A stretch of 64,000 bases of DNA from Burkholderia metallica. GTDB taxonomy: Bacteria > Pseudomonadota > Gammaproteobacteria > Burkholderiales > Burkholderiaceae. The notes below the pieces were generated by a model that saw only the letters and a program-made list of their open reading frames with translations, was not told where the DNA came from and did not search any database. Shown piece by piece: positions 1 through 64,000 of the stretch. The position numbers and the translations under genes were made by a program. Location of the stretch: NCBI RefSeq assembly GCF_902832845.1, contig NZ_CADFDB010000001.1:1-64000 (forward strand). The letters run 5' to 3'. Each line of letters opens with the position of its first letter. Position 1 is the first letter of the stretch.

Positions 1-423
1 CTTGCCGATTCCGCGTTTCTTCAGCGCATTCGCGAAACGCGACACACGCGCGAGGAGATCCGCATAGGTGACGCGCGTGACGGTGCCGTCGTCGGCTTCG
101 AAAATCACCGCGACGCGCTCGCCGTTGCCGGCTTCGACGTGACGGTCGAGGCAGTTGTACGACGCATTCAGCTCGCCGTCGTCGAACCACTTGTAGAACG
201 GCGCGTTCGACTCGTCGAGCACCTTCGTGAACGGCTTGTGCCACGCGAGGCCCTCGCGCGCGAGGCGCGCCCAGAAGCCTTCGTAATCGTTCTCGGCCTC
301 GGCGGCGAGCGCACGATAGGCCGGCATGCCGGAAATGGTCGCCGCCTGTTCGAGCGCCGCGGGCGGCGCGAACTGACGGGTTTCGTGAAGAACCGATTCG
401 ATCTTGGACAAGCGTGTCTCCAT
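1..423 (-). CDS. acs: Acetyl-CoA synthetase, N-terminal part (cut by window edge)
   Basis: AMP-forming acetate:CoA ligase, which activates acetate to acetyl-CoA through acetyl-AMP in the cytoplasm. Only the first 141 codons are present. The segment reading [20 protein letters not shown] followed by [10 protein letters not shown] is the typical N-terminal region of bacterial Acs. The catalytic AMP-binding motifs lie off the left edge. The start chosen is the ATG giving [14 protein letters not shown]; a TTG five codons in is an alternative. It lies downstream, in the same direction, of the alcohol dehydrogenase block, which fits a route from alcohol through acetate to acetyl-CoA, but a shared transcript is not shown. 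Confidence 0.88.
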
Positions 424-664
424 GCGTTCATGTGATTCCTGACTGCGCTCGGGAAAACGCAACATGCGTGCCAGTCGCCCGATTGGTTCAGCGATGCGGC
501 GAAAGCCGCGACAGCCGGGCGCATGACGTTCGATCCAGTCCGACGGGAGCGTCCCGGGCGGTCGCGCGATACGGCGCGGCGTTCATAAATGCAGCAGGAT
601 ATGTTGCAGTCCTGAGCAGATGGCGGCGAAGCCGGGGCCGGAAGCAGAAAGACGGTCGGCCGCG

Positions 665-2528
<1,864 letters not shown>

Positions 2529-2545
<17 letters not shown>

Positions 2546-2843
2546 AGACGTTGCACCAGCCTTCGGCGGCCACCGCCTTGCCCGCGAACATCGGGCATGT
2601 GCCGACGGATTCCCCGGCTGCGGCCTTGTAGAAGCGGCAGTTCGAACACGTCTGGCCGGCCTGATACTTCGGAAACTTGCCTGTATCGACAGTCGTTGCC
2701 TTGGCGCGGTAGCCGAGCGTCTTCGCTGCCGCGTCGTTTTCGTCGACGGGCGGCGCGGCGGCGAACGCGCGGGTGCCGGCTGCGAGTGCGGCGCACAGGC
2801 CGGCAGCCTGCGCGAAGAAGATTCTGCGATTGCGGGAAATCAT
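2529..2843 (-). CDS. High-potential iron-sulfur protein (HiPIP)
   Basis: Small periplasmic electron carrier with one [4Fe-4S] cluster, 104 residues. The N-terminus has an RNRRIFF twin-arginine-like motif, a hydrophobic stretch and an Ala-rich cleavage region, as expected for export of a folded iron-sulfur protein. The mature part has the four cluster cysteines in the HiPIP pattern: CSNC, then CPMF, then WCNVYAK near the end. It sits between the quinoprotein/cytochrome pair and the sigma factor on one strand, so it could take electrons downstream of the cytochrome. A terminator-like hairpin separates it from the cytochrome gene, so it may have its own promoter. Confidence 0.9.
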
Positions 2844-2863
2844 GGGGTCATCCTGAACGAAGT

Positions 2864-2893
2864 GAAAGAAAAAGCCCGGCCCGCGCGCCGGGC
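2864..2893 (-). terminator. Rho-independent terminator after the dehydrogenase/cytochrome pair
   Basis: A perfect 7-bp G+C stem (GCCCGGC/GCCGGGC) with a 6-base loop is followed on the minus strand by the T-rich run TTTTTCTTTC. It lies just past the cytochrome fusion gene and before the HiPIP start, so it should end the alcohol dehydrogenase transcript. Confidence 0.75.
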
Positions 2894-2940
2894 GTGCGTC
2901 CCGGCGCGGCGGTCTGCCGAAGCGAAAGCGGGCGGGAAGG

Positions 2941-4146
2941 TTACTTGCGCGGCCCGGCGATGAGCGGCGCCTTCGATGCGTTGGCGATATCGGCGGTCAG
3001 CTTGCCCTTCGACGCGTCGTAGCCGTTCGAGTACAGCAGGAACGCCATCAGGTCTTCGTATTCCTGTGCCGTCATCTTGCCGGGGCGATCGGCCGGCATG
3101 TTGCTCGACATGTACAGGAAGATGCCGCCCACCGTGATATGCGACTTGCCCTCGGGAGCGAACGCCTCGCCGCTCAGCGCGGGAGCCGTATTGCCCTCGA
3201 GCTGGTCGCCGTGGCATTTCGCGCAGGCGTCGGCGTAGAGCTTCCTGCCGTGCTGCACCTGGGTCTCGTCGAACGACGGGATGCCGCTGCCTTCGCCGGT
3301 CGACACCTTGATGAAGCCGGTCCCTGCCGGCCGCTGCGTGGACGCGATCGCGCCGTCGAGAAACCTGCCGGGCGTCCGTGCGGCGGCCGCTTGCGCGACG
3401 GACTCGGGAAGCGTCCATCCGCGCGTGAGCGACGCGAGGCGGCCGTCGCCGCTCATCGTCGTCAGCGCGGCGTCGATGCGCTGTTGCAGCGCGACCTTGC
3501 CCGGCCCGAATGCGAACGACAGTTGCCAGTCGGAGTACGGCGACGAGGTTGCCGCGACCCGGAAGTGCAATGGCCGGTGTGCGTGCTCGTATGCGACGAC
3601 GCTCGGATACCAGACGATCGCGCGCTGTGCGCGACCGGCGGCGAGCGCGCCGATCGTTTTCTCGCTGGTGTTTTCGAGGTCGAAGCGGGCATTCGCCTGC
3701 TGCGCGGCGATCAGTTGCGACGGGCTACCGTACGTGGCGGCGATCGTTTCCTTCGCACCGGACGGCGCCTGCGCATCACGCAGCGACACGCTGACGTAGC
3801 CGGAGCGCAGGTAGCCCTGCGAGAACGTCATCTTCGATCCCGACGCATCGGCGATGGCCGAGCGCGGGAAGCCGGCGATCACGTCGCAATCGCGTTCGAG
3901 CGATTTCGTCAGCTCGCCGGCGGAGATGCCGTCGTCGTCGCCGTTGTCGTCGACGCCGCGCTTGTTGAAGGTTGCAGCGATGCCCGCGGTGCGGAACACT
4001 TCGCGTGCGACGGATCGGTCGAGTGCCGTGGTCGGGCTGCCGGGCAGCGTGCAGATGCGCACGCCGGCCGCCGCGGCTGTCGGTGTCATCGCCACGCCCA
4101 CGGCGAGCAGACTGGCGACGGTAACGGAAGTGAGACGAGTATTCAT
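2941..4146 (-). CDS. Periplasmic-binding-protein domain fused to cytochrome c (XoxJ/XoxG-like fusion)
   Basis: Exported 401-residue protein with a signal peptide (about residues 1-27). Residues about 28-265 resemble a type 2 solute-binding fold as in MxaJ/XoxJ proteins: the domain opens with VRICTLP and contains a CDVIAGFPRSA segment. A class I cytochrome c domain follows, with the haem motif CAKCH at residues 308-312 and a likely distal Met in SSNMPADRPGKM. In methanol dehydrogenase systems the binding-protein partner (J) and the cytochrome (G) are separate genes; here both sit in one chain. The gene follows the quinoprotein dehydrogenase by 79 bases. The inferred job is electron acceptance from PQQ and help in maturing or docking the enzyme. 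The start chosen is the ATG before the signal peptide; longer upstream starts give no exportable N-terminus. Confidence 0.82.
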   Translation of the reverse strand: MNTRLTSVTVASLLAVGVAMTPTAAAAGVRICTLPGSPTTALDRSVAREVFRTAGIAATFNKRGVDDNGDDDGISAGELTKSLERDCDVIAGFPRSAIADASGSKMTFSQGYLRSGYVSVSLRDAQAPSGAKETIAATYGSPSQLIAAQQANARFDLENTSEKTIGALAAGRAQRAIVWYPSVVAYEHAHRPLHFRVAATSSPYSDWQLSFAFGPGKVALQQRIDAALTTMSGDGRLASLTRGWTLPESVAQAAAARTPGRFLDGAIASTQRPAGTGFIKVSTGEGSGIPSFDETQVQHGRKLYADACAKCHGDQLEGNTAPALSGEAFAPEGKSHITVGGIFLYMSSNMPADRPGKMTAQEYEDLMAFLLYSNGYDASKGKLTADIANASKAPLIAGPRK

Positions 4147-4225
4147 GGTCGTGTGTCCGGTTGAAGCGGGTGGGCGTCGCGCCCGCATCGGGCGCATGCG
4201 GGCGCGACTCGGGCCTGGCGTGCGT

Positions 4226-5947
4226 TCAGTCGAGCGCGAACACGTAGAGCGTGCCGCCGCGCGGAACGTCCTTCGCGATGTCGGCCATCGGGCCGCCCCA
4301 GATCGGGTTCGCGCCGCCATAGCCGGCAAGCACGGCGACATACTCCTTGCCGTCGACCTCGTACACGGACGGCTGCGAAATGATGCCGCTCGCCAGTTGC
4401 GGGCTTTCCCAGAGCACCTTGCCGGTCGTCGTGTCGAACGCGTACAGGTGGCCGTCGAGCGAACCGCTGAACGCGAGGCCGCTCGCGGTGGTCGCGACGC
4501 CGCCGTTCCACGGCTTCTTCGACCAGTGGCTCCACAGCTTCTTGCCGGTGTTCACGTCGATGGCCGTCAGCTCGCCGTAGCCTTCGCTGCCCGGTTCGGG
4601 CTTGATCTCGAAGCCTTCGCCGAGATACGGCAGGCCTTCCATGTAGCTGACCGACTTGCCGGTCAGGCTCATGCACGCATGTAACGCGGGCACGACCGCG
4701 ATGTTGCGTTCCTGGTCGTACGAGATCGACCACCAGTTCTTGCCGCCGAGGAAGCTCGGGCACGTTTCGATCGTCGTGCCGGCCTTCGGGAACTTCGATT
4801 CGTCCTGGATCGGCTTGCCTTCGGCCGTGTAGCCGGTGACCGACAACGCCTTCACGAACGGGGTCGCGTAGATCAGCTTGCCGGTGGTGCGGTCGATCGC
4901 ATGGAAGAAGCCGTTGCGGTCCGCGTGAATGATCGCGTCGTAGTCCTTGCCCTTGTACTTGATGTCGGCAAGGACGGCCGCGTTCACGCCGTCGTAGTCC
5001 CACGTGTCGTTGTTGGTGTACTGGTAGTGCCACTTCAGGTTGCCGTTCTTCGCATCGAGCGCGAGCAGCGAGTCGGAATACAGGTTGTCGCCGGGGCGCA
5101 GCGCCGCGAGCCACGGGCCGGGGTTGCCGACACCCCAGTACAGCGTGCGGGACGCGGCGTCGTACGTGCCGGTGAGCCACGCGGCGCCGCCGCCATGGCT
5201 CTGCATGCCGTCGGGCCACGTTTCGGCGCCTTTTTCGCCGGCAGCGGGGATCGTGTAGCGTTTCCAGACCTGTGAGCCGTCCTCTGGATTCAGCGCGGTG
5301 ATGTACCCGCGAATTCCGTATTCGCCGCCGGACGTGCCGACGACGATCGCGCCGTCGATCGCGAGCGGTGCGAGCGAGAACGCGTAGCCGAGGCCCGGCT
5401 CGAACATCTGCTTCTTCCACACGAGATTGCCGGTCTGCGCGTCGAGCGCCGCGATTTCGCCGCTCAGCATCGCGATGTAGACGTTCTTGCCGTACAGCGC
5501 GACGCCGCGGTTGACGACGTCGCAGCATGCGGTCTTGAACGATGCCGGACCGAGCTTCGGCTCGTACTTCCACAGCTGCCTGCCGGTCTTCGCGTCGAAC
5601 GCATAGACGTTGTCCTTCGGCGTCGTCACGAACAGATAGTTGCCGTTGACGATCGGCGTGGCCTCGAAGCCTTGCTTCAGGTCGGCGGGGAACTTGTACG
5701 CCCACACCTGCTTGAGATCCTTCGCGTTCGACGTGTCGATCTGCTTGAGCGGCGAGTGCGAGCGGCCGTCGTAGGTGCGGTAGTAGGTGAGCCAGCCGGG
5801 ATCGCCATGCGCATCGGTCAGGCGCTGGTAGGTCACGGCCGGATAGTCCGCGGCCGCTTCGACGAGGCCGGGGTTCAGCGCGACGGCGGCCGCCACCGCG
5901 ATTCCGATCGTCGCCAGCCGGCTCGCTGAAGCCGAGAATTTCTTCAT
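4226..5947 (-). CDS. PQQ-dependent alcohol dehydrogenase, predicted lanthanide-dependent type
   Basis: Periplasmic type I quinoprotein, 573 residues, oxidising a primary alcohol to the aldehyde with PQQ and passing electrons to a cytochrome c. It has a signal peptide (cleavage near VEAAADYP) and repeated beta-propeller Trp-docking-like segments. The adjacent cysteines C141-C142 (TACCDVV) form the disulfide facing PQQ in this family. The active-site segment NNDTWDYDGVN has the catalytic Asp at 317 and a second Asp at 319; that extra Asp marks lanthanide-using enzymes (XoxF, ExaF, PedH), whereas calcium enzymes have Ala or Ser there. There is no C-terminal haem domain. The start is the ATG six bases after AGGAGA. 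The gene is preceded by a sigma-54 promoter and followed by the cytochrome fusion. The substrate (methanol, ethanol or other) cannot be fixed from sequence. Confidence 0.9.
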   Translation of the reverse strand: MKKFSASASRLATIGIAVAAAVALNPGLVEAAADYPAVTYQRLTDAHGDPGWLTYYRTYDGRSHSPLKQIDTSNAKDLKQVWAYKFPADLKQGFEATPIVNGNYLFVTTPKDNVYAFDAKTGRQLWKYEPKLGPASFKTACCDVVNRGVALYGKNVYIAMLSGEIAALDAQTGNLVWKKQMFEPGLGYAFSLAPLAIDGAIVVGTSGGEYGIRGYITALNPEDGSQVWKRYTIPAAGEKGAETWPDGMQSHGGGAAWLTGTYDAASRTLYWGVGNPGPWLAALRPGDNLYSDSLLALDAKNGNLKWHYQYTNNDTWDYDGVNAAVLADIKYKGKDYDAIIHADRNGFFHAIDRTTGKLIYATPFVKALSVTGYTAEGKPIQDESKFPKAGTTIETCPSFLGGKNWWSISYDQERNIAVVPALHACMSLTGKSVSYMEGLPYLGEGFEIKPEPGSEGYGELTAIDVNTGKKLWSHWSKKPWNGGVATTASGLAFSGSLDGHLYAFDTTTGKVLWESPQLASGIISQPSVYEVDGKEYVAVLAGYGGANPIWGGPMADIAKDVPRGGTLYVFALD

Positions 5948-6037
5948 GGTTGTCTCCTGGGTCATTGTGGTCGCACCGCCGCGCACGTTTCGTCGCGCCG
6001 GCACGGTTGGGTTCCGGGCCGAGTGCACTGCCTGTTA

Positions 6038-6053
6038 CGCAAATCGCATGCCA
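6038..6053 (-). promoter_or_regulatory. Predicted sigma-54 (-24/-12) promoter of the alcohol dehydrogenase
   Basis: On the minus strand the sequence is TGGCATG-N4-TTGCG, against the consensus TGGCACG-N4-TTGCW. The essential GG and GC doublets have the required 10-base spacing. The predicted transcript start leaves about 80 bases of leader before the dehydrogenase ATG. The sigma-54 activator gene lies 4 kb away in the same cluster. Confidence 0.62.
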
Positions 6054-6139
6054 TTGCGGCGCGAGCGCGGTGTGGCGCGGCATACCGGGGCATCGCAGGC
6101 GATGTGTCGATGGACGACGCGCGCCATGGCGCTCGCGAA

Positions 6140-6190
6140 GGTGTTGCATTCGGATACACCGCCGCGCACGAAGTGTTGCCAAACATGACA
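6140..6190. promoter_or_regulatory. Candidate upstream activator sites between dehydrogenase and TonB receptor
   Basis: Two motifs lie about midway between the divergent sigma-54 promoters. One is a dyad, GGTGT...ACACC (arms at the ends of 6140-6160). The other is GTGTTGCCAAACATGACA (6173-6190). Read in reverse the second is TGTCA-TGTTTG-GCAACAC, which resembles TGTCA-AGTT-GCAACAC in front of pqqA. The distances of about 90-150 bases to each -24 element suit an enhancer-binding activator. The rest of the 434-base intergenic space shows no gene. Confidence 0.45.
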
Positions 6191-6289
6191 GGTGGCGCAG
6201 GACGCAGCACGGTGGGCGGTCGCCGTCGCCGGTGCATGCCGTTCGAATGCGGTGCGCGGTGCCGTGCGTGCCGCATGCGCTCGCCGCGC

Positions 6290-6305
6290 TGGCACGGTTT
6301 TCGCA
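6290..6305 (+). promoter_or_regulatory. Predicted sigma-54 (-24/-12) promoter of the TonB-dependent receptor
   Basis: The sequence TGGCACG-GTTT-TCGCA matches the sigma-54 consensus with one change in the -12 half (T to C) and keeps the GG-N10-GC spacing. It would give a leader of roughly 65 bases before the receptor start codon. Confidence 0.55.
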
Positions 6306-6381
6306 CGCCAGCATCGCGACAACCCGTCGCGCGCGGTACCTCGTACCGGGTGGGCGGAATACAAATAGGGAGACGACGGAA

Positions 6382-8712
6382 ATGATCAGGAGACCAAAGG
6401 CAGGCGGACGACACGGCGCGATGCGAAGCGACCGGCGTGCGCAATGCGTCGGCACGACCCTCGGGGCGCTCGCGCTGTTCGGCATGTCGCCCGGTGGGGC
6501 GCACGCGCAGCAGCAGGCGGACGGCGCCGCCCTCGCGCCGCACGAGTCGACCGTCATGCTGCCTGCGGTGGTCGTCGTCGGCACGACGCCGCTGCTCGGG
6601 ATCGGCACGCCGCTGTCGAAGGTGCCGGCGAACGTGCAGACGGTGCGCGCGGCGGAACTCGACGTGCAGCACCGCGCGACGCTCGCCGATTTCTTTGCCG
6701 CGAACCTGCAGAGCGTGACGATTTCGGACGCGCAGGGCAACGCGTACCAGACGGACGTCAACTATCGCGGCTTCACCGCGTCGCCGCTGCTCGGCACGCC
6801 GCAGGGATTGTCGGTGTTCGTCGACGGCGTGCGCGTGAACGAGCCGTTCGGCGACGTCGTGAACTGGGACATCCTGCCGATGCAGGCGATCGATCGCGTG
6901 CAGCTGATTCCGGGCTCCAACCCGGTATACGGGCGCAATACGCTCGGCGGCGCGCTCGCGATCACGACGAAGAACGGCAAGTCGAATCCGGGCGGCGAAG
7001 CGGAGGTGTCGGGCGGCGCGTGGGGTCGCAAGACCGCGGGCATCGAGCAGGGCGGGACGATTGGCTCGAACCTCGACTACTACGCGACCGCGAACGTCGC
7101 GAACGACGGCGGCTGGGCGGACCATAATGCGAGTCGCGTGCGGCAGGCGTTCGGCAAACTGCGCTACACCGATGCGGACACGACGCTGTCGATCGCCGCA
7201 GGCGGCGCGGACAACACGCTGTCCGGCACCCAGACGATCCCGCGCTCGTTCCTCGACAACCCGAGGCAGGCGTACACGTATCCCGACCGGAACCGCAACA
7301 TCGCCGGATACCTGACGCTGTCCGGCGACCGTTTTTTCGGCGAGCAGGTCGAGTTGAGCGGCAATGCGTACTACCGGCACCTGCGTAACACCAACACCAG
7401 CAGCAACAACAATACGGACTACGGATCGGCGGACGATGACGGAGCAGTTGACACGCTGCAAGGCAGCAATGCACGATCGACGGTCGTTACCGACAGCTAC
7501 GGCGGCAGCGTGCAACTCACGCTGCTCGGCAAGCTCGGCGGGATGGCGAACCGGTTCGTCGCGGGCGTTTCGGCGGATGTCGCGAACTCGAGCTACGTCG
7601 CGTCGTCGCAGGACGCGTATTTCACCGATGCGCGCGCGGCAATCGGCCTCGGCGATTTCGTCCAGCAGACCAGTGCGAAGACGCGCAATGCGAATTTCGG
7701 CGTATACATGAGCGACGCACTGTCGCTGACGCCGCACTGGACGCTGACCCTGTCGGGCCGCTACGACTGGTCGAAAGCGCAGGTCGGCGACGAGAGCGGC
7801 ATGCAGCCGCTGCTCGACGGCAACCATGTGTTCTCGCGCCTGAACCCGGCGGTCGGGCTCAACTGGAACCCGATCGCGGGTATCACCGCGTATGCGGCCT
7901 ACAACGAAGGCATGCGTTCGCCGACCGCGATCGAACTCGCCTGCGCGGATCCCTCCGCCCCGTGTTCGCTGCCGAACGACTTTATCGCCGACCCGGCGCT
8001 CAGGCCGGTGATTTCGAAGACGTTCGAAGCCGGCGTGCGTGGCCGCATCGGCGCCGCGACGACCTGGAGCGCCGCGGCCTATCGCACGACGTTGACCGAC
8101 GATATCCAGTTCATCAGCAGCCCGGCGAGCGCGCAGGGCTATTTCCGCAACGTCGGCGATACGCGGCGGCAGGGCATCGAGCTCGCAGGCCATACGCGGC
8201 TCGGCCTGCTCGGCGTCGGGCTGTCGTACAGCTACGTCGATGCGACTTACCGATCGTCGTGGACCGAACACAGCCCGGCGAATTCGGCGGCGGACGCAAG
8301 CGGCAACGTGACGGTCAAGCCGGGCGATCGCATTCCCGGTATTCCCGCGCATACGATCAAGCTGCGGCTCGACTATGCGGCAACGCCGGCGTGGGACATC
8401 GGCACGAATCTCACGTGGCGCGGCGGCGTCTACGCGCGCGGCGACGAGAACAACGCGGACGTCAACGGCAGGCTCGCGGGGTACGTGCTGGTCGACCTCG
8501 ACATGCGCTACCGGATCACGAAGCGGTTCGAGGTGTTCGCGAGCGTGACGAACCTGCTCGACAAGCGCTACGCGAGCTTCGGCGCGCTTGGCCAGAATTT
8601 CTTCAACGGGCCGAACCACACGTTCAACGGCGCCAATCCGGTAAACGAACAGTTCGTCGGGCCGGGCGCGCCGCGCGGCGCATGGATCGGCGTGCGCTAT
8701 GCGTGGGATTGA
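6382..8712 (+). CDS. TonB-dependent outer-membrane receptor
   Basis: Outer-membrane beta-barrel receptor, 776 residues, for active uptake powered by TonB/ExbBD. It has a signal peptide ending near GGAHAQQQ. A plug domain at about residues 60-190 contains VDGVRVNEPFGD and the NPVYGRNTLGGALAITTKNG segment. The barrel holds the typical VTNLLDKRYASFG motif and ends in an aromatic-rich GVRYAWD strand. The start is the ATG eight bases after GGGAGA; an internal ATG 13 codons on also precedes the signal peptide. It faces away from the quinoprotein dehydrogenase and shares its control region, and a TonB-like gene ends the pqq operon. A lanthanide-chelate or PQQ substrate is an attractive inference, but siderophore-type substrates remain possible. 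Confidence 0.9.
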   Translation: MIRRPKAGGRHGAMRSDRRAQCVGTTLGALALFGMSPGGAHAQQQADGAALAPHESTVMLPAVVVVGTTPLLGIGTPLSKVPANVQTVRAAELDVQHRATLADFFAANLQSVTISDAQGNAYQTDVNYRGFTASPLLGTPQGLSVFVDGVRVNEPFGDVVNWDILPMQAIDRVQLIPGSNPVYGRNTLGGALAITTKNGKSNPGGEAEVSGGAWGRKTAGIEQGGTIGSNLDYYATANVANDGGWADHNASRVRQAFGKLRYTDADTTLSIAAGGADNTLSGTQTIPRSFLDNPRQAYTYPDRNRNIAGYLTLSGDRFFGEQVELSGNAYYRHLRNTNTSSNNNTDYGSADDDGAVDTLQGSNARSTVVTDSYGGSVQLTLLGKLGGMANRFVAGVSADVANSSYVASSQDAYFTDARAAIGLGDFVQQTSAKTRNANFGVYMSDALSLTPHWTLTLSGRYDWSKAQVGDESGMQPLLDGNHVFSRLNPAVGLNWNPIAGITAYAAYNEGMRSPTAIELACADPSAPCSLPNDFIADPALRPVISKTFEAGVRGRIGAATTWSAAAYRTTLTDDIQFISSPASAQGYFRNVGDTRRQGIELAGHTRLGLLGVGLSYSYVDATYRSSWTEHSPANSAADASGNVTVKPGDRIPGIPAHTIKLRLDYAATPAWDIGTNLTWRGGVYARGDENNADVNGRLAGYVLVDLDMRYRITKRFEVFASVTNLLDKRYASFGALGQNFFNGPNHTFNGANPVNEQFVGPGAPRGAWIGVRYAWD

Positions 8713-8766
8713 GCGCGGCGCGGTGGCGCGGGTCGTCGCGCCGCGATGCAGCCCGCGCGGGGGGCG

Positions 8767-9783
8767 TCACGGGAACGGCGCCGTCGCGAACATCGCACGC
8801 ACGGCGTGTGCGACGCTGCGCGCCAACGCGGGATCGCTTGCCAGATGTCCTGCCTTCACGCGCTCGATAACGACGTCGGGTGCGGCCCGCGCGAGGCGGT
8901 CGACGTTGTCGATCGGGCAGACGGGATCGTGCATCCCGTGCGCGGCGAACAGTGGCACCCCGGCCTGCACGGCCCGACGCGCGAGCGCGAGCACGCGGCG
9001 CTCGCCGAGCCAGCAATCGCGCTGCAGGTAGTGCGCCTGGATCCGGTATTTGTCGATCAGCAGGGCGGCGGTCTTGCCCGAGCGGACCGCACGCACCGGC
9101 GAGCGCCGTGTGCGTGACGATGCGAGGAGGGCGTTTTCGTACGCGTGCCATGCGAGCGCCACCGCGCGCTGTCGGCCCGTGCTCGCGCCGCGGCGCAACC
9201 GCTGCGCGCAGCGCGCCAGCAGGCGCTCCGGCGGCCCGCCGCCGGCTGCCGCATGCAGGCGCCGCCATTCGCGGGGCGCACGCGTGCGGGAGGTCATGAA
9301 CAGCCCGCGGATTTCGCGTGGCGACGTCAGGAACAGGCCGCGCAGTACGACACCGGTCACCCGCTCCGGATGCGTGCCCGCATACGCGAGCGCGAGCGCG
9401 GCGCCCCACGAGCCTCCTACGACGCCCCAGCGCGCAATGCCGAGCCGCTCGCGCACCGCCTCCAGATCGGCGATCAGCTGCGCGGTGCGGTTGTGACGCG
9501 TGCCGCCGCGCGGTGCCGACGCGCCCGCGCCGCGCTGGTCGACGAGCACGACACGCACGCGCGCGAGGTCGAACACTCGCAGGATGCCGGTCTGGCTGCC
9601 GCTGCCGGGCCCGCCGTGCAGCACGACGACCGGATGGCCCTGCGCGGCGCCGGCCGTTGCGAAGGCGATCGATTGCGCGTCACGACGCATGCGCCGGCGG
9701 GCAGGCGTTGCTCGCGACGTCGGTGTGTCGGGCGGGACCCGCAGCGCGGGCGACGGCGTGGAGGGAATCGGGCGACGCATCAT
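8767..9783 (-). CDS. Proline-iminopeptidase-like alpha/beta hydrolase (peptidase family S33)
   Basis: Cytoplasmic alpha/beta-hydrolase of the prolyl aminopeptidase group, 338 residues. The oxyanion-hole motif HGGPGSGS is followed by DQRGAGAS, as in prolyl iminopeptidases. The nucleophile elbow is GGSWGAALALAYA. The Asp is in HGMHDPVCPID and the His in KAGHLASD, completing the triad. The first 40 or so residues are Arg/Pro-rich and not conserved, so translation may begin further in; no good ribosome-binding site marks the annotated start. It is convergent with the TonB receptor and divergent from the sigma-54 activator. A direct role in alcohol oxidation is not evident. Confidence 0.82.
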   Translation of the reverse strand: MMRRPIPSTPSPALRVPPDTPTSRATPARRRMRRDAQSIAFATAGAAQGHPVVVLHGGPGSGSQTGILRVFDLARVRVVLVDQRGAGASAPRGGTRHNRTAQLIADLEAVRERLGIARWGVVGGSWGAALALAYAGTHPERVTGVVLRGLFLTSPREIRGLFMTSRTRAPREWRRLHAAAGGGPPERLLARCAQRLRRGASTGRQRAVALAWHAYENALLASSRTRRSPVRAVRSGKTAALLIDKYRIQAHYLQRDCWLGERRVLALARRAVQAGVPLFAAHGMHDPVCPIDNVDRLARAAPDVVIERVKAGHLASDPALARSVAHAVRAMFATAPFP

Positions 9784-9932
9784 GGCGATAGGGTTCTGGC
9801 GGAATCGGGAGGCGTGAACGTTGACGGCCGTGCAGCCTGATCTGTGTCAAAGCCAGAAACGCGCCAGCCGCGAAGATCGGGATTCGCACGGGTAGTCACG
9901 CGCCGGGAAATCGCGGTATCACCGGGGCCATG

Positions 9933-9946
9933 CTGTCGCGCGACAG
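9933..9946. promoter_or_regulatory. 14-bp perfect palindrome in the hydrolase/activator intergenic region
   Basis: CTGTCGCGCGACAG is a perfect dyad in the 287-base divergent space between the hydrolase and the sigma-54 activator. A second TGTCA element follows directly. It could be an operator for either gene or for autoregulation by the activator. No consensus is assigned. Confidence 0.3.
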
Positions 9947-10070
9947 TGTCAGGACGACTTTATTACGTCGTGCTTTCGGTTCGTGCCGCGGAGCCGGCGT
10001 GGCCCGATGCTTGCTTGCAACCAGGGCAAAGAGCCCGGCAATTGACCGGAACGATTCCCCGGAGGAGACG

Positions 10071-12089
10071 ATGCGCGAAGACGTAGAGCAGGCGGCCGGG
10101 TCACCGGCCGCGCATCCCGCTGGCTGGCCCGCGCCGTCGATCCAGAAGGCCCACGAGCGCTCGGAGACGTTCGGCCTGCAGGTAACGGCACGTCCCGACT
10201 ACGATGTGCTGTCGAACTCGGCGCTGGTGCTGAAGCGCGAGCAGAGCCGGGTGCTGTGCGTGCACGCGATGCCGGTGATGGAGACGTTGCACGAGCAGAT
10301 CGTCAACACGCAGAGCATGATCGTGCTGACCGATGCGGAAGGGCTGATCCTGCATTCGATCGGCGACGACGACTTCCTGCGCCGCGCGGAGAAGGTTGCG
10401 CTGCGCCCGGGCGCGAACTGGGCGGAGAACCGGCAGGGCACCAACGCGATCGGCACGGCGCTGGCCGAGCTGTGCCCGATGGTCGTCCACGGCGACCAGC
10501 ATTTCCTGGCCGCGAACCGCTTCCTGACCTGTTCGAGCGTGCCGATCCTCGATCCGTATGGCGATGCGATCGGCGTGCTCGACGTGACAGGCGACCACCG
10601 TGGCTATCACCAGCACACGATGGCGCTCGCGAAGATGTCGGTCCAGATGATCGAGAATCATCTGTTTACGACGACCTTTCAGGAAACGCTGCAGGTGTCG
10701 TTTCATGGGCGCCCCGAATTCCTCGGCACGCTGATGGAAGGGATCGTCGCTTTCACCGCCGACGGTCGCTTCCTGTCGGCCAATCGCAGCGCTCAGTTCC
10801 AGCTCGGCATGCCGCTCGCTGCGCTGCGCGCGCACACGCTGTCGTCCCTGTTCGACGTCACGAGTGCGCAACTGATCGACCGTATGCGCGCGAACACGGA
10901 CCGGCACCTGACGCTCAATCTGGGCAACGGCGCGGTGGTCTGCGCGCGCGTGCACTTTCGCCGCGTGACGCTCGCCGAAGGCAGCCGGCCGACGGACGTG
11001 CACGACGCGGCGCAGGCCGCGCGCGCGAACGCGGCGCCCGCTCCGGCGGCGGCCAAGTCGGCCTGCCTGTCGCGGCTCAATTATCTCGACACCGGCGATG
11101 CGCAGGTCGCCAGCGTGATCGCGAAGGTGCGCAAGGTGATCGGCAAGGACATCCCGATCCTGATCACCGGCGAGACCGGCACCGGCAAGGAGCTGCTCGC
11201 GCAGGCGATCCACAACGACTCGCCGCGGCGCGATGCACCGTTTGTCGCGGTCAACTGCGCGTCGATTCCGGAGACGCTGATCGAGTCCGAGCTGTTCGGC
11301 TACGAGGAGGGCGCGTTCACCGGCGCGCGCCGCAAGGGGGCGGTCGGCAAGCTGCTGCAGGCGAATGGCGGCACGCTGTTTCTCGACGAGATCGGCGACA
11401 TGCCGTATCCGCTGCAGGTGCGGCTGCTGCGCGTGCTGCAGGAGCGCCTCGTCAACCCGCTCGGGTCGACGAAGACGATCGCGGTGGACATCGCGATCAT
11501 CTGCGCAACGCACCGCGATTTGCGCGACATGATCGCGCAGAACCGTTTTCGCGAGGATCTCTACTACCGGTTGAACGGCCTCGTGGTGCGCCTGCCGCCG
11601 TTGCGCGACCGCACGGATCTCGAGGTCGTCGTGCAGAAGATGCTGCAACGGGAAGCGTTCGCGAGCCCGGGCCGGCCGCCGCTGTCGGTCGCCCCGGACG
11701 TGATGGCGCTGTTCGAGCGCTGTGCGTGGCCGGGCAACTTCCGCCAGCTCGGCAACCTGCTGCGCACGGCGGCCGCGATGGTCGACGACGATGGAGAAAT
11801 CCGGCGCGAGCATCTGCCCGACGACTTCTTCGACGACCTGCGACGCGACGATGCGCCGGCCGTGTCCGATCCGGCCGCCGCGGCGAGTGCCGGACCCGGC
11901 GTCGCGGACGCGTTCCCGCCTGCCGACGCGCGGCTGCAGGACGTGGCCGCGTCGGCGATCGCCGCGGCGCTGGCCCGTCACGGCGGCAACGTCTCCGCCG
12001 CGGCGCGCGCGCTCGGCGTATCGCGCAACACGATCTACCGGAAGATGCCGACGGTCGACCCGGAGCGCCACCCGTCGGACGAAAGCTGA
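10071..12089 (+). CDS. Sigma-54-dependent activator, AcoR-like (GAF-AAA+-Fis HTH)
   Basis: Bacterial enhancer-binding protein of 672 residues that drives open-complex formation at sigma-54 promoters. A GAF sensor region spans about residues 60-220, with a PAS-like segment following at 225-310. The AAA+ domain has Walker A GETGTGKE at about 367 and the sigma-54 contact loop GAFTGA at 414-419 (GAFTGARRKGAVGK, the longer loop of AcoR-type proteins). The C-terminal Fis-type HTH reads NVSAAARALGVSRNTIYRKM. No receiver domain is present, so a small ligand rather than phosphorylation probably controls it. The ATG follows GGAGGAG closely; an earlier in-frame start lacks this. It lies directly before the pqq promoter, so pqq genes and the dehydrogenase are the likely targets. 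Confidence 0.92.
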   Translation: MREDVEQAAGSPAAHPAGWPAPSIQKAHERSETFGLQVTARPDYDVLSNSALVLKREQSRVLCVHAMPVMETLHEQIVNTQSMIVLTDAEGLILHSIGDDDFLRRAEKVALRPGANWAENRQGTNAIGTALAELCPMVVHGDQHFLAANRFLTCSSVPILDPYGDAIGVLDVTGDHRGYHQHTMALAKMSVQMIENHLFTTTFQETLQVSFHGRPEFLGTLMEGIVAFTADGRFLSANRSAQFQLGMPLAALRAHTLSSLFDVTSAQLIDRMRANTDRHLTLNLGNGAVVCARVHFRRVTLAEGSRPTDVHDAAQAARANAAPAPAAAKSACLSRLNYLDTGDAQVASVIAKVRKVIGKDIPILITGETGTGKELLAQAIHNDSPRRDAPFVAVNCASIPETLIESELFGYEEGAFTGARRKGAVGKLLQANGGTLFLDEIGDMPYPLQVRLLRVLQERLVNPLGSTKTIAVDIAIICATHRDLRDMIAQNRFREDLYYRLNGLVVRLPPLRDRTDLEVVVQKMLQREAFASPGRPPLSVAPDVMALFERCAWPGNFRQLGNLLRTAAAMVDDDGEIRREHLPDDFFDDLRRDDAPAVSDPAAAASAGPGVADAFPPADARLQDVAASAIAAALARHGGNVSAAARALGVSRNTIYRKMPTVDPERHPSDES

Positions 12090-12131
12090 CACGCGGGCCA
12101 CGCGGTATCGGCCGTCGCGCGGCGCGCGACC

Positions 12132-12189
12132 TGTCACAACCGGTGTGTCAAGTTGCAACACCGGTGTTCAACGTTTCAACACCTGTCAC
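12132..12189. promoter_or_regulatory. Cluster of dyad repeats, likely upstream activator sites for the pqq promoter
   Basis: Three related elements are packed into 58 bases: TGTCACAACCGGTGTGTCA, then the perfect 12-bp palindrome AACACCGGTGTT within a longer near-dyad, then GTTTCAACACCTGTCAC. The end is about 130 bases before the -24 element, typical for enhancer-binding protein sites. The activator gene ends 43 bases before the cluster. The remaining sequence up to pqqA holds no other clear signal. Confidence 0.6.
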
Positions 12190-12318
12190 CCCCGGACGCC
12201 GCGCGCGGTCGGGGCGGCGGACTGCATTCGCGCGAATCGTGTCGGCTGTTCGTAAGGTCGGCGGCCCGATGCCCGGATGATGGCCGCAGGCCGCCGCCTG
12301 GCCGCGAAAGTGCGACAT

Positions 12319-12334
12319 CGGCACGCTCCTTGCT
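12319..12334 (+). promoter_or_regulatory. Predicted sigma-54 (-24/-12) promoter of the pqq operon
   Basis: CGGCACG-CTCC-TTGCT differs from the consensus TGGCACG-N4-TTGCW only at the first base, with exact GG-N10-GC spacing. It gives a leader of about 65 bases before pqqA. It is the best sigma-54 match I found in the window. Confidence 0.72.
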
Positions 12335-12410
12335 GATGAGGAACCGACCGCATGATTGCCGCGGTTGTTCGACTCACCCAGCAACGCATCAACTCAACAG
12401 GAGACACACC

Positions 12411-12485
12411 ATGCAGTGGACGACACCGTCATACACCGACCTGCGCTTCGGCTTCGAAATCACGATGTACATCGCCAACCGCTGA
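12411..12485 (+). CDS. pqqA: PQQ precursor peptide PqqA
   Basis: The 24-residue ribosomal substrate from which pyrroloquinoline quinone is made. The conserved glutamate (E16) and tyrosine (Y20) lie in FGFEITMY, the E-x-x-x-Y arrangement that PqqE cross-links. The ATG is eight bases after AGGAG. It is first in pqqABCDE and about 60 bases precede pqqB. The coding length and sequence are typical of proteobacterial PqqA. Confidence 0.96.
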
Positions 12486-12546
12486 TCGCCGTGCGTGCCG
12501 CCCGTTTCGCCGTGGTCGGCGCGGGCGGCCTCGGGAGCTGACGCCC

Positions 12547-13470
12547 ATGAAGATCAAGATACTCGGCTCGGGAGCCGGCGGCGGGCTGCCGCAATGGAAC
12601 TGCAATTGTGCGAACTGCCGCCGTGCGCGCAGTGGAAGCGGCCACGTGTTGTCGCGCACGCAGTCGTCGATCGCGGTCAGCGACGACGGCATCGACTGGG
12701 TCCTCGTCAACGCGTCGCCCGACATTCTTGCCCAGTTGCGCGCCGATCCGGACCTGCAGCCGGCGCGCGCGATCCGCGACAGCGGCATCGCGGCCGTCGT
12801 GCTGTGCGACGCGCAGATCGATCACGTGACGGGCCTGCTGATGCTGCGCGAGCGATCGGCGCCGTTGCCGCTCTACGCGAGTGCGCCGGTGCTCGACGAT
12901 CTGTCGACCGGCTTGCCGCTCGTGCCGCTGCTCGGCCATTACTGCGGCGTCGCCGCTCATACGATCACCCCCGGCGAGGCGTTTTCGGTGCCGGCGGCGA
13001 GCGGGATTCGTTTCACCGCGATTGTCGTCGACAGCAAGCCGCCGCCTTATTCGCCGCGGCGCGCGTCGGCCGCACCCGGCGACAATATCGCACTGTCGAT
13101 CGAAGACGTCGCGAGCGGGCGGCGCGCGTTCTATGCGCCGGGGCTCGCGGCGGTCACCGACGACGTGCGTGCTGCGATGGACGGCGCCGATCTCGTGCTG
13201 GTGGACGGCACGTTCTGGACCGGGACCGAGATGATCGATCTCGGCTTGTCGGCCAAGCACGCGGCCGACATGGGGCACCTCGCGCAGTGCGCGGAACACG
13301 GGCGGCCCGGCATGATCGACTGGCTCGATACGCTGCCCGCGCAGACGCGCAAGGTGCTCACGCACATCAACAACACGAACCCGATTCTCGATCCGCATTC
13401 CGTCGAGCACGCGCACCTGCGCGCGCATGGCATCGACGTCGCTCACGACGGCATGCAATTCCAGGTCTGA
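12547..13470 (+). CDS. pqqB: PQQ biosynthesis protein PqqB
   Basis: Metallo-beta-lactamase-fold protein of 307 residues, proposed to hydroxylate or otherwise process the PQQ precursor. It opens with [18 protein letters not shown], the family signature with paired cysteines, and retains the later DGTFW and HINNTNPIL segments. The usual HxHxDH motif of hydrolases is altered (DAQIDHVTG), as is normal for PqqB. The start is the ATG two codons after an upstream TGA; a modest GGGAG lies 11 bases before it. The stop is two bases before pqqC. Confidence 0.96.
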
Positions 13471-13472
13471 CG

Positions 13473-14192
13473 ATGAACGCACCGATCCCCGCTACGGCGT
13501 TGCACGCGACGCCCTGGAACGCGACCGAATTCGAGGCGCGACTGCGTGCGCTCGAATCGCGCTATCACATCCATCATCCGTTCAACCGGCGGCTCAACAG
13601 CGGAGCATGTTCGCCCGCGCAGATCCGCGGTTGGGTCGCGAACCGCTTCTACTACCAGATCAGCATCCCGCTCAAGGATGCCGCGATCCTGTCGAACTGC
13701 CCCGACCGCGACACGCGACGCCGCTGGGTCCAGCGGCTGATCGACCACGACGGGCAGGGCGACCACGAAGGCGGCATCGAGGCGTGGGTGCGGCTCGGCG
13801 AGGCATGCGGGCTCACGCGTGCCGAACTGTGGTCGCTCGAACACGTGCTGCCCGGCGTGCGCTTCGCGGTGGACGCGTACGTGAACTTCGCGCGGCGCGC
13901 GCCGTGGCAGGAAGCCGTGTGCTCGTCGCTGACCGAGATGTTCGCGCCGCAGATCCATCTCGACCGGCTCGCGGGCTGGCCGTCGCATTACCCGTGGATC
14001 GAGCCCGCCGGGCTGCACTATTTCCGCAGCCGGGTGCCGCTCGCGCAGCGCGACGTCGAACACGGGCTCGCGGTCACGCTGGCGCATTTCACGACACCGG
14101 ATGCGCAGCAGCGCGCGCTCGGCATTCTGCAATTCAAGCTCGACATTTTGTGGTCGATGCTCGACGCCGTCGAAAAGGCCTACCCCCTATGA
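13473..14192 (+). CDS. pqqC: PQQ synthase PqqC
   Basis: Cofactor-free oxidase (239 residues) that catalyses the final ring closure and eight-electron oxidation of the intermediate to PQQ using O2. The fold is all-helical, related to haem oxygenase and TenA. The family segments [34 protein letters not shown] and [15 protein letters not shown] are all intact and contain the ligand-binding His and Tyr residues. The length is usual for a stand-alone PqqC without a fused PqqD. Its stop overlaps the pqqD start by four bases (ATGA), so the two should be translationally coupled. Confidence 0.97.
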
Positions 14193-14470
14193 ACGCGATC
14201 GAAGCTGCCAGCGGCGTACCGCTGCGCCCCTGCCTCCGGGGCATGTACCGACTGCAATGGGAGGCGGCGCAGGATGCGTACGTGCTCCTCTATCCGGAGG
14301 GCATGGTCAAGCTCAACCCGAGTGCGGGCGAGATTCTCGCGCGCTGCGACGGCACGCATGAACTGGACGACATCATCGGCGAACTCGAGCGCCTGTTCAG
14401 GCAATCGGATCTGGCGACCGACGTCTACCGTTTCCTCGATCATGCGCGCCTGCGCGGCTGGCTCGACTGA
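14189..14470 (+). CDS. pqqD: PQQ biosynthesis chaperone PqqD
   Basis: Peptide chaperone of 93 residues that binds PqqA and presents it to PqqE. The segments [20 protein letters not shown] and a C-terminal [16 protein letters not shown] match the RRE-type winged fold of PqqD. The gene starts inside the pqqC stop and ends one base before pqqE, so the three are tightly packed. It is a separate gene here, unlike the PqqC-PqqD fusions of some methylotrophs. Confidence 0.96.
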
Positions 14471-14471
14471 C

Positions 14472-15611
14472 ATGGCCCCCGACACTTCACGCCCGTCCGC
14501 GCCGCTGTGGCTGCTCGCGGAACTCACGTACCGGTGCCCGCTGCACTGTGCGTTCTGCTACAACCCCGTTGATTTCGCGACGCATGGCGCGGAACTCGAC
14601 ACCGATGCGTGGCGCACGGTCATCAGCGATGCGCGCGCGCTCGGCGCCGCGCAAATCGGCTTCTCGGGCGGCGAGCCGCTGCAGCGCGGCGACCTCGAGA
14701 CGCTCGTCGCGCATGCGCGCGGGCTCGGCTTCTATACGAACCTGATCACGTCGGGCATCGGGCTGAACGTCGCGCGCATCCAGCGGCTCAAGGAGGCCGG
14801 GCTCGACCACATCCAGTTGTCGCTGCAGGATTCGACGCGCGAACTGAACGATTTCCTGACCAGCACGCGCACGTTCGAACTGAAGCGCGGCGTGGCGCGG
14901 CTGATCAAGGCGCACGGCTACCCGATGGTGCTCAACTGCGTGCTGCATCGCTACAACCTGCCGCACGTGGGGCAGATCATCGAGATGGCGCTCGACCTCG
15001 GCGCCGATTACCTGGAACTCGCGAACACGCAGTATTACGGGTGGGCGATGCTCAATCGCGACCAACTGATGCCGACCGTCGAGCAGGTGCGCGAGGCCGA
15101 GGAAACGGTGAACCGCTATCGCAAGCTGGTCGGCGAGCGCTGCCGGATCCTGTTCGTCGTGCCCGACTATTTCGAGCATCGCCCGAAGGCCTGCATGAAC
15201 GGCTGGGGCTCGGTATTCGTCGGCGTCGCGCCGGACGGTACCGCACTGCCGTGTCACGCCGCGCGATCGCTGCCGGGGCTCGCGTTGCCGAACGTACGCG
15301 ACCGGTCGCTGAAGGAAATCTGGTACGACAGCGACGCGTTCAACGCGTTTCGCGGCGACGACTGGATGCGCGAGCCGTGTCGCACGTGCGACGAGCGACA
15401 TGCGGATCACGGCGGTTGCCGGTGTCAGGCTTACCTGCTGGCCGGCGACCCGAAGGAGGCCGATCCGGTGTGTGCGAAGTCCGCCCATCACGGCCAGGTC
15501 GAGCAGGCGGTGCAATTCGCGCGACGTGGCACGACGCGCGACGAACAGCCGCTGGTTTTCCGCAGCCGGGAGAATTCGCTCGCGCAATGCGGAGCGACGC
15601 CCGACTGCTGA
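14472..15611 (+). CDS. pqqE: PqqA peptide cyclase PqqE (radical SAM)
   Basis: Radical S-adenosylmethionine enzyme (379 residues) that forms the carbon-carbon bond between Glu and Tyr of PqqA. The [4Fe-4S] motif CPLHCAFC lies at about residues 21-28, preceded by LAELTYR. The C-terminal SPASM region supplies auxiliary-cluster cysteines in LPCHAARSLPG, CRTCDERHADHGGCRCQA and DPVCAKS. The length is normal. It is the last pqq gene; no pqqF protease is present, so an unlinked peptidase must process the product. A TonB-like gene follows after about 70 bases in the same direction. Confidence 0.97.
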   Translation: MAPDTSRPSAPLWLLAELTYRCPLHCAFCYNPVDFATHGAELDTDAWRTVISDARALGAAQIGFSGGEPLQRGDLETLVAHARGLGFYTNLITSGIGLNVARIQRLKEAGLDHIQLSLQDSTRELNDFLTSTRTFELKRGVARLIKAHGYPMVLNCVLHRYNLPHVGQIIEMALDLGADYLELANTQYYGWAMLNRDQLMPTVEQVREAEETVNRYRKLVGERCRILFVVPDYFEHRPKACMNGWGSVFVGVAPDGTALPCHAARSLPGLALPNVRDRSLKEIWYDSDAFNAFRGDDWMREPCRTCDERHADHGGCRCQAYLLAGDPKEADPVCAKSAHHGQVEQAVQFARRGTTRDEQPLVFRSRENSLAQCGATPDC

Positions 15612-15679
15612 CGGCGCGCGACGAACACGACGGCCGGTGCGAACGGGGGCATGGCGCGATGGACTCTGGAGCGATCGAT

Positions 15680-16435
15680 ATGCATTCCTATTCATATCGC
15701 TGGCGAGGGTCGGGCGGGCAAGGACGGCCGGGCGGCATGCGCATCGTGTTGGCTGTCGCTGCGACCTGTGTGATGCATGCGGGCGTATTCATGCTGCTCG
15801 CACGCGAACCGGTGGCGCGCAGCGTGCCCGTGCAACGTCGACTGATGATGGCGATACTGATTGCGCCGGCCCCGGAGGGGGCGACAAGGGCGCCTGTCGC
15901 GGCGCCGTCGAAGGCCGCGTCACGCGCGCTGCATCGCGCCGTGCCTGCGGCCCGATCGTCGCAGAGCGGCAAGTCGCCGGCGATCAAACCCGTCGCGCCC
16001 GATCGCGCCGGACCGCCGGCCCATGATGCGTCGACGCCGTTACGGCCCGTGCCGGCCGCTACGTCGGTCGAGCGACGCAGCATGCCCGACGACGATCCGA
16101 GTCCCAACGCCGGGCAGACGCGAGCCGTCTCGCACGCAATTCCGGCATCCGCGCTGCCGCGCTTCGTCGTGCATCCCGAATGCGTGCTCGCTCCACCCGA
16201 CTACCCGCCGCAGTCGCTGCGCACGGGCGAGCATGGCACGGCGCTCGTCGAGCTGGAGACCGATGCGGCGGGCAGGGTCGTTGCCGCGCGTGTCGTGACA
16301 GGCAGCGGCTATCCGCGTCTCGACGCGGCAGCGCGCGAAGCCGCGCTGGCGAGCCGCTGCACGCCGTACTTGGAGAATGGCGCGCCGTCGCCGATGCGGG
16401 CGCGCGTGCCCGTTACGTTCAATCTCGATGAATGA
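15680..16435 (+). CDS. TonB-like energy-transducing protein
   Basis: Inner-membrane anchored TonB family protein, 251 residues. One membrane helix (about residues 23-42, VLAVAATCVMHAGVFML) is followed by a Pro/Ala-rich periplasmic linker. The C-terminal TonB domain is at about 165-251, with the signature PPDYPPQSLRTGEHGTALVE and a terminal VPVTFNLDE strand. It would transmit proton-motive force to an outer-membrane receptor. The ATG chosen has TGGAG eight bases before it; an ATG seven codons upstream is an alternative. It directly follows pqqE, so it may serve the receptor divergent from the dehydrogenase. No exbB or exbD gene is nearby. Confidence 0.85.
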   Translation: MHSYSYRWRGSGGQGRPGGMRIVLAVAATCVMHAGVFMLLAREPVARSVPVQRRLMMAILIAPAPEGATRAPVAAPSKAASRALHRAVPAARSSQSGKSPAIKPVAPDRAGPPAHDASTPLRPVPAATSVERRSMPDDDPSPNAGQTRAVSHAIPASALPRFVVHPECVLAPPDYPPQSLRTGEHGTALVELETDAAGRVVAARVVTGSGYPRLDAAAREAALASRCTPYLENGAPSPMRARVPVTFNLDE

Positions 16436-16453
16436 CCGGGCACGTCGCCCCCA

Positions 16454-16801
16454 TCACCCATCGTCGGCCTTCCCCTGCAGCCCCTTCAGCCCCTGAATCA
16501 CGACCAGCAGCGCGCGCCCGTGCTCGTCCGACCCGTCCCATGCGTCGACGATCGCGTCGCGCAGCAGGTCGTTGTAGCGGCGGCGCGACGGCTCCGTATC
16601 GACGCCATAGAAACTGCATAGCTTGTTGAATGGCGCGCTGCGGCGCAGCCGCCGCCCGTTCGACAGCCGAAGGCGCGACACGGTCGGCTGGCTGACCCCG
16701 GAAAGTCGCGCAATTTCGCTGGACGAACGTGTATCCGCCAGCAGACGGCGCAACAGGTCTTGAACGGGAAAATCTTGGTCCGGGGCTTCCATGCGATGCA
16801 T
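16454..16801 (-). CDS. Small helix-turn-helix DNA-binding protein
   Basis: Predicted cytoplasmic regulator of 115 residues. An HTH at about residues 20-50 reads SSSEIARLSGVSQPTVSRLR, close to XRE/Cro-type or resolvase-type helices. The C-terminal part is Arg-rich and then mixed charge, with no recognised ligand domain. Two in-frame ATGs (MHRM) are possible starts; the first is preceded by TAGG five bases upstream. It is divergent from the following unknown gene across only 69 bases, containing an ACTGTATAGG element, which suggests it regulates that gene and itself. A longer open frame through this region on the same strand is Arg-rich and lacks credible codon use. Confidence 0.65.
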   Translation of the reverse strand: MHRMEAPDQDFPVQDLLRRLLADTRSSSEIARLSGVSQPTVSRLRLSNGRRLRRSAPFNKLCSFYGVDTEPSRRRYNDLLRDAIVDAWDGSDEHGRALLVVIQGLKGLQGKADDG

Positions 16802-16870
16802 TATACCTATACAGTAACGGCTGTTGAATGGGCTTGCTGTCACCAGCGAGGCTGTATCGCGAGAAAGTTG

Positions 16871-17770
16871 ATGACACTGAAACACCTCCCCCCCACGTTC
16901 TGCTGGACCAAGATCGGTACCGAGTCCGGCGAGGAACTGCCGACCGTCGTGCTCCGCAAGGAATGGGAGCGCCGGCTCGGGGGCGGACGTTTTCTGTGGG
17001 GCATCAACCAGCCGCTCGGCAGCAGCGCGCAAGTCGCCGCGCATCGCACGGGCTCGCTGCTCGCGCTGTTTTCGCCGGTCGCATCGCGCCCGCGCGCAGG
17101 CGAGCGGAAAAACATGCTGCTGTGGAATGCATGGATCGACGCCAACGGGCAGGTGCGGCCGTTGCCGCCGCACACGTTCATCGCCAGCCGCTCGACGCTG
17201 CCGTCGGGCCGGCGCCGCGAACAGCACTACGCGCTCGTGTGCGCGTCGTCCACCGCGCTGACGGTCGGCACGCAATTGCGCGTGTTTCCCGATCACCTGC
17301 GCAGCGTGAGCACCGGCAAGCCGCTCGGTGCCGCCCAGGGCGCGGCCGTGGTCGATTGCGTCGGGCGCGCGAAGGAGCAGACGGGCAAGAGCTATCCGCT
17401 CGCGTTGTCGGTCGAGCTCGAAGCGCCGTATTTCGTGCGGCTCGCGCAGCCGTGCGTGCTGAAGGCGCGCGATCTCGCGGAAGTGAACAAGGCCACGCGC
17501 GCGGGCGATTTCGATCGCTTCGTCGAGCTCGTCGCGCGCTTGCGCGGCCGCTCGCCGACGGACGCCGTGCGCGGCGTCACGCGCGACCTGTTCGACGTGC
17601 CGCCGATCGAAACGGCGGCCGCGTATGTTGCGCCCACGCATGTCGCACGTTTGCGCAACCGGCCGGCGGCCGAGCATCCGCGCGATCTCACCGGCGACCT
17701 GTTCGACCTGTCGCCGGGCGACGCGGCCGCGTTCGCGGGTCTGGCGCATCCGCGCATCGGGCGTGCATGA
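16871..17770 (+). CDS. Protein of unknown function with a repeated DLFD motif
   Basis: I do not recognise this 299-residue protein. There is no signal peptide and no membrane helix. The N-terminal half contains FCWTKIGTESGEELPTVVLR and FLWGINQPLG. The C-terminus carries two similar units, TRDLFDVPP...AAYVAPTHVARL and TGDLFDLSP...AAFAGLAHPRIG, about 45 residues apart. Divergent pairing with a small HTH gene suggests a regulated two-gene cassette. The start is the ATG before TLKHLPPTF; the ribosome-binding site is weak (GAGAAAG), and an earlier in-frame ATG would overlap the neighbouring regulator. Confidence 0.7.
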   Translation: MTLKHLPPTFCWTKIGTESGEELPTVVLRKEWERRLGGGRFLWGINQPLGSSAQVAAHRTGSLLALFSPVASRPRAGERKNMLLWNAWIDANGQVRPLPPHTFIASRSTLPSGRRREQHYALVCASSTALTVGTQLRVFPDHLRSVSTGKPLGAAQGAAVVDCVGRAKEQTGKSYPLALSVELEAPYFVRLAQPCVLKARDLAEVNKATRAGDFDRFVELVARLRGRSPTDAVRGVTRDLFDVPPIETAAAYVAPTHVARLRNRPAAEHPRDLTGDLFDLSPGDAAAFAGLAHPRIGRA

Positions 17771-17977
17771 CGAAACGCGCGCCGCGCGTCGCGCAAGAAT
17801 TTGTTGCAATCTCGCCATAGCGGAGCGGCGAGCGTAGAGGGACAATCGGCACGAAGCGCGCTGCGCGGCGGCCGATGCGTCGACCCTCGATGGGTCGTGG
17901 TTCACGCCGCCGACATGCGCACCACGCACACTGAGCGTCGGCGTGCTTCACACTGCAATCCTGAGGGAGAAGTGTCG

Positions 17978-18211
17978 ATGTCGACCCACATCTGTTCGCG
18001 GGAAGCCCAGGCCGCGCAACGCTTCGTCGAAGCCACGCGCAACGTCGATCAGGCGTTTCGCGCCGTGCGCGGCGAAAGCGACGACGACGTCTCGTCGGCC
18101 GAATACGCACGCGCGATGTCGCGCCTCGATCGCGCGCTCGACGAGCTGGCGCGTGCGCAGGAATTCTTCGATCGCATAGCCGGCGCCGACACCACCGCGC
18201 ACGACAACTGA
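17978..18211 (+). CDS. Small conserved-looking hypothetical protein
   Basis: A 77-residue soluble protein, helical and acidic, with RFVEATRNVDQAFRAVRGES and a C-terminal LDELARAQEFFDRIA. No signal peptide, membrane segment or known domain is seen. AGGGAGA lies seven bases before the ATG, which supports translation. It stands alone between the DLFD-repeat gene and the convergent aldo/keto reductase. Confidence 0.6.
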   Translation: MSTHICSREAQAAQRFVEATRNVDQAFRAVRGESDDDVSSAEYARAMSRLDRALDELARAQEFFDRIAGADTTAHDN

Positions 18212-18308
18212 TCCCGCGGCGTTCACGCTTTCGCGCGTCGGGCGACGCGCGTTCACCTTCATGCCGGGCATTGCGCCCGGCATGCCGTTCGATCATCCCG
18301 TTCCGGCT

Positions 18309-19316
18309 TCAGACCTTGCGGCCTTCGACCGGATAGCCGGGATCGGTATAGCCGTGCGTCGACGCATGCCCGGGGGGCACCAGCGAATCGACGAACCGTT
18401 CGTCGTCCGGGCCGAGTTCGAGCGTCAGCGCGTCGATGTAGCTGTCCCAGTGCGCTTCGGTGCGCGGCCCGGCGATCGTCGAGCTGACGATGCGATTCTT
18501 CATCACCCATGCCAGTGCGAATGCAACCGGGGTCGTGCCGCGCGCGGCGGCATGCGCGGCCACCTGCTGCGCGATGTGCAACGATTCGGGCCGCCATTCC
18601 GTTTGCCGGATACGCCGGTCGCCGCGGCCCGCGCGCGAATCGGCGGGCGGCTGCGCATCCGTCGCGTACTTGCCGGTCAGCACGCCGCGCGCGAGCGGGC
18701 TGTACGGCACGACGCCGATCCCGTAGTGCGCGGCGGCCGGCAGCTGTTCGACCTCGGCCGTGCGATCGACGAGGTTGTACAGCGGTTCGCTCGCGACCGG
18801 GCGATCGATGCCGAGCTGGTCCGCGAGCCGCACGATTTCGGCGATACGCCAGCCCTTGAAATTCGACAGCCCGAAGTAGCGCACCTTGCCTTGCCGGATC
18901 AGGTCGGCGATCGCGCGCATGCCTTCGTCGAGCGGCGCATCGGTCAGCGCGCGATGGAAATAGAGGATGTCGATGTAATCGGTGCCGAGCCGCTTCAGGC
19001 TCGCGTCGACCGATTCCATGATCCATTTGCGCGACTGGCCCTGCCGGTTCGGCCCGGCGTCCGGGCCGGCCGGATAGCCGAACTTCGTCGCGACGACCCA
19101 GCTGTCGCGACGCGGCGCAATCGCGCGGCCGACCACTTCTTCCGAGCGGCCGGCGTGATAGACGTCGGCCGTGTCGATGAAGTTGATGCCCTGGTCGAAT
19201 GCCTTGTCGATGATGCGTGCCGAGGTCGCTTCGTCGGTCTCGCCGCCGAACATCATTGCGCCGACACACAGCGGCGACACCTTGAGCGCGCTGCGCCCGA
19301 GATAGCGGTAATCCAT
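18309..19316 (-). CDS. Aldo/keto reductase
   Basis: NADPH-dependent oxidoreductase of the aldo/keto reductase superfamily, 335 residues, TIM-barrel. It begins with MDYRYLGRSALKVSPLCVG, typical of the YajO/Tas-like group. The catalytic Asp and Tyr are in FIDTADVYHAGRSEE, the Lys in ATKFGY and the His in LYFHRAL. Cofactor-binding segments near the C-terminus (ASSTIAGPRTEAHW-like region) are kept. The substrate is unknown. The next gene upstream on the same strand encodes a carboxymuconolactone-decarboxylase-like protein 60 bases away, so they may form an operon. Confidence 0.9.
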   Translation of the reverse strand: MDYRYLGRSALKVSPLCVGAMMFGGETDEATSARIIDKAFDQGINFIDTADVYHAGRSEEVVGRAIAPRRDSWVVATKFGYPAGPDAGPNRQGQSRKWIMESVDASLKRLGTDYIDILYFHRALTDAPLDEGMRAIADLIRQGKVRYFGLSNFKGWRIAEIVRLADQLGIDRPVASEPLYNLVDRTAEVEQLPAAAHYGIGVVPYSPLARGVLTGKYATDAQPPADSRAGRGDRRIRQTEWRPESLHIAQQVAAHAAARGTTPVAFALAWVMKNRIVSSTIAGPRTEAHWDSYIDALTLELGPDDERFVDSLVPPGHASTHGYTDPGYPVEGRKV

Positions 19317-19376
19317 GGAAGCTCCATGCGGGCGCGTGCCCGCCGGTTGAATGAAGGGGGGCGCTTGTCCGCCGGC

Positions 19377-19703
19377 TTACACGCCGGCTTCGTCGAACAC
19401 GCGCTGCGCGATCGGCAGCGCCGAGCTTGCGGTCGGCCAGCCCGAGTAGAACGCGAGGTGCGTGATCGCCTCGATCAGCTCGTCGCGCGTGAGGCCGTTG
19501 TCGAGCGCTTTTTTCAGGTGGAACGGCAGTTCGTTGATGCGATACAGCGACACGAGGCTCGCGACCGTGACGAGGCTGCGATCGCGCGGCGACAGGCCGG
19601 GGCGCTGCCACACGTCGCCGAACAGCACGTTGTCGGTGTAGTCGGCGAGCGCGGGGGCGATGGCGCCGAACGCTTTGCGTGCGGCGGAAGTCGGTTCGGA
19701 CAT
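19377..19703 (-). CDS. Carboxymuconolactone decarboxylase family protein
   Basis: Small all-helical protein of the CMD/AhpD-like family, 108 residues. The family core is seen in DRSLVTVASLVSLYR, NELPFHLKKALDNGLTRDEL and THLAFYSGWPTASSAL. The redox CxxC of AhpD proteins is absent, so it is closer to the decarboxylase-like branch than to peroxidase-coupled AhpD. The ATG before SEPTSAARK gives a normal family length; the open frame upstream looks non-coding. It lies between the aldo/keto reductase and a LysR regulator on one strand. Confidence 0.85.
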   Translation of the reverse strand: MSEPTSAARKAFGAIAPALADYTDNVLFGDVWQRPGLSPRDRSLVTVASLVSLYRINELPFHLKKALDNGLTRDELIEAITHLAFYSGWPTASSALPIAQRVFDEAGV

Positions 19704-19836
19704 CGAGGGCTCCGGTGGCGGTTGGGGAACCCCGACGATGGTAGCCGCCGCTGCGCGTGTCGATAATCCCCGGCGAAACGCATGCACTTATCGACCCGGC
19801 TCATGAATCGCGGCGCCGACGCGGCGCCTCGACCGC

Positions 19837-20730
19837 TCATGCGCGATAGCGCAGCGCGTCGACGATCACCGCGAGCGCGCGCGACGACTGCCGCCGGCTC
19901 GCGTAGTACAGGTGATGGCCGGGGAACGTCGGGCACCAGTCGTCGAGCACGCTGTCGAGGCGGCCGGCGGCGACATGCGGCGCCGCGAGTTCGGCGGGCA
20001 CGTAGGCGAGCCCGTAGCCCGCGAGCGCCGCGTCGAGCGTTTCGTAGGTGCCGTTGAACGTGACCTGTCCGTCCACGCGCACTTGCAGCACGTCGTCGCC
20101 GCGCGCGAGTTCCCACGCATACAGCGCGCCGTGTGTCGGCAGGCGCAGGTTGATGCAGTCGTGCTCGACCAGATCCTGCGGCGACACGGGCCGCGCACGT
20201 TCGGCGAAATACGCGGGCGCGCCGACGATCGCCATTTTCATGTCGGCCGAGATGCGCACGGCGATCATGTCCTTCGCGACCTGGTCGCCGAGCCGCACGC
20301 CGATGTCGAAGCGCTCCGCGACGATGTCGGACAGCCCGTAGTCGTTCACGAATTCGACCTTCAGGTCGCGATAGTCGCGCAGGACCGGCGCGAGCTTCGG
20401 CCACAGCAGCGTGCGGATCGCGAAGTCGGTCGCGTTGATGCGCACGGTGCCCGCGGGCTGGTCGCGCAGCTCCGCGAGCGCCGTCAGTTCGGCGTCGATT
20501 TCGTCGAAGCGCGGCGCGAGGTTGCGCAGCAGGCGCTCGCCGGCTTCGGTCGGCGCGACGCTGCGGGTCGTGCGCGTGAGCAGCCGCACGCCGAGGCGCG
20601 TTTCGAGCGAGCGGATCGTATGGCTGAGCGCGGATTGCGACACGCCGAGCTGGGCGGCCGCACGCGTGAAACTGCGCTCGCGCGCGACGGCGATGAAGGC
20701 GAGAAGGTCCGCAAAGTTGTCGCGCGGCAT
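19837..20730 (-). CDS. LysR-family transcriptional regulator
   Basis: DNA-binding regulator of 297 residues. The winged HTH is at about residues 5-64, including RSFTRAAAQLGVSQSALSHT and TRLGVRLLTRTTRSVAPTEAG. The effector-binding domain follows (about 90-290), with the DIGVRLGDQVAKDMIAVRI segment of the group that often controls oxidoreductases and exporters. The start is the ATG before PRDNFADLLAF; the preceding codons are not conserved. The two genes downstream (CMD-like protein and aldo/keto reductase) lie on the same strand and are plausible targets. Confidence 0.9.
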   Translation of the reverse strand: MPRDNFADLLAFIAVARERSFTRAAAQLGVSQSALSHTIRSLETRLGVRLLTRTTRSVAPTEAGERLLRNLAPRFDEIDAELTALAELRDQPAGTVRINATDFAIRTLLWPKLAPVLRDYRDLKVEFVNDYGLSDIVAERFDIGVRLGDQVAKDMIAVRISADMKMAIVGAPAYFAERARPVSPQDLVEHDCINLRLPTHGALYAWELARGDDVLQVRVDGQVTFNGTYETLDAALAGYGLAYVPAELAAPHVAAGRLDSVLDDWCPTFPGHHLYYASRRQSSRALAVIVDALRYRA

Positions 20731-20832
20731 GGCAGGTGTCGGAGGGTCGATGCCAGCGCATCGTACCACCGGGGTCGCCAGCCCGCGATGCGACGGGAAG
20801 CGATGCGATGCTTTGCGACGATGCCGCGCGCG

Positions 20833-21723
20833 TCAGCCGGCGCGCGTCATGTTCGGCGCACGGGGCGCGGGATGGTACGCGTAGCCGCCATGCTGGAACG
20901 ACATCGCGAAGAACCGCATCTGGTAGCGGATCGCATTCGCCCAGTAGTCCCACGTGTGGCCGCCGGGCCGCTCCGCATAGTCGTGCGGCACGCCGAGCGC
21001 GACGAGCCGTTCGTGCAGCGTGCGGTTCGAGCCGACGAACGCGTCGTCGCGGCCGCAATCGATCGTCAGGTCGAGGTGCGCGCGCACGAACGCGCCGGCG
21101 CCGGCGACGATCACGTTGCGGTTCCAGAACGACGGATGGCGGCCGGGGTCGCCGAACACATGGTCGATGCCGGGTTCGTCCGCGCAGCAGCGCGGATCGA
21201 CCGCGCCGCTGATGCTGCCGACCGCGCCGAACGTGTCGGGCCGGTCGAGCGCGATGCGCAGCGCGCCGAAGCCGCCCATGCTGAGCCCGGTGATCGCGCG
21301 GGCGCGCTGCGTCGCGATCGTGCGGAAGTGCGCATCGACGTAGGACACGACTTCGTCGCCGATGAAGGTTTCGAAGCGGCTGCCCGAGTCGAACGGACTG
21401 TCGATGTACCAGCTCTCGTGCCCGCCGTCGGGCATCACGAGGATTACGCGGTAGCGGTCGGCCAGCGCGGCGATATGCGTGTTCGACGTCCAGTCGGTGT
21501 GGTCGCCGCCCGAGCCGTGCAGCAGATAGACGACCGGATAGCGGTCGCCGTCGCGGGCGCCGCGCGCATAACCGTCGGGCAGCACGACGGTCGCCCTGAG
21601 CGTCTCGTTCATCGCGGCGCTGGGGATCGCGACGACCCGCGCCTGGAAGGCGAGAGCGGGACCGGAAATGGCGACTAGCAGAAACAGCCAGAAGGCGCGT
21701 GCCAGATTCATCGATCTTTGCAT
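20833..21723 (-). CDS. Secreted esterase of the EsteraseD/Fes type
   Basis: Exported serine esterase, 296 residues, alpha/beta-hydrolase. A signal peptide (LARAFWLFLLVAISGPALAF) is followed by the family start VVLPDGY...YPVVYLLHGSGGDHTDW. The nucleophile is in GLSMGGFGAL, the acid in DCGRDDAF and the His in GGHTWDYW. It resembles tributyrin esterases, S-formylglutathione hydrolase-like proteins and mycolyltransferase-fold enzymes. The ATG with AGGG seven bases upstream is preferred over an ATG four codons later. Nothing in the context fixes the substrate. Confidence 0.87.
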   Translation of the reverse strand: MQRSMNLARAFWLFLLVAISGPALAFQARVVAIPSAAMNETLRATVVLPDGYARGARDGDRYPVVYLLHGSGGDHTDWTSNTHIAALADRYRVILVMPDGGHESWYIDSPFDSGSRFETFIGDEVVSYVDAHFRTIATQRARAITGLSMGGFGALRIALDRPDTFGAVGSISGAVDPRCCADEPGIDHVFGDPGRHPSFWNRNVIVAGAGAFVRAHLDLTIDCGRDDAFVGSNRTLHERLVALGVPHDYAERPGGHTWDYWANAIRYQMRFFAMSFQHGGYAYHPAPRAPNMTRAG

Positions 21724-21774
21724 GTGTCGACCCTGTCCGGCGCCGGGCACCGGGAAAACCCTGTTCGACCGACT

Positions 21775-21948
21775 CTAGCAACCGCGCCTTTCAGCCATAT
21801 TTCGGCGAATCCTACGGGTTGTCAGGCGGGCGGCGCGCGCAGGATGCGCTCTGGCGCGCGTCGAGAAACGCATCGGGCCGTTCCATCCGCGCACGTCGAG
21901 CGTGCCGATGAAACCGTGGACGAAGACGACGGGTGTGGGCTGGGTCAT
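21775..21948 (-). pseudogene. Truncated alpha/beta-hydrolase gene (5' fragment only)
   Basis: The reading frame starts with ATGA overlapping the DinB-like stop, as for a coupled downstream gene. It encodes MTQPTPVVFVHGFIGTLDVR, the typical N-terminus of an alpha/beta-hydrolase including the HGF oxyanion region. After about 26 residues the sequence turns into an Arg-rich non-homologous stretch and stops. The nucleophile and other catalytic parts are not found downstream, where the unrelated esterase region begins. This looks like the stump left by a deletion. Confidence 0.6.
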
Positions 21949-22751
21949 TGGGCGGGAGAGGAAGGAAGGGGCGGCAATGCGAGTTCGGCGAGCAGTTCGT
22001 CGAGTTCGAGCACGTGCGTGCGGTCGTGGTCGAGCAGTTCGCGCACGAGTTCGTCGAGCGACATGCGGCGGATGCCGTCGCGCAACCCGCAGCGCGCGAG
22101 TTGCTCGGGCGCCAGCGCGGCTGCCGTTGCGCACAGCGCGGCGCGCCCCGTGCGGAACGCGGCGACGGCCGCGTCGAGCGGCTGGGCGAGATAGTCGCGC
22201 TGCGCGGCGAGCACGGTGCCGTCGACGGACGCGATCACCGGCAGCTCGAGCGTGCGCACGGCGTCGATGCGAGCGGCGAACACCGCGTCGAGATCGCGCA
22301 GATGGCACGCGTGCTCGACGAGCGAGAAGCCCGTGCCGTCGGGGCGGCGTGTCCACAGCGCGGTCGGCACGTGCGCCGCATAGGCGGCGAGCCGATCGGG
22401 CAGGCGGCCCAGCGCGGCGACGACGTCGGCGAACGGCAGCCGTTGCGGCGCGGCGCTGAACACCGCGCCATAGCTGAACAGCGTGCCGTCGAGCCGCCCG
22501 CGCGCCTGCACGACGTCGTGGCCGTGACGGCGCATGACGTCCGCGACCATCGCGCCGCAGAACTGGCGGGCCGTCGTGTCGGTTTCGATTTCGGGGAATT
22601 TCAGCGCGATCTCGTGCTGGATCGCACCGATCGCGGCGACGCCGACGCGCGACAGCGCCGCGAATTCGGCGTAGCGCGCGGGATGCGCGATCAGCGCTTC
22701 GAGCTGGGCGCCGAGCGCGGTGGTGCGGAAACGGTCGAAACGGGAATGCAT
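21945..22751 (-). CDS. DinB-superfamily protein
   Basis: Soluble 268-residue protein. The C-terminal half (about 120-260) fits the DinB/YfiT four-helix fold, with metal-ligand-like His in SLVEHACHLRDLDAVF and in LLDHDRTHVLELDEL. These proteins include metal-dependent thiol transferases and stress-induced proteins of unknown reaction. The N-terminal ~110 residues (HPARYAEFAALSRVGVAAIG and onward) belong to no domain I can name. Its Shine-Dalgarno GGAG lies inside a perfect inverted repeat just before the start. The stop overlaps the start of a truncated hydrolase gene. Confidence 0.72.
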   Translation of the reverse strand: MHSRFDRFRTTALGAQLEALIAHPARYAEFAALSRVGVAAIGAIQHEIALKFPEIETDTTARQFCGAMVADVMRRHGHDVVQARGRLDGTLFSYGAVFSAAPQRLPFADVVAALGRLPDRLAAYAAHVPTALWTRRPDGTGFSLVEHACHLRDLDAVFAARIDAVRTLELPVIASVDGTVLAAQRDYLAQPLDAAVAAFRTGRAALCATAAALAPEQLARCGLRDGIRRMSLDELVRELLDHDRTHVLELDELLAELALPPLPSSPAQ

Positions 22752-22756
22752 GGCGA

Positions 22757-22809
22757 ACGGGCTCCGTCGAGTAACGTGTCAAAACGATACGTTACTCGAC
22801 GGAGCCCGT
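22757..22809. promoter_or_regulatory. Perfect 21-bp inverted repeat covering the DinB-like ribosome-binding site
   Basis: Two exactly complementary 21-base arms (22757-22777 and 22789-22809) are separated by 11 bases. On the minus strand the 3' arm contains GGAG, ten bases before the ATG of the DinB-like gene, so the hairpin would hide the ribosome-binding site. It could equally be a large operator. No T-run follows, which argues against a plain terminator. Confidence 0.7.
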
Positions 22810-22823
22810 CAACCTACCGGTCA

Positions 22824-22850
22824 GGACGGGCGCGAGTGTCGCGCCCGTCC
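22824..22850. terminator. Hairpin after the YCII-like gene
   Basis: A perfect 12-bp G+C stem (GGACGGGCGCGA and its complement) with a 3-base loop lies five bases past the YCII-like stop. No T-tract follows on the minus strand, so termination would be inefficient or Rho-assisted. Confidence 0.45.
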
Positions 22851-22855
22851 GTCGC

Positions 22856-23287
22856 TCAGGACTTCTGCCGGGCGTCGACTTCCGCGCGCATCCGCGCTTC
22901 CTGCTCCTGCAGCTCGGGCGTGAATGCGTCGCCGAAATCCTCGGCTTCGAACAACGGGCGGATCTCGATGTCGGAATCGCCGGGCATCGGGTTCGGGCAG
23001 CGCTTCACCCATTCGACCGCTTCTTCCATCGATTTCACCTGCCACAGCCAGAAGCCGGCGATGAGTTCCTTCGTTTCGGCGAACGGGCCGTCGACGACGG
23101 AGCGGTTCTTGCCGGAGAAATGCACACGCTTGCCGCGGCTGCTCGGGTGCAATCCGTCGGCGGCGAGCAGGATGCCGGCTTTCACGAGTTCCTCGTTGAA
23201 GCGGCCCATCTCGGCCATGAGTTCGGTGTCGGGCAGGCGGCCGGATTCGGAATCGGCGGTGGCTTTGACGATGACCATGACGCGCAT
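22856..23287 (-). CDS. YCII/DGPF-domain protein
   Basis: A 143-residue protein of the YCII-related (DGPF) family. It starts RVMVIVKATADSE, carries the DGPFAETKELIAGFW signature near residue 70 and the AVEWVKRCPNP segment after it. The fold is a ferredoxin-like dimer. Family members often sit beside ECF sigma factors, but none is adjacent here. The reaction is unknown. AAGGAGACTCGACA before the ATG is a strong ribosome-binding site and decides the start. Confidence 0.88.
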   Translation of the reverse strand: MRVMVIVKATADSESGRLPDTELMAEMGRFNEELVKAGILLAADGLHPSSRGKRVHFSGKNRSVVDGPFAETKELIAGFWLWQVKSMEEAVEWVKRCPNPMPGDSDIEIRPLFEAEDFGDAFTPELQEQEARMRAEVDARQKS

Positions 23288-23450
23288 TGTCGAGTCTCCT
23301 TGAAAAGGTATGAAGGTATCCGCCGCAGGGCGACGGCAAATCGATCGGTTACGACAGTACGACGCGCGGCGGCGACGCGAATCGACATCGCGGCAGAAAA
23401 AAATCAGCGGTGATCGGAACGGGGCGAGAGCGCGTGGCGCCGGCAGTGCG

Positions 23451-25217
23451 TCATGCCGCGCCGGCATGCGCATCGAGCACGCTGCGGATCCGCGCGGCGA
23501 GTTCGTCGCGCCGATACGGCTTGCCGAGCAGCATCACGCCCGGGTCGAGCCGCCCCGCATGAAAGATCTCGTCGTGCGTATAGCCGGACGTGAACAGCAC
23601 GGGCAGCGGCGGCTTGCGCCGCGCGGCGCGGCGCCCGAGTTCGCCGCCCTTCACGCGGCCGGGCATGATCACGTCGGTAAACAGCAGGTCGATCGGCGTC
23701 TCGCTGTCGAGCACGCGCAGCGCGGCTTCGCCGTCGGAAGCCGTGATGACCTTGTAGCCGAGCTGCGCGAGCATGTCGACCACCGTCAGGCGGACATCCG
23801 CATCGTCCTCGACGACGAGGATGGTCTCGCGGCCGCGCACCGCGTCGTGCTGCGGCGTGCGGGCGGGTTCGTCGGCCGCTTCGTGGCAGCGCGGAAACGT
23901 GAGGCGTACGGTCGTGCCGCGGCCCGGCGTGCTGTCGATCGACACGTGGCCGCCGCTCTGCTTGACGAAGCCGAACACCATGCTGAGCCCGAGCCCCGTG
24001 CCTTCACCGTTCGGCTTGGTCGTGAAGAACGGCTCGAACGCGCGCTCAAGGACGTCCGCCGTCATGCCGGCGCCGGTGTCGGCGATCTCGAACACCACGT
24101 ATTCGCCGGGCGGGATCGGCGTGCGGCGTGTGCCCGGCGTGTCGACCGGATGGGTGTCGTTGTACGCGGCGATCGTCAGCGTGCCGCCGCCCTGCATCGC
24201 ATCGCGCGCATTGATCGCGAGGTTCAGCAGTGCGTTCTCGAGCTGGTGCCGGTCGGCGAGCACGTTGCCGACGTCGGGCGACAGCGCCGGGGCGATCCGG
24301 ACCGTTTCGCCGAGCGCGCGCCGCAGCATCTCGCTCATGCCGTCGATCAGCCGGCGCGGGTTCAGCGTCGTCGGCGAAAGCGGCTGGCGTCGCGCGAAGG
24401 CGAGCAGGTGCGACGCCAGCTGCGCGCCGCGCCGCACCGCGTTGTTCGCGCTCTCGATCCGCGGTTGCGCGCTGGCATGCTCGCCGAGTTCGACCGAGAG
24501 AATCTGAAGATTGCCGCTGATCACCTGCAGCACGTTGTTGAAGTCGTGCGCGATGCCGCCCGTCAGGCTGCCGATCGCTTCCATCTTCTGCGCGTGACGC
24601 AATTGCTCCTCGATCGCCGCGCGCTCGGCGATCGCGTCGGTCACGCGCTGTTCGAGCGTTTCGGTCAGGCTGCGCAGCTCGGCATTGGATGCCTGGAGTG
24701 CCGCTTCCGCGCGATCGCGATGGCGCGTGGCGAGCACGCGTTCGGTGGTTTCGACGACGACGGCGAGCACGCCGCCCGGCGCGCCGTCGTCGTCGGGCAT
24801 CGGGCTGTAGTGCAGATCCATCCAGACGTCTTCGGGGCGGCCGCTGCGCAGCAGCACGAGCGCCTTGTCGCGATAGGTCAGCGTGCCGCCGGCGAGGCAC
24901 GTGTTCATTACGTTGCGGTTGAAATCGGCGACCTCGGGCCAGCCGAGTTCGACCGGCTGGCCGAGCAGATAAGGGTGGCGGCCGCCCGCGAACCCCGCAT
25001 ACGCGTCGTTGTAGATCATGTAGCCGGGGCGGTCCCACAGCATTACCAGCGGCAGCGGCGACGCGAGCACGATGCGCACCGCGGCGACGAGGCTGGCCGG
25101 CCACGCGTCGAGCGGGCCCAGCCCGGTGGCCGCCCAGTCGAACGCGGCGATGCGCCGGGCCATCTCGCCCCGCCAGCCGGGGCAAGCGTGATGCTGTGCG
25201 AACAACTCGACCTGCAT
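23451..25217 (-). CDS. Hybrid sensor histidine kinase with PAS and receiver domains
   Basis: Cytoplasmic two-component kinase of 588 residues with no membrane segment. A PAS sensor occupies about residues 30-160 (PLVMLWDRPGYMIYNDAYAG). A coiled coil leads to HisKA with the phosphorylated His224 in GGIAHDFNNVLQ. The ATPase domain has NLAINARDAM, the DTGAGM box and GTGLGLSMV. A C-terminal receiver domain has ILVVEDDADV, the phosphoacceptor Asp515 in LFTDVIMPG and a KPY motif. The start ATG has GGAGCG seven bases before it. No partner response regulator is adjacent, so the output pathway is unknown. Confidence 0.93.
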   Translation of the reverse strand: MQVELFAQHHACPGWRGEMARRIAAFDWAATGLGPLDAWPASLVAAVRIVLASPLPLVMLWDRPGYMIYNDAYAGFAGGRHPYLLGQPVELGWPEVADFNRNVMNTCLAGGTLTYRDKALVLLRSGRPEDVWMDLHYSPMPDDDGAPGGVLAVVVETTERVLATRHRDRAEAALQASNAELRSLTETLEQRVTDAIAERAAIEEQLRHAQKMEAIGSLTGGIAHDFNNVLQVISGNLQILSVELGEHASAQPRIESANNAVRRGAQLASHLLAFARRQPLSPTTLNPRRLIDGMSEMLRRALGETVRIAPALSPDVGNVLADRHQLENALLNLAINARDAMQGGGTLTIAAYNDTHPVDTPGTRRTPIPPGEYVVFEIADTGAGMTADVLERAFEPFFTTKPNGEGTGLGLSMVFGFVKQSGGHVSIDSTPGRGTTVRLTFPRCHEAADEPARTPQHDAVRGRETILVVEDDADVRLTVVDMLAQLGYKVITASDGEAALRVLDSETPIDLLFTDVIMPGRVKGGELGRRAARRKPPLPVLFTSGYTHDEIFHAGRLDPGVMLLGKPYRRDELAARIRSVLDAHAGAA

Positions 25218-25380
25218 GGAAGCGCTCCGGTGAGGACAGGCGGCCGCGGGCGGCGCGGCCAATCGTGAAAGCGTGCTCCATTTTAGTGCGGATCGGCCCG
25301 CATGGCGGCGCGTCGGCCGTCGCGGAACCCGTCGCCAAAACTGATATGCTGATCCTCACCACGTTCACGCGGAGGGCGCC

Positions 25381-25611
25381 ATGGCTGCTAAGGAAGTGTC
25401 GAAGAAGAAGTACCTGAAAATCCTGAACAAACGCTTGCGCGCGGAACCGGCCGCCCCGGCCGGTGCGTCGTTCGTCTTTTTCCCGCCGGGCGCGAAGGCG
25501 AAGCACGCGACGGGCGTCGTGTCCGCCGACGTGCGCAGCAAGCGCGAACTGGCGGTGATGGCCGCGGTGCATCGCAAGGCGGCCGAAGAGTTCGTCGTCG
25601 CCGGCGCCTGA
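25381..25611 (+). CDS. Small basic hypothetical protein
   Basis: A 76-residue protein with a Lys-rich N-terminus (KEVSKKKYLKILNKRLR) and a C-terminal helix (SKRELAVMAAVHRKAAEEF). No signal, membrane segment or known domain. GGAGG lies five bases before the ATG. It stands alone between the histidine kinase and the metallo-beta-lactamase-fold gene. The basic N-terminus would suit nucleic-acid contact, but that is a guess. Confidence 0.55.
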   Translation: MAAKEVSKKKYLKILNKRLRAEPAAPAGASFVFFPPGAKAKHATGVVSADVRSKRELAVMAAVHRKAAEEFVVAGA

Positions 25612-25659
25612 CCGGCATCGGCTGCACCCCAATCGAAAGACGGCCGCCGCCGCGTTTGA

Positions 25660-26361
25660 CTACACGGCGGCGGCTTCGCAATGAGCGATCGCCCCGGCGA
25701 GCACGCGCGGGATGTCGTGCGTGATCGCCGGGCCGTGCATCGGCAGGATCACGTCGAGATCGAGCGCCTGGATTCGCCGCAGCGCATTCGCCAGGTGTGC
25801 GAGCGAAGGCAGGTAGTCCGAGCGGCGGATCGAATCGACGATCGCCGGCAGCGGGTCGTCCGCCGCTTCGTCGCCGAAGCGCATCAGGATGTCCGACGAC
25901 AGCAGCGCCTTGTATGCCGGCAGGTACACGACCAGCGCATCCCATTGATGCACGTGCTTTGTGAAGACCGGCACGACGTCCACCCCTGAAATCGTCGTCG
26001 GCTCGCCGTCCTTCAACGGCTCCGCGCGCACGCCGAAGATATCGGCCAGCCCGTGCGTGCAGATCGGATGCGCATACGCGACGAGCGCCGGATTGGCCGC
26101 GAGGAAATCGGGCAGCGCGCCCATCTCGTCGACTTCGAAATGCGGAACGATCACGCTGCTCACCCTCGACGGCGCGATGCCGACGGTCGCGAGACTCGCG
26201 GCCAGTTGCGGAAAATTGGCACGCGTGCCCGTTTCGATGCAGACGACGTCGCCGTCCGGCGAGCGGACGAAGAACTGGCTGAAGCCGAGCTTCAGCTTGT
26301 CGACATAAGTCGTTGCGCGAAACAGGCCGCTGCGGATTTCTTCGATACGGGCGTGGTCCAT
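25660..26361 (-). CDS. Metallo-beta-lactamase-fold protein, flavodiiron-like metal site
   Basis: A 233-residue MBL-fold protein. The metal motif is VPHFEVDEMGALPDFL, i.e. HxExDE, close to the HxExDH of flavodiiron and ODP oxygen-binding proteins but with Glu for the last His. Further likely ligands are the His in AYAHPICTHGLAD, the Asp in SSDILMRFGDE and the His in LPMHGPAIT. There is no flavodoxin domain. It may bind a diiron centre and sense or reduce O2 or NO, or be a hydrolase. The ATG before DHARIEE was chosen; another ATG three codons upstream is equally possible. Confidence 0.78.
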   Translation of the reverse strand: MDHARIEEIRSGLFRATTYVDKLKLGFSQFFVRSPDGDVVCIETGTRANFPQLAASLATVGIAPSRVSSVIVPHFEVDEMGALPDFLAANPALVAYAHPICTHGLADIFGVRAEPLKDGEPTTISGVDVVPVFTKHVHQWDALVVYLPAYKALLSSDILMRFGDEAADDPLPAIVDSIRRSDYLPSLAHLANALRRIQALDLDVILPMHGPAITHDIPRVLAGAIAHCEAAAV

Positions 26362-26561
26362 CGATGCCATCCTTGCGCGGGCAGTGGGGGCCGGACACCG
26401 CCGTCGCACGATCGCCGCGATGTATCCGGGGCCGCGCGACGCGGTGCCACGATGCAGTCTAGCAGCGTCGGTGCACGCACGAATCCTGTCAGGTCATGCG
26501 GCAGCAGTCGCCGCCGGGCGTGGCACCGAACGCCGCGCCGGCCGTCGGGCACCTGCGGCGA

Positions 26562-27980
26562 TCAGGACACGTTGTCGGCTGCCGGCGCGTAGCGGCCGCC
26601 GCCTGCTTCGTCGCCCGCCGCGAGCTGTTCGAGCGCGAGCCCCTTCGTCTCGATCCCGAGCGTCCACACGGCGATCGCGGCCGCGACGAACGACAGCGCG
26701 CCGAGCGTGAACACGCCGCCCTGGCCGAACACCGGCAGCACGACGCCGACCACGTAAGGCCCGATCAGCGAGCCGACGCGCCCGATCGCCGATGCGAAGC
26801 CCGAACCGGTCGCGCGCGCGCCGGTGCCGTACAGCTCGGGCGTGTACGTGTACAGCGCGGCCCACATCCCGAACAGGAAGAACTGCATCGCGAGGCCCGT
26901 GACGATCAGCAGTGTCGTGCTGCCGCCGTACAGCGCGCTCTGGCCGTACGCATACGCCATGGCGCCGCCGCCGATCAGCGACGCGATGCAGGTCGGCTTG
27001 CGCCCCCAGCGTTCGACGAGCCACGCGGCGCACAGGAAGCCCGGCACGCCGCCGAGCGAGATCAGCACCGTGTAGAACACCGATTTCGTGACCTCGAAGC
27101 CGGCCTGCTGCAGCAGCGCGCCGAGCCACGACGTGAGGCCGTAGAAGCCGAGCAGTGCGAAGAACCACAGCAGCCACACCATCACCGTGCGGCGGCGGTA
27201 CACGCCGCTCCAGATCTCGCGCAGCGCGCCGCGCCCGCGGGCGGCGGCCGGTTCGGCGAGCCGCGACGGCGGCGGCAGCGTCGTGACGCCGGCCGAGCGC
27301 ATCACTTTCGCTTCGATCGTGTTCATCACCGTGTCGGCTTCCGCGTGCCGGCCCGCGTGTTCGAGCCAGCGCGGCGATTCGGGCACGATGCGGCGCACGA
27401 CGAGCACGAACACCGCCGGAATCGCGAGTAGCGCGAACACCGTGCGCCAGCCGAACTGCGGCAGCACGAAATACGCGACGACGCCGGCCGTGATGAAGCC
27501 GAGCGGCCAGAAGCCGTCCATCAGCGCGATCAGGCGGCCGCGCTTTTCGGTCGGCACGAATTCGGACAGCAGCGTCTGCGCGACCGGAAACTCCATCCCC
27601 ATCCCGATGCCGAGCAGCACGCGGTAGACGATCAGCGCGTCGACGCTCTGCGCGGTCGAACACAGGTAGGACGCGGCGCCCCACAGCACCATGCTCCACT
27701 GGAACACGGGCCGGCGGCCGAAGCGGTCGGCGAGCAGGCCGGCGACGGCCGCGCCGAGCACCATGCCGAAGAAGCTCGCGCTCGCGACGAGGCCGGCGGC
27801 GGCGGTCGACAGCCCGAACTCCTTGCGGATCGAACCGAGCACGAAGGTCATCGTGCCGAGGTCGACCGAATCGAAGAAGAACGCGATCGCGATGATGAAG
27901 AAGATCCGCTTGTGATAGCCGGAGAACGGCAGGCGTTCGAGCCGGGCGGCGGCGGAGGCGGGTGCGGTGGCGGCGGGCAT
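26562..27980 (-). CDS. MFS transporter, sugar/metabolite symporter type
   Basis: Inner-membrane carrier of 472 residues with 12 predicted helices. The signature between helices 2 and 3 is GLLADRFGRRPVFQW, and its repeat in the second half is LVERWGRKPTC. PESPRWLE after helix 6 is typical of the sugar-porter/AaeT-like branch, as is the ETKGLALEQL end. The central loop is Arg/Pro-rich. The substrate could be an aromatic acid or a sugar; context does not decide. The ATG before PAATAPASAAARL begins the cytoplasmic N-terminus; upstream codons look non-coding. Confidence 0.88.
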   Translation of the reverse strand: MPAATAPASAAARLERLPFSGYHKRIFFIIAIAFFFDSVDLGTMTFVLGSIRKEFGLSTAAAGLVASASFFGMVLGAAVAGLLADRFGRRPVFQWSMVLWGAASYLCSTAQSVDALIVYRVLLGIGMGMEFPVAQTLLSEFVPTEKRGRLIALMDGFWPLGFITAGVVAYFVLPQFGWRTVFALLAIPAVFVLVVRRIVPESPRWLEHAGRHAEADTVMNTIEAKVMRSAGVTTLPPPSRLAEPAAARGRGALREIWSGVYRRRTVMVWLLWFFALLGFYGLTSWLGALLQQAGFEVTKSVFYTVLISLGGVPGFLCAAWLVERWGRKPTCIASLIGGGAMAYAYGQSALYGGSTTLLIVTGLAMQFFLFGMWAALYTYTPELYGTGARATGSGFASAIGRVGSLIGPYVVGVVLPVFGQGGVFTLGALSFVAAAIAVWTLGIETKGLALEQLAAGDEAGGGRYAPAADNVS

Positions 27981-28129
27981 GGCGTCCTCTGAAATGAAAA
28001 GGGGCCGCGAAGCGCATGCTCCAGGGCCCCGATGCTTCATCTTCAGTAGACGCGACCACAAACTGCCGCATCAGAGGAAAAGCGCCGCCTGCTTGCCCAA
28101 ATGCGTCATCGGCGGCGGCGCGTGCCGTG

Positions 28130-28891
28130 TCAGTTCTTCAGCTTGTAGCCGGTGCGGAACATCCACGCGACGATCGCGAGCAGGATCACGAGGAACAGCC
28201 CGGTGGCGGCGAGGCTGATCCACACATGCACGTCGGCGATCCCGTAGAACGACCAGCGGAAGCCGCTGATCAGATAGACGATCGGGTTGAACAGCGTGAT
28301 GACGCGCCATGCGGGCGGCAGCATGTCGACCGAATAGAAGCTGCCGCCGAGGAACGTGAGCGGCGTGATGATCAGCAGCGGCACGAGCTGCAGCTTCTCG
28401 AAGCTGTCGGCCCAGATGCCGATCACGAAGCCGAACAGGCTGAACGTGACGGCCGTCAGCACGAGGAACGTCACCATCCAGAACGGATGGAGGATATGCA
28501 GCGGCACGAACAGGCCGGCGGTGGCGAGGATGATCACGCCGAGCAGGATCGACTTCGACGCGGCCGCGCCCACGTACGCGATCACGATCTCCCAGTACGA
28601 CACGGGCGCGGACAGGATCTCGTAGATCGTGCCGGTGAAGCGCGGGAAGTAGATGCCGAACGACGCGTTCGAGATGCTCTGCGACAGCAGCGACAGCATC
28701 ACGAGGCCCGGCACGATGAACGAGCCGTAGCCGATGCCGTTCACGTCGCTGATGCGCGAGCCGATCGCGGAGCCGAACACCACGAAGTACAGCGACGTCG
28801 AGATCACCGGCGCGATGATGCTCTGCATCAGCGTGCGGCGCGTGCGGGCCATTTCGGCGCGGTAGATCGCGCGGATTCCATGCAGGTTCAT
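28130..28891 (-). CDS. yadH: ABC-2 type exporter permease, YadH-like
   Basis: Inner-membrane permease of 253 residues with six predicted helices. [29 protein letters not shown] and [19 protein letters not shown] closely follow the YadH pattern, including the ABC-2 signature around [12 protein letters not shown]. It pairs with the ATP-binding protein encoded three bases upstream. The substrate of YadGH exporters is not established. Last gene of the two-gene operon. Confidence 0.88.
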
Positions 28892-28894
28892 GCG

Positions 28895-29842
28895 TCAGGC
28901 TCCTTGCTGCACGCCGTTGCGGCGGTTGTCGATCAGGCTGACGAAAATGTCTTCGAGCGAGCTCTGCGTCGTGTGCAGGTCGCGAAAGCCGATGCCGGCC
29001 GAGCCGAGCGCATTGATCAGCTTCGCGATGCTCGCGTCGTCGCGTTGCGAGTCGTACGTGTAGACGAGCGCGGTGCCGTCGCCTGCGCGTTCGAGCCCGA
29101 ACGGCGCGAGCGCGGGCGGCACGTCCGCGAGCGGATGCTCGAGCTGCACGGTGAGCTGCTTCTTGCCGAGCTTGCGCATCAGCTCGCGCTTTTCCTCGAC
29201 GAGCACGAGCTCGCCGCCGAGGATGATGCCGATCCGATCGGCCATTTCCTCGGCTTCCTCGATGTAGTGCGTGGTCAGCAGGATCGTCACGCCGCTCTCG
29301 CGCAGCGAATCGACGAGCTTCCACATGTCGCGGCGCAGCTCGACGTCGACGCCGGCCGTCGGCTCGTCGAGGAACAGGATGCGCGGCTCGTGCGACAGCG
29401 CCTTCGCGATCATCACGCGGCGCTTCATGCCGCCCGACAGCGTCATCAGCTTGTTGTCGCGCTTGTCCCACAGCGACAGCGCCTTCAGCGTCTTCTCGAT
29501 GTACGCGGGATCGGGCGCCTTGCCGAACAGGCCGCGGCTGAACGACACGGTCGCCCAGACGGTTTCGAACGCGTCGGTGGTCAGCTCCTGCGGCACGAGG
29601 CCGATCATTTCGCGGGCCGCGCGGTAGTGATCGCGGATGTCGTGGCCGCCGACCGTCACGCGGCCTTCGGTCGGCGTGACGATCCCGCAGATCGAGCCGA
29701 TCAGCGTCGTCTTGCCGGCGCCGTTCGGCCCGAGCAGCGCGAAGATCTCGCCGGGGCGGATGTCGAGGGTCACGTGCTTCAGCGCCTGGAAGCCGGACGC
29801 GTAAGTCTTGGAGAGGTCGGAGACGGAAAGGATCGGTTGCAT
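28895..29842 (-). CDS. yadG: ABC exporter ATP-binding protein, YadG-like
   Basis: ATPase subunit of 315 residues. Walker A is [12 protein letters not shown] at about residue 36, the signature is [15 protein letters not shown], Walker B is [12 protein letters not shown] and the switch His is in TTHYIEEAE. The C-terminal ~80 residues form the accessory domain found in ABC-2 ATPases. It is followed by the permease with only three bases between, so they form one transcript. The ATG was chosen over a GTG five codons upstream because the family begins near [12 protein letters not shown]. Confidence 0.9.
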
Positions 29843-30265
29843 GCTCACGGCTGGCACGGCCGGCCGGCGCGACGGCGTGCGCCGCGCGTGCCCGGCGTCG
29901 GCGCCGCTGCGAAGCGGGCGGAAGCGGGAACGGCATGGCGGACGGGCGTCATGTCGAACGGTATTGTGGTGCGGGATCGCGGGACCGCCATATTAGCAAT
30001 CGGTAGATGGAAATGCATTCTGGTGGAAAGGACGGGCGGTGCCGGTGCCGGATTGGCGTGAATTGCGCGTATCTCGCTCGATAAAGTGGCGATTTATTTG
30101 ACTGGAGCGAACAATACGGACGCGTTTGCGCGAATCAGGCCGCGATCGCATGGCGGCGCGGACGTCGTGCCGACCGGCCTGCCCGGCGGCTCCTGCGCCG
30201 TACCGGGACGGCGTGCGCCGCGCACGTGATAATGCGTTCCTTTCATCGTTGACGGAGCGGCGCGG
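29843..30265. other. Non-coding stretch between divergent ABC exporter and cupin genes
   Basis: About 420 bases without a credible gene. The middle (around 29,990-30,110) is richer in A+T than the surroundings and probably holds the divergent promoters. GACGGAGCG just before the cupin start is its ribosome-binding site. No repeat or strong hairpin stands out. Confidence 0.5.
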
Positions 30266-30562
30266 ATGTCTTTGATCGATTTCAAATCCGTCGCGGCGGC
30301 GCAGGCCGTCGCATGGAAATCCACGATCGTCGGCGAGGTCGGGCCGGCCCGGATCAAGGTGCTGCGCATGGACGCGCAGCCGTACGAAGCGGAAGTGCAC
30401 GACTACAACGAGGGGCTGCTGGTGCTCGACGGCCGGATGATGCTCGAGGTCGGCGGCGAGACGGTCGTGGTCGAGGCCGGGCAGATGTACCTCGCGCTGG
30501 CCGGCACACCTCACGCGGTGCTGCCCGGAAGCCACGGCACGCTCGCGATCGTCGACGTGTAA
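30266..30562 (+). CDS. Small cupin-domain protein
   Basis: Single-domain cupin of 98 residues. Cupin motif 1 is degenerate (VHDYNEGLLVLDGRMMLEVG) with one His and a Glu, and motif 2 reads GQMYLALAGTPHAVLPG with its His. Such proteins can be metal-binding sugar-sensing or detoxifying enzymes; no reaction is assigned. It is a single gene divergent from the ABC exporter. Confidence 0.8.
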   Translation: MSLIDFKSVAAAQAVAWKSTIVGEVGPARIKVLRMDAQPYEAEVHDYNEGLLVLDGRMMLEVGGETVVVEAGQMYLALAGTPHAVLPGSHGTLAIVDV

Positions 30563-31179
30563 GGTTGCGCCGCAGCATGCGTGTGAGCCGCCGAGGCCCG
30601 GCCGGCCTGATTCGGCGCGAGTTGATGGCTGCCGTTCAAACGCGTGTTGGACAGGCTGGTTATTTGTCTGAGCAAATAAAATGAAGGCTGTTTGAAAATC
30701 TGTCAAATACCGTGTAAACGCTAGGATCGCGCCATTTCATTCGTTTGGAACTCTGCATCCATTTACTTGTTGGAATGGTCCGATCATAGTCTCGACAAAC
30801 GACGCATCACGATAACGAATCAAGCGTACGTATGGAGACCACACGATGAGACGCCTATCCGCCGGGCCAGCCGGACTGCCGTTTCCCGACTTTTCGCTGA
30901 ATGCAGGCGCGATGCCGATCGCGTCTCTGCGTTGCCATCTCGCCGTGTAGCGGCGAACCATTTCCCGTTTCGATCGTTCCGACGGTGCCGTGCCGCATGA
31001 CGGCGCCGCGGGAGAGCGCTCGTCCGTCGCCGCGGCATGTGCCGCATCTGCCTGACCGGCAACGCGGCTGACTTGCGCGCTTCTTCATGCGCCGCGCGTT
31101 CGCGCCGCGGCGCGATACCAACCGGCGGGCCATGCAGCCTCGCCGGACGAGACTTTTCGTACCCGAAAAGGAGGGGTTG
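30563..31179. other. Intergenic stretch before the lipoprotein cluster
   Basis: About 620 bases with no gene I can support. The part around 30,650-30,830 is A+T-rich (for example TTATTTGTCTGAGCAAATAAAATG) and likely contains promoter elements. The later part is G+C-rich and gives only Arg-rich frames. GGAGGGG lies just before the next start codon. Confidence 0.45.
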
Positions 31180-32784
31180 ATGATTTGCATTCCTGAATGG
31201 CGGAAAGCGATTCTGTCGTGCGCGGTGCTCGCTTTGCCGTTCGTCGCCGGTTGCGGCGGCGGCGACGATCCGGGGCCGATCACGGTGCCGCAATGCTCGG
31301 GCGCCGCATGCGGGCCGAGCGGCGCAGAAACCACGCCGCCCGTCGTGAAGAAGCTGTGTCCGGATGCGCTCGATTACACGACGACGTATACGGGCGGTGC
31401 GGGCAGCGGCGAGTACGTGAAGGTGAAGTTCGACACGACGAAGCTCACCTATCAGATGCAGTTCCTCGACTCGTCGGTGCCGACGTCGGCGGGGCAGATC
31501 AACAATACGCGCGCGGGCCTGACGATCAGCGGCGCGTTCCATCATCCGACCAATCTTCCGACGGCCGAGCAGAACCGCTGCGCATTCGTGCTCGACAGCG
31601 GCGCGACGAGCGACGGCACGTATTCGGTGACGATCAATCGCGCGGACCCGCCGATGCTGTTCGTCGGCAACGGCGTCGTGGGCGGCGGGATTCCGGGTGC
31701 GACGATCGCGTTCGAGGGGATCGAGGTCGTGCCCGGCTACTTCCTCGGTACCGTACCGTCGCGCACGTTCGACTTCTATCCGTTCATCGGCTTTACCGAC
31801 ACGGAAACGGATTTCACGAAGGTGGCCGGCACGTACAACGAAGTCGGCATTCACCTGTCGCCGACCGGCACCGGCTTTCAGACCACTACGCCGCAGGGCT
31901 GGCAGCCGGACGTCGTGAACTGGAACCAGACGCTCAATGCGGACGGCTCGTGCACGATCACGCAAGGCAGCGACTACTCGTGCCAGACGACCGGCACGCC
32001 GTGGATGTTGCGCAAGAACGCGGACGGCACGTCCGACAACGTATTCGTCAGCCAGGCGCAGACGGGGCAGGCGTATCCGTCGGCCGGCCAGGGGCAGCCG
32101 ATCGTGCTTCTCGTGCCGAGCCAGGCCCATGGCGTGATGATCGTCGGCAAGCTGAACGGTGCACTGGTGCCGGTGGTGATCCGCGTAGGGTACGCGTATG
32201 CGCCGCCGGGCAATCCGTTCGGTTCGGTGGCCGATGCGGAAGTCGGCATCTCGATGCTCGCGCCTTCCACACCGGTTGCGGCCAACGTGCTGAAGGGCGG
32301 GTTCATCGGTGCGACGAGCGCGTCCGCGTGCGGTGTGGTGACGAACAACGGGCCGTCGAGCAATGCGGCTGCTGCGCGACCGAGCTTCGACCCGATGATC
32401 CCGCATCCGGACCTGCCGGGCGTGTTCAACACCAGTTTCAATTACTTCACGCCGTCCGCCGGCAACTGTACCGACGGCACCGCCGTATCGACCATCGCGG
32501 CGAACTACACGTCGACGCTCTTCCAGGGCAATACCGCGGCGTTCATCGATCCGCAGACGTCGTCGGAGACGGCTCAGTTCGGGCTGGACTATACGCAGGC
32601 ATCGCCCGGCAAGATCGCGGTCACGGCCAACAGCGACTTCAACGCGAAGGGCGCCAGCGGCAACGTGGCGATCTTCAAGAAGGGCGACAAGGGCTGGATC
32701 GTGACGGCCGGCAACGTCTACGCGATGGTCGTCAACAACAGCCAGGTCAACCCGTTCTTCACGGTCGGCGCGTTCGTCCAGTAA
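31180..32784 (+). CDS. Large surface lipoprotein of unknown function (paralogue 1)
   Basis: I cannot name a function. The 534-residue protein has a lipoprotein signal with lipobox FVAGC and a GGGDD tail after the Cys, which favours outer-membrane retention. The mature part is Gly/Thr/Asn-rich and probably beta-rich. It shares with the next gene a CP-DY-T...GSGEYVKVKFDTTKLTY start, GNGVVGGGIPGATIAFEG and the exact end FTVGAFVQ. It has an extra segment of about 100 residues with Cys pairs. First gene of a run with a second lipoprotein, OmpW and a secreted protein, suggesting an envelope system. GGAGGGG lies just before the ATG. Confidence 0.8.
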   Translation: MICIPEWRKAILSCAVLALPFVAGCGGGDDPGPITVPQCSGAACGPSGAETTPPVVKKLCPDALDYTTTYTGGAGSGEYVKVKFDTTKLTYQMQFLDSSVPTSAGQINNTRAGLTISGAFHHPTNLPTAEQNRCAFVLDSGATSDGTYSVTINRADPPMLFVGNGVVGGGIPGATIAFEGIEVVPGYFLGTVPSRTFDFYPFIGFTDTETDFTKVAGTYNEVGIHLSPTGTGFQTTTPQGWQPDVVNWNQTLNADGSCTITQGSDYSCQTTGTPWMLRKNADGTSDNVFVSQAQTGQAYPSAGQGQPIVLLVPSQAHGVMIVGKLNGALVPVVIRVGYAYAPPGNPFGSVADAEVGISMLAPSTPVAANVLKGGFIGATSASACGVVTNNGPSSNAAAARPSFDPMIPHPDLPGVFNTSFNYFTPSAGNCTDGTAVSTIAANYTSTLFQGNTAAFIDPQTSSETAQFGLDYTQASPGKIAVTANSDFNAKGASGNVAIFKKGDKGWIVTAGNVYAMVVNNSQVNPFFTVGAFVQ

Positions 32785-32805
32785 CCCTGCACTGAACACG
32801 TCACA

Positions 32806-32830
32806 CCGGCGGCGCATGCGTCGCCGCCGG
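32806..32830. repeat. GC-rich hairpin between the two lipoprotein genes
   Basis: CCGGCGGCG and its exact complement enclose a 7-base loop. There is no T-run, so it may slow or attenuate transcription or protect mRNA ends rather than terminate fully. Confidence 0.45.
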
Positions 32831-32855
32831 CGAATCGAATTTCAATAGGATTCCT

Positions 32856-34109
32856 ATGAATTTTAAACAGTGGATGGCCGCGGCGTCGCTCGCGCCCGTG
32901 CTGGCCGCCTGCGGCGGAGACGGTGACCCGCCGCCCGCGCCGGTGGTCCGGCTGTGCCCGCAGACGATCGACTACAACACGGTTTTCATCGGAGGGTCGG
33001 GGTCGGGCGAGCTCGTGAAGGTGCAGCTCGATACGACGAAGATGACGTACCGGATGACGTATCTCGCATCGCCGGTGCCGAGCACCACGGGTACCGTGCA
33101 GCCGACCCGCGACACGGCGCCGGCCAACGTGGTCGACGGCACGCTCGCCGACGAAACGGGGCTGCCGACGGTGAAGCTGAACCAGTGCACGTTCCGGATG
33201 CAGAACGCGAGCCTCGACCCGAACCGGCCCGCGCGGCTGTTCCTCGGCGAAGGCGTGCTGGGCGGCGCGATTCCCGGCGCGACGATCCAGTTCGACGGCG
33301 TGATCGGCGTCGGCAAGATTGCGCAGACGACGTTCCCGTACTACCCGTTCATCAGCTTCTCGTCGCTGGAAACCGATCTGACGAAGATCGCCGGCAAGTA
33401 CAACCAGCTCGGCTATCACCAGGTGCCGTCGCAGAACTTCCAGCCGGTGGCGCTCGACCAGCAGGTGACGATCAACGCGGACGGCAGCTACGTCGAAACC
33501 GACAACTTCGGCAAGAAGAACGGCGGGCAGCCGCTCGCGTCGAGCGCGACCGTCAACCAGCCGTTCACGCTGCGGCCCGATGCGCCGGCGTTCCAGTCGC
33601 TCAACTACCTGCCGCAGATTCCGCCGACGCTCGCCGCGCTCGATCCGGCGAAGGCCGGCAAGGGGATCCTGATCGTCGGCAAGCTGCGCAACCAGCTCGT
33701 GCCGATCTTCATCCGCACCGGTGCTGCCAACGCGGACCTCACGCAAGGCTCGCCGAGCGCGGACGACGAATCGGGCATCTCGTTCCTGAGCCCGCAGACG
33801 GCGATCGCGCAAGGCTCGCAGAACGGCGAGTACACGGGGGTCGACAGCGCATTCAACTACCGTGCGACCGCGCTCGTCGGCGCGCAGGCCACGCTGCTCG
33901 ATCCGTTCAATGCGTCGCAGGCCGCGCTCACGCGTGCGCTGAACCTCGACTACACGCAGAAGGTGCCCGGTGTCGTCACGACCGTGCATGCGGACGCGGC
34001 GTCGGGGCCGGCGACCGGCAAGTTCGTGTTCACCGGTGGCGTATTCGGGTTCCTCGACATGAACGATACGAGCAACCCGTACTTCACGGTCGGCGCATTC
34101 GTGCAGTGA
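32856..34109 (+). CDS. Surface lipoprotein of unknown function (paralogue 2)
   Basis: A 417-residue lipoprotein with lipobox LAAC followed by GGDGDPP. It is a shorter paralogue of the preceding protein: CPQTIDYNTVFIGGSGSGEL, LGEGVLGGAIPGATIQFDG, PFISFSSLETDLTKIAGKYN and the end YFTVGAFVQ all align with the first copy. No known enzymatic motif is seen. The tandem arrangement points to a duplication followed by divergence. It precedes ompW-like and secreted-protein genes in the same direction. Confidence 0.8.
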   Translation: MNFKQWMAAASLAPVLAACGGDGDPPPAPVVRLCPQTIDYNTVFIGGSGSGELVKVQLDTTKMTYRMTYLASPVPSTTGTVQPTRDTAPANVVDGTLADETGLPTVKLNQCTFRMQNASLDPNRPARLFLGEGVLGGAIPGATIQFDGVIGVGKIAQTTFPYYPFISFSSLETDLTKIAGKYNQLGYHQVPSQNFQPVALDQQVTINADGSYVETDNFGKKNGGQPLASSATVNQPFTLRPDAPAFQSLNYLPQIPPTLAALDPAKAGKGILIVGKLRNQLVPIFIRTGAANADLTQGSPSADDESGISFLSPQTAIAQGSQNGEYTGVDSAFNYRATALVGAQATLLDPFNASQAALTRALNLDYTQKVPGVVTTVHADAASGPATGKFVFTGGVFGFLDMNDTSNPYFTVGAFVQ

Positions 34110-34133
34110 CGCACGCCTGGATGGAGACACGGT

Positions 34134-34159
34134 GGCGCCGCGCGCAGATGCGCGGCGCC
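34134..34159. repeat. GC-rich hairpin before the OmpW gene
   Basis: GGCGCCGCGC and its exact complement flank a 6-base loop, about 25 bases before the next start codon. No T-run follows. Confidence 0.45.
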
Positions 34160-34182
34160 CGGACAGAATGAGGGGAGACTTC

Positions 34183-35007
34183 ATGAAGAAGCTGATTGTC
34201 GCGGGTGTCGTCGCAGGCGTGTCGACGCTCGCATCGGCCCAGCAGGCGGGCGACAACGTCGCGACGCTGGGCTGGCTGCACATCATGCCGCAGGATTCGA
34301 CCAACGGGCTGACGACGAATCTCGCGAGCATGCCGATCAACGGGCCGCTGCGCCTGCCCGGATCGTTCACGTCGCCGGGCACGAGCCTGACGGTCAACAA
34401 TGCCGATACGGTCGGCCTCACGCTCACGCACTTCTTCACCGACCATATCGCGGTGACGTCGGTGCTCGGCGTGCCGCCCGAGTTCACGCTGACCGGGCAC
34501 GGCACGATCCGGCCGCCCGGGCCGGCCGGCGCGCTCGGCAGCGTCAACATGGACGATCCGGCGAACCAGCCTGCGGTGAAGAACGCGCGGCAGTGGAGCC
34601 CGACGATCATTCTGCAGTACTACTTCAATTCGTCGACGGCGCGGTTCCGCCCGTTCGTCGGGATCGGCGTGGCCTACAGCTGGTTCAGCAACATCGAACT
34701 GAACGGCAACTTCGCGAAGGACATCAACGAGAACCTCGGCAGCGTACTCGCGGCCGGCGCCGGCAAGCCGGGGCCGACGTCGGTGGAGGGCAAGGCGTCG
34801 TCGTCGTTCACGCCGGTCTACAACGTCGGCGCGAGCTATGCGATCGACAAGCACTGGGGGCTCACGGCAACGCTGACGTACATGCCGCTGAAGACCTATT
34901 CGTCGCTCGTGATCAAGGCGGCCGACGGCTCGACGCTCGCCACCACGCGCACGCGGCTGAAGGCCGATCCGCTGATCACGTTCGTCGGGATTTCCTACAA
35001 GTTCTGA
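34183..35007 (+). CDS. OmpW-family outer-membrane protein
   Basis: Eight-stranded outer-membrane barrel of 274 residues with a signal peptide ending at TLASAQQ. GLTLTHFFTDHIAVTSVLGVPPEF and FRPFVGIGVAYSWFSNIELN are characteristic OmpW segments, and the chain ends in the barrel signature FVGISYKF with a C-terminal Phe. OmpW proteins form narrow hydrophobic channels linked to uptake of small non-polar compounds. GAGGGGAG precedes the ATG. The setting between envelope lipoproteins and a small secreted protein supports a joint role at the cell surface. Confidence 0.92.
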   Translation: MKKLIVAGVVAGVSTLASAQQAGDNVATLGWLHIMPQDSTNGLTTNLASMPINGPLRLPGSFTSPGTSLTVNNADTVGLTLTHFFTDHIAVTSVLGVPPEFTLTGHGTIRPPGPAGALGSVNMDDPANQPAVKNARQWSPTIILQYYFNSSTARFRPFVGIGVAYSWFSNIELNGNFAKDINENLGSVLAAGAGKPGPTSVEGKASSSFTPVYNVGASYAIDKHWGLTATLTYMPLKTYSSLVIKAADGSTLATTRTRLKADPLITFVGISYKF

Positions 35008-35012
35008 GCCGT

Positions 35013-35035
35013 CCGGCGCGCATGACGCGCGCCGG
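35013..35035. repeat. GC-rich hairpin after the OmpW gene
   Basis: CCGGCGCG pairs with CGCGCCGG across a 7-base loop directly after the OmpW stop. No T-run. Confidence 0.4.
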
Positions 35036-35128
35036 CGGCTTCCTGCGACCCGTTGGCCGGACCCTTCCGGCCGGGAGGTCGCGTTCCTGGCGGCGTGCCG
35101 CCATTTGTGAAGAGAGGGGGCAGTTCAA

Positions 35129-35632
35129 ATGAGCATTCGCAAAATCGTATCGCTTGTTGCTGCAGTGGCTTTCACCGCGGTTTCGGCCGCGCCTGCTTTC
35201 GCCGTCACCGTTTCACGTGCCGACGGCCAGCCGATGAACCCGAATGGCGAGCCGTTCTCGGCGTCGGGGATCACGAATCTCAGCAAGGGGTCGATCAGCG
35301 CATCCTGTACCGCGACCTTCAACGGCACGATCACGTCGACCGGCATCGTCAACATCACGTCGACGCAGTTCACCGGCGGCGGGACGTGCGGCCTCATCGC
35401 CGGCAGCGCGAGCAGCGCGTCGCCGTGGACGGGGCAGGCCGACAGCACGACACAGCTGTCGATCAACAACGCGAAGGTGACCGTGACGCTGCTCGGCACT
35501 TGCGGGCCGAGCAAGGTCGTGACGGCGTGGAGCGATTCGAACTCGTCGCTGACGTTCAACAACGCCGTGCTGACGCCGGATTGCACGGTGGGCGGCACGG
35601 TCCTGACGTCGCCGAAGTTCCACGTGCAGTAA
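35129..35632 (+). CDS. Small secreted protein, possibly PraA/PraB-like
   Basis: Exported 167-residue protein with a clear signal peptide (SLVAAVAFTAVSAAPAFAV). The mature part is Ser/Thr/Gly-rich and beta-like, with four cysteines at intervals (ASCTATFNG, GGGTCGLIAG, LGTCGPSK, TPDCTVGG) that could form two disulfides. The pattern is reminiscent of the Pseudomonas PraA/PraB group of secreted proteins linked to alkane growth and biofilm, but I am not sure of homology. It is the last gene of the lipoprotein/OmpW cluster and is followed by a terminator. Confidence 0.75.
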   Translation: MSIRKIVSLVAAVAFTAVSAAPAFAVTVSRADGQPMNPNGEPFSASGITNLSKGSISASCTATFNGTITSTGIVNITSTQFTGGGTCGLIAGSASSASPWTGQADSTTQLSINNAKVTVTLLGTCGPSKVVTAWSDSNSSLTFNNAVLTPDCTVGGTVLTSPKFHVQ

Positions 35633-35653
35633 GCGTCGCAGATCGAAGCGGGG

Positions 35654-35694
35654 CCCGCCGCGCACGAGGGCCGTGCGTCACGCGCGGCGGGTTT
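35654..35694 (+). terminator. Terminator of the lipoprotein/OmpW cluster
   Basis: A 9-bp stem CCCGCCGCG/CGCGGCGGG with an inner GCACG/CGTGC stem is followed by TTT. It lies 21 bases after the secreted-protein stop. The short T-run makes efficiency uncertain. Confidence 0.55.
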
Positions 35695-35861
35695 CCACCG
35701 CTTCGACGGATTCATTCCGTCGCGCGCATGGGCGCGGCGGCGGGTTGGCCGCGCTGTCGCGATCCGACGCGCGGTCTTGCGGGGGCGGCACGGCGTATCG
35801 CGCCAGCCGATCCGACTGAATCACCCTTATTCCAATTGGCCAGAACACTCCCGGACCACCC

Positions 35862-36983
35862 ATGCTTACCGATCCAGCAAAGTATGGAGATGCCCGCGGC
35901 GCGACGCCCGACCGGCTGCGCACCGCCGCGTGGCTGCAGTACCTGATCGACCATCTCGATGCGGCTGCCTGCGCGGCGCAGGCGGGTGACGCAGACGATT
36001 CGACCGTCGTTACGTCGCATGCGATACGCATGCGGGCCGGCGCGGATCTGCCCCGGCAAGCCGCGGCGATGCTTCACCGGCTCGCGCCGTGGATCGCATC
36101 GGACGGCGGGGCGTGCGCATGCGACCTGACCGACCCGCGCCGCGCGTGCTCGCATATGCCGTCGATGCAGCAGCTCGCCGACGCCGAACGCAGCTGCCCC
36201 GGTTCGCGCGCCGTGTTCGACACCGCGCACGGCGTGATCGATGCCTGCGCATTCGACGATCCCGATATCGGCTGGGCCGCGCTCGAGCGGATTGCCGGCG
36301 GTGTCGAATGTAACGTGGGCGAGGGCGGCGAAAGCACTGAACATGAAAAGGGTGCGCAGGACGAGATGCCGCCTGCGAAGAACCTGAGAGAAAGGCTGGC
36401 GGTCGTCGCGGCGGCGGGTGGGGAAACATCGGCCATGCCGGGCGCCGTCATCGACGCGATCGTGTTGCGCGCTTGCGGGCCGCGCGACGATGCATCCCGC
36501 ATCGACGAGATGGCGGCGCTCGTGACGTTCTCGGCCGCGCTCGCTGCTGGCAACGGGCCCTCCATTGCCGCGTACGGCGGTCAGCACAACCTCGTTGCGC
36601 AGGCGATCCGCACGCATCGCGCCGATCTCGCATCGGTGGACGGGCTGCTCGCGGCGGTATCCGTGTGCCGGCTCGATCGGCTCGTCGGCGCGGGCAGCTT
36701 CTGGGCGTATTACCTGCTGGCGGGCATCGTGATCGCCGCACCGGACGCCGTGCGGGAAACCGGTCGCCGCTTTCATGGTGACGAGTGGCACGCGTGGCTT
36801 GATCACGTGCTCGCGTGGCCGGCGGTCAGCCGCTTCGGGTCGAAGGAGGATGCCGAATTCGATCGCCTGCAACGCGCAATGAGCCTGACTTCGCGATGGA
36901 ATCCGATCGTTCGGGGGAAGGGAGGGCGGAAGCGGGGCGGCGGGACGGCTCGGCTCGGTGGGGTTGAAAGGAAGCCCGGGTGA
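35862..36983 (+). CDS. Protein of unknown function upstream of VgrG
   Basis: I do not recognise this 373-residue protein. No signal peptide is seen. The N-terminal part has a Cys-rich patch (GACACDLTDPRRACSHM). The C-terminal part (about 195-330) is helical and Ala-rich, with VTFSAALAAGNGPSIAAYGG and AGSFWAYYLLAGIVIAAP, the latter hydrophobic enough to touch a membrane. The last 25 residues are Arg/Gly/Lys-rich and may be poorly ordered. An antisense frame of similar length exists but is Arg/His-rich and unconvincing. It may belong to the T6SS island that follows, or to neither neighbour. Confidence 0.55.
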   Translation: MLTDPAKYGDARGATPDRLRTAAWLQYLIDHLDAAACAAQAGDADDSTVVTSHAIRMRAGADLPRQAAAMLHRLAPWIASDGGACACDLTDPRRACSHMPSMQQLADAERSCPGSRAVFDTAHGVIDACAFDDPDIGWAALERIAGGVECNVGEGGESTEHEKGAQDEMPPAKNLRERLAVVAAAGGETSAMPGAVIDAIVLRACGPRDDASRIDEMAALVTFSAALAAGNGPSIAAYGGQHNLVAQAIRTHRADLASVDGLLAAVSVCRLDRLVGAGSFWAYYLLAGIVIAAPDAVRETGRRFHGDEWHAWLDHVLAWPAVSRFGSKEDAEFDRLQRAMSLTSRWNPIVRGKGGRKRGGGTARLGGVERKPG

Positions 36984-37096
36984 CGCGCAGATGGTGTCCG
37001 ACTTCCAGTTTTTCGTTCAATTGAATTTTCGAACAGGTTCTATTTGATTTTTTAGTTTCGTAGATTAACGTCTTGCAGGGATCAATTCGATAATGT

Positions 37097-39631
37097 TTGA
37101 CCACGAGAAAATCCTTGGCCACGAGCAATGTCCTTGTCGATGCCGGCGTGCGTGCCGGTATCGACGTTCACCAGTTCTACCGTCTCGATATGCGTCAGGC
37201 AAAGCGTGCCGCGCTCGCGGATATCTTTGCATTCGAGGGTACGTCCGGCATAGGTGAGCCGACGAAATTCACGATCCAGTTTACGCATCCCGAACACGAT
37301 CTGTCTCGGATCGAATTCTTGAACAGGCCGTGCAGGTTCGTCATTCAGCCTCCTCCTCGCGACCGTTGGAGTGAGCCTGAGCCGGCACGGTCCGTCCACG
37401 GCATCGTAACGGGCTTTGCACACTTGAGCAGCAACCGGGATCAATCCACTTACGAGATCGTGCTGGAGTCGCGCCTTGCACTGTTGCGCGGTTCGCGCCG
37501 TTGCCGATTTTTTCTGGACATGAGCGAGCCTGAAATCATCAGGCAGATTCTGAAGGAGCACGAGTTCAATCAGACTTTCGCGAGCTTCGAAATCTCGTTG
37601 TATCGGGAATACCGGAAACGTGCATTCGTGATGCAGTGGGGAGAAGACGACCTCACGTTCATTACGCGGCTTTGTCGGCGCACGGGAATCTGGTTCGTTT
37701 GTGATGCGGGGGAGAAACGCGAGCACGTGAGGTTCGGCGACGACTTCACGCATTACCGCCGCGACAATGCACTGGCGGTTCCATACCGCGAGCATAACGG
37801 CTTGATGACCGACGGGCGCGAGTCGGTCCATTCGCTCGAAATGCATGCGACAACGGTGCCGAAGCGCCATACCGTGCGCAGCTATCACACAGAACGACAG
37901 CCGGCACAGCCGATCGAGGCGTCGAACGACATTCGGGAAGATCGGACCGCGTACGGCGAGGACTATGCATGGGGCGCGCCGTATTCGACCGAGGACGAAG
38001 CAAAGCGGGAGGCGCTGCTGCGGCACGAAGCAGCGTTGGCGGAGCAGGTCACCTATCGCGGTGCGTGCGACCTGCTGAACCTTGTGCCGGGGGCTGTACT
38101 GAAGTTGACGAATCGCGCGCTGCCGGACGCGAAACACGGGTTGCTCGCGGTGCGTGTGACATGGCGGGCATCGCGCAAGAAGGGGTATCAGGTCGAGTTC
38201 GATGCGACGCCTTCCGATCGGCTCTACCGGCTTCCGCTCAAGGAAGCGACGTGGCCCCGTGTCGAAGGTGTCATCACCGGAACCGTGGCGTCGTCCGGCG
38301 GCTGGAAAAGTCCGTATCTCGACGCCCAGGGACGCTACATCGTCCATATTCACGCCGACAAGGACAAGCGCACGCCGGGGCTCGAGAGTTGCCCCATGCG
38401 GCTGGCAAAGCCATTCGCGGGTGCGGGGCAAGCGGGTTTCCATTTTGGGCTGGTCGAGGGGGCGGTCGTGACGGTCGGGTTTCTGTGGGGTAATCCCGAC
38501 CTGCCGTATATCAGTCAGGTTCTGCATACGGCGGAGAATCCCGATCCGATCGTCGGCGCGTATCCATGGGATACCCGCAATACGATCCGAACCCGGTCGA
38601 ACAACACGTTGCAAATGGAAGACCGGGAGGGCAAGGAGCATATCAAGCTCGCGACCGAGCGTGGCAAAACGCAGTTGAATCTAGGTCACGCAGTCGATCG
38701 CGACAACCAGAATCGGGGCGAAGGATTCGAGCTGCGTACGGACATGCGCGGTCATGTGCGAGCGGGTGGTGGCGTTCTGGTGTCGGCCGACATGCAGGAG
38801 CGGGCGCGTGGCGAACAGACGGACATGCACCCCGTGGCGAGCCAGTTTCAGCTCACGCAGGCACAGGCCGGCGCGCTGGCCGAGGCCGCCGCGGTGGCCA
38901 AGGCGGAAATCGCGGACCTGCGGGCGGAAAACGCATGGTTGAAAGACGAATTGACGGGATTGAAGAAATCGGTCATCGCGTTGTCGGCGCCGCATGGCAT
39001 CGGTATGGCGACACCGGACCGCGTGATGGTTTCTGCAGGCAAGGATGTGAGCGTGGCCACGTCGGCCAGGTTCAGCGTGAATGCGATCGGGAATGTTGCG
39101 ATCGCGGCTGGAGGCGTCCTGTCGCTGTTTGCTCACAAGATGGGGGCGCGGCTCCATGCGGCGAGAGGGAAGGTGCAGATCCAGGCGCAGTCGGATGCGA
39201 TGGAACTGGTCGCGCAGAAGGACATGCGAATCACGAGCGCCGATGGCGTCGCGACCGTGAATGCCGCCAATGGCGTTGTTCTGAGTGGAGGCGGGTCGGC
39301 CTACGTCAAGGTGCACGGAGACAACGTGGAGATTGGCGGGGCCGGTTGCCTGATCCTGAAGATCATCGAGATTCAGAAGGAGGGGCCGGGTGCGCTGTCG
39401 CTCCCGCTGCCGAAATTCGGGCAGGTCGGCATTCCAAACGATGAGCGCTTCATTCTGACCGATCACATCACCGGCCGGCCGGTGGCTAACCGGGCATACC
39501 GGATACGGCTTGCGGACGGGCAGATCGTCGAGGGCGTTACCGACGAGAAAGGAGAAACCTCGCTGAGCCGACAGGATGTCGCACAGGGGCTCAAGCTGCT
39601 GCTGAAGAAAGACGAGGGGCTTGATACGTGA
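37097..39631 (+). CDS. vgrG: Type VI secretion spike protein VgrG with C-terminal extension
   Basis: Trimeric T6SS tip protein, 844 residues. The gp27-like half is at about 20-400 (FTIQFTHPEHDLSRIEFLNR, QWGEDDLTFITRLCRRTGIW). The gp5-like OB domain follows (VEGVITGTVASSGGWKSPYL), then HFGLVEGAVVTVGFLWGNPD and DTRNTIRTRSNNTLQMEDRE. A DUF2345-type beta-helix region lies at about 640-770. A final ~60 residues (FILTDHITGRPVANRAYRIR and on) form a transthyretin-like adaptor, probably for cargo loading. The start is uncertain: the TTG chosen lacks a clear ribosome-binding site and a nearby ATG is out of frame. Its stop overlaps the lipase start by four bases. Confidence 0.9.
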   Translation: MTTRKSLATSNVLVDAGVRAGIDVHQFYRLDMRQAKRAALADIFAFEGTSGIGEPTKFTIQFTHPEHDLSRIEFLNRPCRFVIQPPPRDRWSEPEPARSVHGIVTGFAHLSSNRDQSTYEIVLESRLALLRGSRRCRFFLDMSEPEIIRQILKEHEFNQTFASFEISLYREYRKRAFVMQWGEDDLTFITRLCRRTGIWFVCDAGEKREHVRFGDDFTHYRRDNALAVPYREHNGLMTDGRESVHSLEMHATTVPKRHTVRSYHTERQPAQPIEASNDIREDRTAYGEDYAWGAPYSTEDEAKREALLRHEAALAEQVTYRGACDLLNLVPGAVLKLTNRALPDAKHGLLAVRVTWRASRKKGYQVEFDATPSDRLYRLPLKEATWPRVEGVITGTVASSGGWKSPYLDAQGRYIVHIHADKDKRTPGLESCPMRLAKPFAGAGQAGFHFGLVEGAVVTVGFLWGNPDLPYISQVLHTAENPDPIVGAYPWDTRNTIRTRSNNTLQMEDREGKEHIKLATERGKTQLNLGHAVDRDNQNRGEGFELRTDMRGHVRAGGGVLVSADMQERARGEQTDMHPVASQFQLTQAQAGALAEAAAVAKAEIADLRAENAWLKDELTGLKKSVIALSAPHGIGMATPDRVMVSAGKDVSVATSARFSVNAIGNVAIAAGGVLSLFAHKMGARLHAARGKVQIQAQSDAMELVAQKDMRITSADGVATVNAANGVVLSGGGSAYVKVHGDNVEIGGAGCLILKIIEIQKEGPGALSLPLPKFGQVGIPNDERFILTDHITGRPVANRAYRIRLADGQIVEGVTDEKGETSLSRQDVAQGLKLLLKKDEGLDT

Positions 39632-41604
39632 CCGATCGGAACATTTCGACAGACGATGACGCGGTAGCCGACAATGCCGCTCCTCCGGAGGCTTTTCGGC
39701 TTCATACCGCCACGCGGATCGTGCCAATGCAGCGTGATCATCTTGGGCAACCTTTTTGGGAGTCCTATCACACGCCGACCAGCTTCGAGGTGCGGGCGGA
39801 GTGCCGGATTCCGCCGCACATGCCGGGGGTGATCATTTTCGTGCATGGCGTCAATTCGACGGGGGAGTGGTATGACGCGGCGGAAGAGGCGCTGTGTGAC
39901 GGTTTGAATGAACGCTTGCGTCGAACGGAAGAAACCAAACTGAGATCCAATGTATATGTGACAGAGGATCCCAATACCGGGCGTTCTATTCCTCGCCAGA
40001 TTGATCCGACCAAACCGGGACGTTCACCAGTGGTCCGTTTCTATTGGGGCTACAGCGCAGTTTCGGGAAAGGAGAGAGAGTGGCGCGTACTGCTACGCAA
40101 TCGGAATGATGCCGATTTCTGGGCTCATCACTGTACGAACGAAAACGGCGGGTGGCTGGACCGCGACACTCCGCCAGGACCATGGTTTTGGGGAGGCGGC
40201 CCATTTCAGAACGGTACAAACAACCTCCAGCAGTTGTGGAGCGACACTGGCTTCAAACGCCATGTCCTCGGCTTTGATATGGAAAGCCTGAATACCGAGG
40301 CAGATCGTCAGCTTCAGGACGCACCACCGCGCAGCTACTACGCGCATGCCGCACAACGGTTGGCGAAACTGATCGACAGGATCAGAGACAAATGCCCGCG
40401 CGATACCGTGACGGTCATGTCGCACAGCCAGGGCACCATGATCGCGATGGCGGCCACCGCACTATGTACGACGCGCGCGCCGGATGCCCTGTTCGTGATG
40501 AACTCGCCTTATGCACTTGACGACAAGATCACCGACGCCCTTTCATGCGGCCCCGATCGTCCGACCGGGGCGGCTCGTGTCAATACGTTTCGGAACATTG
40601 CGTCGCGCATCAAGCGGGACAAACGTGTCATGACCGAAGCGCAGATGCAGCAGCTTCAATGTGGCGCGTCCGAAGACATGGACTTCTGGCGGCCCGACAA
40701 CAAGCGTCGGTCCGGCATACACGAACGCGACAATCATGGCCGACTGTACGTGTACTTCACGCCGCATGATCGGGTGATGGGGGCTGCACCGCTGAAAAGC
40801 ATCGGTTGGCAAGGCGTGGACGACGAACTGCTCAGGGATTTGGGAGATACCGTCAAGCAACGCATGCTGGCGCGCGGTACGCCGGTCGGCGATGAGCCGG
40901 GCGTAAAGAAGTTCGGCACGCTGCCGCCAACGCCCGAGGATAAGCTGGTTCCAGGTGCAAAGCCGACTGACTTCTGGAACGGCAACCGGAACATCATTCC
41001 TCCTCTCTTGACGCTTTGGGCGGTTCCACATCCCGACAAGACGGTCACGATCAACGCCGAGCGGGTACCACAGCCGGTCACGGGCGACGAGATGACGAAC
41101 TTTGAAGAGTCTCGTGCAGATGCTCCTCAAATGGGAGAGTGGAAAGTGAATCCGAATGACCCTGACACCGGTAGCTATGCCGACAAGGACTACCGCTTCA
41201 ATCGATCAATCTTTGAACCGAAGCTGAACCTGACGACGGAGGATATTTATACGTCCAGGCGTGGGGTCCGGCTTGAAAGTCAAGATGAAATGCTTGAGCG
41301 ACTCGACACTTATAAGGCCGAACCAACCAATCACAGCACGCTGCCTCAGCATCAGGCATTCATGGCGCGTGTGGTGGCCTACGATCTTCCCGTTGGATTC
41401 TGCGATTCCTATGAGATGCCGTCCTTCTGGACGTCCTTGATGAAACTGGCTGACTGGACCCAAGGTACGGATCCGTACCTCGAGAGTGGTATGCCAGACA
41501 CCGTCGTCAAGCCGACTCTCATTGATTGGGACACGGTGGCCGAGGAGCAAAGCAGGCTGGACGGCGAGCGTCTCGTTCGGCAGCAGTATGGGGGATCGGC
41601 ATGA
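39628..41604 (+). CDS. Predicted T6SS lipase effector, Tle3-like
   Basis: Alpha/beta-hydrolase of 658 residues with no signal peptide, as expected for a VgrG-loaded effector. GVIIFVHGVNSTGEWYDAAE starts the hydrolase core. The nucleophile Ser267 lies in VTVMSHSQGTMIAMAA, a GxSxG variant beginning with Ser that is seen in Tle-type phospholipases. A further region after about residue 400 resembles the DUF3274-like part of Tle3 proteins. The GTG start overlaps the VgrG stop, and its stop overlaps the next lipoprotein start, so effector and immunity are co-translated. The target would be phospholipids of rival cells; the exact bond cleaved is not known. Confidence 0.82.
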   Translation: MTDRNISTDDDAVADNAAPPEAFRLHTATRIVPMQRDHLGQPFWESYHTPTSFEVRAECRIPPHMPGVIIFVHGVNSTGEWYDAAEEALCDGLNERLRRTEETKLRSNVYVTEDPNTGRSIPRQIDPTKPGRSPVVRFYWGYSAVSGKEREWRVLLRNRNDADFWAHHCTNENGGWLDRDTPPGPWFWGGGPFQNGTNNLQQLWSDTGFKRHVLGFDMESLNTEADRQLQDAPPRSYYAHAAQRLAKLIDRIRDKCPRDTVTVMSHSQGTMIAMAATALCTTRAPDALFVMNSPYALDDKITDALSCGPDRPTGAARVNTFRNIASRIKRDKRVMTEAQMQQLQCGASEDMDFWRPDNKRRSGIHERDNHGRLYVYFTPHDRVMGAAPLKSIGWQGVDDELLRDLGDTVKQRMLARGTPVGDEPGVKKFGTLPPTPEDKLVPGAKPTDFWNGNRNIIPPLLTLWAVPHPDKTVTINAERVPQPVTGDEMTNFEESRADAPQMGEWKVNPNDPDTGSYADKDYRFNRSIFEPKLNLTTEDIYTSRRGVRLESQDEMLERLDTYKAEPTNHSTLPQHQAFMARVVAYDLPVGFCDSYEMPSFWTSLMKLADWTQGTDPYLESGMPDTVVKPTLIDWDTVAEEQSRLDGERLVRQQYGGSA

Positions 41605-42335
41605 AGTCCTTCTCGGTTGTGATAACGCTGGTCGTATTGACATCGGGATGCGCAACGCAGCAGCCGCAGCACCCGACCTTCAAACTGAGCGATTTCAGGA
41701 GTTCGACGCTCAAGGAATTGCCATACGATTCACCGCCGCAGACCATCTATCGGATCGACGATCACCGGTTTGTAACACTTGAACGTTATCGGGACTGCAA
41801 TCACGGAGAGAGCTACTACAACGACACGCGTACGGGTATCCGAAAGTACCTTGGGCGAGGTCGCTTCGAGAATTTTCAAGGCCGCATCATCAACGCAGAT
41901 CCAACCGGGATGAACATCGTCTTGCCGCTGGCGTATCCGCCGCGAGCATTTTGCGGTAATGGCGAGAAAGGTTGTGTGGTTCCTTTCTGGTACTCAACAG
42001 ATGGTGGACGGACGTTTCATGTAAAAGACTACGCGGATCATAGTTTCAAACCATTCGATGATTCGAAGCGGTATACATTCGCAGTCGTGAATGGAAGGCT
42101 TTTTGTTGCGAAAAACGGCTACGCTGACGAGTCGGAAGCATATGTGCGCGAGTACCCAATGGTTTATGGAATCGATCTCAGCAAGCCGTATCCTCCAGGA
42201 ATCAGAGGTTCCAGTTTTGCGGCATTCAAGCGCCCGAACTACCTTCTGGGAGCCTCGACACCCTCCGGCCAAGATCGAATCACCTGCGATTCATCGCTCA
42301 AACCTACCAATCCCGACGCGCCTCTGACACCGTGA
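41601..42335 (+). CDS. Likely immunity lipoprotein for the Tle3-like effector (Tli3-like)
   Basis: Lipoprotein of 244 residues with lipobox LTSGC at about residue 17. The mature part is Tyr-rich, with YRIDDHRFVTLERYRDCNHG and FWYSTDGGRTFHVKDY. Position directly after the lipase with a four-base ATGA overlap is the classic place for the cognate periplasmic immunity protein, which would bind leaked or incoming lipase in the periplasm. G+C is visibly lower than in flanking core genes, in line with acquisition. The family assignment rests on position and lipoprotein nature more than on motifs. Confidence 0.75.
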   Translation: MKSFSVVITLVVLTSGCATQQPQHPTFKLSDFRSSTLKELPYDSPPQTIYRIDDHRFVTLERYRDCNHGESYYNDTRTGIRKYLGRGRFENFQGRIINADPTGMNIVLPLAYPPRAFCGNGEKGCVVPFWYSTDGGRTFHVKDYADHSFKPFDDSKRYTFAVVNGRLFVAKNGYADESEAYVREYPMVYGIDLSKPYPPGIRGSSFAAFKRPNYLLGASTPSGQDRITCDSSLKPTNPDAPLTP

Positions 42336-42369
42336 AGTGCATGACTACCATTCAGAAGGAGAAAATTAA

Positions 42370-42459
42370 ATGAGAAACAGAGGAATGCGAATTTTATATT
42401 CGATGCTTGTCTTGACGCTCGTGACGGGATGTGCGGTTCCACTTGGCTTCTACCCATGA
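42370..42459 (+). CDS. 29-residue lipoprotein stub
   Basis: A tiny frame encoding MRNRGMRILYSMLVLTLVTG followed by CAVPLGFYP and a stop. It has a full lipoprotein signal with the lipobox Cys at residue 21 and a strong ribosome-binding site (AAGGAG). Only eight residues follow the Cys. It may be the surviving start of a second immunity lipoprotein whose body was lost, or a genuine very small lipoprotein such as an entericidin-like peptide. The 109 bases up to PAAR show no continuation of the frame. Confidence 0.5.
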   Translation: MRNRGMRILYSMLVLTLVTGCAVPLGFYP

Positions 42460-42568
42460 CCGCTGCGCGAGAGTCGGAAGTCGTCGCTCGCCGCCGGAAA
42501 TTCCGGTCTCGCCGTGGAGCGCGTGCAACCGCGCCCACGCATGCATTTAACCCACGGATCCACTGCTG

Positions 42569-42826
42569 ATGAAAATCCCCGTTCGCCTTGGCGACCCCAC
42601 CACACACGGAGGCATCGTCAAAACCGCCTCGTCGAACTTCACCCTCAACGGCTGCAAGGTCGCCCTGCATCACGATATCGTGTCGTGCCCCGAGCACGGC
42701 GACAACCGTATCGTCGAATCCGGCGAAGGCTACAGCGAAGGCGGCCGCCGTTGGGCACTCAACCGCTGCCGCACCGAATGTGGCAGTGAAGTCATCGCCA
42801 GCGGCACCGGAATGACAATCTCATGA
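42569..42826 (+). CDS. PAAR-domain T6SS tip protein
   Basis: PAAR protein of 85 residues that caps the VgrG spike. It has the family start IPVRLGDPTTHGGIVKTAS, a central HHDIVSCPEHGD and a final ECGSEVIASGTGMTIS, with His and Cys residues placed for the structural zinc. No effector extension is attached. Its stop overlaps the next membrane-protein start (ATGA), so these genes are linked. Confidence 0.92.
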   Translation: MKIPVRLGDPTTHGGIVKTASSNFTLNGCKVALHHDIVSCPEHGDNRIVESGEGYSEGGRRWALNRCRTECGSEVIASGTGMTIS

Positions 42827-44232
42827 GCATGAATTGGCATGTCCCGGATGTTGCCGAATACCAGTATGGCAAGCCGCCGTCGATCTGGTGGTACGTCGTC
42901 GCGTTCGTCGTCATCCAGGGTGGTGGAATCGTCGTAACGGTCCTCAACTGGGAGCAAGGGAAGCCGATGATATCCGGTGCGTTCTTCGGGCGCGCCGTGT
43001 TGGTTCCGCTGCTCTTGTGGGGTGGCGTCAGCGCGTGGATCTATAACCGATACGAGGACTGGGTCGCGCGGGTCGACTGGTGGAACTATCTGTGCCGGCT
43101 CCAGCGCGCCCGGCGGCGGGAATGGGCACGTGCCCACGTGGCGATACTGGGCAGCGTGGTGCTGACACCCGAACCCGATCTGGCGGAACGTCTGCTCGGA
43201 CTCGAAGGGAGGGCACCGATGAATCCGGGCAAGATCATGGCCTTGCCTCAGATGGCCGTTTCGGCGGGCGTGTCGCGTATGGCGCAGGCAATCGAGCAGT
43301 TGATCAAGCCGTTCACCGTGCATATTTCGAACGTCGCGGATATCCACCTCGTCGACGTGATCCTGCATTCCGATGACCGGCACCACGAAACCGAACTGCG
43401 GGAGGTCTGGCGGAAACTGGGTTTGTCCGATCTTGCCTGTCTGCAATGGGCACCGTGCGACGCAAAGGTTGATCAGATGGAGCGGTGGTTCGATCCTGGC
43501 CTGAGGTCCAGCTTCCGGTTGGTACTGGGTTGCCAGTTGCACGCGGAGGGAAAGGAGCCGTCCTGCTCGGAGATAGCGGTTGCAATGCTGCTCGCTCCGT
43601 CCTCGGTCGTCGCGGCGTTCAACGGGAAGCTCAAGCCGCAAGCTTGCCTGTTTCGCCCGATTTCGACACCATCCGACTCCGTCCCGGACGCGCTGGAAAG
43701 ACTCCTGTCGGCCGAACAGACAACCCGTGCGCGCATCCGCCACGGCTGGTCGAGCGGGTTGTCGCGACAGAGCCGCCACGCGACGAGCGGGGCGATCAAG
43801 GATGCCGGCCTTAACCTGGTCGAACACGATCTGGACGGTGCAATCGGTGAGCCCGGCCCGGTGAGTGCATGGCTACTTCAGGCGCTCGCGGCGCAAATGG
43901 TGGAGCATGGGCAGGGCGCTCAACTGGTCGCTTCGCCGCAAGGCCAGGACGTGACGCTGAATCTGGTCGGGACCCGGCATACGCCTGTTCAGCGCGTTGA
44001 CGAGGCTAGCGGAAGTGTCGTCGATGTGTCCGTTTTCATTGGCTTGACCTGCGGCCTGGCCATGTCCATGTTCCTGTTCGATACGGTTGGGGCGTCCGAT
44101 GCCTGGTTCCTGGGGGCAATTGCGGCGTATGCGCTGATGGCTTTGCTTGTGATCGTCGGATGTTGGGCCCGGCGCCATGTGGTGGAAGATGACTTTAACG
44201 ACAGATTGCGACGTTCGACGGAGCTGACGTGA
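42823..44232 (+). CDS. T6SS-island membrane protein of unknown function
   Basis: A 469-residue protein with two N-terminal membrane helices (about 23-41 and 55-70) and two near the C-terminus (about 402-425 and 432-450), enclosing a soluble domain of roughly 330 residues. The soluble part includes LLAPSSVVAAFNGKLKP and lacks known catalytic motifs. The start overlaps PAAR and the stop overlaps the next membrane gene. Similar proteins accompany VgrG/PAAR modules in Burkholderia; a role in loading or immunity is possible but unproven. Confidence 0.72.
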   Translation: MSMNWHVPDVAEYQYGKPPSIWWYVVAFVVIQGGGIVVTVLNWEQGKPMISGAFFGRAVLVPLLLWGGVSAWIYNRYEDWVARVDWWNYLCRLQRARRREWARAHVAILGSVVLTPEPDLAERLLGLEGRAPMNPGKIMALPQMAVSAGVSRMAQAIEQLIKPFTVHISNVADIHLVDVILHSDDRHHETELREVWRKLGLSDLACLQWAPCDAKVDQMERWFDPGLRSSFRLVLGCQLHAEGKEPSCSEIAVAMLLAPSSVVAAFNGKLKPQACLFRPISTPSDSVPDALERLLSAEQTTRARIRHGWSSGLSRQSRHATSGAIKDAGLNLVEHDLDGAIGEPGPVSAWLLQALAAQMVEHGQGAQLVASPQGQDVTLNLVGTRHTPVQRVDEASGSVVDVSVFIGLTCGLAMSMFLFDTVGASDAWFLGAIAAYALMALLVIVGCWARRHVVEDDFNDRLRRSTELT

Positions 44233-44720
44233 GCGAGCGCCGGTCACGCAACGACGATGCACGCCCCGAGTACAAGGGTAAGGCTCGATACCGACCCGCG
44301 CTCAGGCCTTATCTGCTGCTCGTCTCCTGCTGGAGCGAAATCGTGGCCTGCGCACTCTATACGACCGTCGTCGGATGGTTTGCCGCGTTGGATCTCGGCA
44401 GTGCCATTCCGCTTCAATGGGCACTCATCCTGTGGGGTGCCACATTCGGCTGGATCGTCGCGGAAGCGTTCTACGAGTGGCAGCTCCATCTCGCAGCGCG
44501 GCTCTACTACGAAGACATTGCCGATGGCGTGTGCCCCGATCGCGGGATGGAGATGACATCTGCGAACGCCTGGAAATGGTATCGGCGGCATGGTTCGCCG
44601 TGGTGGATCAGTTCGAAACGCGTTCGGCCTGGCACGCATCCGGCCGACGCGATTGCGCGCCTGAAGGGCTGCAACCCGCCCCGCCGCAACGCTCAACCGG
44701 ACAAGCACGATCTCCGGTGA
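44229..44720 (+). CDS. Small membrane protein of the T6SS island
   Basis: A 163-residue protein with two membrane helices (about 30-52 and 62-82) and a charged C-terminal tail (PWWISSKRVRPGTHP). The GTG start lies inside the stop of the previous gene, so expression is coupled. No domain is recognised. It may form a complex with the preceding membrane protein. It is the last gene of the module; the next operon begins 278 bases on. Confidence 0.65.
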   Translation: MSERRSRNDDARPEYKGKARYRPALRPYLLLVSCWSEIVACALYTTVVGWFAALDLGSAIPLQWALILWGATFGWIVAEAFYEWQLHLAARLYYEDIADGVCPDRGMEMTSANAWKWYRRHGSPWWISSKRVRPGTHPADAIARLKGCNPPRRNAQPDKHDLR

Positions 44721-44998
44721 CGGGACCGTCGCCAAGGATCGTGTAGGCTTCGCGCCGGGTACGTAGCGACTCCTCTACCGTCCTGATTCGTGCGAACGGC
44801 GTTTTGCGTCGGCACGCGGAGAGGCTCGACTCCGACCATCGAAAACCGGACGGCCGAGCGGGCCGCACACCGGAATCCGGACGAAGTATGATCCGGAAGC
44901 GGGCGGCAACGGGGATCGACGTCATCCAATGTCGGTGAACCCGCGATGGCTCCCACCGTCCCCGCCTCCGGACCCCCTTCATCGAAACGGTCAGTCAG

Positions 44999-46141
44999 AT
45001 GTCAAAGCCAAGCAAGAAGATCCTCCTCCTGAGCGTCAGCGCCGGCGCCGGCCATACCCGTGCGGCCGAAGCGATTCGCGCGTTCGCCGACCAACATCCG
45101 GCCGGCATCGAAGCCACCCACCTGGACGTGATGGATTTCGTGTCCACCGGCTTCCGCAAGTTGTACACCGATCTCTACATCAAGCTCGTCAGCAGCCAGC
45201 CGGCGCTGTGGGGCTACCTGTACCAGAAGACCGACGAAGTCGATCCCGCCGCGCCGTCGCAGAAGATCCGGCGCGCGATCGAGCGGCTCAATTGCCGGGC
45301 GCTGCTCGCCGAAATCGAACGGCAGCGCCCCGACGCGATCATCTGCACGCACTTTCTGCCCGCCGAACTGCTGTCGCGCGAAATCCGCAAGGAGCGCGTC
45401 GATACGCCGGTGTGGGTGCAGGTCACCGATTTCGACCTGCACAGCATGTGGGTCGTGCCGAACATGCGCGGCTATTTCGCGGCCAACGACGAGATCGCGT
45501 GGCGCATGCATGCGCGCGGCATGGCACCCGACACGGTGCACGTCAGCGGCATCCCGATCATGCCGGCGTTCGGCCAGCCGCTCGATCGCGTGGCTTGCGC
45601 AGCCGAATTCGGCCTCGATCCCGCGCGCCCGACGTTCCTGATGATGTCCGGCGGCGCGGGCCTCGGCGGGCTCGATGTGCTGGCCGCGCGCCTGCTGGAG
45701 ATGGATGCCGACTTCCAGCTGATCGCGCTGGCCGGCAAGAACAAGGCGATGCTCGCGTCGCTGCAGGCACTGGCCGCGCGGCATCCGGGCCGGCTGTTTC
45801 CGCAGGGCTTCACGCAGCAGGTCGAACGCCTGATGGCGTGCGCGGACCTCGTGATCACGAAGCCGGGCGGCCTGACGACGTCCGAATGCCTCGCGATGCA
45901 GTTGCCGATGATCGTCAACTCGCCGATTCCGGGCCAGGAAGAGCGCAACGCGGATTTCCTGCTCGAACAAGGCGTCGCGCTGAAGGCGATCGACGACGAT
46001 GCGCTCGTCTACCGGATCCGCGCGTTGCTGCAAACGCCGGAGCGTCTCGCCGACATGCGCCGCCGTCTCGCGCCGCTCGGACGGCCGCTCGCCGGCCGCT
46101 TCGTGCTCGATCGCGTGCTGGGCCTGGAGCCTGTCGCATGA
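44999..46141 (+). CDS. Glycosyltransferase of the MGDG synthase/UgtP type
   Basis: GT28-like, GT-B fold glycosyltransferase of 380 residues, predicted to add a sugar to diacylglycerol at the inner face of the membrane. The N-terminal LLLSVSAGAGHTRAAEAIRA is the diagnostic MGDG-synthase loop. The C-terminal domain has the donor-binding TKPGGLTTSECLAM and NSPIPGQEERNADFL. It opens a tight operon with a membrane protein (ATGA overlap) and a phosphatase. Glycolipids of this kind replace phospholipids during phosphate shortage in other proteobacteria; no Pho box was identified here. Confidence 0.85.
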   Translation: MSKPSKKILLLSVSAGAGHTRAAEAIRAFADQHPAGIEATHLDVMDFVSTGFRKLYTDLYIKLVSSQPALWGYLYQKTDEVDPAAPSQKIRRAIERLNCRALLAEIERQRPDAIICTHFLPAELLSREIRKERVDTPVWVQVTDFDLHSMWVVPNMRGYFAANDEIAWRMHARGMAPDTVHVSGIPIMPAFGQPLDRVACAAEFGLDPARPTFLMMSGGAGLGGLDVLAARLLEMDADFQLIALAGKNKAMLASLQALAARHPGRLFPQGFTQQVERLMACADLVITKPGGLTTSECLAMQLPMIVNSPIPGQEERNADFLLEQGVALKAIDDDALVYRIRALLQTPERLADMRRRLAPLGRPLAGRFVLDRVLGLEPVA

Positions 46142-46632
46142 GCGGCGCGCGTTTCGTGCCGACGCGGCACACGCTGTTCGTCGTCGCATGGGTCATGTTG
46201 CTCGCGTATTGCTTCGCGAACGTCGAGATCCAGATCGAAGGCAGCGCGGGCTGGGCGGCCAACCTGCCGACCTGGCGCATCGAGCATCACTGGCTGCTCG
46301 ACATCTTCTGGGGTGGCCGACCGATGACGGGCTACCACGCGTGGGTGTTCCCGTTCGTCGCGCTGTTCTTTCACCTGCCGGCGGTGTTCAACGGACGGTG
46401 GTCGTGGCGCATCGAAGCCCGCATCATCGCGTGCATCATGGTGTTCTGGCTGACCGAGGATTTCCTGTGGTTCGTGCTGAATCCGGCTTATGGCCTGGCC
46501 CGCTTCAATCCGGCGAACGTGCCGTGGCACATCCACTGGCTGGGTGTAGCGCCGACCGACTACTGGACGATGAGTGCGGCCGCGATCGTGCTGTTCATCG
46601 TTTCCCGCGAGCGCAAGCGTGCCTTCTATTGA
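46138..46632 (+). CDS. Inner-membrane protein in the glycolipid operon
   Basis: A 164-residue protein with four predicted helices (around 11-28, 69-85, 97-114 and 145-158) joined by Trp/His-rich loops such as WRIEHHWLLDIFWGG and WHIHWLGVAPTDYW. No family is recognised. Its start overlaps the glycosyltransferase stop and its stop is 13 bases before the phosphatase start. The context suggests a role in handling or moving the lipid product. Confidence 0.75.
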   Translation: MSGARFVPTRHTLFVVAWVMLLAYCFANVEIQIEGSAGWAANLPTWRIEHHWLLDIFWGGRPMTGYHAWVFPFVALFFHLPAVFNGRWSWRIEARIIACIMVFWLTEDFLWFVLNPAYGLARFNPANVPWHIHWLGVAPTDYWTMSAAAIVLFIVSRERKRAFY

Positions 46633-46645
46633 TCCCCGACCCGAC

Positions 46646-47230
46646 ATGAAAATCGCCTTCCTCGCCGCGCTGGCCGTCGCGCTCGCCGCGCTCGTGCCGC
46701 CGGCCCATGCGGACCCGGCCGCCGCGTCGTCCGTCCGGCCGATCAAGTGGGCGCAGAGCCTGACCGACGGGCATGTGAACAACCTGCATCGCATCACGCC
46801 GACGCTGTACCGCAGCGCCCAGCTGTCGCGCGCGGACGTGCCGGAACTGCAGAAGCTCGGCATCCGCAAGGTCATCAGCTTCCGTTCGTTTCACTCGGAC
46901 GACGCGATCCTGGCCGGCACGCAGATCAGGATGCAGCGCATCCGGATCAACACGTGGGACATCCGCGACGAAGACATGGTCACCGCGCTGAAGGCGCTGC
47001 GCACGGCCGACCAGGATGGCCCGGTGCTGATCCACTGCCAGCACGGCGCCGATCGTACGGGCCTCGTGTCCGCGCTGTACCGGATGGTGTACCAGGGCTG
47101 GACGCGCGAGCAGGCGCTCGACGAGCTGCAGCACGGCGGCTACGGGTTCCACCCGATCTGGCAGAACATCACGAACTATCTGATGCACGTGGACGTCGAG
47201 CGTTTGAGGCAGGCAGTGAACAGCGGCTGA
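46646..47230 (+). CDS. Exported dual-specificity-type phosphatase
   Basis: Periplasmic cysteine phosphatase of 194 residues with a signal peptide (IAFLAALAVALAALVPPAHA). The P-loop is VLIHCQHGADRTGLV (CX5R), with the general-acid Asp probably in NTWDIRDEDM. Such DSP-like enzymes can act on lipid phosphates (phosphatidylglycerophosphate or inositide types) as well as phosphotyrosine. Placement after a diacylglycerol glycosyltransferase and a membrane protein favours a lipid substrate. A strong terminator follows. Confidence 0.85.
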   Translation: MKIAFLAALAVALAALVPPAHADPAAASSVRPIKWAQSLTDGHVNNLHRITPTLYRSAQLSRADVPELQKLGIRKVISFRSFHSDDAILAGTQIRMQRIRINTWDIRDEDMVTALKALRTADQDGPVLIHCQHGADRTGLVSALYRMVYQGWTREQALDELQHGGYGFHPIWQNITNYLMHVDVERLRQAVNSG

Positions 47231-47242
47231 CGAACGCATGAA

Positions 47243-47275
47243 AAACGCCGCCGACAATCGCTGTCGGCGGCGTTT
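47243..47275. terminator. Bidirectional terminator between glycolipid and betaine operons
   Basis: A perfect 14-bp stem (AAACGCCGCCGACA and its complement) closes a 5-base loop. A-rich and T-rich ends lie on either side, so it can serve both convergent transcripts. Confidence 0.85.
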
Positions 47276-47314
47276 CGTCGGTACATCGATGAGCGGGCGG
47301 CGCACCCGCTACCG

Positions 47315-49015
47315 TCAGACCGTCTCCGGCTGGCGCACCGCCTTCGCGACATTCCTCGCCATCGCACCGTTCGCGACGAAGTACGGCACGTCGACCCGCG
47401 CGAGCGGCTGGCGGCCGCGGATCTTGTCGGCGATCTTCTCGGCGATCATGATCGTCGGCGCGTTCAGGTTGCCGGTCGTGATGATCGGCATGATCGACGC
47501 ATCGACCACACGCAGCCCTTCGAGCCCGTGCACGCGGCCTTCTTCATCGACCACGGCCATGTCGTCGTAACCCATCTTGCACGAGCACGACGGATGGAAC
47601 GCGGTCTCCGCGCGGGCCCGCACGAACGCGTCGAGTTCCTTGTCGCTCTTGCAGTCGGCGCCCGGGTTCAGCTCGCGGCCGCGATAGCGGTCGAGCGCCG
47701 GCTGCCGCATGATCTCGCGCGTCGCGCGGATCGCATCGCGGAACTCGCGCCAGTCGAGCGCCTCGGCCATGTAGTTGAACAGGATGCTCGGATGATCGTT
47801 CGGATCGCGCGAGCGCAGCTTCACGCGGCCGCGGCTCGGCGAACGCATCGAGCCGACGTGCGCCTGGAAGCCGTGCATCTCGATCGCGTTGGAGCCGTTG
47901 TAGTTGATCGCCACCGGCAGGAAGTGATACTGGATGTTCGGCCAGAGATCGTCGTCGCGCGTGCGGATGAAGCCGCCCGCTTCAAAGTGGTTGCTCGCGC
48001 CGAGACCGGTGCCGTTCAGCATCCATTCGAGGCCGATCTTCGGCTGGTTCCACCACTTGAGCGCCGGGTACAGCGACACCGGTTCCTTGCACTCGTACTG
48101 GATGTACATCTCCAGGTGGTCCTGCAGGTTCTGGCCGACACCGGGCAGATCGAGCACGACCGGGATGTCGAGCGCCTTCAGCCACGCGCCGGGGCCGACG
48201 CCCGAGCGCTGCAGCAGTTGCGGCGACGCGATCGCGCCGCTGCAGACGAGCACTTCGCGGCGCGCATGCGCGGTCGCGCGCTCGCTGCCGCGCAGGTACG
48301 TGACGCCCGATGCGCGCTTGCCGTCGAACAGGACGCGGTCGGCGAGCGCGTGCGTGACGATTTCGAGGTTCGACCGCGTCTTCGCCTGGTCGAGGTAGCC
48401 GCGCGCGGTGCTGGCGCGGCGGCCCTTCGGCGTGACCGTGCGGTCCATCGGGCCGAAGCCTTCCTGCTGATAACCGTTCAGGTCGTCGGTGCGCGGATAG
48501 CCTGCCTGCACGCCCGCGTCGACCATCGCCTCGAACAGCGGGTTCACGCCCGGCTTGCTGGTCGTGACCGACACGGGGCCGCTGCCGCCGTGATAGTCGT
48601 TCGGGCCGACGTCGCGCGTCTCGGCTTTCTTGAAGTACGGCAGGCAGTCGAGATACGTCCAGTTCTCGAGGCCCTTGTGCGTCGACCAGTTGTCGTAGTC
48701 GAGCGCGTTGCCGCGGATGTAGCACATCCCGTTGATCAGCGACGAACCGCCGAGCCCCTTGCCGCGGCCGCATTCCATCCGGCGGTTGTCCATGTGCGGC
48801 TCGGGGTCGGTTTCGTACGCCCAGTTGTAGCGGCGGCCCTGCAGCGGGTAGGCGAGGGCGGCCGGCATCTGCGTGCGGAAGTCGAAGCGGTAGTCGGGGC
48901 CGCCCGCTTCGAGCAGCAGCACCGTCACGTCCGGATCTTCCGTCAGGCGCGTTGCGAGCACGTTGCCCGCGGAACCTGCGCCGCAGATGATGTAGTCGTA
49001 TTCGCGTGTCGTCAT
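47315..49015 (-). CDS. betA: Choline dehydrogenase
   Basis: FAD-dependent GMC oxidoreductase of 566 residues that oxidises choline to betaine aldehyde at the membrane. The FAD-binding start is [22 protein letters not shown] signatures follow: [20 protein letters not shown] and [16 protein letters not shown]. The C-terminal [13 protein letters not shown] holds the catalytic His, and the end [20 protein letters not shown] is typical. The ATG before TTREYDYI gives normal length. It follows betB by 16 bases in the order betI-betB-betA. Confidence 0.95.
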
Positions 49016-49031
49016 GACGGGTTCTCCTCCT

Positions 49032-50501
49032 TTAAAACACCGGGTTGTAGCGGCCGAGCTCGACCTGCACCGACTTGATCCGAGTGTAGTGCTCGAGCGT
49101 CGTGATGCCGTTCTCGCGTCCGACACCGGATTGCTTGTATCCGCCAACCGGCATCTCGGCCGGCGATTCGCCCCACGTGTTGATCCAGCAGATGCCGGCT
49201 TCGAGGCGATGGATCGTGCGGTGCGCGCGCGACAGGTTCTCGGTCACGACGCCGGCCGCGAGGCCGTAGTGCGTGTCGTTCGCGCGGGCGATCACTTCGT
49301 CCTCCGATTCGAAATCGAGAATGCTCATCACCGGCCCGAAAATCTCTTCGCGCACGATCTTCATGTCGTCGCGGCAATCGCCGAACACGGTCGGCGCGAC
49401 GTACTGGCCGCTGCCGAAATGGCCGTCGGTCAGGCGCGTGCCGCCCGCGAGCAGCTTCGCGCCCTCGGCCTTGCCGCTGTCGATGAAGCCGAGCACCTTG
49501 TCGAGCTGCGCGGCCGACACGAGCGGGCCGAAGTTGGTGTCGGCATCGGTCGGCTTGCCGACGCGGATGCGCTTCACGCGTTCGAGCACCTTCTGCGTGA
49601 ACGCGTCCTTCACCGAACGGTGCACGAACACGCGCGTGCCGTTCGTGCAGACCTGGCCCGAGCTGAAGAAGTTGGCGGTCACCGCGATGTCGGCCGCGCG
49701 GTCGAGGTCCGCATCGTCGAACACGATCAGCGGCGACTTGCCGCCCAGTTCCATCGTCACTTCCTTCAGCGACGACGCGCCGGCAAGCGACATCACCTTC
49801 TTGCCGGTTTCGACGCCGCCGGTGAACGACACCTTCGCGATGTCCGGGTGGCCCGTCAGCAGCGCGCCGACCGAGCCGTCGCCCTGCACGACGTTGAACA
49901 CGCCGGCCGGCACGCCGGCTTCGGTATAGATTTCCGCGAGCTTCAGCGCGGTGAGCGGCGTGACTTCGCTCGGCTTGAACACCATCGCGTTGCCGGCCGC
50001 GAGCGCGGGCGCGGTCTTCCAGCACGCGATCTGGATCGGGTAGTTCCACGCGCCGATGCCCGCGCACACGCCGAGCGGTTCGCGGCGCGTATAGACGAAC
50101 GACTCGGCGCGCAGCGGCACCTGCAGCCCTTCGATCGCGGTCGCGAGGCCAGCGTAATACTCGATCACGTCCGCGCCGGTGACGATGTCGACCGCGAGCG
50201 TCTCGGCGATCGGCTTGCCCGTGTCGCGCGTTTCGAGCGCCGCGAGCTCGTCGTTGCGCTCACGCAGCAGGTCGACCGCGCGGCGCAGGATGCGCGAGCG
50301 CTGCATCGCGGTCATCGCGGCCCATTCGCGCTGACCTGCCTGTGCGGACGCCACCGCGCGGTCGACGTCGGCCGCGCTCGCCTGCTGCACCTGCGCGAGC
50401 AGTTCGCCGGTGGCGGGATCGAAGGTGTCGAAAGTCTTGCCGCTCGTGGCGTCGACGTAACCGCCGCCGATGTAGAGGCGCTGCAAACCGAATACGGACA
50501 T
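49032..50501 (-). CDS. betB: Betaine aldehyde dehydrogenase
   Basis: NAD(P)-dependent aldehyde dehydrogenase of 489 residues converting betaine aldehyde to glycine betaine. The general base Glu is in [19 protein letters not shown] and the nucleophile Cys in [16 protein letters not shown]. Cofactor motifs PWNYP-like ([13 protein letters not shown]) and [11 protein letters not shown] are present. GPVMSILDF and the [19 protein letters not shown] segment match BetB. The length is normal. It is co-directional with betI and betA, and the product protects against osmotic stress. Confidence 0.95.
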
Positions 50502-50533
50502 GAGGATCTCCTTGAGGGCGACTGCGTGACGCG

Positions 50534-51118
50534 TCAGTCGGACGCGAGCAGCAGGTCGATGTAAGTGTGGGCGAGCTTCAATGCCGCCCGGGTGTCGATC
50601 GGGCCGCCGGCGAGCGCGCCGCGCAGCCACAGGCCGTCGATCAGCGCGGCGAGGCCGCTGGCGGCTTCGCGCGCTTTCGTGCGCGGCAACGCCTTCGCGA
50701 ATTCGGCGCACAGGTTCGAATGGAGGCGCCGCGTGTTGACGTGCTGCAGGCGCTTGAGCATCGGGTCGTGCATGCTCTGCGACCAGAACGCGAGCCACGT
50801 CTTCATCACGGGCGCGCTGACCTGCGTGTCGTCGAAGTTCGCGGCGACGATCGCGCGCAGCCGCGAACGCGGATCCTTGCGCGCGGCGACGCGGCGGTGC
50901 GTGGTAGCCGACCACAGGTCGCGCAGCACGTGCCGCATCGTCGCTTCGAGCAGGCCGTCCTTGTCGCCGAAGTAGTGGCTGACGATACCCGTCGAGATGT
51001 TCGCGCGCTGCGCGACCGATGCGAGCGTCGTGCCGGGCAGGCCTGCTTCGTCGATCGAGCGCAGCGTGGCGTCGATCAACTGTGCGCGGCGAATCTCCCG
51101 CATTCCGACTTTCGGCAT
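50534..51118 (-). CDS. betI: Choline-responsive TetR-family repressor BetI
   Basis: TetR repressor of 194 residues that senses choline. The N-terminal [20 protein letters not shown] and the [23 protein letters not shown] are the standard BetI start. The ligand domain begins [19 protein letters not shown]. It heads betIBA, and a dyad fitting its operator lies about 60 bases before its start, so it should repress its own operon until choline is present. Confidence 0.95.
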
Positions 51119-51176
51119 CGCAACTCCCTTCGCCCGGACGGGCCGTTCCTGGAAGTCGAGAGCTTAGCGGTTTTTT

Positions 51177-51190
51177 ATTGATCGTTCAAT
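51177..51190. promoter_or_regulatory. Candidate BetI operator
   Basis: ATTGATCGTTCAAT is a dyad (ATTGA/TCAAT arms) set in TTATTGATCGTTCAATCAA, an A+T-rich island just upstream of betI. It resembles the dyads reported in front of bet genes elsewhere. The position suits repression of betIBA. Confidence 0.65.
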
Positions 51191-51837
51191 CAACAAAAAA
51201 TCGGGGTCGGACGGTGATGGAGCTGCGGGGTCGGCCAAATCGGCAGCGGATCGCGCGTTGTGCAGGTGCGGAAAAATAATTGAAAGATGATTAAGAATGC
51301 TGAAGTTTGTTTAAAACGATTCGTGAAGTTGACGATCAATCCGGGTAATCGTTGCGGATGTCGAAGCGATTACGGAATGAAAGAATATTGAGCTGTGTGA
51401 TATTCGATGAAATATGACGGACGGTGGGCGAAACGACGTCACGATTCATTCATGAAAATTCGTTTTAAATGGATGAATGAAACTGCTTAAGTTGTTGATT
51501 GAAAACTAATTTATAGAAGTTTACCGGGGGCTGACTGCTGTCGCGCAAACGATTGCATTCGCCTTCGAGTGCACAGTGCTTACCATAAAAAATGACGAAA
51601 TAATTTGAAATCGCCGTATTTCCTAGCAGAGTAGAGGGTATCGTTTGGATGACTTGAGTCAGTAATATTGTCCGTATTAGTATGGCGCCGCACTACGAAG
51701 AATGAATCGATGCCGCCGGGATTGCTGCGGCGCATTGGCCGGCCGCGCCGTTCGGCGCGCGCGCAAGAACCGGCGCAGTCATTGCGCATCTGCAGCATGC
51801 CGCGACGTCGAGACGCCGCATCCACCGGAGAACGACG
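51191..51837. other. AT-rich non-coding region before the rhamnolipid operon
   Basis: About 650 bases with no gene, of which the first 500 are much richer in A+T than anything else in the window. It contains the inverted repeat TTCATTCAT (51445-51453) / ATGAATGAA (51473-51481) around a 19-base loop, plus several TTTAAA, AATAATT and ATAAAAAATG stretches. It probably carries the rhlA promoter and binding sites for global or silencing proteins. No convincing lux-type box was found by eye. Confidence 0.6.
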
Positions 51838-52740
51838 ATGCTGACCGAAAAACACGTGGTCCCGCTGCCGAATGGTCTGAAGGTCTACGTCGAACGGAAC
51901 GTGTTCGACCCGGCGTTCGACACGGCGATGCTCGTCAACGGCGCGCTCGCGACGACCGCGTCGTTCGGGCAGACCGTCCAGTATCTCGGCGAGCGGATGA
52001 ACACGATCTGCTTCGACCTGCCGTACGCGGGGCAGTCGCGCCAGCACAATCCGGGCTGCTTCATTCTGACGAAGGACGACGAAGCCGCGATCCTGCAGCA
52101 CCTCGTCGAGCGCTTCGCGCCGGCCTACCTCGTGTCGGTGTCGTGGGGCGGCGTCGCGTCGCTGTTCGCGCTCGCGCGCGGCTGCCCGAGCGTGCGGCGC
52201 GCGGCGATCTGCTCGTTCTCGCCGTTCCTGAACGACGCGATGGTCGACTACGTGACGCGCGCCCGCGACCACATCGCGGCCGGCGAAAACCTGAAGGCCG
52301 CGCAGTTGCTGAACGACACGGTCGGCCGCTACCTGCCGCGCATCATGAAGCTGTACAACTACCGCTACCTCACGCGCCTGCCTCGCGACGAGCAGGACCA
52401 GGTCGCGTTCCACGTCGACCAGATCCTGTCGCTGCAGCCCGAGCGCTACCTCAGCGAGTTCTCGAACATCGGCTGCGAACTGCTGTTCCTGAACGGCGAG
52501 CGCGACGAATACACGACGCCCGCCGACGTGCGCCAGCTCGGCGCGCACGTGCCGCGCGCACGGTTCGCGACGGTGCCCGACGCCGGCCACTTCCTCGACA
52601 TCGAAGGCCGCGCGCAGCGCGAGCACACGCGCGCGGCGCTGCTCGACTTTTTCTGCGGCGGCGCGTCGCTCGCCGCCGGCCTCGCGCTCGCCGCCGCGCA
52701 GGCGTGCGCGCCGGCGCCGATGCACGCGCTGTCGTCGTGA
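51838..52740 (+). CDS. rhlA: 3-(3-hydroxyalkanoyloxy)alkanoate synthase RhlA
   Basis: Alpha/beta-hydrolase-fold acyltransferase of 300 residues that joins two 3-hydroxyacyl chains into the lipid part of rhamnolipids. The start LTEKHVVPLPNGLKVYVERN and DLPYAGQSRQHNPG are close to known RhlA proteins. The active Ser is in VSVSWGGVASLFALARG, the Asp near NGERDEYTTP and the His in PDAGHFLDIEG. It begins the rhamnolipid operon; the AT-rich region precedes it. The Ala-rich final 25 residues are not conserved. Confidence 0.93.
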   Translation: MLTEKHVVPLPNGLKVYVERNVFDPAFDTAMLVNGALATTASFGQTVQYLGERMNTICFDLPYAGQSRQHNPGCFILTKDDEAAILQHLVERFAPAYLVSVSWGGVASLFALARGCPSVRRAAICSFSPFLNDAMVDYVTRARDHIAAGENLKAAQLLNDTVGRYLPRIMKLYNYRYLTRLPRDEQDQVAFHVDQILSLQPERYLSEFSNIGCELLFLNGERDEYTTPADVRQLGAHVPRARFATVPDAGHFLDIEGRAQREHTRAALLDFFCGGASLAAGLALAAAQACAPAPMHALSS

Positions 52741-52807
52741 CGCCGCACGCCGTGCGTCCGGTACGCGCGGCGCACCCGAATTTCCATCCCAACGAGGCAG
52801 GCCCGCC

Positions 52808-53377
52808 GTGAATATCGTTCAGACCATCGCCATCGTCGTTCCGTGGGCCGCGTGGCTCGCCTACTGGATCGCCACGTCGCAACGCGTGAAGACGACCGTG
52901 CGCAAGGAAGCGTCGCGTTCGCGCACGCTGCAGTCGATTCCGCTGATCGTCGGCGGCGCGCTGATCATCCTGCCCGATCTGTCGTGGCAGGCGCTCGTGC
53001 CGGACTGGCAGCGCTTCGGCCTGCAGGCGCAGTGCGGGCTCGCGGTGCTCGTGGCCGGCCTGCTGTTCTCGGTGTGGGCGCGGCTGCACCTCGGCACGAA
53101 CTGGAGCGTGTCGGTCACGCTGAAGGAAAACCACGAACTCGTTCGCACGGGGCCGTACGGGCTCGTGCGTCACCCGATCTATACGGGTTGCCTGATCGCG
53201 CTCGTCGGCGCCGCGCTGATCGGCGGCGAATCGCGCGGCGCGATCGGCGTGCTGCTCGTGTTCGCGTCGCTCGCGTACAAGGTGCGCGTCGAGGAGAGCT
53301 GGCTGACCGGGTATTTCGGGCCGGCGTACGCGCAGTACCGCCGCGAGGTCGCGGCGTTGATTCCCGGCTTCTACTGA
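52808..53377 (+). CDS. Isoprenylcysteine carboxyl methyltransferase-like membrane protein
   Basis: Integral membrane protein of 189 residues with four or five helices. The SAM-binding end of the ICMT/PEMT-like family is clear: GPYGLVRHPIYTGCLIA and later EESWLTGYFGPAYAQYRREV. Bacterial members are mostly of unknown substrate. It sits between rhlA and rhlB with short gaps (67 and 16 bases), so it is co-transcribed. It could methylate a lipid acid such as the free carboxyl of the hydroxyalkanoate or rhamnolipid; that is inference from position only. Confidence 0.82.
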   Translation: MNIVQTIAIVVPWAAWLAYWIATSQRVKTTVRKEASRSRTLQSIPLIVGGALIILPDLSWQALVPDWQRFGLQAQCGLAVLVAGLLFSVWARLHLGTNWSVSVTLKENHELVRTGPYGLVRHPIYTGCLIALVGAALIGGESRGAIGVLLVFASLAYKVRVEESWLTGYFGPAYAQYRREVAALIPGFY

Positions 53378-53393
53378 ACCCGCGAGGCGCGCG

Positions 53394-54677
53394 ATGGCGA
53401 AGATGATCGTGACCGCGATCGGCTCGGCGGGCGACGTGCATCCGCTGCTCGGCGTCGCGCGCACGCTCGCGGCGCGCGGCCACGACGTCGTATTCTGCAC
53501 GCATGCGCCGTTCGAGACGGTCGTGCGCCGCTTCGGCTTCGAATTCGTGCCGATCGGCACCGCGGCCGAATACGAGGCCGCGATGGCGAACCCCGCGCTG
53601 TGGGATTCGCGCACGTCGTTTCGCACGCTGTGGCAGGTGATCGCGCCGACGCTGCGCCCGCATTACGACACGCTGCGCGCGCTGACCGACGGCGACACGG
53701 TGCTCGTCGGCACGCTGTGGGCGTTTTCCGCGCGCTTCATGCAGGAACTGCACGGCACGCCGTACGTGTCGGTGCAGGTATCGCCGTCGACGCTGCTGTC
53801 CGCGCATGCGCCGCCGACGCACCCGCGCCTGACGATTCCCGCGCGCTGGCCGCTGCCCGTGAAGGCGGCGCTGATGACGCTGATCGAGCGCCTGGTGCTC
53901 GATCGCACGTGCGGCCCCGCGCTCGACGCGGTGCGCCGCGATCTCGGGCTCGTGCCCGCGCGGCGCGTGCTCGGCCGCTGGCTGCATTCGACCGACGGCG
54001 TGCTGTGCCTGTTTCCCGGCTGGTTCGCGCCGGCGCAGCCCGACTGGCCGGCGAACCACCTGCAAAGCGGCTTCCCGTTGTTCAACGACGTTGCGGCCCC
54101 CGACGACGATGCGGCGCTCGACGCGTTTCTCGCGGCCGGCGAGCCGCCGGTCGTGCTGACGGCCGGTTCGACGCGCGTCGATCACGCGGCCTATGCGCGC
54201 GCGGCGGCGCACGCGCTGCGCGCGACCGGCGCGCGCGGCATCCTGCTGACGCCGCACGAGGCGGCGCCGGACGGCGACCGGCTGCTCGTGCGCCGTTTCG
54301 TGCCGATGCGCACGCTGCTGCCGCGCTGTCGCGCGCTCGTGCATCACGGCGGGATCGGCACCGCGGCGCTCGCGTTCGAAGCCGGGATCGCGCAGGTCGT
54401 CACGCCGTTCGCGCACGACCAGTTCGACAACGCGCAGCGGGTGGCCGTCAGCGGCTGCGGGGTGCGTGTCGACGGCCCGATCGACGGTGCGCGCCTCGGC
54501 GCGGCGCTCGCGCGCGTGCTCGGAGAGCCTTCCTTCGCGGTGCATGCCGCACGGGCGCGTGCGCGGCTGGCGGCCGAGCGGGACGGCTGCGAAGCCGCCG
54601 CCGATTTCATCGAACGGTTCGCGCCGACGCGCGGGCGGGCCGCCGCGCGGCCCGAAGTCGCGGCGGCCGGCGCATGA
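53394..54677 (+). CDS. rhlB: Rhamnosyltransferase chain B (RhlB)
   Basis: GT1-family GT-B glycosyltransferase of 427 residues that transfers rhamnose from dTDP-L-rhamnose to the hydroxyalkanoate dimer, giving mono-rhamnolipid. The N-terminal IVTAIGSAGDVHPLLGVART and the C-terminal donor site CRALVHHGGIGTAALAFEAG and TPFAHDQFDNAQR are diagnostic. The last 20 residues are Ala/Arg-rich and variable. Its stop overlaps the start of the MFS gene by four bases. Confidence 0.93.
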   Translation: MAKMIVTAIGSAGDVHPLLGVARTLAARGHDVVFCTHAPFETVVRRFGFEFVPIGTAAEYEAAMANPALWDSRTSFRTLWQVIAPTLRPHYDTLRALTDGDTVLVGTLWAFSARFMQELHGTPYVSVQVSPSTLLSAHAPPTHPRLTIPARWPLPVKAALMTLIERLVLDRTCGPALDAVRRDLGLVPARRVLGRWLHSTDGVLCLFPGWFAPAQPDWPANHLQSGFPLFNDVAAPDDDAALDAFLAAGEPPVVLTAGSTRVDHAAYARAAAHALRATGARGILLTPHEAAPDGDRLLVRRFVPMRTLLPRCRALVHHGGIGTAALAFEAGIAQVVTPFAHDQFDNAQRVAVSGCGVRVDGPIDGARLGAALARVLGEPSFAVHAARARARLAAERDGCEAAADFIERFAPTRGRAAARPEVAAAGA

Positions 54678-56263
54678 GCACCGCGTCGCCGCTTCACGAC
54701 GGGCCCGTCGCGCCGTCCGCGTTCGACGCGCCGGCCCCGGCTACACAGCCGGTGCGCGGCATCCGGCTCGCGCTGCTGACGTTCGCGCTGTCGCTCGCGA
54801 CCTTCATCGAGGTGCTCGATTCGACCGTGACGAACGTCGCGGTGCCGGCGATCTCCGGCAGCCTCGGCGTATCGAACAGCCAGGGCACCTGGGTGATCAG
54901 CTCGTATTCGGTCGCGGCCGCGATCGCGGTGCCGCTGACGGGCTGGCTCGCACGCCGCGTCGGCGAGTTGCGGCTGTTCGTCGGCGCGGTGCTGCTGTTT
55001 ACGCTGACGTCGCTGCTGTGCGGGCTCGCGCGCGACCTGCACGTGCTCGTGATCTGCCGCGCGCTGCAGGGGCTGTGTTCGGGGCCGATGGTGCCGCTGT
55101 CGCAGACGATCCTGCTGCGCACGTTCCCGCCGGACAAGCGCACGATCGCGCTCGCGCTGTGGGCGATGACGGTGCTGCTCGCGCCGATCTTCGGGCCGGT
55201 GGTCGGCGGCTGGATCGTCGACAACTTCTCGTGGCCGTGGATCTTCCTGATCAATCTGCCGATCGGGCTGTTCTCGTTCGCGGTCTGCACCGCGATGCTG
55301 CGCCCCGACGCGCAACGCGGCGAGGCAGGCCCGATCGACGTGCCGGGCATCGTGCTGCTCGTGATCGGCGTCGGCTCGCTGCAGGCGATGCTCGATCTCG
55401 GCCACGATCGCGGCTGGTTCGGTTCGCCGCTGATCGTCACGCTGGCGGTGGTCGCGGCGCTGTCGATCGTGTCGCTGCTGATCTGGGAGGCGGGCGAAGC
55501 GCATCCCGTCGTCGACCTGAGCCTGTTTCGCGATCGCACGTTCTCGTTCTGCGTACTGATCATCTCGCTCGGGATGATGAGCTTCTCGGTGGTCGGCGTG
55601 GTGTTTCCGTTGTGGATGCAGGCCGTGATGGGCTACAACGCGTTCCACGCGGGGCTCGCCACGGCGTCGCTCGGCGTGCTCGCGCTGGTGTTCTCGATCC
55701 TCGTCGGGCTGCATGCGCACCGCTTCGACGCGCGCGTGCTCGCGACCTTCGGCTTCCTCGTGTTCGCGGCCGTGCTCGCGTGGGATGCGCATTTCACGCT
55801 GAAGATGACGTTCGCGCAGATCGCCGCGCCGGGGCTGATCCAGGGGATCGGGCTGCCGTGCTTCTTCATTCCGCTGACGGCCGCGACGTTGTCGCGCATT
55901 CCGGACGACCGGCTCGCCGCCGCGTCGAGCCTGTCGAACTTCCTGCGCACGCTGTCGGCCGCGTTCGGCACCGCGATGAGCGTGACGCTGTGGGACAACC
56001 GCGCGACCTATCACTACGACGTCGTGTCGCAATCGGTCACGCATGCGTCGGCGAACACGCAGCGCTTCGTGCACACGCTGAACGCGATGGGCGTGGACGG
56101 TGTGCGCGAGCTGACGACGCTGCACCAGGTCGTGATGCAGCAGGCGTACATGATGGCCACCAACGACATGTTCTGGATGGCGAGCATGACGTGTCTCGCC
56201 CTCGCGGCGATGATGTGGCTGACGCGCCCGAAGCGCGGCGCGGCGGCGTCGTTCGGGCATTGA
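54674..56263 (+). CDS. DHA2-family MFS efflux pump (rhamnolipid operon)
   Basis: Fourteen-helix drug:H+ antiporter of 529 residues (EmrB/QacA type). The motifs LDSTVTNVAVPAI in helix 1, GWLARRVGELRLF after helix 2 and the motif-C-like GPVVGGWIVDNFSWPWIFLI are intact. It lies between rhlB and rhlC, and the operon also has an HlyD-like adaptor and an outer-membrane channel, so the three would form a tripartite exporter for rhamnolipids. The substrate is inferred from context. Confidence 0.9.
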   Translation: MSTASPLHDGPVAPSAFDAPAPATQPVRGIRLALLTFALSLATFIEVLDSTVTNVAVPAISGSLGVSNSQGTWVISSYSVAAAIAVPLTGWLARRVGELRLFVGAVLLFTLTSLLCGLARDLHVLVICRALQGLCSGPMVPLSQTILLRTFPPDKRTIALALWAMTVLLAPIFGPVVGGWIVDNFSWPWIFLINLPIGLFSFAVCTAMLRPDAQRGEAGPIDVPGIVLLVIGVGSLQAMLDLGHDRGWFGSPLIVTLAVVAALSIVSLLIWEAGEAHPVVDLSLFRDRTFSFCVLIISLGMMSFSVVGVVFPLWMQAVMGYNAFHAGLATASLGVLALVFSILVGLHAHRFDARVLATFGFLVFAAVLAWDAHFTLKMTFAQIAAPGLIQGIGLPCFFIPLTAATLSRIPDDRLAAASSLSNFLRTLSAAFGTAMSVTLWDNRATYHYDVVSQSVTHASANTQRFVHTLNAMGVDGVRELTTLHQVVMQQAYMMATNDMFWMASMTCLALAAMMWLTRPKRGAAASFGH

Positions 56264-56273
56264 GGAGAGCAAC

Positions 56274-57212
56274 ATGACGACACTCGGCGCACTCGTGATC
56301 CTGTATCACCCGAGCAATGCGCAGCTCGACGCGCTCCGCGCATGGCGGCACGCGTGCGACGCACTGCTCGTCGTCGACAACACGCCGCAGCCCGACGCGC
56401 GCGCCCGCGCGCTGTGCGCGCGCGAAGGCATCGCGCTGCTGCATCACGGCAATCGCGGCGGGATCGCGGGCGCCTATAACGCGGGCCTCGCGGCGCTGTT
56501 TCGCGACCACGTCGATGCGGTCGCGCTGTTCGACCAGGATTCGTCGGTGCCGGCCACGTATTTCTCCGCGATGCGCGAGGTCTGCGCGGGGCTCGCGGGG
56601 CGCGCGTTCCTCGCCGGCCCGCGCATCTTCGACGAGAACGCGCGCAGCTTCCTGCCCGAACTGTCGACCAACGGGATCGGGCTGCGCCGCCTGCGCATCG
56701 AGCCGGGCGCGCCGCTGCAGCGCTGTGCGTTCCTGATTTCGTCGGGCTGCGTCGTGTCGCGCGACGCGTTCGACGTGCTCGGCCGCTTCGACGAAACGCT
56801 GTTCATCGATCACGTCGATACCGAATACAGCTTCCGCGCGCTGTCGCGCAACGTGCCGCTCTATGTCGTGCCGTCGCTGGTGCTGCCGCACCGGATCGGC
56901 GCGAAGCAGCGTCACGCGATCGGCCCTTTTGAAATGACGTCGATGAATCATTCGTGGCAACGGCGCTACTACAGCGCACGCAATGCGGTGCAGCTCGGGA
57001 TGCAGTACGGGCTGCGCTTTCCGGTGGCGATCGTGCCGAACCTGCTGACCGTGTGGCAGGTCGTGCAGATCGCGCTCGTCGAGCGCGACAAGCGCGCGAA
57101 GCTCGCCGGCATCCTGTTCGGCGTCGCGGACGGCCTGTTCGGCAGGCTCGGCCCGGTCGAACGCACGCGGCCGCGTCTGGCCGCGCGTGCGCAGCGCATT
57201 CAGCAGGGATGA
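56274..57212 (+). CDS. rhlC: Rhamnosyltransferase 2 (RhlC)
   Basis: GT2-like GT-A glycosyltransferase of 312 residues that adds the second rhamnose to give di-rhamnolipid. It opens LGALVILYHPSNAQLDALRA; the metal-binding region is VALFDQDSSVPATYF, and FLISSGCVVSRDAFDVLGRF with FIDHVDTEYSFRA completes the active-site set. GAGAGCAAC precedes the ATG. The stop overlaps an ATG of the following lipoprotein gene. Confidence 0.92.
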   Translation: MTTLGALVILYHPSNAQLDALRAWRHACDALLVVDNTPQPDARARALCAREGIALLHHGNRGGIAGAYNAGLAALFRDHVDAVALFDQDSSVPATYFSAMREVCAGLAGRAFLAGPRIFDENARSFLPELSTNGIGLRRLRIEPGAPLQRCAFLISSGCVVSRDAFDVLGRFDETLFIDHVDTEYSFRALSRNVPLYVVPSLVLPHRIGAKQRHAIGPFEMTSMNHSWQRRYYSARNAVQLGMQYGLRFPVAIVPNLLTVWQVVQIALVERDKRAKLAGILFGVADGLFGRLGPVERTRPRLAARAQRIQQG

Positions 57213-57220
57213 GGGGCGCG

Positions 57221-59107
57221 ATGCGGCGTGTGAAAAAAGCGGCGGGGCCGGTGCGTCGCGTGAACGGCGGCTCGATGACGATCGTCGCCGCGGCGATGTC
57301 GCTGGCGTTGAGCGGATGCGTGCCGTCGGGCTTTCTGCCGTCGCTGTCGTTGCGCGCGCCGGCCGACGATGCGCTCGCGCACACGGCCGGCCCCGGCGTG
57401 AACGGCGCGTGGCCCGCGCCCGACTGGGTGAAGCAGTTGCAGGACCCGCAGCTCGACGCGCTGGTCGTCGAGGCGTCGCAAAACAACCCCGATCTGCAGG
57501 TCGCGCAGGCGCGGCTCAGGATCGCGCAGGCACAGCTTCAGCAGTTCGATTCGTTGACGGGGCTGACGGGCACGGCCGGCGCAACGGTCAGCCGTGCGCG
57601 GATGCCGAAGCCGGGCAACGACGTCGCCGACGTATCGGTGAGCGGCTATCGCGTACCGGTCGAGATCTTCGGCGATCCGAACACCTCGCCGTCGTCTGTG
57701 TTCATCGGGCTGACCTACCAGCTCGACCTGTGGGGGAAGAACCGCGCCGCGACGAAGAGCCTGATGTCGCTGCGCGAAGCGGCGCGGGTCGAGGCCGAGC
57801 AGGTGCGGCTCACGCTGGCGGTCGCGATCGTCACCGTGTATTGCCAGCTCGACCAGGCGTATGCGATGCAGGATCTGCTGCAGCAGAAGCTGAAGGTCAG
57901 CCAGCGCGTGACGACCGTGCTGCGCGAGCGCACCGCGCGCGGGCTCGACAACGCGTACGACGCGAGCGATGCATCGATCAAGCGCAGCAAGCTGCTCGCG
58001 CAGATCGCGCTGAACGATGAACAGATCAAGCTCGCGCAACTGCAGCTCGGCGTGCTGTCGGGCCGCGGCCCCGAGCGCGGGCTCGCGCTGCAGCGGCCGC
58101 GCGTCGGCGCGTTCGCGGGCGGCGCGCTGCCCGCGCGGCTGCCGGCCGATCTCCTGGGCCGCCGGCCCGACATCGTCGCCGCGCGCTTGCGGGTCGAAGC
58201 CGCGTTCGCGAATGCCGATTCGACACGCGCGCAGTTCTATCCGGACGTGAACCTCGTCGCGCTCGGCGGCGTGTTCGCACTGACGCCCGCTTCGCTATTC
58301 TCGCGCGACGCGCTCGCCGGCTCCGTCGGCCCGGCGATCTCGCTGCCGGTGTTCGATCGCGGCCGGCTGAAGGCGAAGCTCGGCGCGGATGTCGCGCAGG
58401 CCGACGTCGCAATCGGGCTGTACAACAAGACCGTCGACGATGCGCTCGGGCAGGTCGCGCAGATCGTCACGTCGCTGCAGACGTCGCAGACGCTCGTCGC
58501 GCAACAGCAGGACGCGGTCGCGGCCGCGCAGAAGATCGTGGAGATCGCGACCGACCGGCACCGGCGCGGCGTGCTGATGCAGAAGGATGTGGACGTCGCG
58601 GATCTCACACTGATCGACGAGCGCGCGCAGATGATCGCGTTGCTCGGCCGGCAGCGGACGCTGCGCGTCGGGCTGATCGGCGCGCTCGGCGGCGGGTTCG
58701 ATGCAGGGGCGACGGTCGCGCAGGCGCCGGCACCGGCCGCGCATCGGGTACGCAGCGGGGCGGCGAAGCGGGGGGCTTCGGCGGTCGCGCCGGCCGTGGC
58801 TGCGGCTGTGGCGCCCGCTGCGACTGCTCCAGCCGTTGCTGCCGCCGCTGGCGCGACCCGATCGGCGGCAGGGCCTGCGATCGATTCGCGTGCGGGTAGC
58901 GCAAGCGCGCCGCAGCGCGTCGTCGCATCGAATACGGCGTCCGCACGGCGCGACGACGCGGCACGCACGCCGGCCGTCGCCGCGACGCTTCGCGGCACCG
59001 CCGTTCTCGCGCATACGGCGGCGGCAAATCCGGCGCCGAACCCGTCGGTGATACCGTCGATCCCCCTGTTCCAGCACGATCGTCTGATCGTCACGCAAAG
59101 CGACTGA
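57221..59107 (+). CDS. NodT-family outer-membrane efflux lipoprotein with long C-terminal tail
   Basis: TolC-like outer-membrane channel lipoprotein, 628 residues. The lipobox is LALSGC after an N-terminal Arg/Lys stretch. The two repeated efflux domains are evident (NPDLQVAQARLRIAQAQLQQ; RLPADLLGRRPDIVAARLRV). The normal family would end near LIGALGGGFD, at about residue 495; here an extra ~130 Ala/Pro/Ser-rich residues follow, of low complexity, ending IPLFQHDRLIVTQSD. The start taken has GAGGGG before it; an ATG four codons upstream overlaps rhlC. It partners the MFS and HlyD proteins of the operon. Confidence 0.87.
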   Translation: MRRVKKAAGPVRRVNGGSMTIVAAAMSLALSGCVPSGFLPSLSLRAPADDALAHTAGPGVNGAWPAPDWVKQLQDPQLDALVVEASQNNPDLQVAQARLRIAQAQLQQFDSLTGLTGTAGATVSRARMPKPGNDVADVSVSGYRVPVEIFGDPNTSPSSVFIGLTYQLDLWGKNRAATKSLMSLREAARVEAEQVRLTLAVAIVTVYCQLDQAYAMQDLLQQKLKVSQRVTTVLRERTARGLDNAYDASDASIKRSKLLAQIALNDEQIKLAQLQLGVLSGRGPERGLALQRPRVGAFAGGALPARLPADLLGRRPDIVAARLRVEAAFANADSTRAQFYPDVNLVALGGVFALTPASLFSRDALAGSVGPAISLPVFDRGRLKAKLGADVAQADVAIGLYNKTVDDALGQVAQIVTSLQTSQTLVAQQQDAVAAAQKIVEIATDRHRRGVLMQKDVDVADLTLIDERAQMIALLGRQRTLRVGLIGALGGGFDAGATVAQAPAPAAHRVRSGAAKRGASAVAPAVAAAVAPAATAPAVAAAAGATRSAAGPAIDSRAGSASAPQRVVASNTASARRDDAARTPAVAATLRGTAVLAHTAAANPAPNPSVIPSIPLFQHDRLIVTQSD

Positions 59108-60297
59108 TGCACCACGACAACCTTCACACCGCCGCGCCGCCGGCCGCGCTGAACGACCCGGCACTCGACGCGCGCCGCGCGACGCGCCGCAAGCGCTTCA
59201 TCGTGTTCTTCGCGATCGTGCTGGTGGCCGCGTTGGCATGGCTCGCGTACTGGCTGCTCAGCGACCGCTATTACGAAGACACCGACGACGCGTACGTCGC
59301 CGGCAGCATCGTCCAGGTCGCCGCGCAGATCCCGGGATCGGTGACCGACGTCGTGGTCGCCGATACACAGGCCGTGCGCGCCGGCCAGACGCTCGTGAAG
59401 CTCGACGACACCGAGGCGTCCGTCGCGTTCGCGCAGGCGAAGGCGCAGCTCGTGCAGGCCGTGCGGCAGGTCGCGAACGCGAAGATCTCGACCACGATGT
59501 ACGTCGAGGCCGTGAACGCGCGGCGCGCCGACCTGTCGCTCGCGCAGCGCGCGCTGGCCGCGCGCTCGGGCGCATCGGTCGAGATCGTCGCGCCCGAGGA
59601 GCTGGCGCGTGCGCGCGCCGCGGTGGCCGGCGCGCAGGCGAATCTCGCGGCCGCGCAGGCGCAGCTCGATGCGGCACGTGCGCTCGGCACCAGGTTGCCC
59701 GTCGACGAAAGCCCGGCCGTCGTGCAGGCGGCCGCGCAGTTCAAGCTCGCGTTCCGGAACCTGAAGCGCACGACGATCGTCGCGCCCGTCGACGGCACGA
59801 TCGGACAACGCTCGGTGCAGGTCGGCCAGCAGGTCGGGCCTGGCGTGCCGCTGATGTCGGTCGTGCAGTTGAACCAGCTGTGGATCGAGGCGAATTTCAA
59901 GGAAGGGCAGATCCGCCACATGCGCATCGGGCAGCCCGTCGAAGTCGTGTCGGATCTGTACGGCTCGCGCGTGACCTATCGCGGCCGCGTGCAGGGCTTC
60001 TCGGCGGGCACGGGCAGCGCGTTCTCGATGCTGCCGTCGCAGAACGCGGCCGGCAACTGGATCAAGGTCGTGCAGCGCGTGCCGGTCGTGATCGCGCTCG
60101 ATCCGCGCGATCTCGCCGCGCATCCGCTGCGCGTCGGGCTGTCGATGCGCGCGACGGTCGACACGCACGACCGCAACGGCCACGCGCTCGACAGCGAGCC
60201 GCCGACGCCTGCCGTCAGCACGCGCGTGCACGACGGCGTCGCGAGCGACGCGGAAAGCGCCGCCGCCGCGATCATCCGCGAGAATCAGGGCGGATAA
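59107..60297 (+). CDS. HlyD/EmrA-family membrane-fusion protein
   Basis: Periplasmic adaptor of 396 residues with one N-terminal membrane helix (IVLVAALAWLAYWLL region). TDDAYVAGSIVQVAAQIPGS is the EmrA-type lipoyl start; a long helical hairpin of Ala/Gln-rich heptads spans about 105-215, then TIVAPVDGTIGQRSVQVGQQ and LWIEANFKEGQIRHMRIGQP. It links the MFS pump to the outer-membrane lipoprotein. It shares one base with the preceding stop and is last in the operon. Confidence 0.93.
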   Translation: MHHDNLHTAAPPAALNDPALDARRATRRKRFIVFFAIVLVAALAWLAYWLLSDRYYEDTDDAYVAGSIVQVAAQIPGSVTDVVVADTQAVRAGQTLVKLDDTEASVAFAQAKAQLVQAVRQVANAKISTTMYVEAVNARRADLSLAQRALAARSGASVEIVAPEELARARAAVAGAQANLAAAQAQLDAARALGTRLPVDESPAVVQAAAQFKLAFRNLKRTTIVAPVDGTIGQRSVQVGQQVGPGVPLMSVVQLNQLWIEANFKEGQIRHMRIGQPVEVVSDLYGSRVTYRGRVQGFSAGTGSAFSMLPSQNAAGNWIKVVQRVPVVIALDPRDLAAHPLRVGLSMRATVDTHDRNGHALDSEPPTPAVSTRVHDGVASDAESAAAAIIRENQGG

Positions 60298-60313
60298 GGC
60301 GTGCTCCGAGAAA

Positions 60314-60342
60314 GGCAGGCCGGTCGCAAGGATCGGCCTGCC
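60314..60342 (+). terminator. Hairpin after the rhamnolipid operon
   Basis: GGCAGGCCG and its complement flank an 11-base loop 16 bases past the last stop. No T-run follows, so it is at best a weak or Rho-assisted terminator. Confidence 0.4.
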
Positions 60343-60562
60343 GGCGAGCGTCTCCCACCGCCCACACCGCGCGCAAAACCTGCCCGCCGCTTCCCGCCCG
60401 ACTTTCGTATTTCCGCCATCGATGTCGGCGTCGTTCAAACGCGTGTCGCGTTTGAGACATCGGCGCCCCTGCCTCCCGGACTACTCTCGAACAGCACGTT
60501 GCGCGTGCGCCGCATCGGCCGGCGCGCCGCGGCGCCATCCAACGAGACATGGAGACAATACG

Positions 60563-61759
60563 ATGAGCAGCAATCGAGGTGTCGTCTATCTTGGGCCGGG
60601 TCAGGTCGAAGTCCAGAAAATCGATTATCCGAAGATGGTCGATCCGAGCGGCCGCGCGATCGGCCACGGCGTGATCCTGAAAGTGGTCAGCACGAACATC
60701 TGCGGCTCCGACCAGCACATGGTGCGCGGCCGCACGACCGCGCCGGTCGGCCTCGTGCTCGGGCACGAGATCACCGGCGAAGTGGTCGAGATCGGCCGCG
60801 ACGTCGAGACACTGAAGCTTGGCGATCTGGTGTCGGTGCCGTTCAACGTCGCATGCGGCCGCTGCGCGATGTGCAAGGACACGCATACGGGCGTGTGCCT
60901 GAACGTGAACCCGTCGCGCGCCGGCGGCGCGTACGGCTACGTCGACATGGGCGGGTGGATCGGCGGCCAGGCCGAGTACGTGCTCGTGCCGTACGCGGAT
61001 TTCAACCTGCTGAAGTTCCCGGATCGCGACCAGGCGATGGCGAAGATCCGCGATCTGACCTGCTTGTCCGACATTCTGCCGACCGGCTATCACGGCGCGG
61101 TGAGCGCGGGCGTGAAGCCCGGCTCGACGGTCTATATCGCGGGCGCGGGCCCGGTCGGGATGGCGGCGGCCGCATCGGCGCGCCTGCTCGGCGCGGCCGT
61201 GACGATCGTCGGCGACATGAACGCGGAACGCCTCGCGCATGCGAAGGCGATGGGCTTCGAGACGGTCGATCTGTCGAAGGACGCGTCGCTCGGCGAGCAG
61301 ATCGAGCAGATTCTCGGCGTGCCCGAGATCGACTGCGCAGTCGACTGCGTCGGCTTCGAGGCGCACGGCCACGGTTCGTCGGGCCATGCGGAGGAAGCGC
61401 CCGCGACGGTGCTGAACTCGCTGATGGAAATCACGCGGCCGGCCGGCGCGATCGGCATCCCGGGCCTGTACGTGACGGACGATCCGGGCGCGAAGGACAA
61501 GGCTGCGCAGCACGGCAGCCTGAGCATCCGCTTCGGCCTCGGCTGGGCGAAGTCGCACTCGTTCTTCACGGGCCAGACGCCGGTGCTGAAGTACAACCGC
61601 AACCTGATGCAGGCGATCCTGTTCGACCGGCTGCCGATCGCGAAGATCGTCAACGTCGAAGTGATTTCGCTCGACCAGGCGCCGGAAGGCTACAAGAAGT
61701 TCGACGGCGGCGCGCCGCGCAAATTCGTCATCGATCCGCACGGGTTGCTGGCCGCGTGA
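60563..61759 (+). CDS. fdhA: Glutathione-independent formaldehyde dehydrogenase
   Basis: Zinc-dependent medium-chain dehydrogenase of 398 residues that oxidises formaldehyde with tightly bound NAD, needing no glutathione. The catalytic zinc ligands are Cys in STNICGSDQHM and His in GLVLGHEITGEV; structural-zinc cysteines are in ACGRCAMCKDTHTGVC. The Rossmann motif is AGAGPVGMAA. Length and the RGVVYLGPGQVEVQ start match the Pseudomonas putida enzyme. GGAGA lies ten bases before the ATG. It could remove formaldehyde made by methanol oxidation, but it is 50 kb from the dehydrogenase locus. Confidence 0.94.
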   Translation: MSSNRGVVYLGPGQVEVQKIDYPKMVDPSGRAIGHGVILKVVSTNICGSDQHMVRGRTTAPVGLVLGHEITGEVVEIGRDVETLKLGDLVSVPFNVACGRCAMCKDTHTGVCLNVNPSRAGGAYGYVDMGGWIGGQAEYVLVPYADFNLLKFPDRDQAMAKIRDLTCLSDILPTGYHGAVSAGVKPGSTVYIAGAGPVGMAAAASARLLGAAVTIVGDMNAERLAHAKAMGFETVDLSKDASLGEQIEQILGVPEIDCAVDCVGFEAHGHGSSGHAEEAPATVLNSLMEITRPAGAIGIPGLYVTDDPGAKDKAAQHGSLSIRFGLGWAKSHSFFTGQTPVLKYNRNLMQAILFDRLPIAKIVNVEVISLDQAPEGYKKFDGGAPRKFVIDPHGLLAA

Positions 61760-61792
61760 TGCGCTAACGTTCGACGCGCGCGACGCGTCGCG

Positions 61793-61829
61793 GAAAACGG
61801 GCGGTGCCGGAAACGGGCCGCCCGTTTTC
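61793..61829 (+). terminator. Terminator of fdhA
   Basis: A perfect 12-bp stem (GAAAACGGGCGG and its complement ending in TTTTC) around a 13-base loop lies 33 bases after the stop. The T-run at the 3' arm supports intrinsic termination. Confidence 0.75.
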
Positions 61830-61988
61830 ATTGGGCCGGTATGGTGATGAGGTGCGCGGCGCAGGCGCGCGCGCTGTCCGGCGCGCCGGCGAGTGTCGGT
61901 CGCGGCCATACGGAATCGTCGCGATGATCACCGCCCGTTGAGAAACCTTCCGCCGGCGACAGGCCGTGCATACGGCCCGATCGCACGC

Positions 61989-62591
61989 TCAGTGAGCGCG
62001 ATAGAGCTTCGCGAGGTCGGCGTTGCTGGCCGCCGCGCGCCGCGCATGCCGGGTGTGCAGGCTGACGCGGCGAATCGCATGCGTGCGGCGCGCCGTGTCG
62101 CGGTCGCCTTTCCAGTCCGCCACGCGAACGGCGTCGGTGCGCGCCCGGTCACGCGCGTGCAGCGTCGACGGCGCCGTGCGTGCAGCGGCCGTCCTCCGGG
62201 CGGATTCGACGGCATTCGCGCTGCCGCCGCCGCGTGGCGGATTGGTCGCGACCTGTGTGCCATCGATCGCATGAAACGGATACACGGGCACGGGCAGCAC
62301 GGGCAGCAACGCATCGTTCGATGCCTGCAATCCGGCTTTGGGTACGGGAGCGCCCGGCATACCGGGCTCGCGGCAAACGGGATCGGCCTTGCACGTGCGG
62401 TCGACCGCCACGTAGCCGCCCACCAGCAGCACGAGCGTCACGATGCTCAGGAGCGGCGCGCTGGATGCGCGTGGCCGCCGCAACGCGGCGTTGCGCAGCA
62501 TCCGCGCGATGCGCGACGACCACGTATCTAACGACGGCGGCGGTGCAGGTGCGGCGCGCGTCGTCGACGGTCGTTCGCGTGCAGTGCTCAT
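61989..62591 (-). CDS. Small single-pass membrane protein of unknown function
   Basis: A 200-residue protein with a cytoplasmic Arg/Pro-rich N-terminus, one membrane helix (about 45-63, LLSIVTLVLLVGGYVAV) and a periplasmic tail with two cysteines (TCKADPVC) and a Pro-rich stretch. The last 60 residues are very rich in Arg/Ala, and the true end of useful sequence is unclear. No domain is recognised. It lies between convergent fdhA and the MocR regulator. Confidence 0.5.
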   Translation of the reverse strand: MSTARERPSTTRAAPAPPPSLDTWSSRIARMLRNAALRRPRASSAPLLSIVTLVLLVGGYVAVDRTCKADPVCREPGMPGAPVPKAGLQASNDALLPVLPVPVYPFHAIDGTQVATNPPRGGGSANAVESARRTAAARTAPSTLHARDRARTDAVRVADWKGDRDTARRTHAIRRVSLHTRHARRAAASNADLAKLYRAH

Positions 62592-62694
62592 GGGATGCTC
62601 CGTGACGTCGGGGGCGCGGAACACGTTCGTCCGCGCGTACTTACCGCTTCATTTTTGGTCGCCGGCGGGTGAAACGCAAGGTGCATGCGGGGTG

Positions 62695-64000
62695 TCATGA
62701 TTCGTCGGTTCTGCGCCGGCCGTTCTGCCGCTGCCGGGCCGCGAGCGCCCCGAGTGTCTCCATCGCGTGCTCGACCGCCGGTGTCCACGGCCGGCCGTAA
62801 TTGAGCCGAAGAAAGCGGCGGAATCCGCCGGTCGCGGAAAAGATCGGCCCGGGCGCGATGCTGACGCCGCTTGCCATCGCGTCGCCGAACAGATGCATCG
62901 CATCCACGCGCGGCGGCAATTCGATCCACAGGAAATACCCGCCGTGCGGCGCGAACACTTCGGTGCCGGCCGGAAAATACGCGCGCACGGCCGTCAGCAT
63001 CTGTGCCTGGTGCGCGGCGAGATTGCGGCGCAGCTTGCGCAGGAAGCGATCGTACGCACCGTCGCGCAGGTAGCTCGAAATCGCGATCTGCGCGGGCACG
63101 TCGGCGGCCGGCGCGCTCGCGCCTTTTGCCTGCCGGACCTGCCGCACGAAACGGCCGGCCGCGACCCAGCCGATCCTGAACCCCGGTGCGAGGCATTTCG
63201 AGAACGACCCGCAATGCAGGACGAGCCCGTTCTCGTCATACAGTTTCGCGGGGCGCGTGGGAGCCGTGTCGAAATGCAGTTCGCCGTACACGTCGTCCTC
63301 GATCAGCGGCACGTTGCGTGCCGCGAGCAGCTCGATCAGCGCGCGCTTGCGCTCGTCGGTCAGCGTCGCGCCGGTCGGGTTGTGGAACGACGTCATGAAC
63401 CAGCACGCGCGCACCGGGTGCGAGTCGAGCGCTTCGGCGAGCGCATCGAGGTCGAGGCCCGCTCGCGGGTCGACCGGAATCTCGACGGCCTTCAGGTGCA
63501 GCCGCTGCACGGCTTGCAGTGCAGCGTGGAACGCCGGCCGCTCGATCGCGACGATGTCGCCGGGGCGTGTCAGCGCCTGCAGGCTGAGCGTGAGCGCCTC
63601 GATCGCGCCGGTGGTGATGACGATTTCCTCCATCGGCAGCGACGCGCCCGCGTTCAGGTAGCGCAGCGCAATCTGGCGCCGCAGCGCGTCGTGGCCGGGC
63701 GGCAATCCGGCCAGTAGTTTCGTGCGGTCCATGTTGCGCGCTGCGGACGCCACGTGGCGCCACAGGCTGCTCATCGGAAACAGCGAATAGCTGGCGAATT
63801 CGGAGCCGAGCGGAACGACGTCGTCGCATTTGAGCGAATCGAGCAAACGCGTCAGCGTATCGTCGCCGCCGGTCGGCGCGGGGGCGGCCGGCTTGCGCGG
63901 CGGTTCGTGGCCGAACCGCACGTGCCTGTCTTCGAGGTTCGCAACGAAATAACCGGAGCGCGCCCGCGCGACGATCAGACCCTCGCTCTCGAGCAGGTAG
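62695..64000 (-). CDS. MocR-type regulator (GntR HTH plus aminotransferase domain), 5' end outside window
   Basis: PLP-binding transcription regulator of the MocR/PdxR family; about 435 residues are present. The right-hand edge encodes YLLESEGLIVARARSGYFVA, the end of a GntR winged HTH, so the start lies beyond the window. The aminotransferase-like domain has the PLP-Lys region HCGSFSKCLAPGFRIGW, the Asp in NPTGATLTDERKRA onward, and YFLWIELPP near the end. Such proteins sense pyridoxal phosphate or amino acids. The target gene is not visible here. Confidence 0.9.
   Translation of the reverse strand, partial: YLLESEGLIVARARSGYFVANLEDRHVRFGHEPPRKPAAPAPTGGDDTLTRLLDSLKCDDVVPLGSEFASYSLFPMSSLWRHVASAARNMDRTKLLAGLPPGHDALRRQIALRYLNAGASLPMEEIVITTGAIEALTLSLQALTRPGDIVAIERPAFHAALQAVQRLHLKAVEIPVDPRAGLDLDALAEALDSHPVRACWFMTSFHNPTGATLTDERKRALIELLAARNVPLIEDDVYGELHFDTAPTRPAKLYDENGLVLHCGSFSKCLAPGFRIGWVAAGRFVRQVRQAKGASAPAADVPAQIAISSYLRDGAYDRFLRKLRRNLAAHQAQMLTAVRAYFPAGTEVFAPHGGYFLWIELPPRVDAMHLFGDAMASGVSIAPGPIFSATGGFRRFLRLNYGRPWTPAVEHAMETLGALAARQRQNGRRRTDES

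Follow-up and report, generated by a model that had tools for sequence, protein, structure and literature searches.

A conserved, putatively lanthanide-type PQQ dehydrogenase lineage in Burkholderiaceae with a fused binding-domain/cytochrome partner and sigma-54-type control sites

Rare-earth biology is known mainly from methylotrophs and Pseudomonas. A cytochrome (xoxG) and a binding protein (xoxJ) are encoded beside xoxF. Passages of PMC12997753 put forward a chaperone role for XoxJ, MxaJ and PedG, while others, in PMC5487730, link a Ser/Asp difference between PedE and PedH to the use of calcium versus lanthanides. This motif is treated in part of PMC11996626 as a marker of at least facultative lanthanide use. 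For the Burkholderiales, sections of PMC7356819 deal with the enzyme MDH2 and with two formaldehyde pathways in B. phymatum and LB400. Among the matches listed in the open-licence PMC literature, the passages retrieved contained no treatment of the enzyme described below as a lanthanide enzyme, and no open-licence PMC paper was found that brings together lanthanide, Paraburkholderia and PQQ.

Here we analyse a 64,000-nucleotide window of Burkholderia DNA encoding a PQQ-dependent alcohol dehydrogenase at positions 4226..5947. These coordinates, given by the original prediction, are correct, but the gene lies on the minus strand, with its start codon at 5947, its stop codon at 4228-4226 and a product of 573 amino acids (residue numbers below refer to the unprocessed protein). 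A plus-strand reading of the same interval was dropped, as its first frame contains stops. The predicted active-site segment NNDTWDYDGVN, with Asp317 and Asp319, was found exactly as written. It is not a chance match, since the protein scores 564.4 bits against the TIGR03075 model of PQQ-dependent methanol/ethanol dehydrogenases (cut-off 480.05) and its top solved-structure match is the lanthanide enzyme PedH (6zcw, E 4e-126; two PedH entries lead the list). The dehydrogenase is the sole protein in the genome above the TIGR03075 cut-off, and hence no calcium-type paralogue was found there. The host was rightly called a Burkholderia; with 98% protein identity to records of B. cenocepacia, B. 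seminalis and B. anthina, it is Burkholderia cepacia-complex-like.

The residues around the metal site follow the lanthanide pattern closely. In an alignment with six reference structures, three of lanthanide and three of calcium enzymes (labels based on entry titles and on what is generally known of these enzymes), E209, N275 and D317 are identical throughout. At position 319, PedH (6zcw) and two XoxF structures (6dam, 4mae) have Asp, whereas ExaA (1flg) has Ser, MxaF (1g72) Ala and quinohaemoprotein alcohol dehydrogenase (1kb0) Thr, so that on these labels residue 319 sorts lanthanide from calcium enzymes in six of six soluble references. Asp317 and Asp319 are column-matched to the D-F-D of PedH and the D-Y-D of XoxF; the proposal that the second Asp occupies the lanthanide position is borne out for the proteins aligned. 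The enzyme combines a second Asp, two residues on from the catalytic one, with the Glu and Asn ligands. All four ligands, together with the Cys-Cys pair (C141-C142), are invariant in 80/80 named orthologues, these being the best 80, with organism names, of the 230 relatives found. An AlphaFold model of the dehydrogenase was poor at the active site, and VIA-align did not separate lanthanide from calcium enzymes.

The D-x-D motif is a strong, yet imperfect and insufficient, predictor of lanthanide use, since the membrane-bound PQQ dehydrogenase of the same genome reads WDYD and mGDH is described as accepting other metals: portions of PMC11996626 attribute the motif to mGDH, name Ca, Mg, Zn and Sr with it and predict it to be promiscuous. 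The membrane-bound enzyme (G000:C2:83427-85319; L002:646-3228, minus strand; HDLWDYDVP) belongs to the glucose/quinate/shikimate family (TIGR03074, 1042 bits against a cut-off of 833), and D-x-D is found in both PQQ enzymes of the strain. The Burkholderia dehydrogenase might by the same token be metal-promiscuous or calcium-dependent in the cell, with its second Asp tolerated as in mGDH and the locus having no link to lanthanides, a reading in keeping with passages of PMC5606694 in which xoxF isolates grew with Ca as well as with Ce. Both the sorting of the soluble references by residue 319 and the invariance of D319 among the best 80 of 230 relatives speak against this, and we consider it unlikely. 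Lanthanide use by the dehydrogenase is, to judge from its residues, likely.

The original prediction grouped the enzyme with XoxF, ExaF and PedH, which proved too loose. In our tree the dehydrogenase falls in a long-stemmed clade of its own (support 100/100), distinct from XoxF/MxaF, PedH/ExaA and the quinohaemoproteins. PedH, ExaA and their relatives form a 100/100 group of seven rows with the dehydrogenase outside it (the tree holds no ExaF row). Membership of XoxF was dropped on account of a separate 100/100 clade and 36% identity, and membership of PedH/ExaF (type 2b) because the dehydrogenase did not group with PedH. Some deep forks in the tree are open, a warning of long branches applies elsewhere in it, and the sister group of the clade is unsettled; the tree left out four paralogues (L126, L127, L131, L132) and all but 12 rows of the clade, and its six reference proteins are partial sequences. 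Identity of the dehydrogenase to solved relatives is 31-41%.

The distinctness of this lineage is also evident from its distribution. Full-length matches in 299 genomes of the family fall from 73% directly to 43% identity, and in 398 genomes of the phylum, matches outside the genus at E <=1e-120 are 40-43% identical. A plasmid collection yielded 15 records of at least 79.8% identity, all from Burkholderia, Paraburkholderia or Caballeronia, with the remaining 569 below 60%. Clade members were found in 27/41 sampled genomes of the same genus, and those with names come from Burkholderia, Paraburkholderia, Caballeronia and Trinickia species. The clade may already bear a type number in Keltjens 2014, Featherston 2019, Marx 2004 or Kalyuzhnaya 2008.

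Comparison with the described systems brings out both kinship and difference. With PedH of P. putida and ExaF of M. extorquens (type 2b, PedH being the one compared), the enzyme shares the metal ligands, the second Asp and the Cys-Cys pair, whereas it is only ~41% identical to PedH, lies outside the PedH/ExaA group, and is encoded at a locus with a cytochrome fused to a binding-protein domain and a sigma-54-type promoter. With XoxF it shares the D-Y-D segment and an adjoining encoded cytochrome and binding protein, but it differs in sequence (36% identity), in clade, in the fusion of the partner domains and in its sigma-54-type promoter. The calcium ethanol dehydrogenases ExaA and PedE have the same fold, with 41% identity to ExaA, but ExaA has Ser where the Burkholderia dehydrogenase has D319.

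Beyond the original prediction, the locus contains two further features, a gene for a fused binding-domain/cytochrome protein and a set of sigma-54-type control sites. The fusion gene (2941..4146, minus strand), whose product is annotated as 'hypothetical protein' in a public relative, encodes a binding-protein domain (about residues 27-250) followed by a c-type cytochrome domain, with a haem c motif (CAKCH) at residue 308 and a Pfam Cytochrome_CBB3 match of 43.5 bits. It places a periplasmic binding-protein fold beside a PQQ alcohol dehydrogenase gene. The cytochrome half scores 25 bits against the MoxG model (cut-off 148), and the fusion 21.4 bits against the XoxJ/MoxJ model TIGR03871 (MoxJ_2; cut-off 212.15), so that its binding domain resembles XoxJ in fold and location but not in its score on the family model. 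Three other loci in the genome match MoxJ_2 at 26-34 bits, above the binding-protein half of the fusion, and no locus comes near the cut-off of 212 expected of a stand-alone XoxJ. The partner therefore resembles XoxG and XoxJ/PedG in joining a cytochrome c domain and a binding-protein fold to a neighbouring PQQ alcohol dehydrogenase, and differs from them in being one polypeptide, in its MoxJ_2 score (21 versus 212 bits) and in an acidic loop described below.

Fusion and dehydrogenase are inherited together. A fusion match lies directly downstream of the dehydrogenase in 77/80 loci, the exceptions being L044, L048 and L051 (L029, L043, L044 and L051 hold partial proteins only), and of 299 family genomes 79 have both genes, with one further genome having only the fusion and another only the dehydrogenase. 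The former, G215, in which no clade dehydrogenase is listed, still shows a weak dehydrogenase match (E 1.6e-31); in the latter, G227, the dehydrogenase is present only as fragments, of 70% and 50% identity. In G114 and G251, both among the 79, the fusion is represented by its cytochrome half only, and the same is true of a second copy in G044; this lone half stands beside the dehydrogenase at L142 (G114), L143 (G251) and L144 (G044:C2), and reflects either loss of the other half or a state older than the fusion. At a further locus, L117 (G087:C9), a tandem pair of divergent D-x-D dehydrogenases is accompanied by two cytochromes and a stand-alone binding protein, making it an unfused counterpart, in ADH-J-G order, of the window locus.

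The binding-protein half carries a conserved acidic loop, [DG]DDG[VI]S..EL, at residues 70-79; among full-length rows, DDG, S and L are present in 76/76 and E in 75/76. A canonical EF-hand (DxDxDG.[ILV]...E) was considered and set aside, as the C-terminal half fits but conservation is absent at positions 1 and 3. Amino-acid binding proteins also have a D-x-D ahead of the corresponding helix. The loop probably does no more than cap a helix in the binding-protein fold, without binding metal: the predicted helix begins at residue 76, directly after it, S75..E78 would suit a helix-cap box, and both the unconserved EF-hand positions and the parallel with amino-acid binding proteins point the same way, although its near-invariance and the lack of the loop in the unfused J protein of L117 speak against this reading. 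A search of the genome for a lanmodulin-like helper gave no EF-hand_7 match.

Downstream of the fusion lies a gene for a high-potential iron-sulphur protein (HiPIP; 2529..2843, minus strand; Pfam HIPIP 80 bits), matched within 38/80 loci, which is a possible further electron carrier. It is adjoined at 665-2545 of the window, also on the minus strand, by a gene for a 626-residue RpoD-like sigma factor (449 bits against an RpoD cut-off of 555), a homologue of which occurs within 19/80 loci.

On the other side, the dehydrogenase gene is divergent from that of a TonB-dependent outer-membrane receptor (6382..8712, plus strand; Pfam Plug and barrel domains). The receptor is followed by an alpha/beta hydrolase resembling prolyl aminopeptidase (8767..9783, minus strand; matched within 28/80 loci), a GAF/AAA+/Fis sigma-54 activator (9930..12089, plus strand, start codon uncertain; assigned by Pfam and matched within 68/80 loci) and, all on the plus strand, a pqq operon. 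The last comprises a gene at 12411..12485 for a 24-residue precursor peptide, which we take to be PqqA from its E...Y motif, followed by pqqB (12547..13470; TIGR02108, 393 bits against a cut-off of 245), pqqC (13473..14192; TIGR02111, 337 against 240), pqqD (14189..14470; TIGR03859, 114 against 46) and pqqE (14472..15611; TIGR02109, 523 against 381). A TonB-family protein gene (15680..16435, plus strand; TIGR01352, 53 bits against 27) completes a neighbourhood that reads as one PQQ/alcohol system.

Putative sigma-54-type promoters precede three of these transcription units. We defined a -24/-12 site as at least 9/11 consensus bases with the GG and GC required. Such sites are located at 6038..6053 on the minus strand for the dehydrogenase (TGGCATGCGATTTGCG, 9/11 bases), at 6290..6305 on the plus strand for the receptor (TGGCACGGTTTTCGCA, 10/11) and, as a candidate for the pqq operon, at 12319..12334 on the plus strand (CGGCACGCTCCTTGCT, 9/11). 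Scanning 400 bp upstream of the dehydrogenase gene in its relatives returned a site in 81/81 regions, against 1.7 expected from base shuffles; the corresponding values are 21/37 loci (1.3 expected) for the receptor and 25/40 (1.3 expected) for pqqAB. By comparison, 3/68 for the activator gene (1.7 expected) leaves sigma-54 control of the activator itself unsupported, and the hydrolase (0/25), HiPIP (0/38), pqqE (0/36) and fusion (1/77) genes gave few or no sites. A search for sigma-70 promoters between 2400 and 12600 found none, with 0.7 expected.

Candidate activator-binding sites are conserved in the same places. Two dyads of 17 bp lie on the minus strand at 6142..6158 (TGTATCCGAATGCAACA) and 6174..6190 (TGTCATGTTTGGCAACA), and their half-site GCAACA occurs in 76/81 dehydrogenase upstream regions (9.1 expected). 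Exact inverted repeats were tried as well, the commonest being GGTGT-N11-ACACC in 11/81 regions, and the half-site count was used in their stead. The longer GCAACAC is found upstream of the dehydrogenase in 66/81 regions (2.1 expected), of pqq in 30/40 (2.4) and of the receptor in 25/37 (1.9), and upstream of the activator in 12/67 (3.5). Where the receptor and dehydrogenase genes are divergent, they share one upstream region; and since the loci are related and the shuffles preserve base composition only, all these site counts indicate conservation, not independent events. With a -24/-12 promoter and an activator gene nearby, the dehydrogenase gene looks like a sigma-54-controlled gene, and the activator is the candidate regulator.

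The cargo of the receptor bears directly on what such a regulon would be for. Its nearest solved structures are those of YncD/PqqU (83 bits), a TonB-dependent PQQ importer, and passages of PMC12124388 describe PqqU-pqq synteny in four Burkholderiales genomes. The receptor could on these grounds be a PqqU homologue that imports PQQ, in which case the regulon would concern the supply of PQQ and not of metal. We hold this to be possible but doubtful: the receptor scores 106 bits against the PqqU model NF041535 (cut-off 1200), the signature aromatic residue 99 of PqqU aligns with Leu in the receptor and with Leu or Val in those relatives with a readable motif (34/42), and the strain itself encodes pqqABCDE. 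The other PqqU residues, R304 and R365, lie beyond the aligned part. A cargo of metal or metal-PQQ fits the context, and PMC12124388, in the part concerned, proposes metal co-import for some homologues.

Receptor relatives at E <=1e-60 were found in 35/398 phylum genomes, including this genome and one congener, and their flanks were inspected to a maximum of 20 kb in either direction in 20 of the other 33 (a contig end shortens one side in G582 and G441). A D-x-D PQQ dehydrogenase lies within 20 kb in 10/20 genomes, in three cases XoxF-like (64-69% identity), in three PedH-like with DFD and in four more distant, with G576 counted through one mGDH-like and one distant homologue. The other ten neighbourhoods hold a T-type enzyme only (one), pqq genes only (two) or neither (seven). 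The odds of at least 10/20 were computed for rates of 7 and 10% that were assumed, not derived from controls.

We propose a model for the locus as a whole, to which we give a probability of about 0.7: a lanthanide-type periplasmic PQQ alcohol dehydrogenase, served by a fused electron acceptor and loader and expressed within a joint sigma-54 regulon. The active-site metal would most probably be a light lanthanide, with E209, N275, D317, D319 and PQQ as its ligands, and the substrate a small, perhaps ethanol-like, primary alcohol that is oxidised to the aldehyde. Electrons would move to the fusion's cytochrome half and on to the respiratory chain, perhaps via the HiPIP. The binding-protein half may help in loading or holding the apo-enzyme, a role put forward for XoxJ. 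The dehydrogenase, the TonB receptor and PQQ synthesis would be co-induced by the GAF/sigma-54 activator encoded near pqqABCDE, and the receptor would take up a metal or PQQ complex. An aldehyde dehydrogenase gene adjoins the cluster in P. xenovorans LB400 and at L142, and this, together with the type of activator, suggests a two-step, ethanol-like route from alcohol to acid.

A bolder version would see here a new lanthanide alcohol dehydrogenase family beyond XoxF and PedH/ExaF in Burkholderiaceae that have no calcium backup, with the fusion acting through its acidic loop as a metal- and PQQ-loading chaperone as well as an electron acceptor, and with one sigma-54 activator governing uptake, PQQ and enzyme. 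This strikes us as a long shot, made less likely by the binding-protein half falling below three other proteins of the genome on MoxJ_2. What we regard as real is a conserved and distinct lineage of lanthanide-type PQQ dehydrogenases, accompanied by a fused partner of unusual make-up and by sigma-54-type sites that are themselves conserved.

If the clade does use lanthanides, the trait reaches species of Burkholderia, Paraburkholderia, Caballeronia and Trinickia, including genomes in which, as here, no calcium-type paralogue is found. The fusion would also offer a simple handle on the meeting of apo-enzyme, PQQ and metal, and on that of reduced enzyme and electron acceptor.

Members of the clade are also carried by insect-gut symbionts, among them Paraburkholderia from Physopelta gutta and Caballeronia (L221, AP028202.1, PPGUF2_67280; H4-H7, H12-H13), and stink-bug gut symbiont records in the plasmid collection include the dehydrogenase. 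Sections of PMC7397029 report a conserved cluster of stink-bug symbionts in which a PQQ dehydrogenase gene accompanies four pqq genes, and parts of PMC9088363 likewise concern such a conserved cluster; lanthanides go unmentioned in these passages. In the symbiont copy that we examined, pqqD alone of the pqq genes lies beside the clade dehydrogenase, so that this enzyme is not necessarily the one in the published cluster.

Two further sets of PQQ dehydrogenases came to light. Another genome of the genus encodes an enzyme (L128, G240:C134:18023-19654) that groups with the quinohaemoprotein reference and reads GENSDYDAT, so that an Asp takes the place of the Thr of the solved quinohaemoprotein; from these residues it is possibly a lanthanide-type quinohaemoprotein. 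Six other Burkholderiaceae PQQ dehydrogenase loci (L121-L125, L130), with a D-L-D metal site, form a separate long-branched clade.
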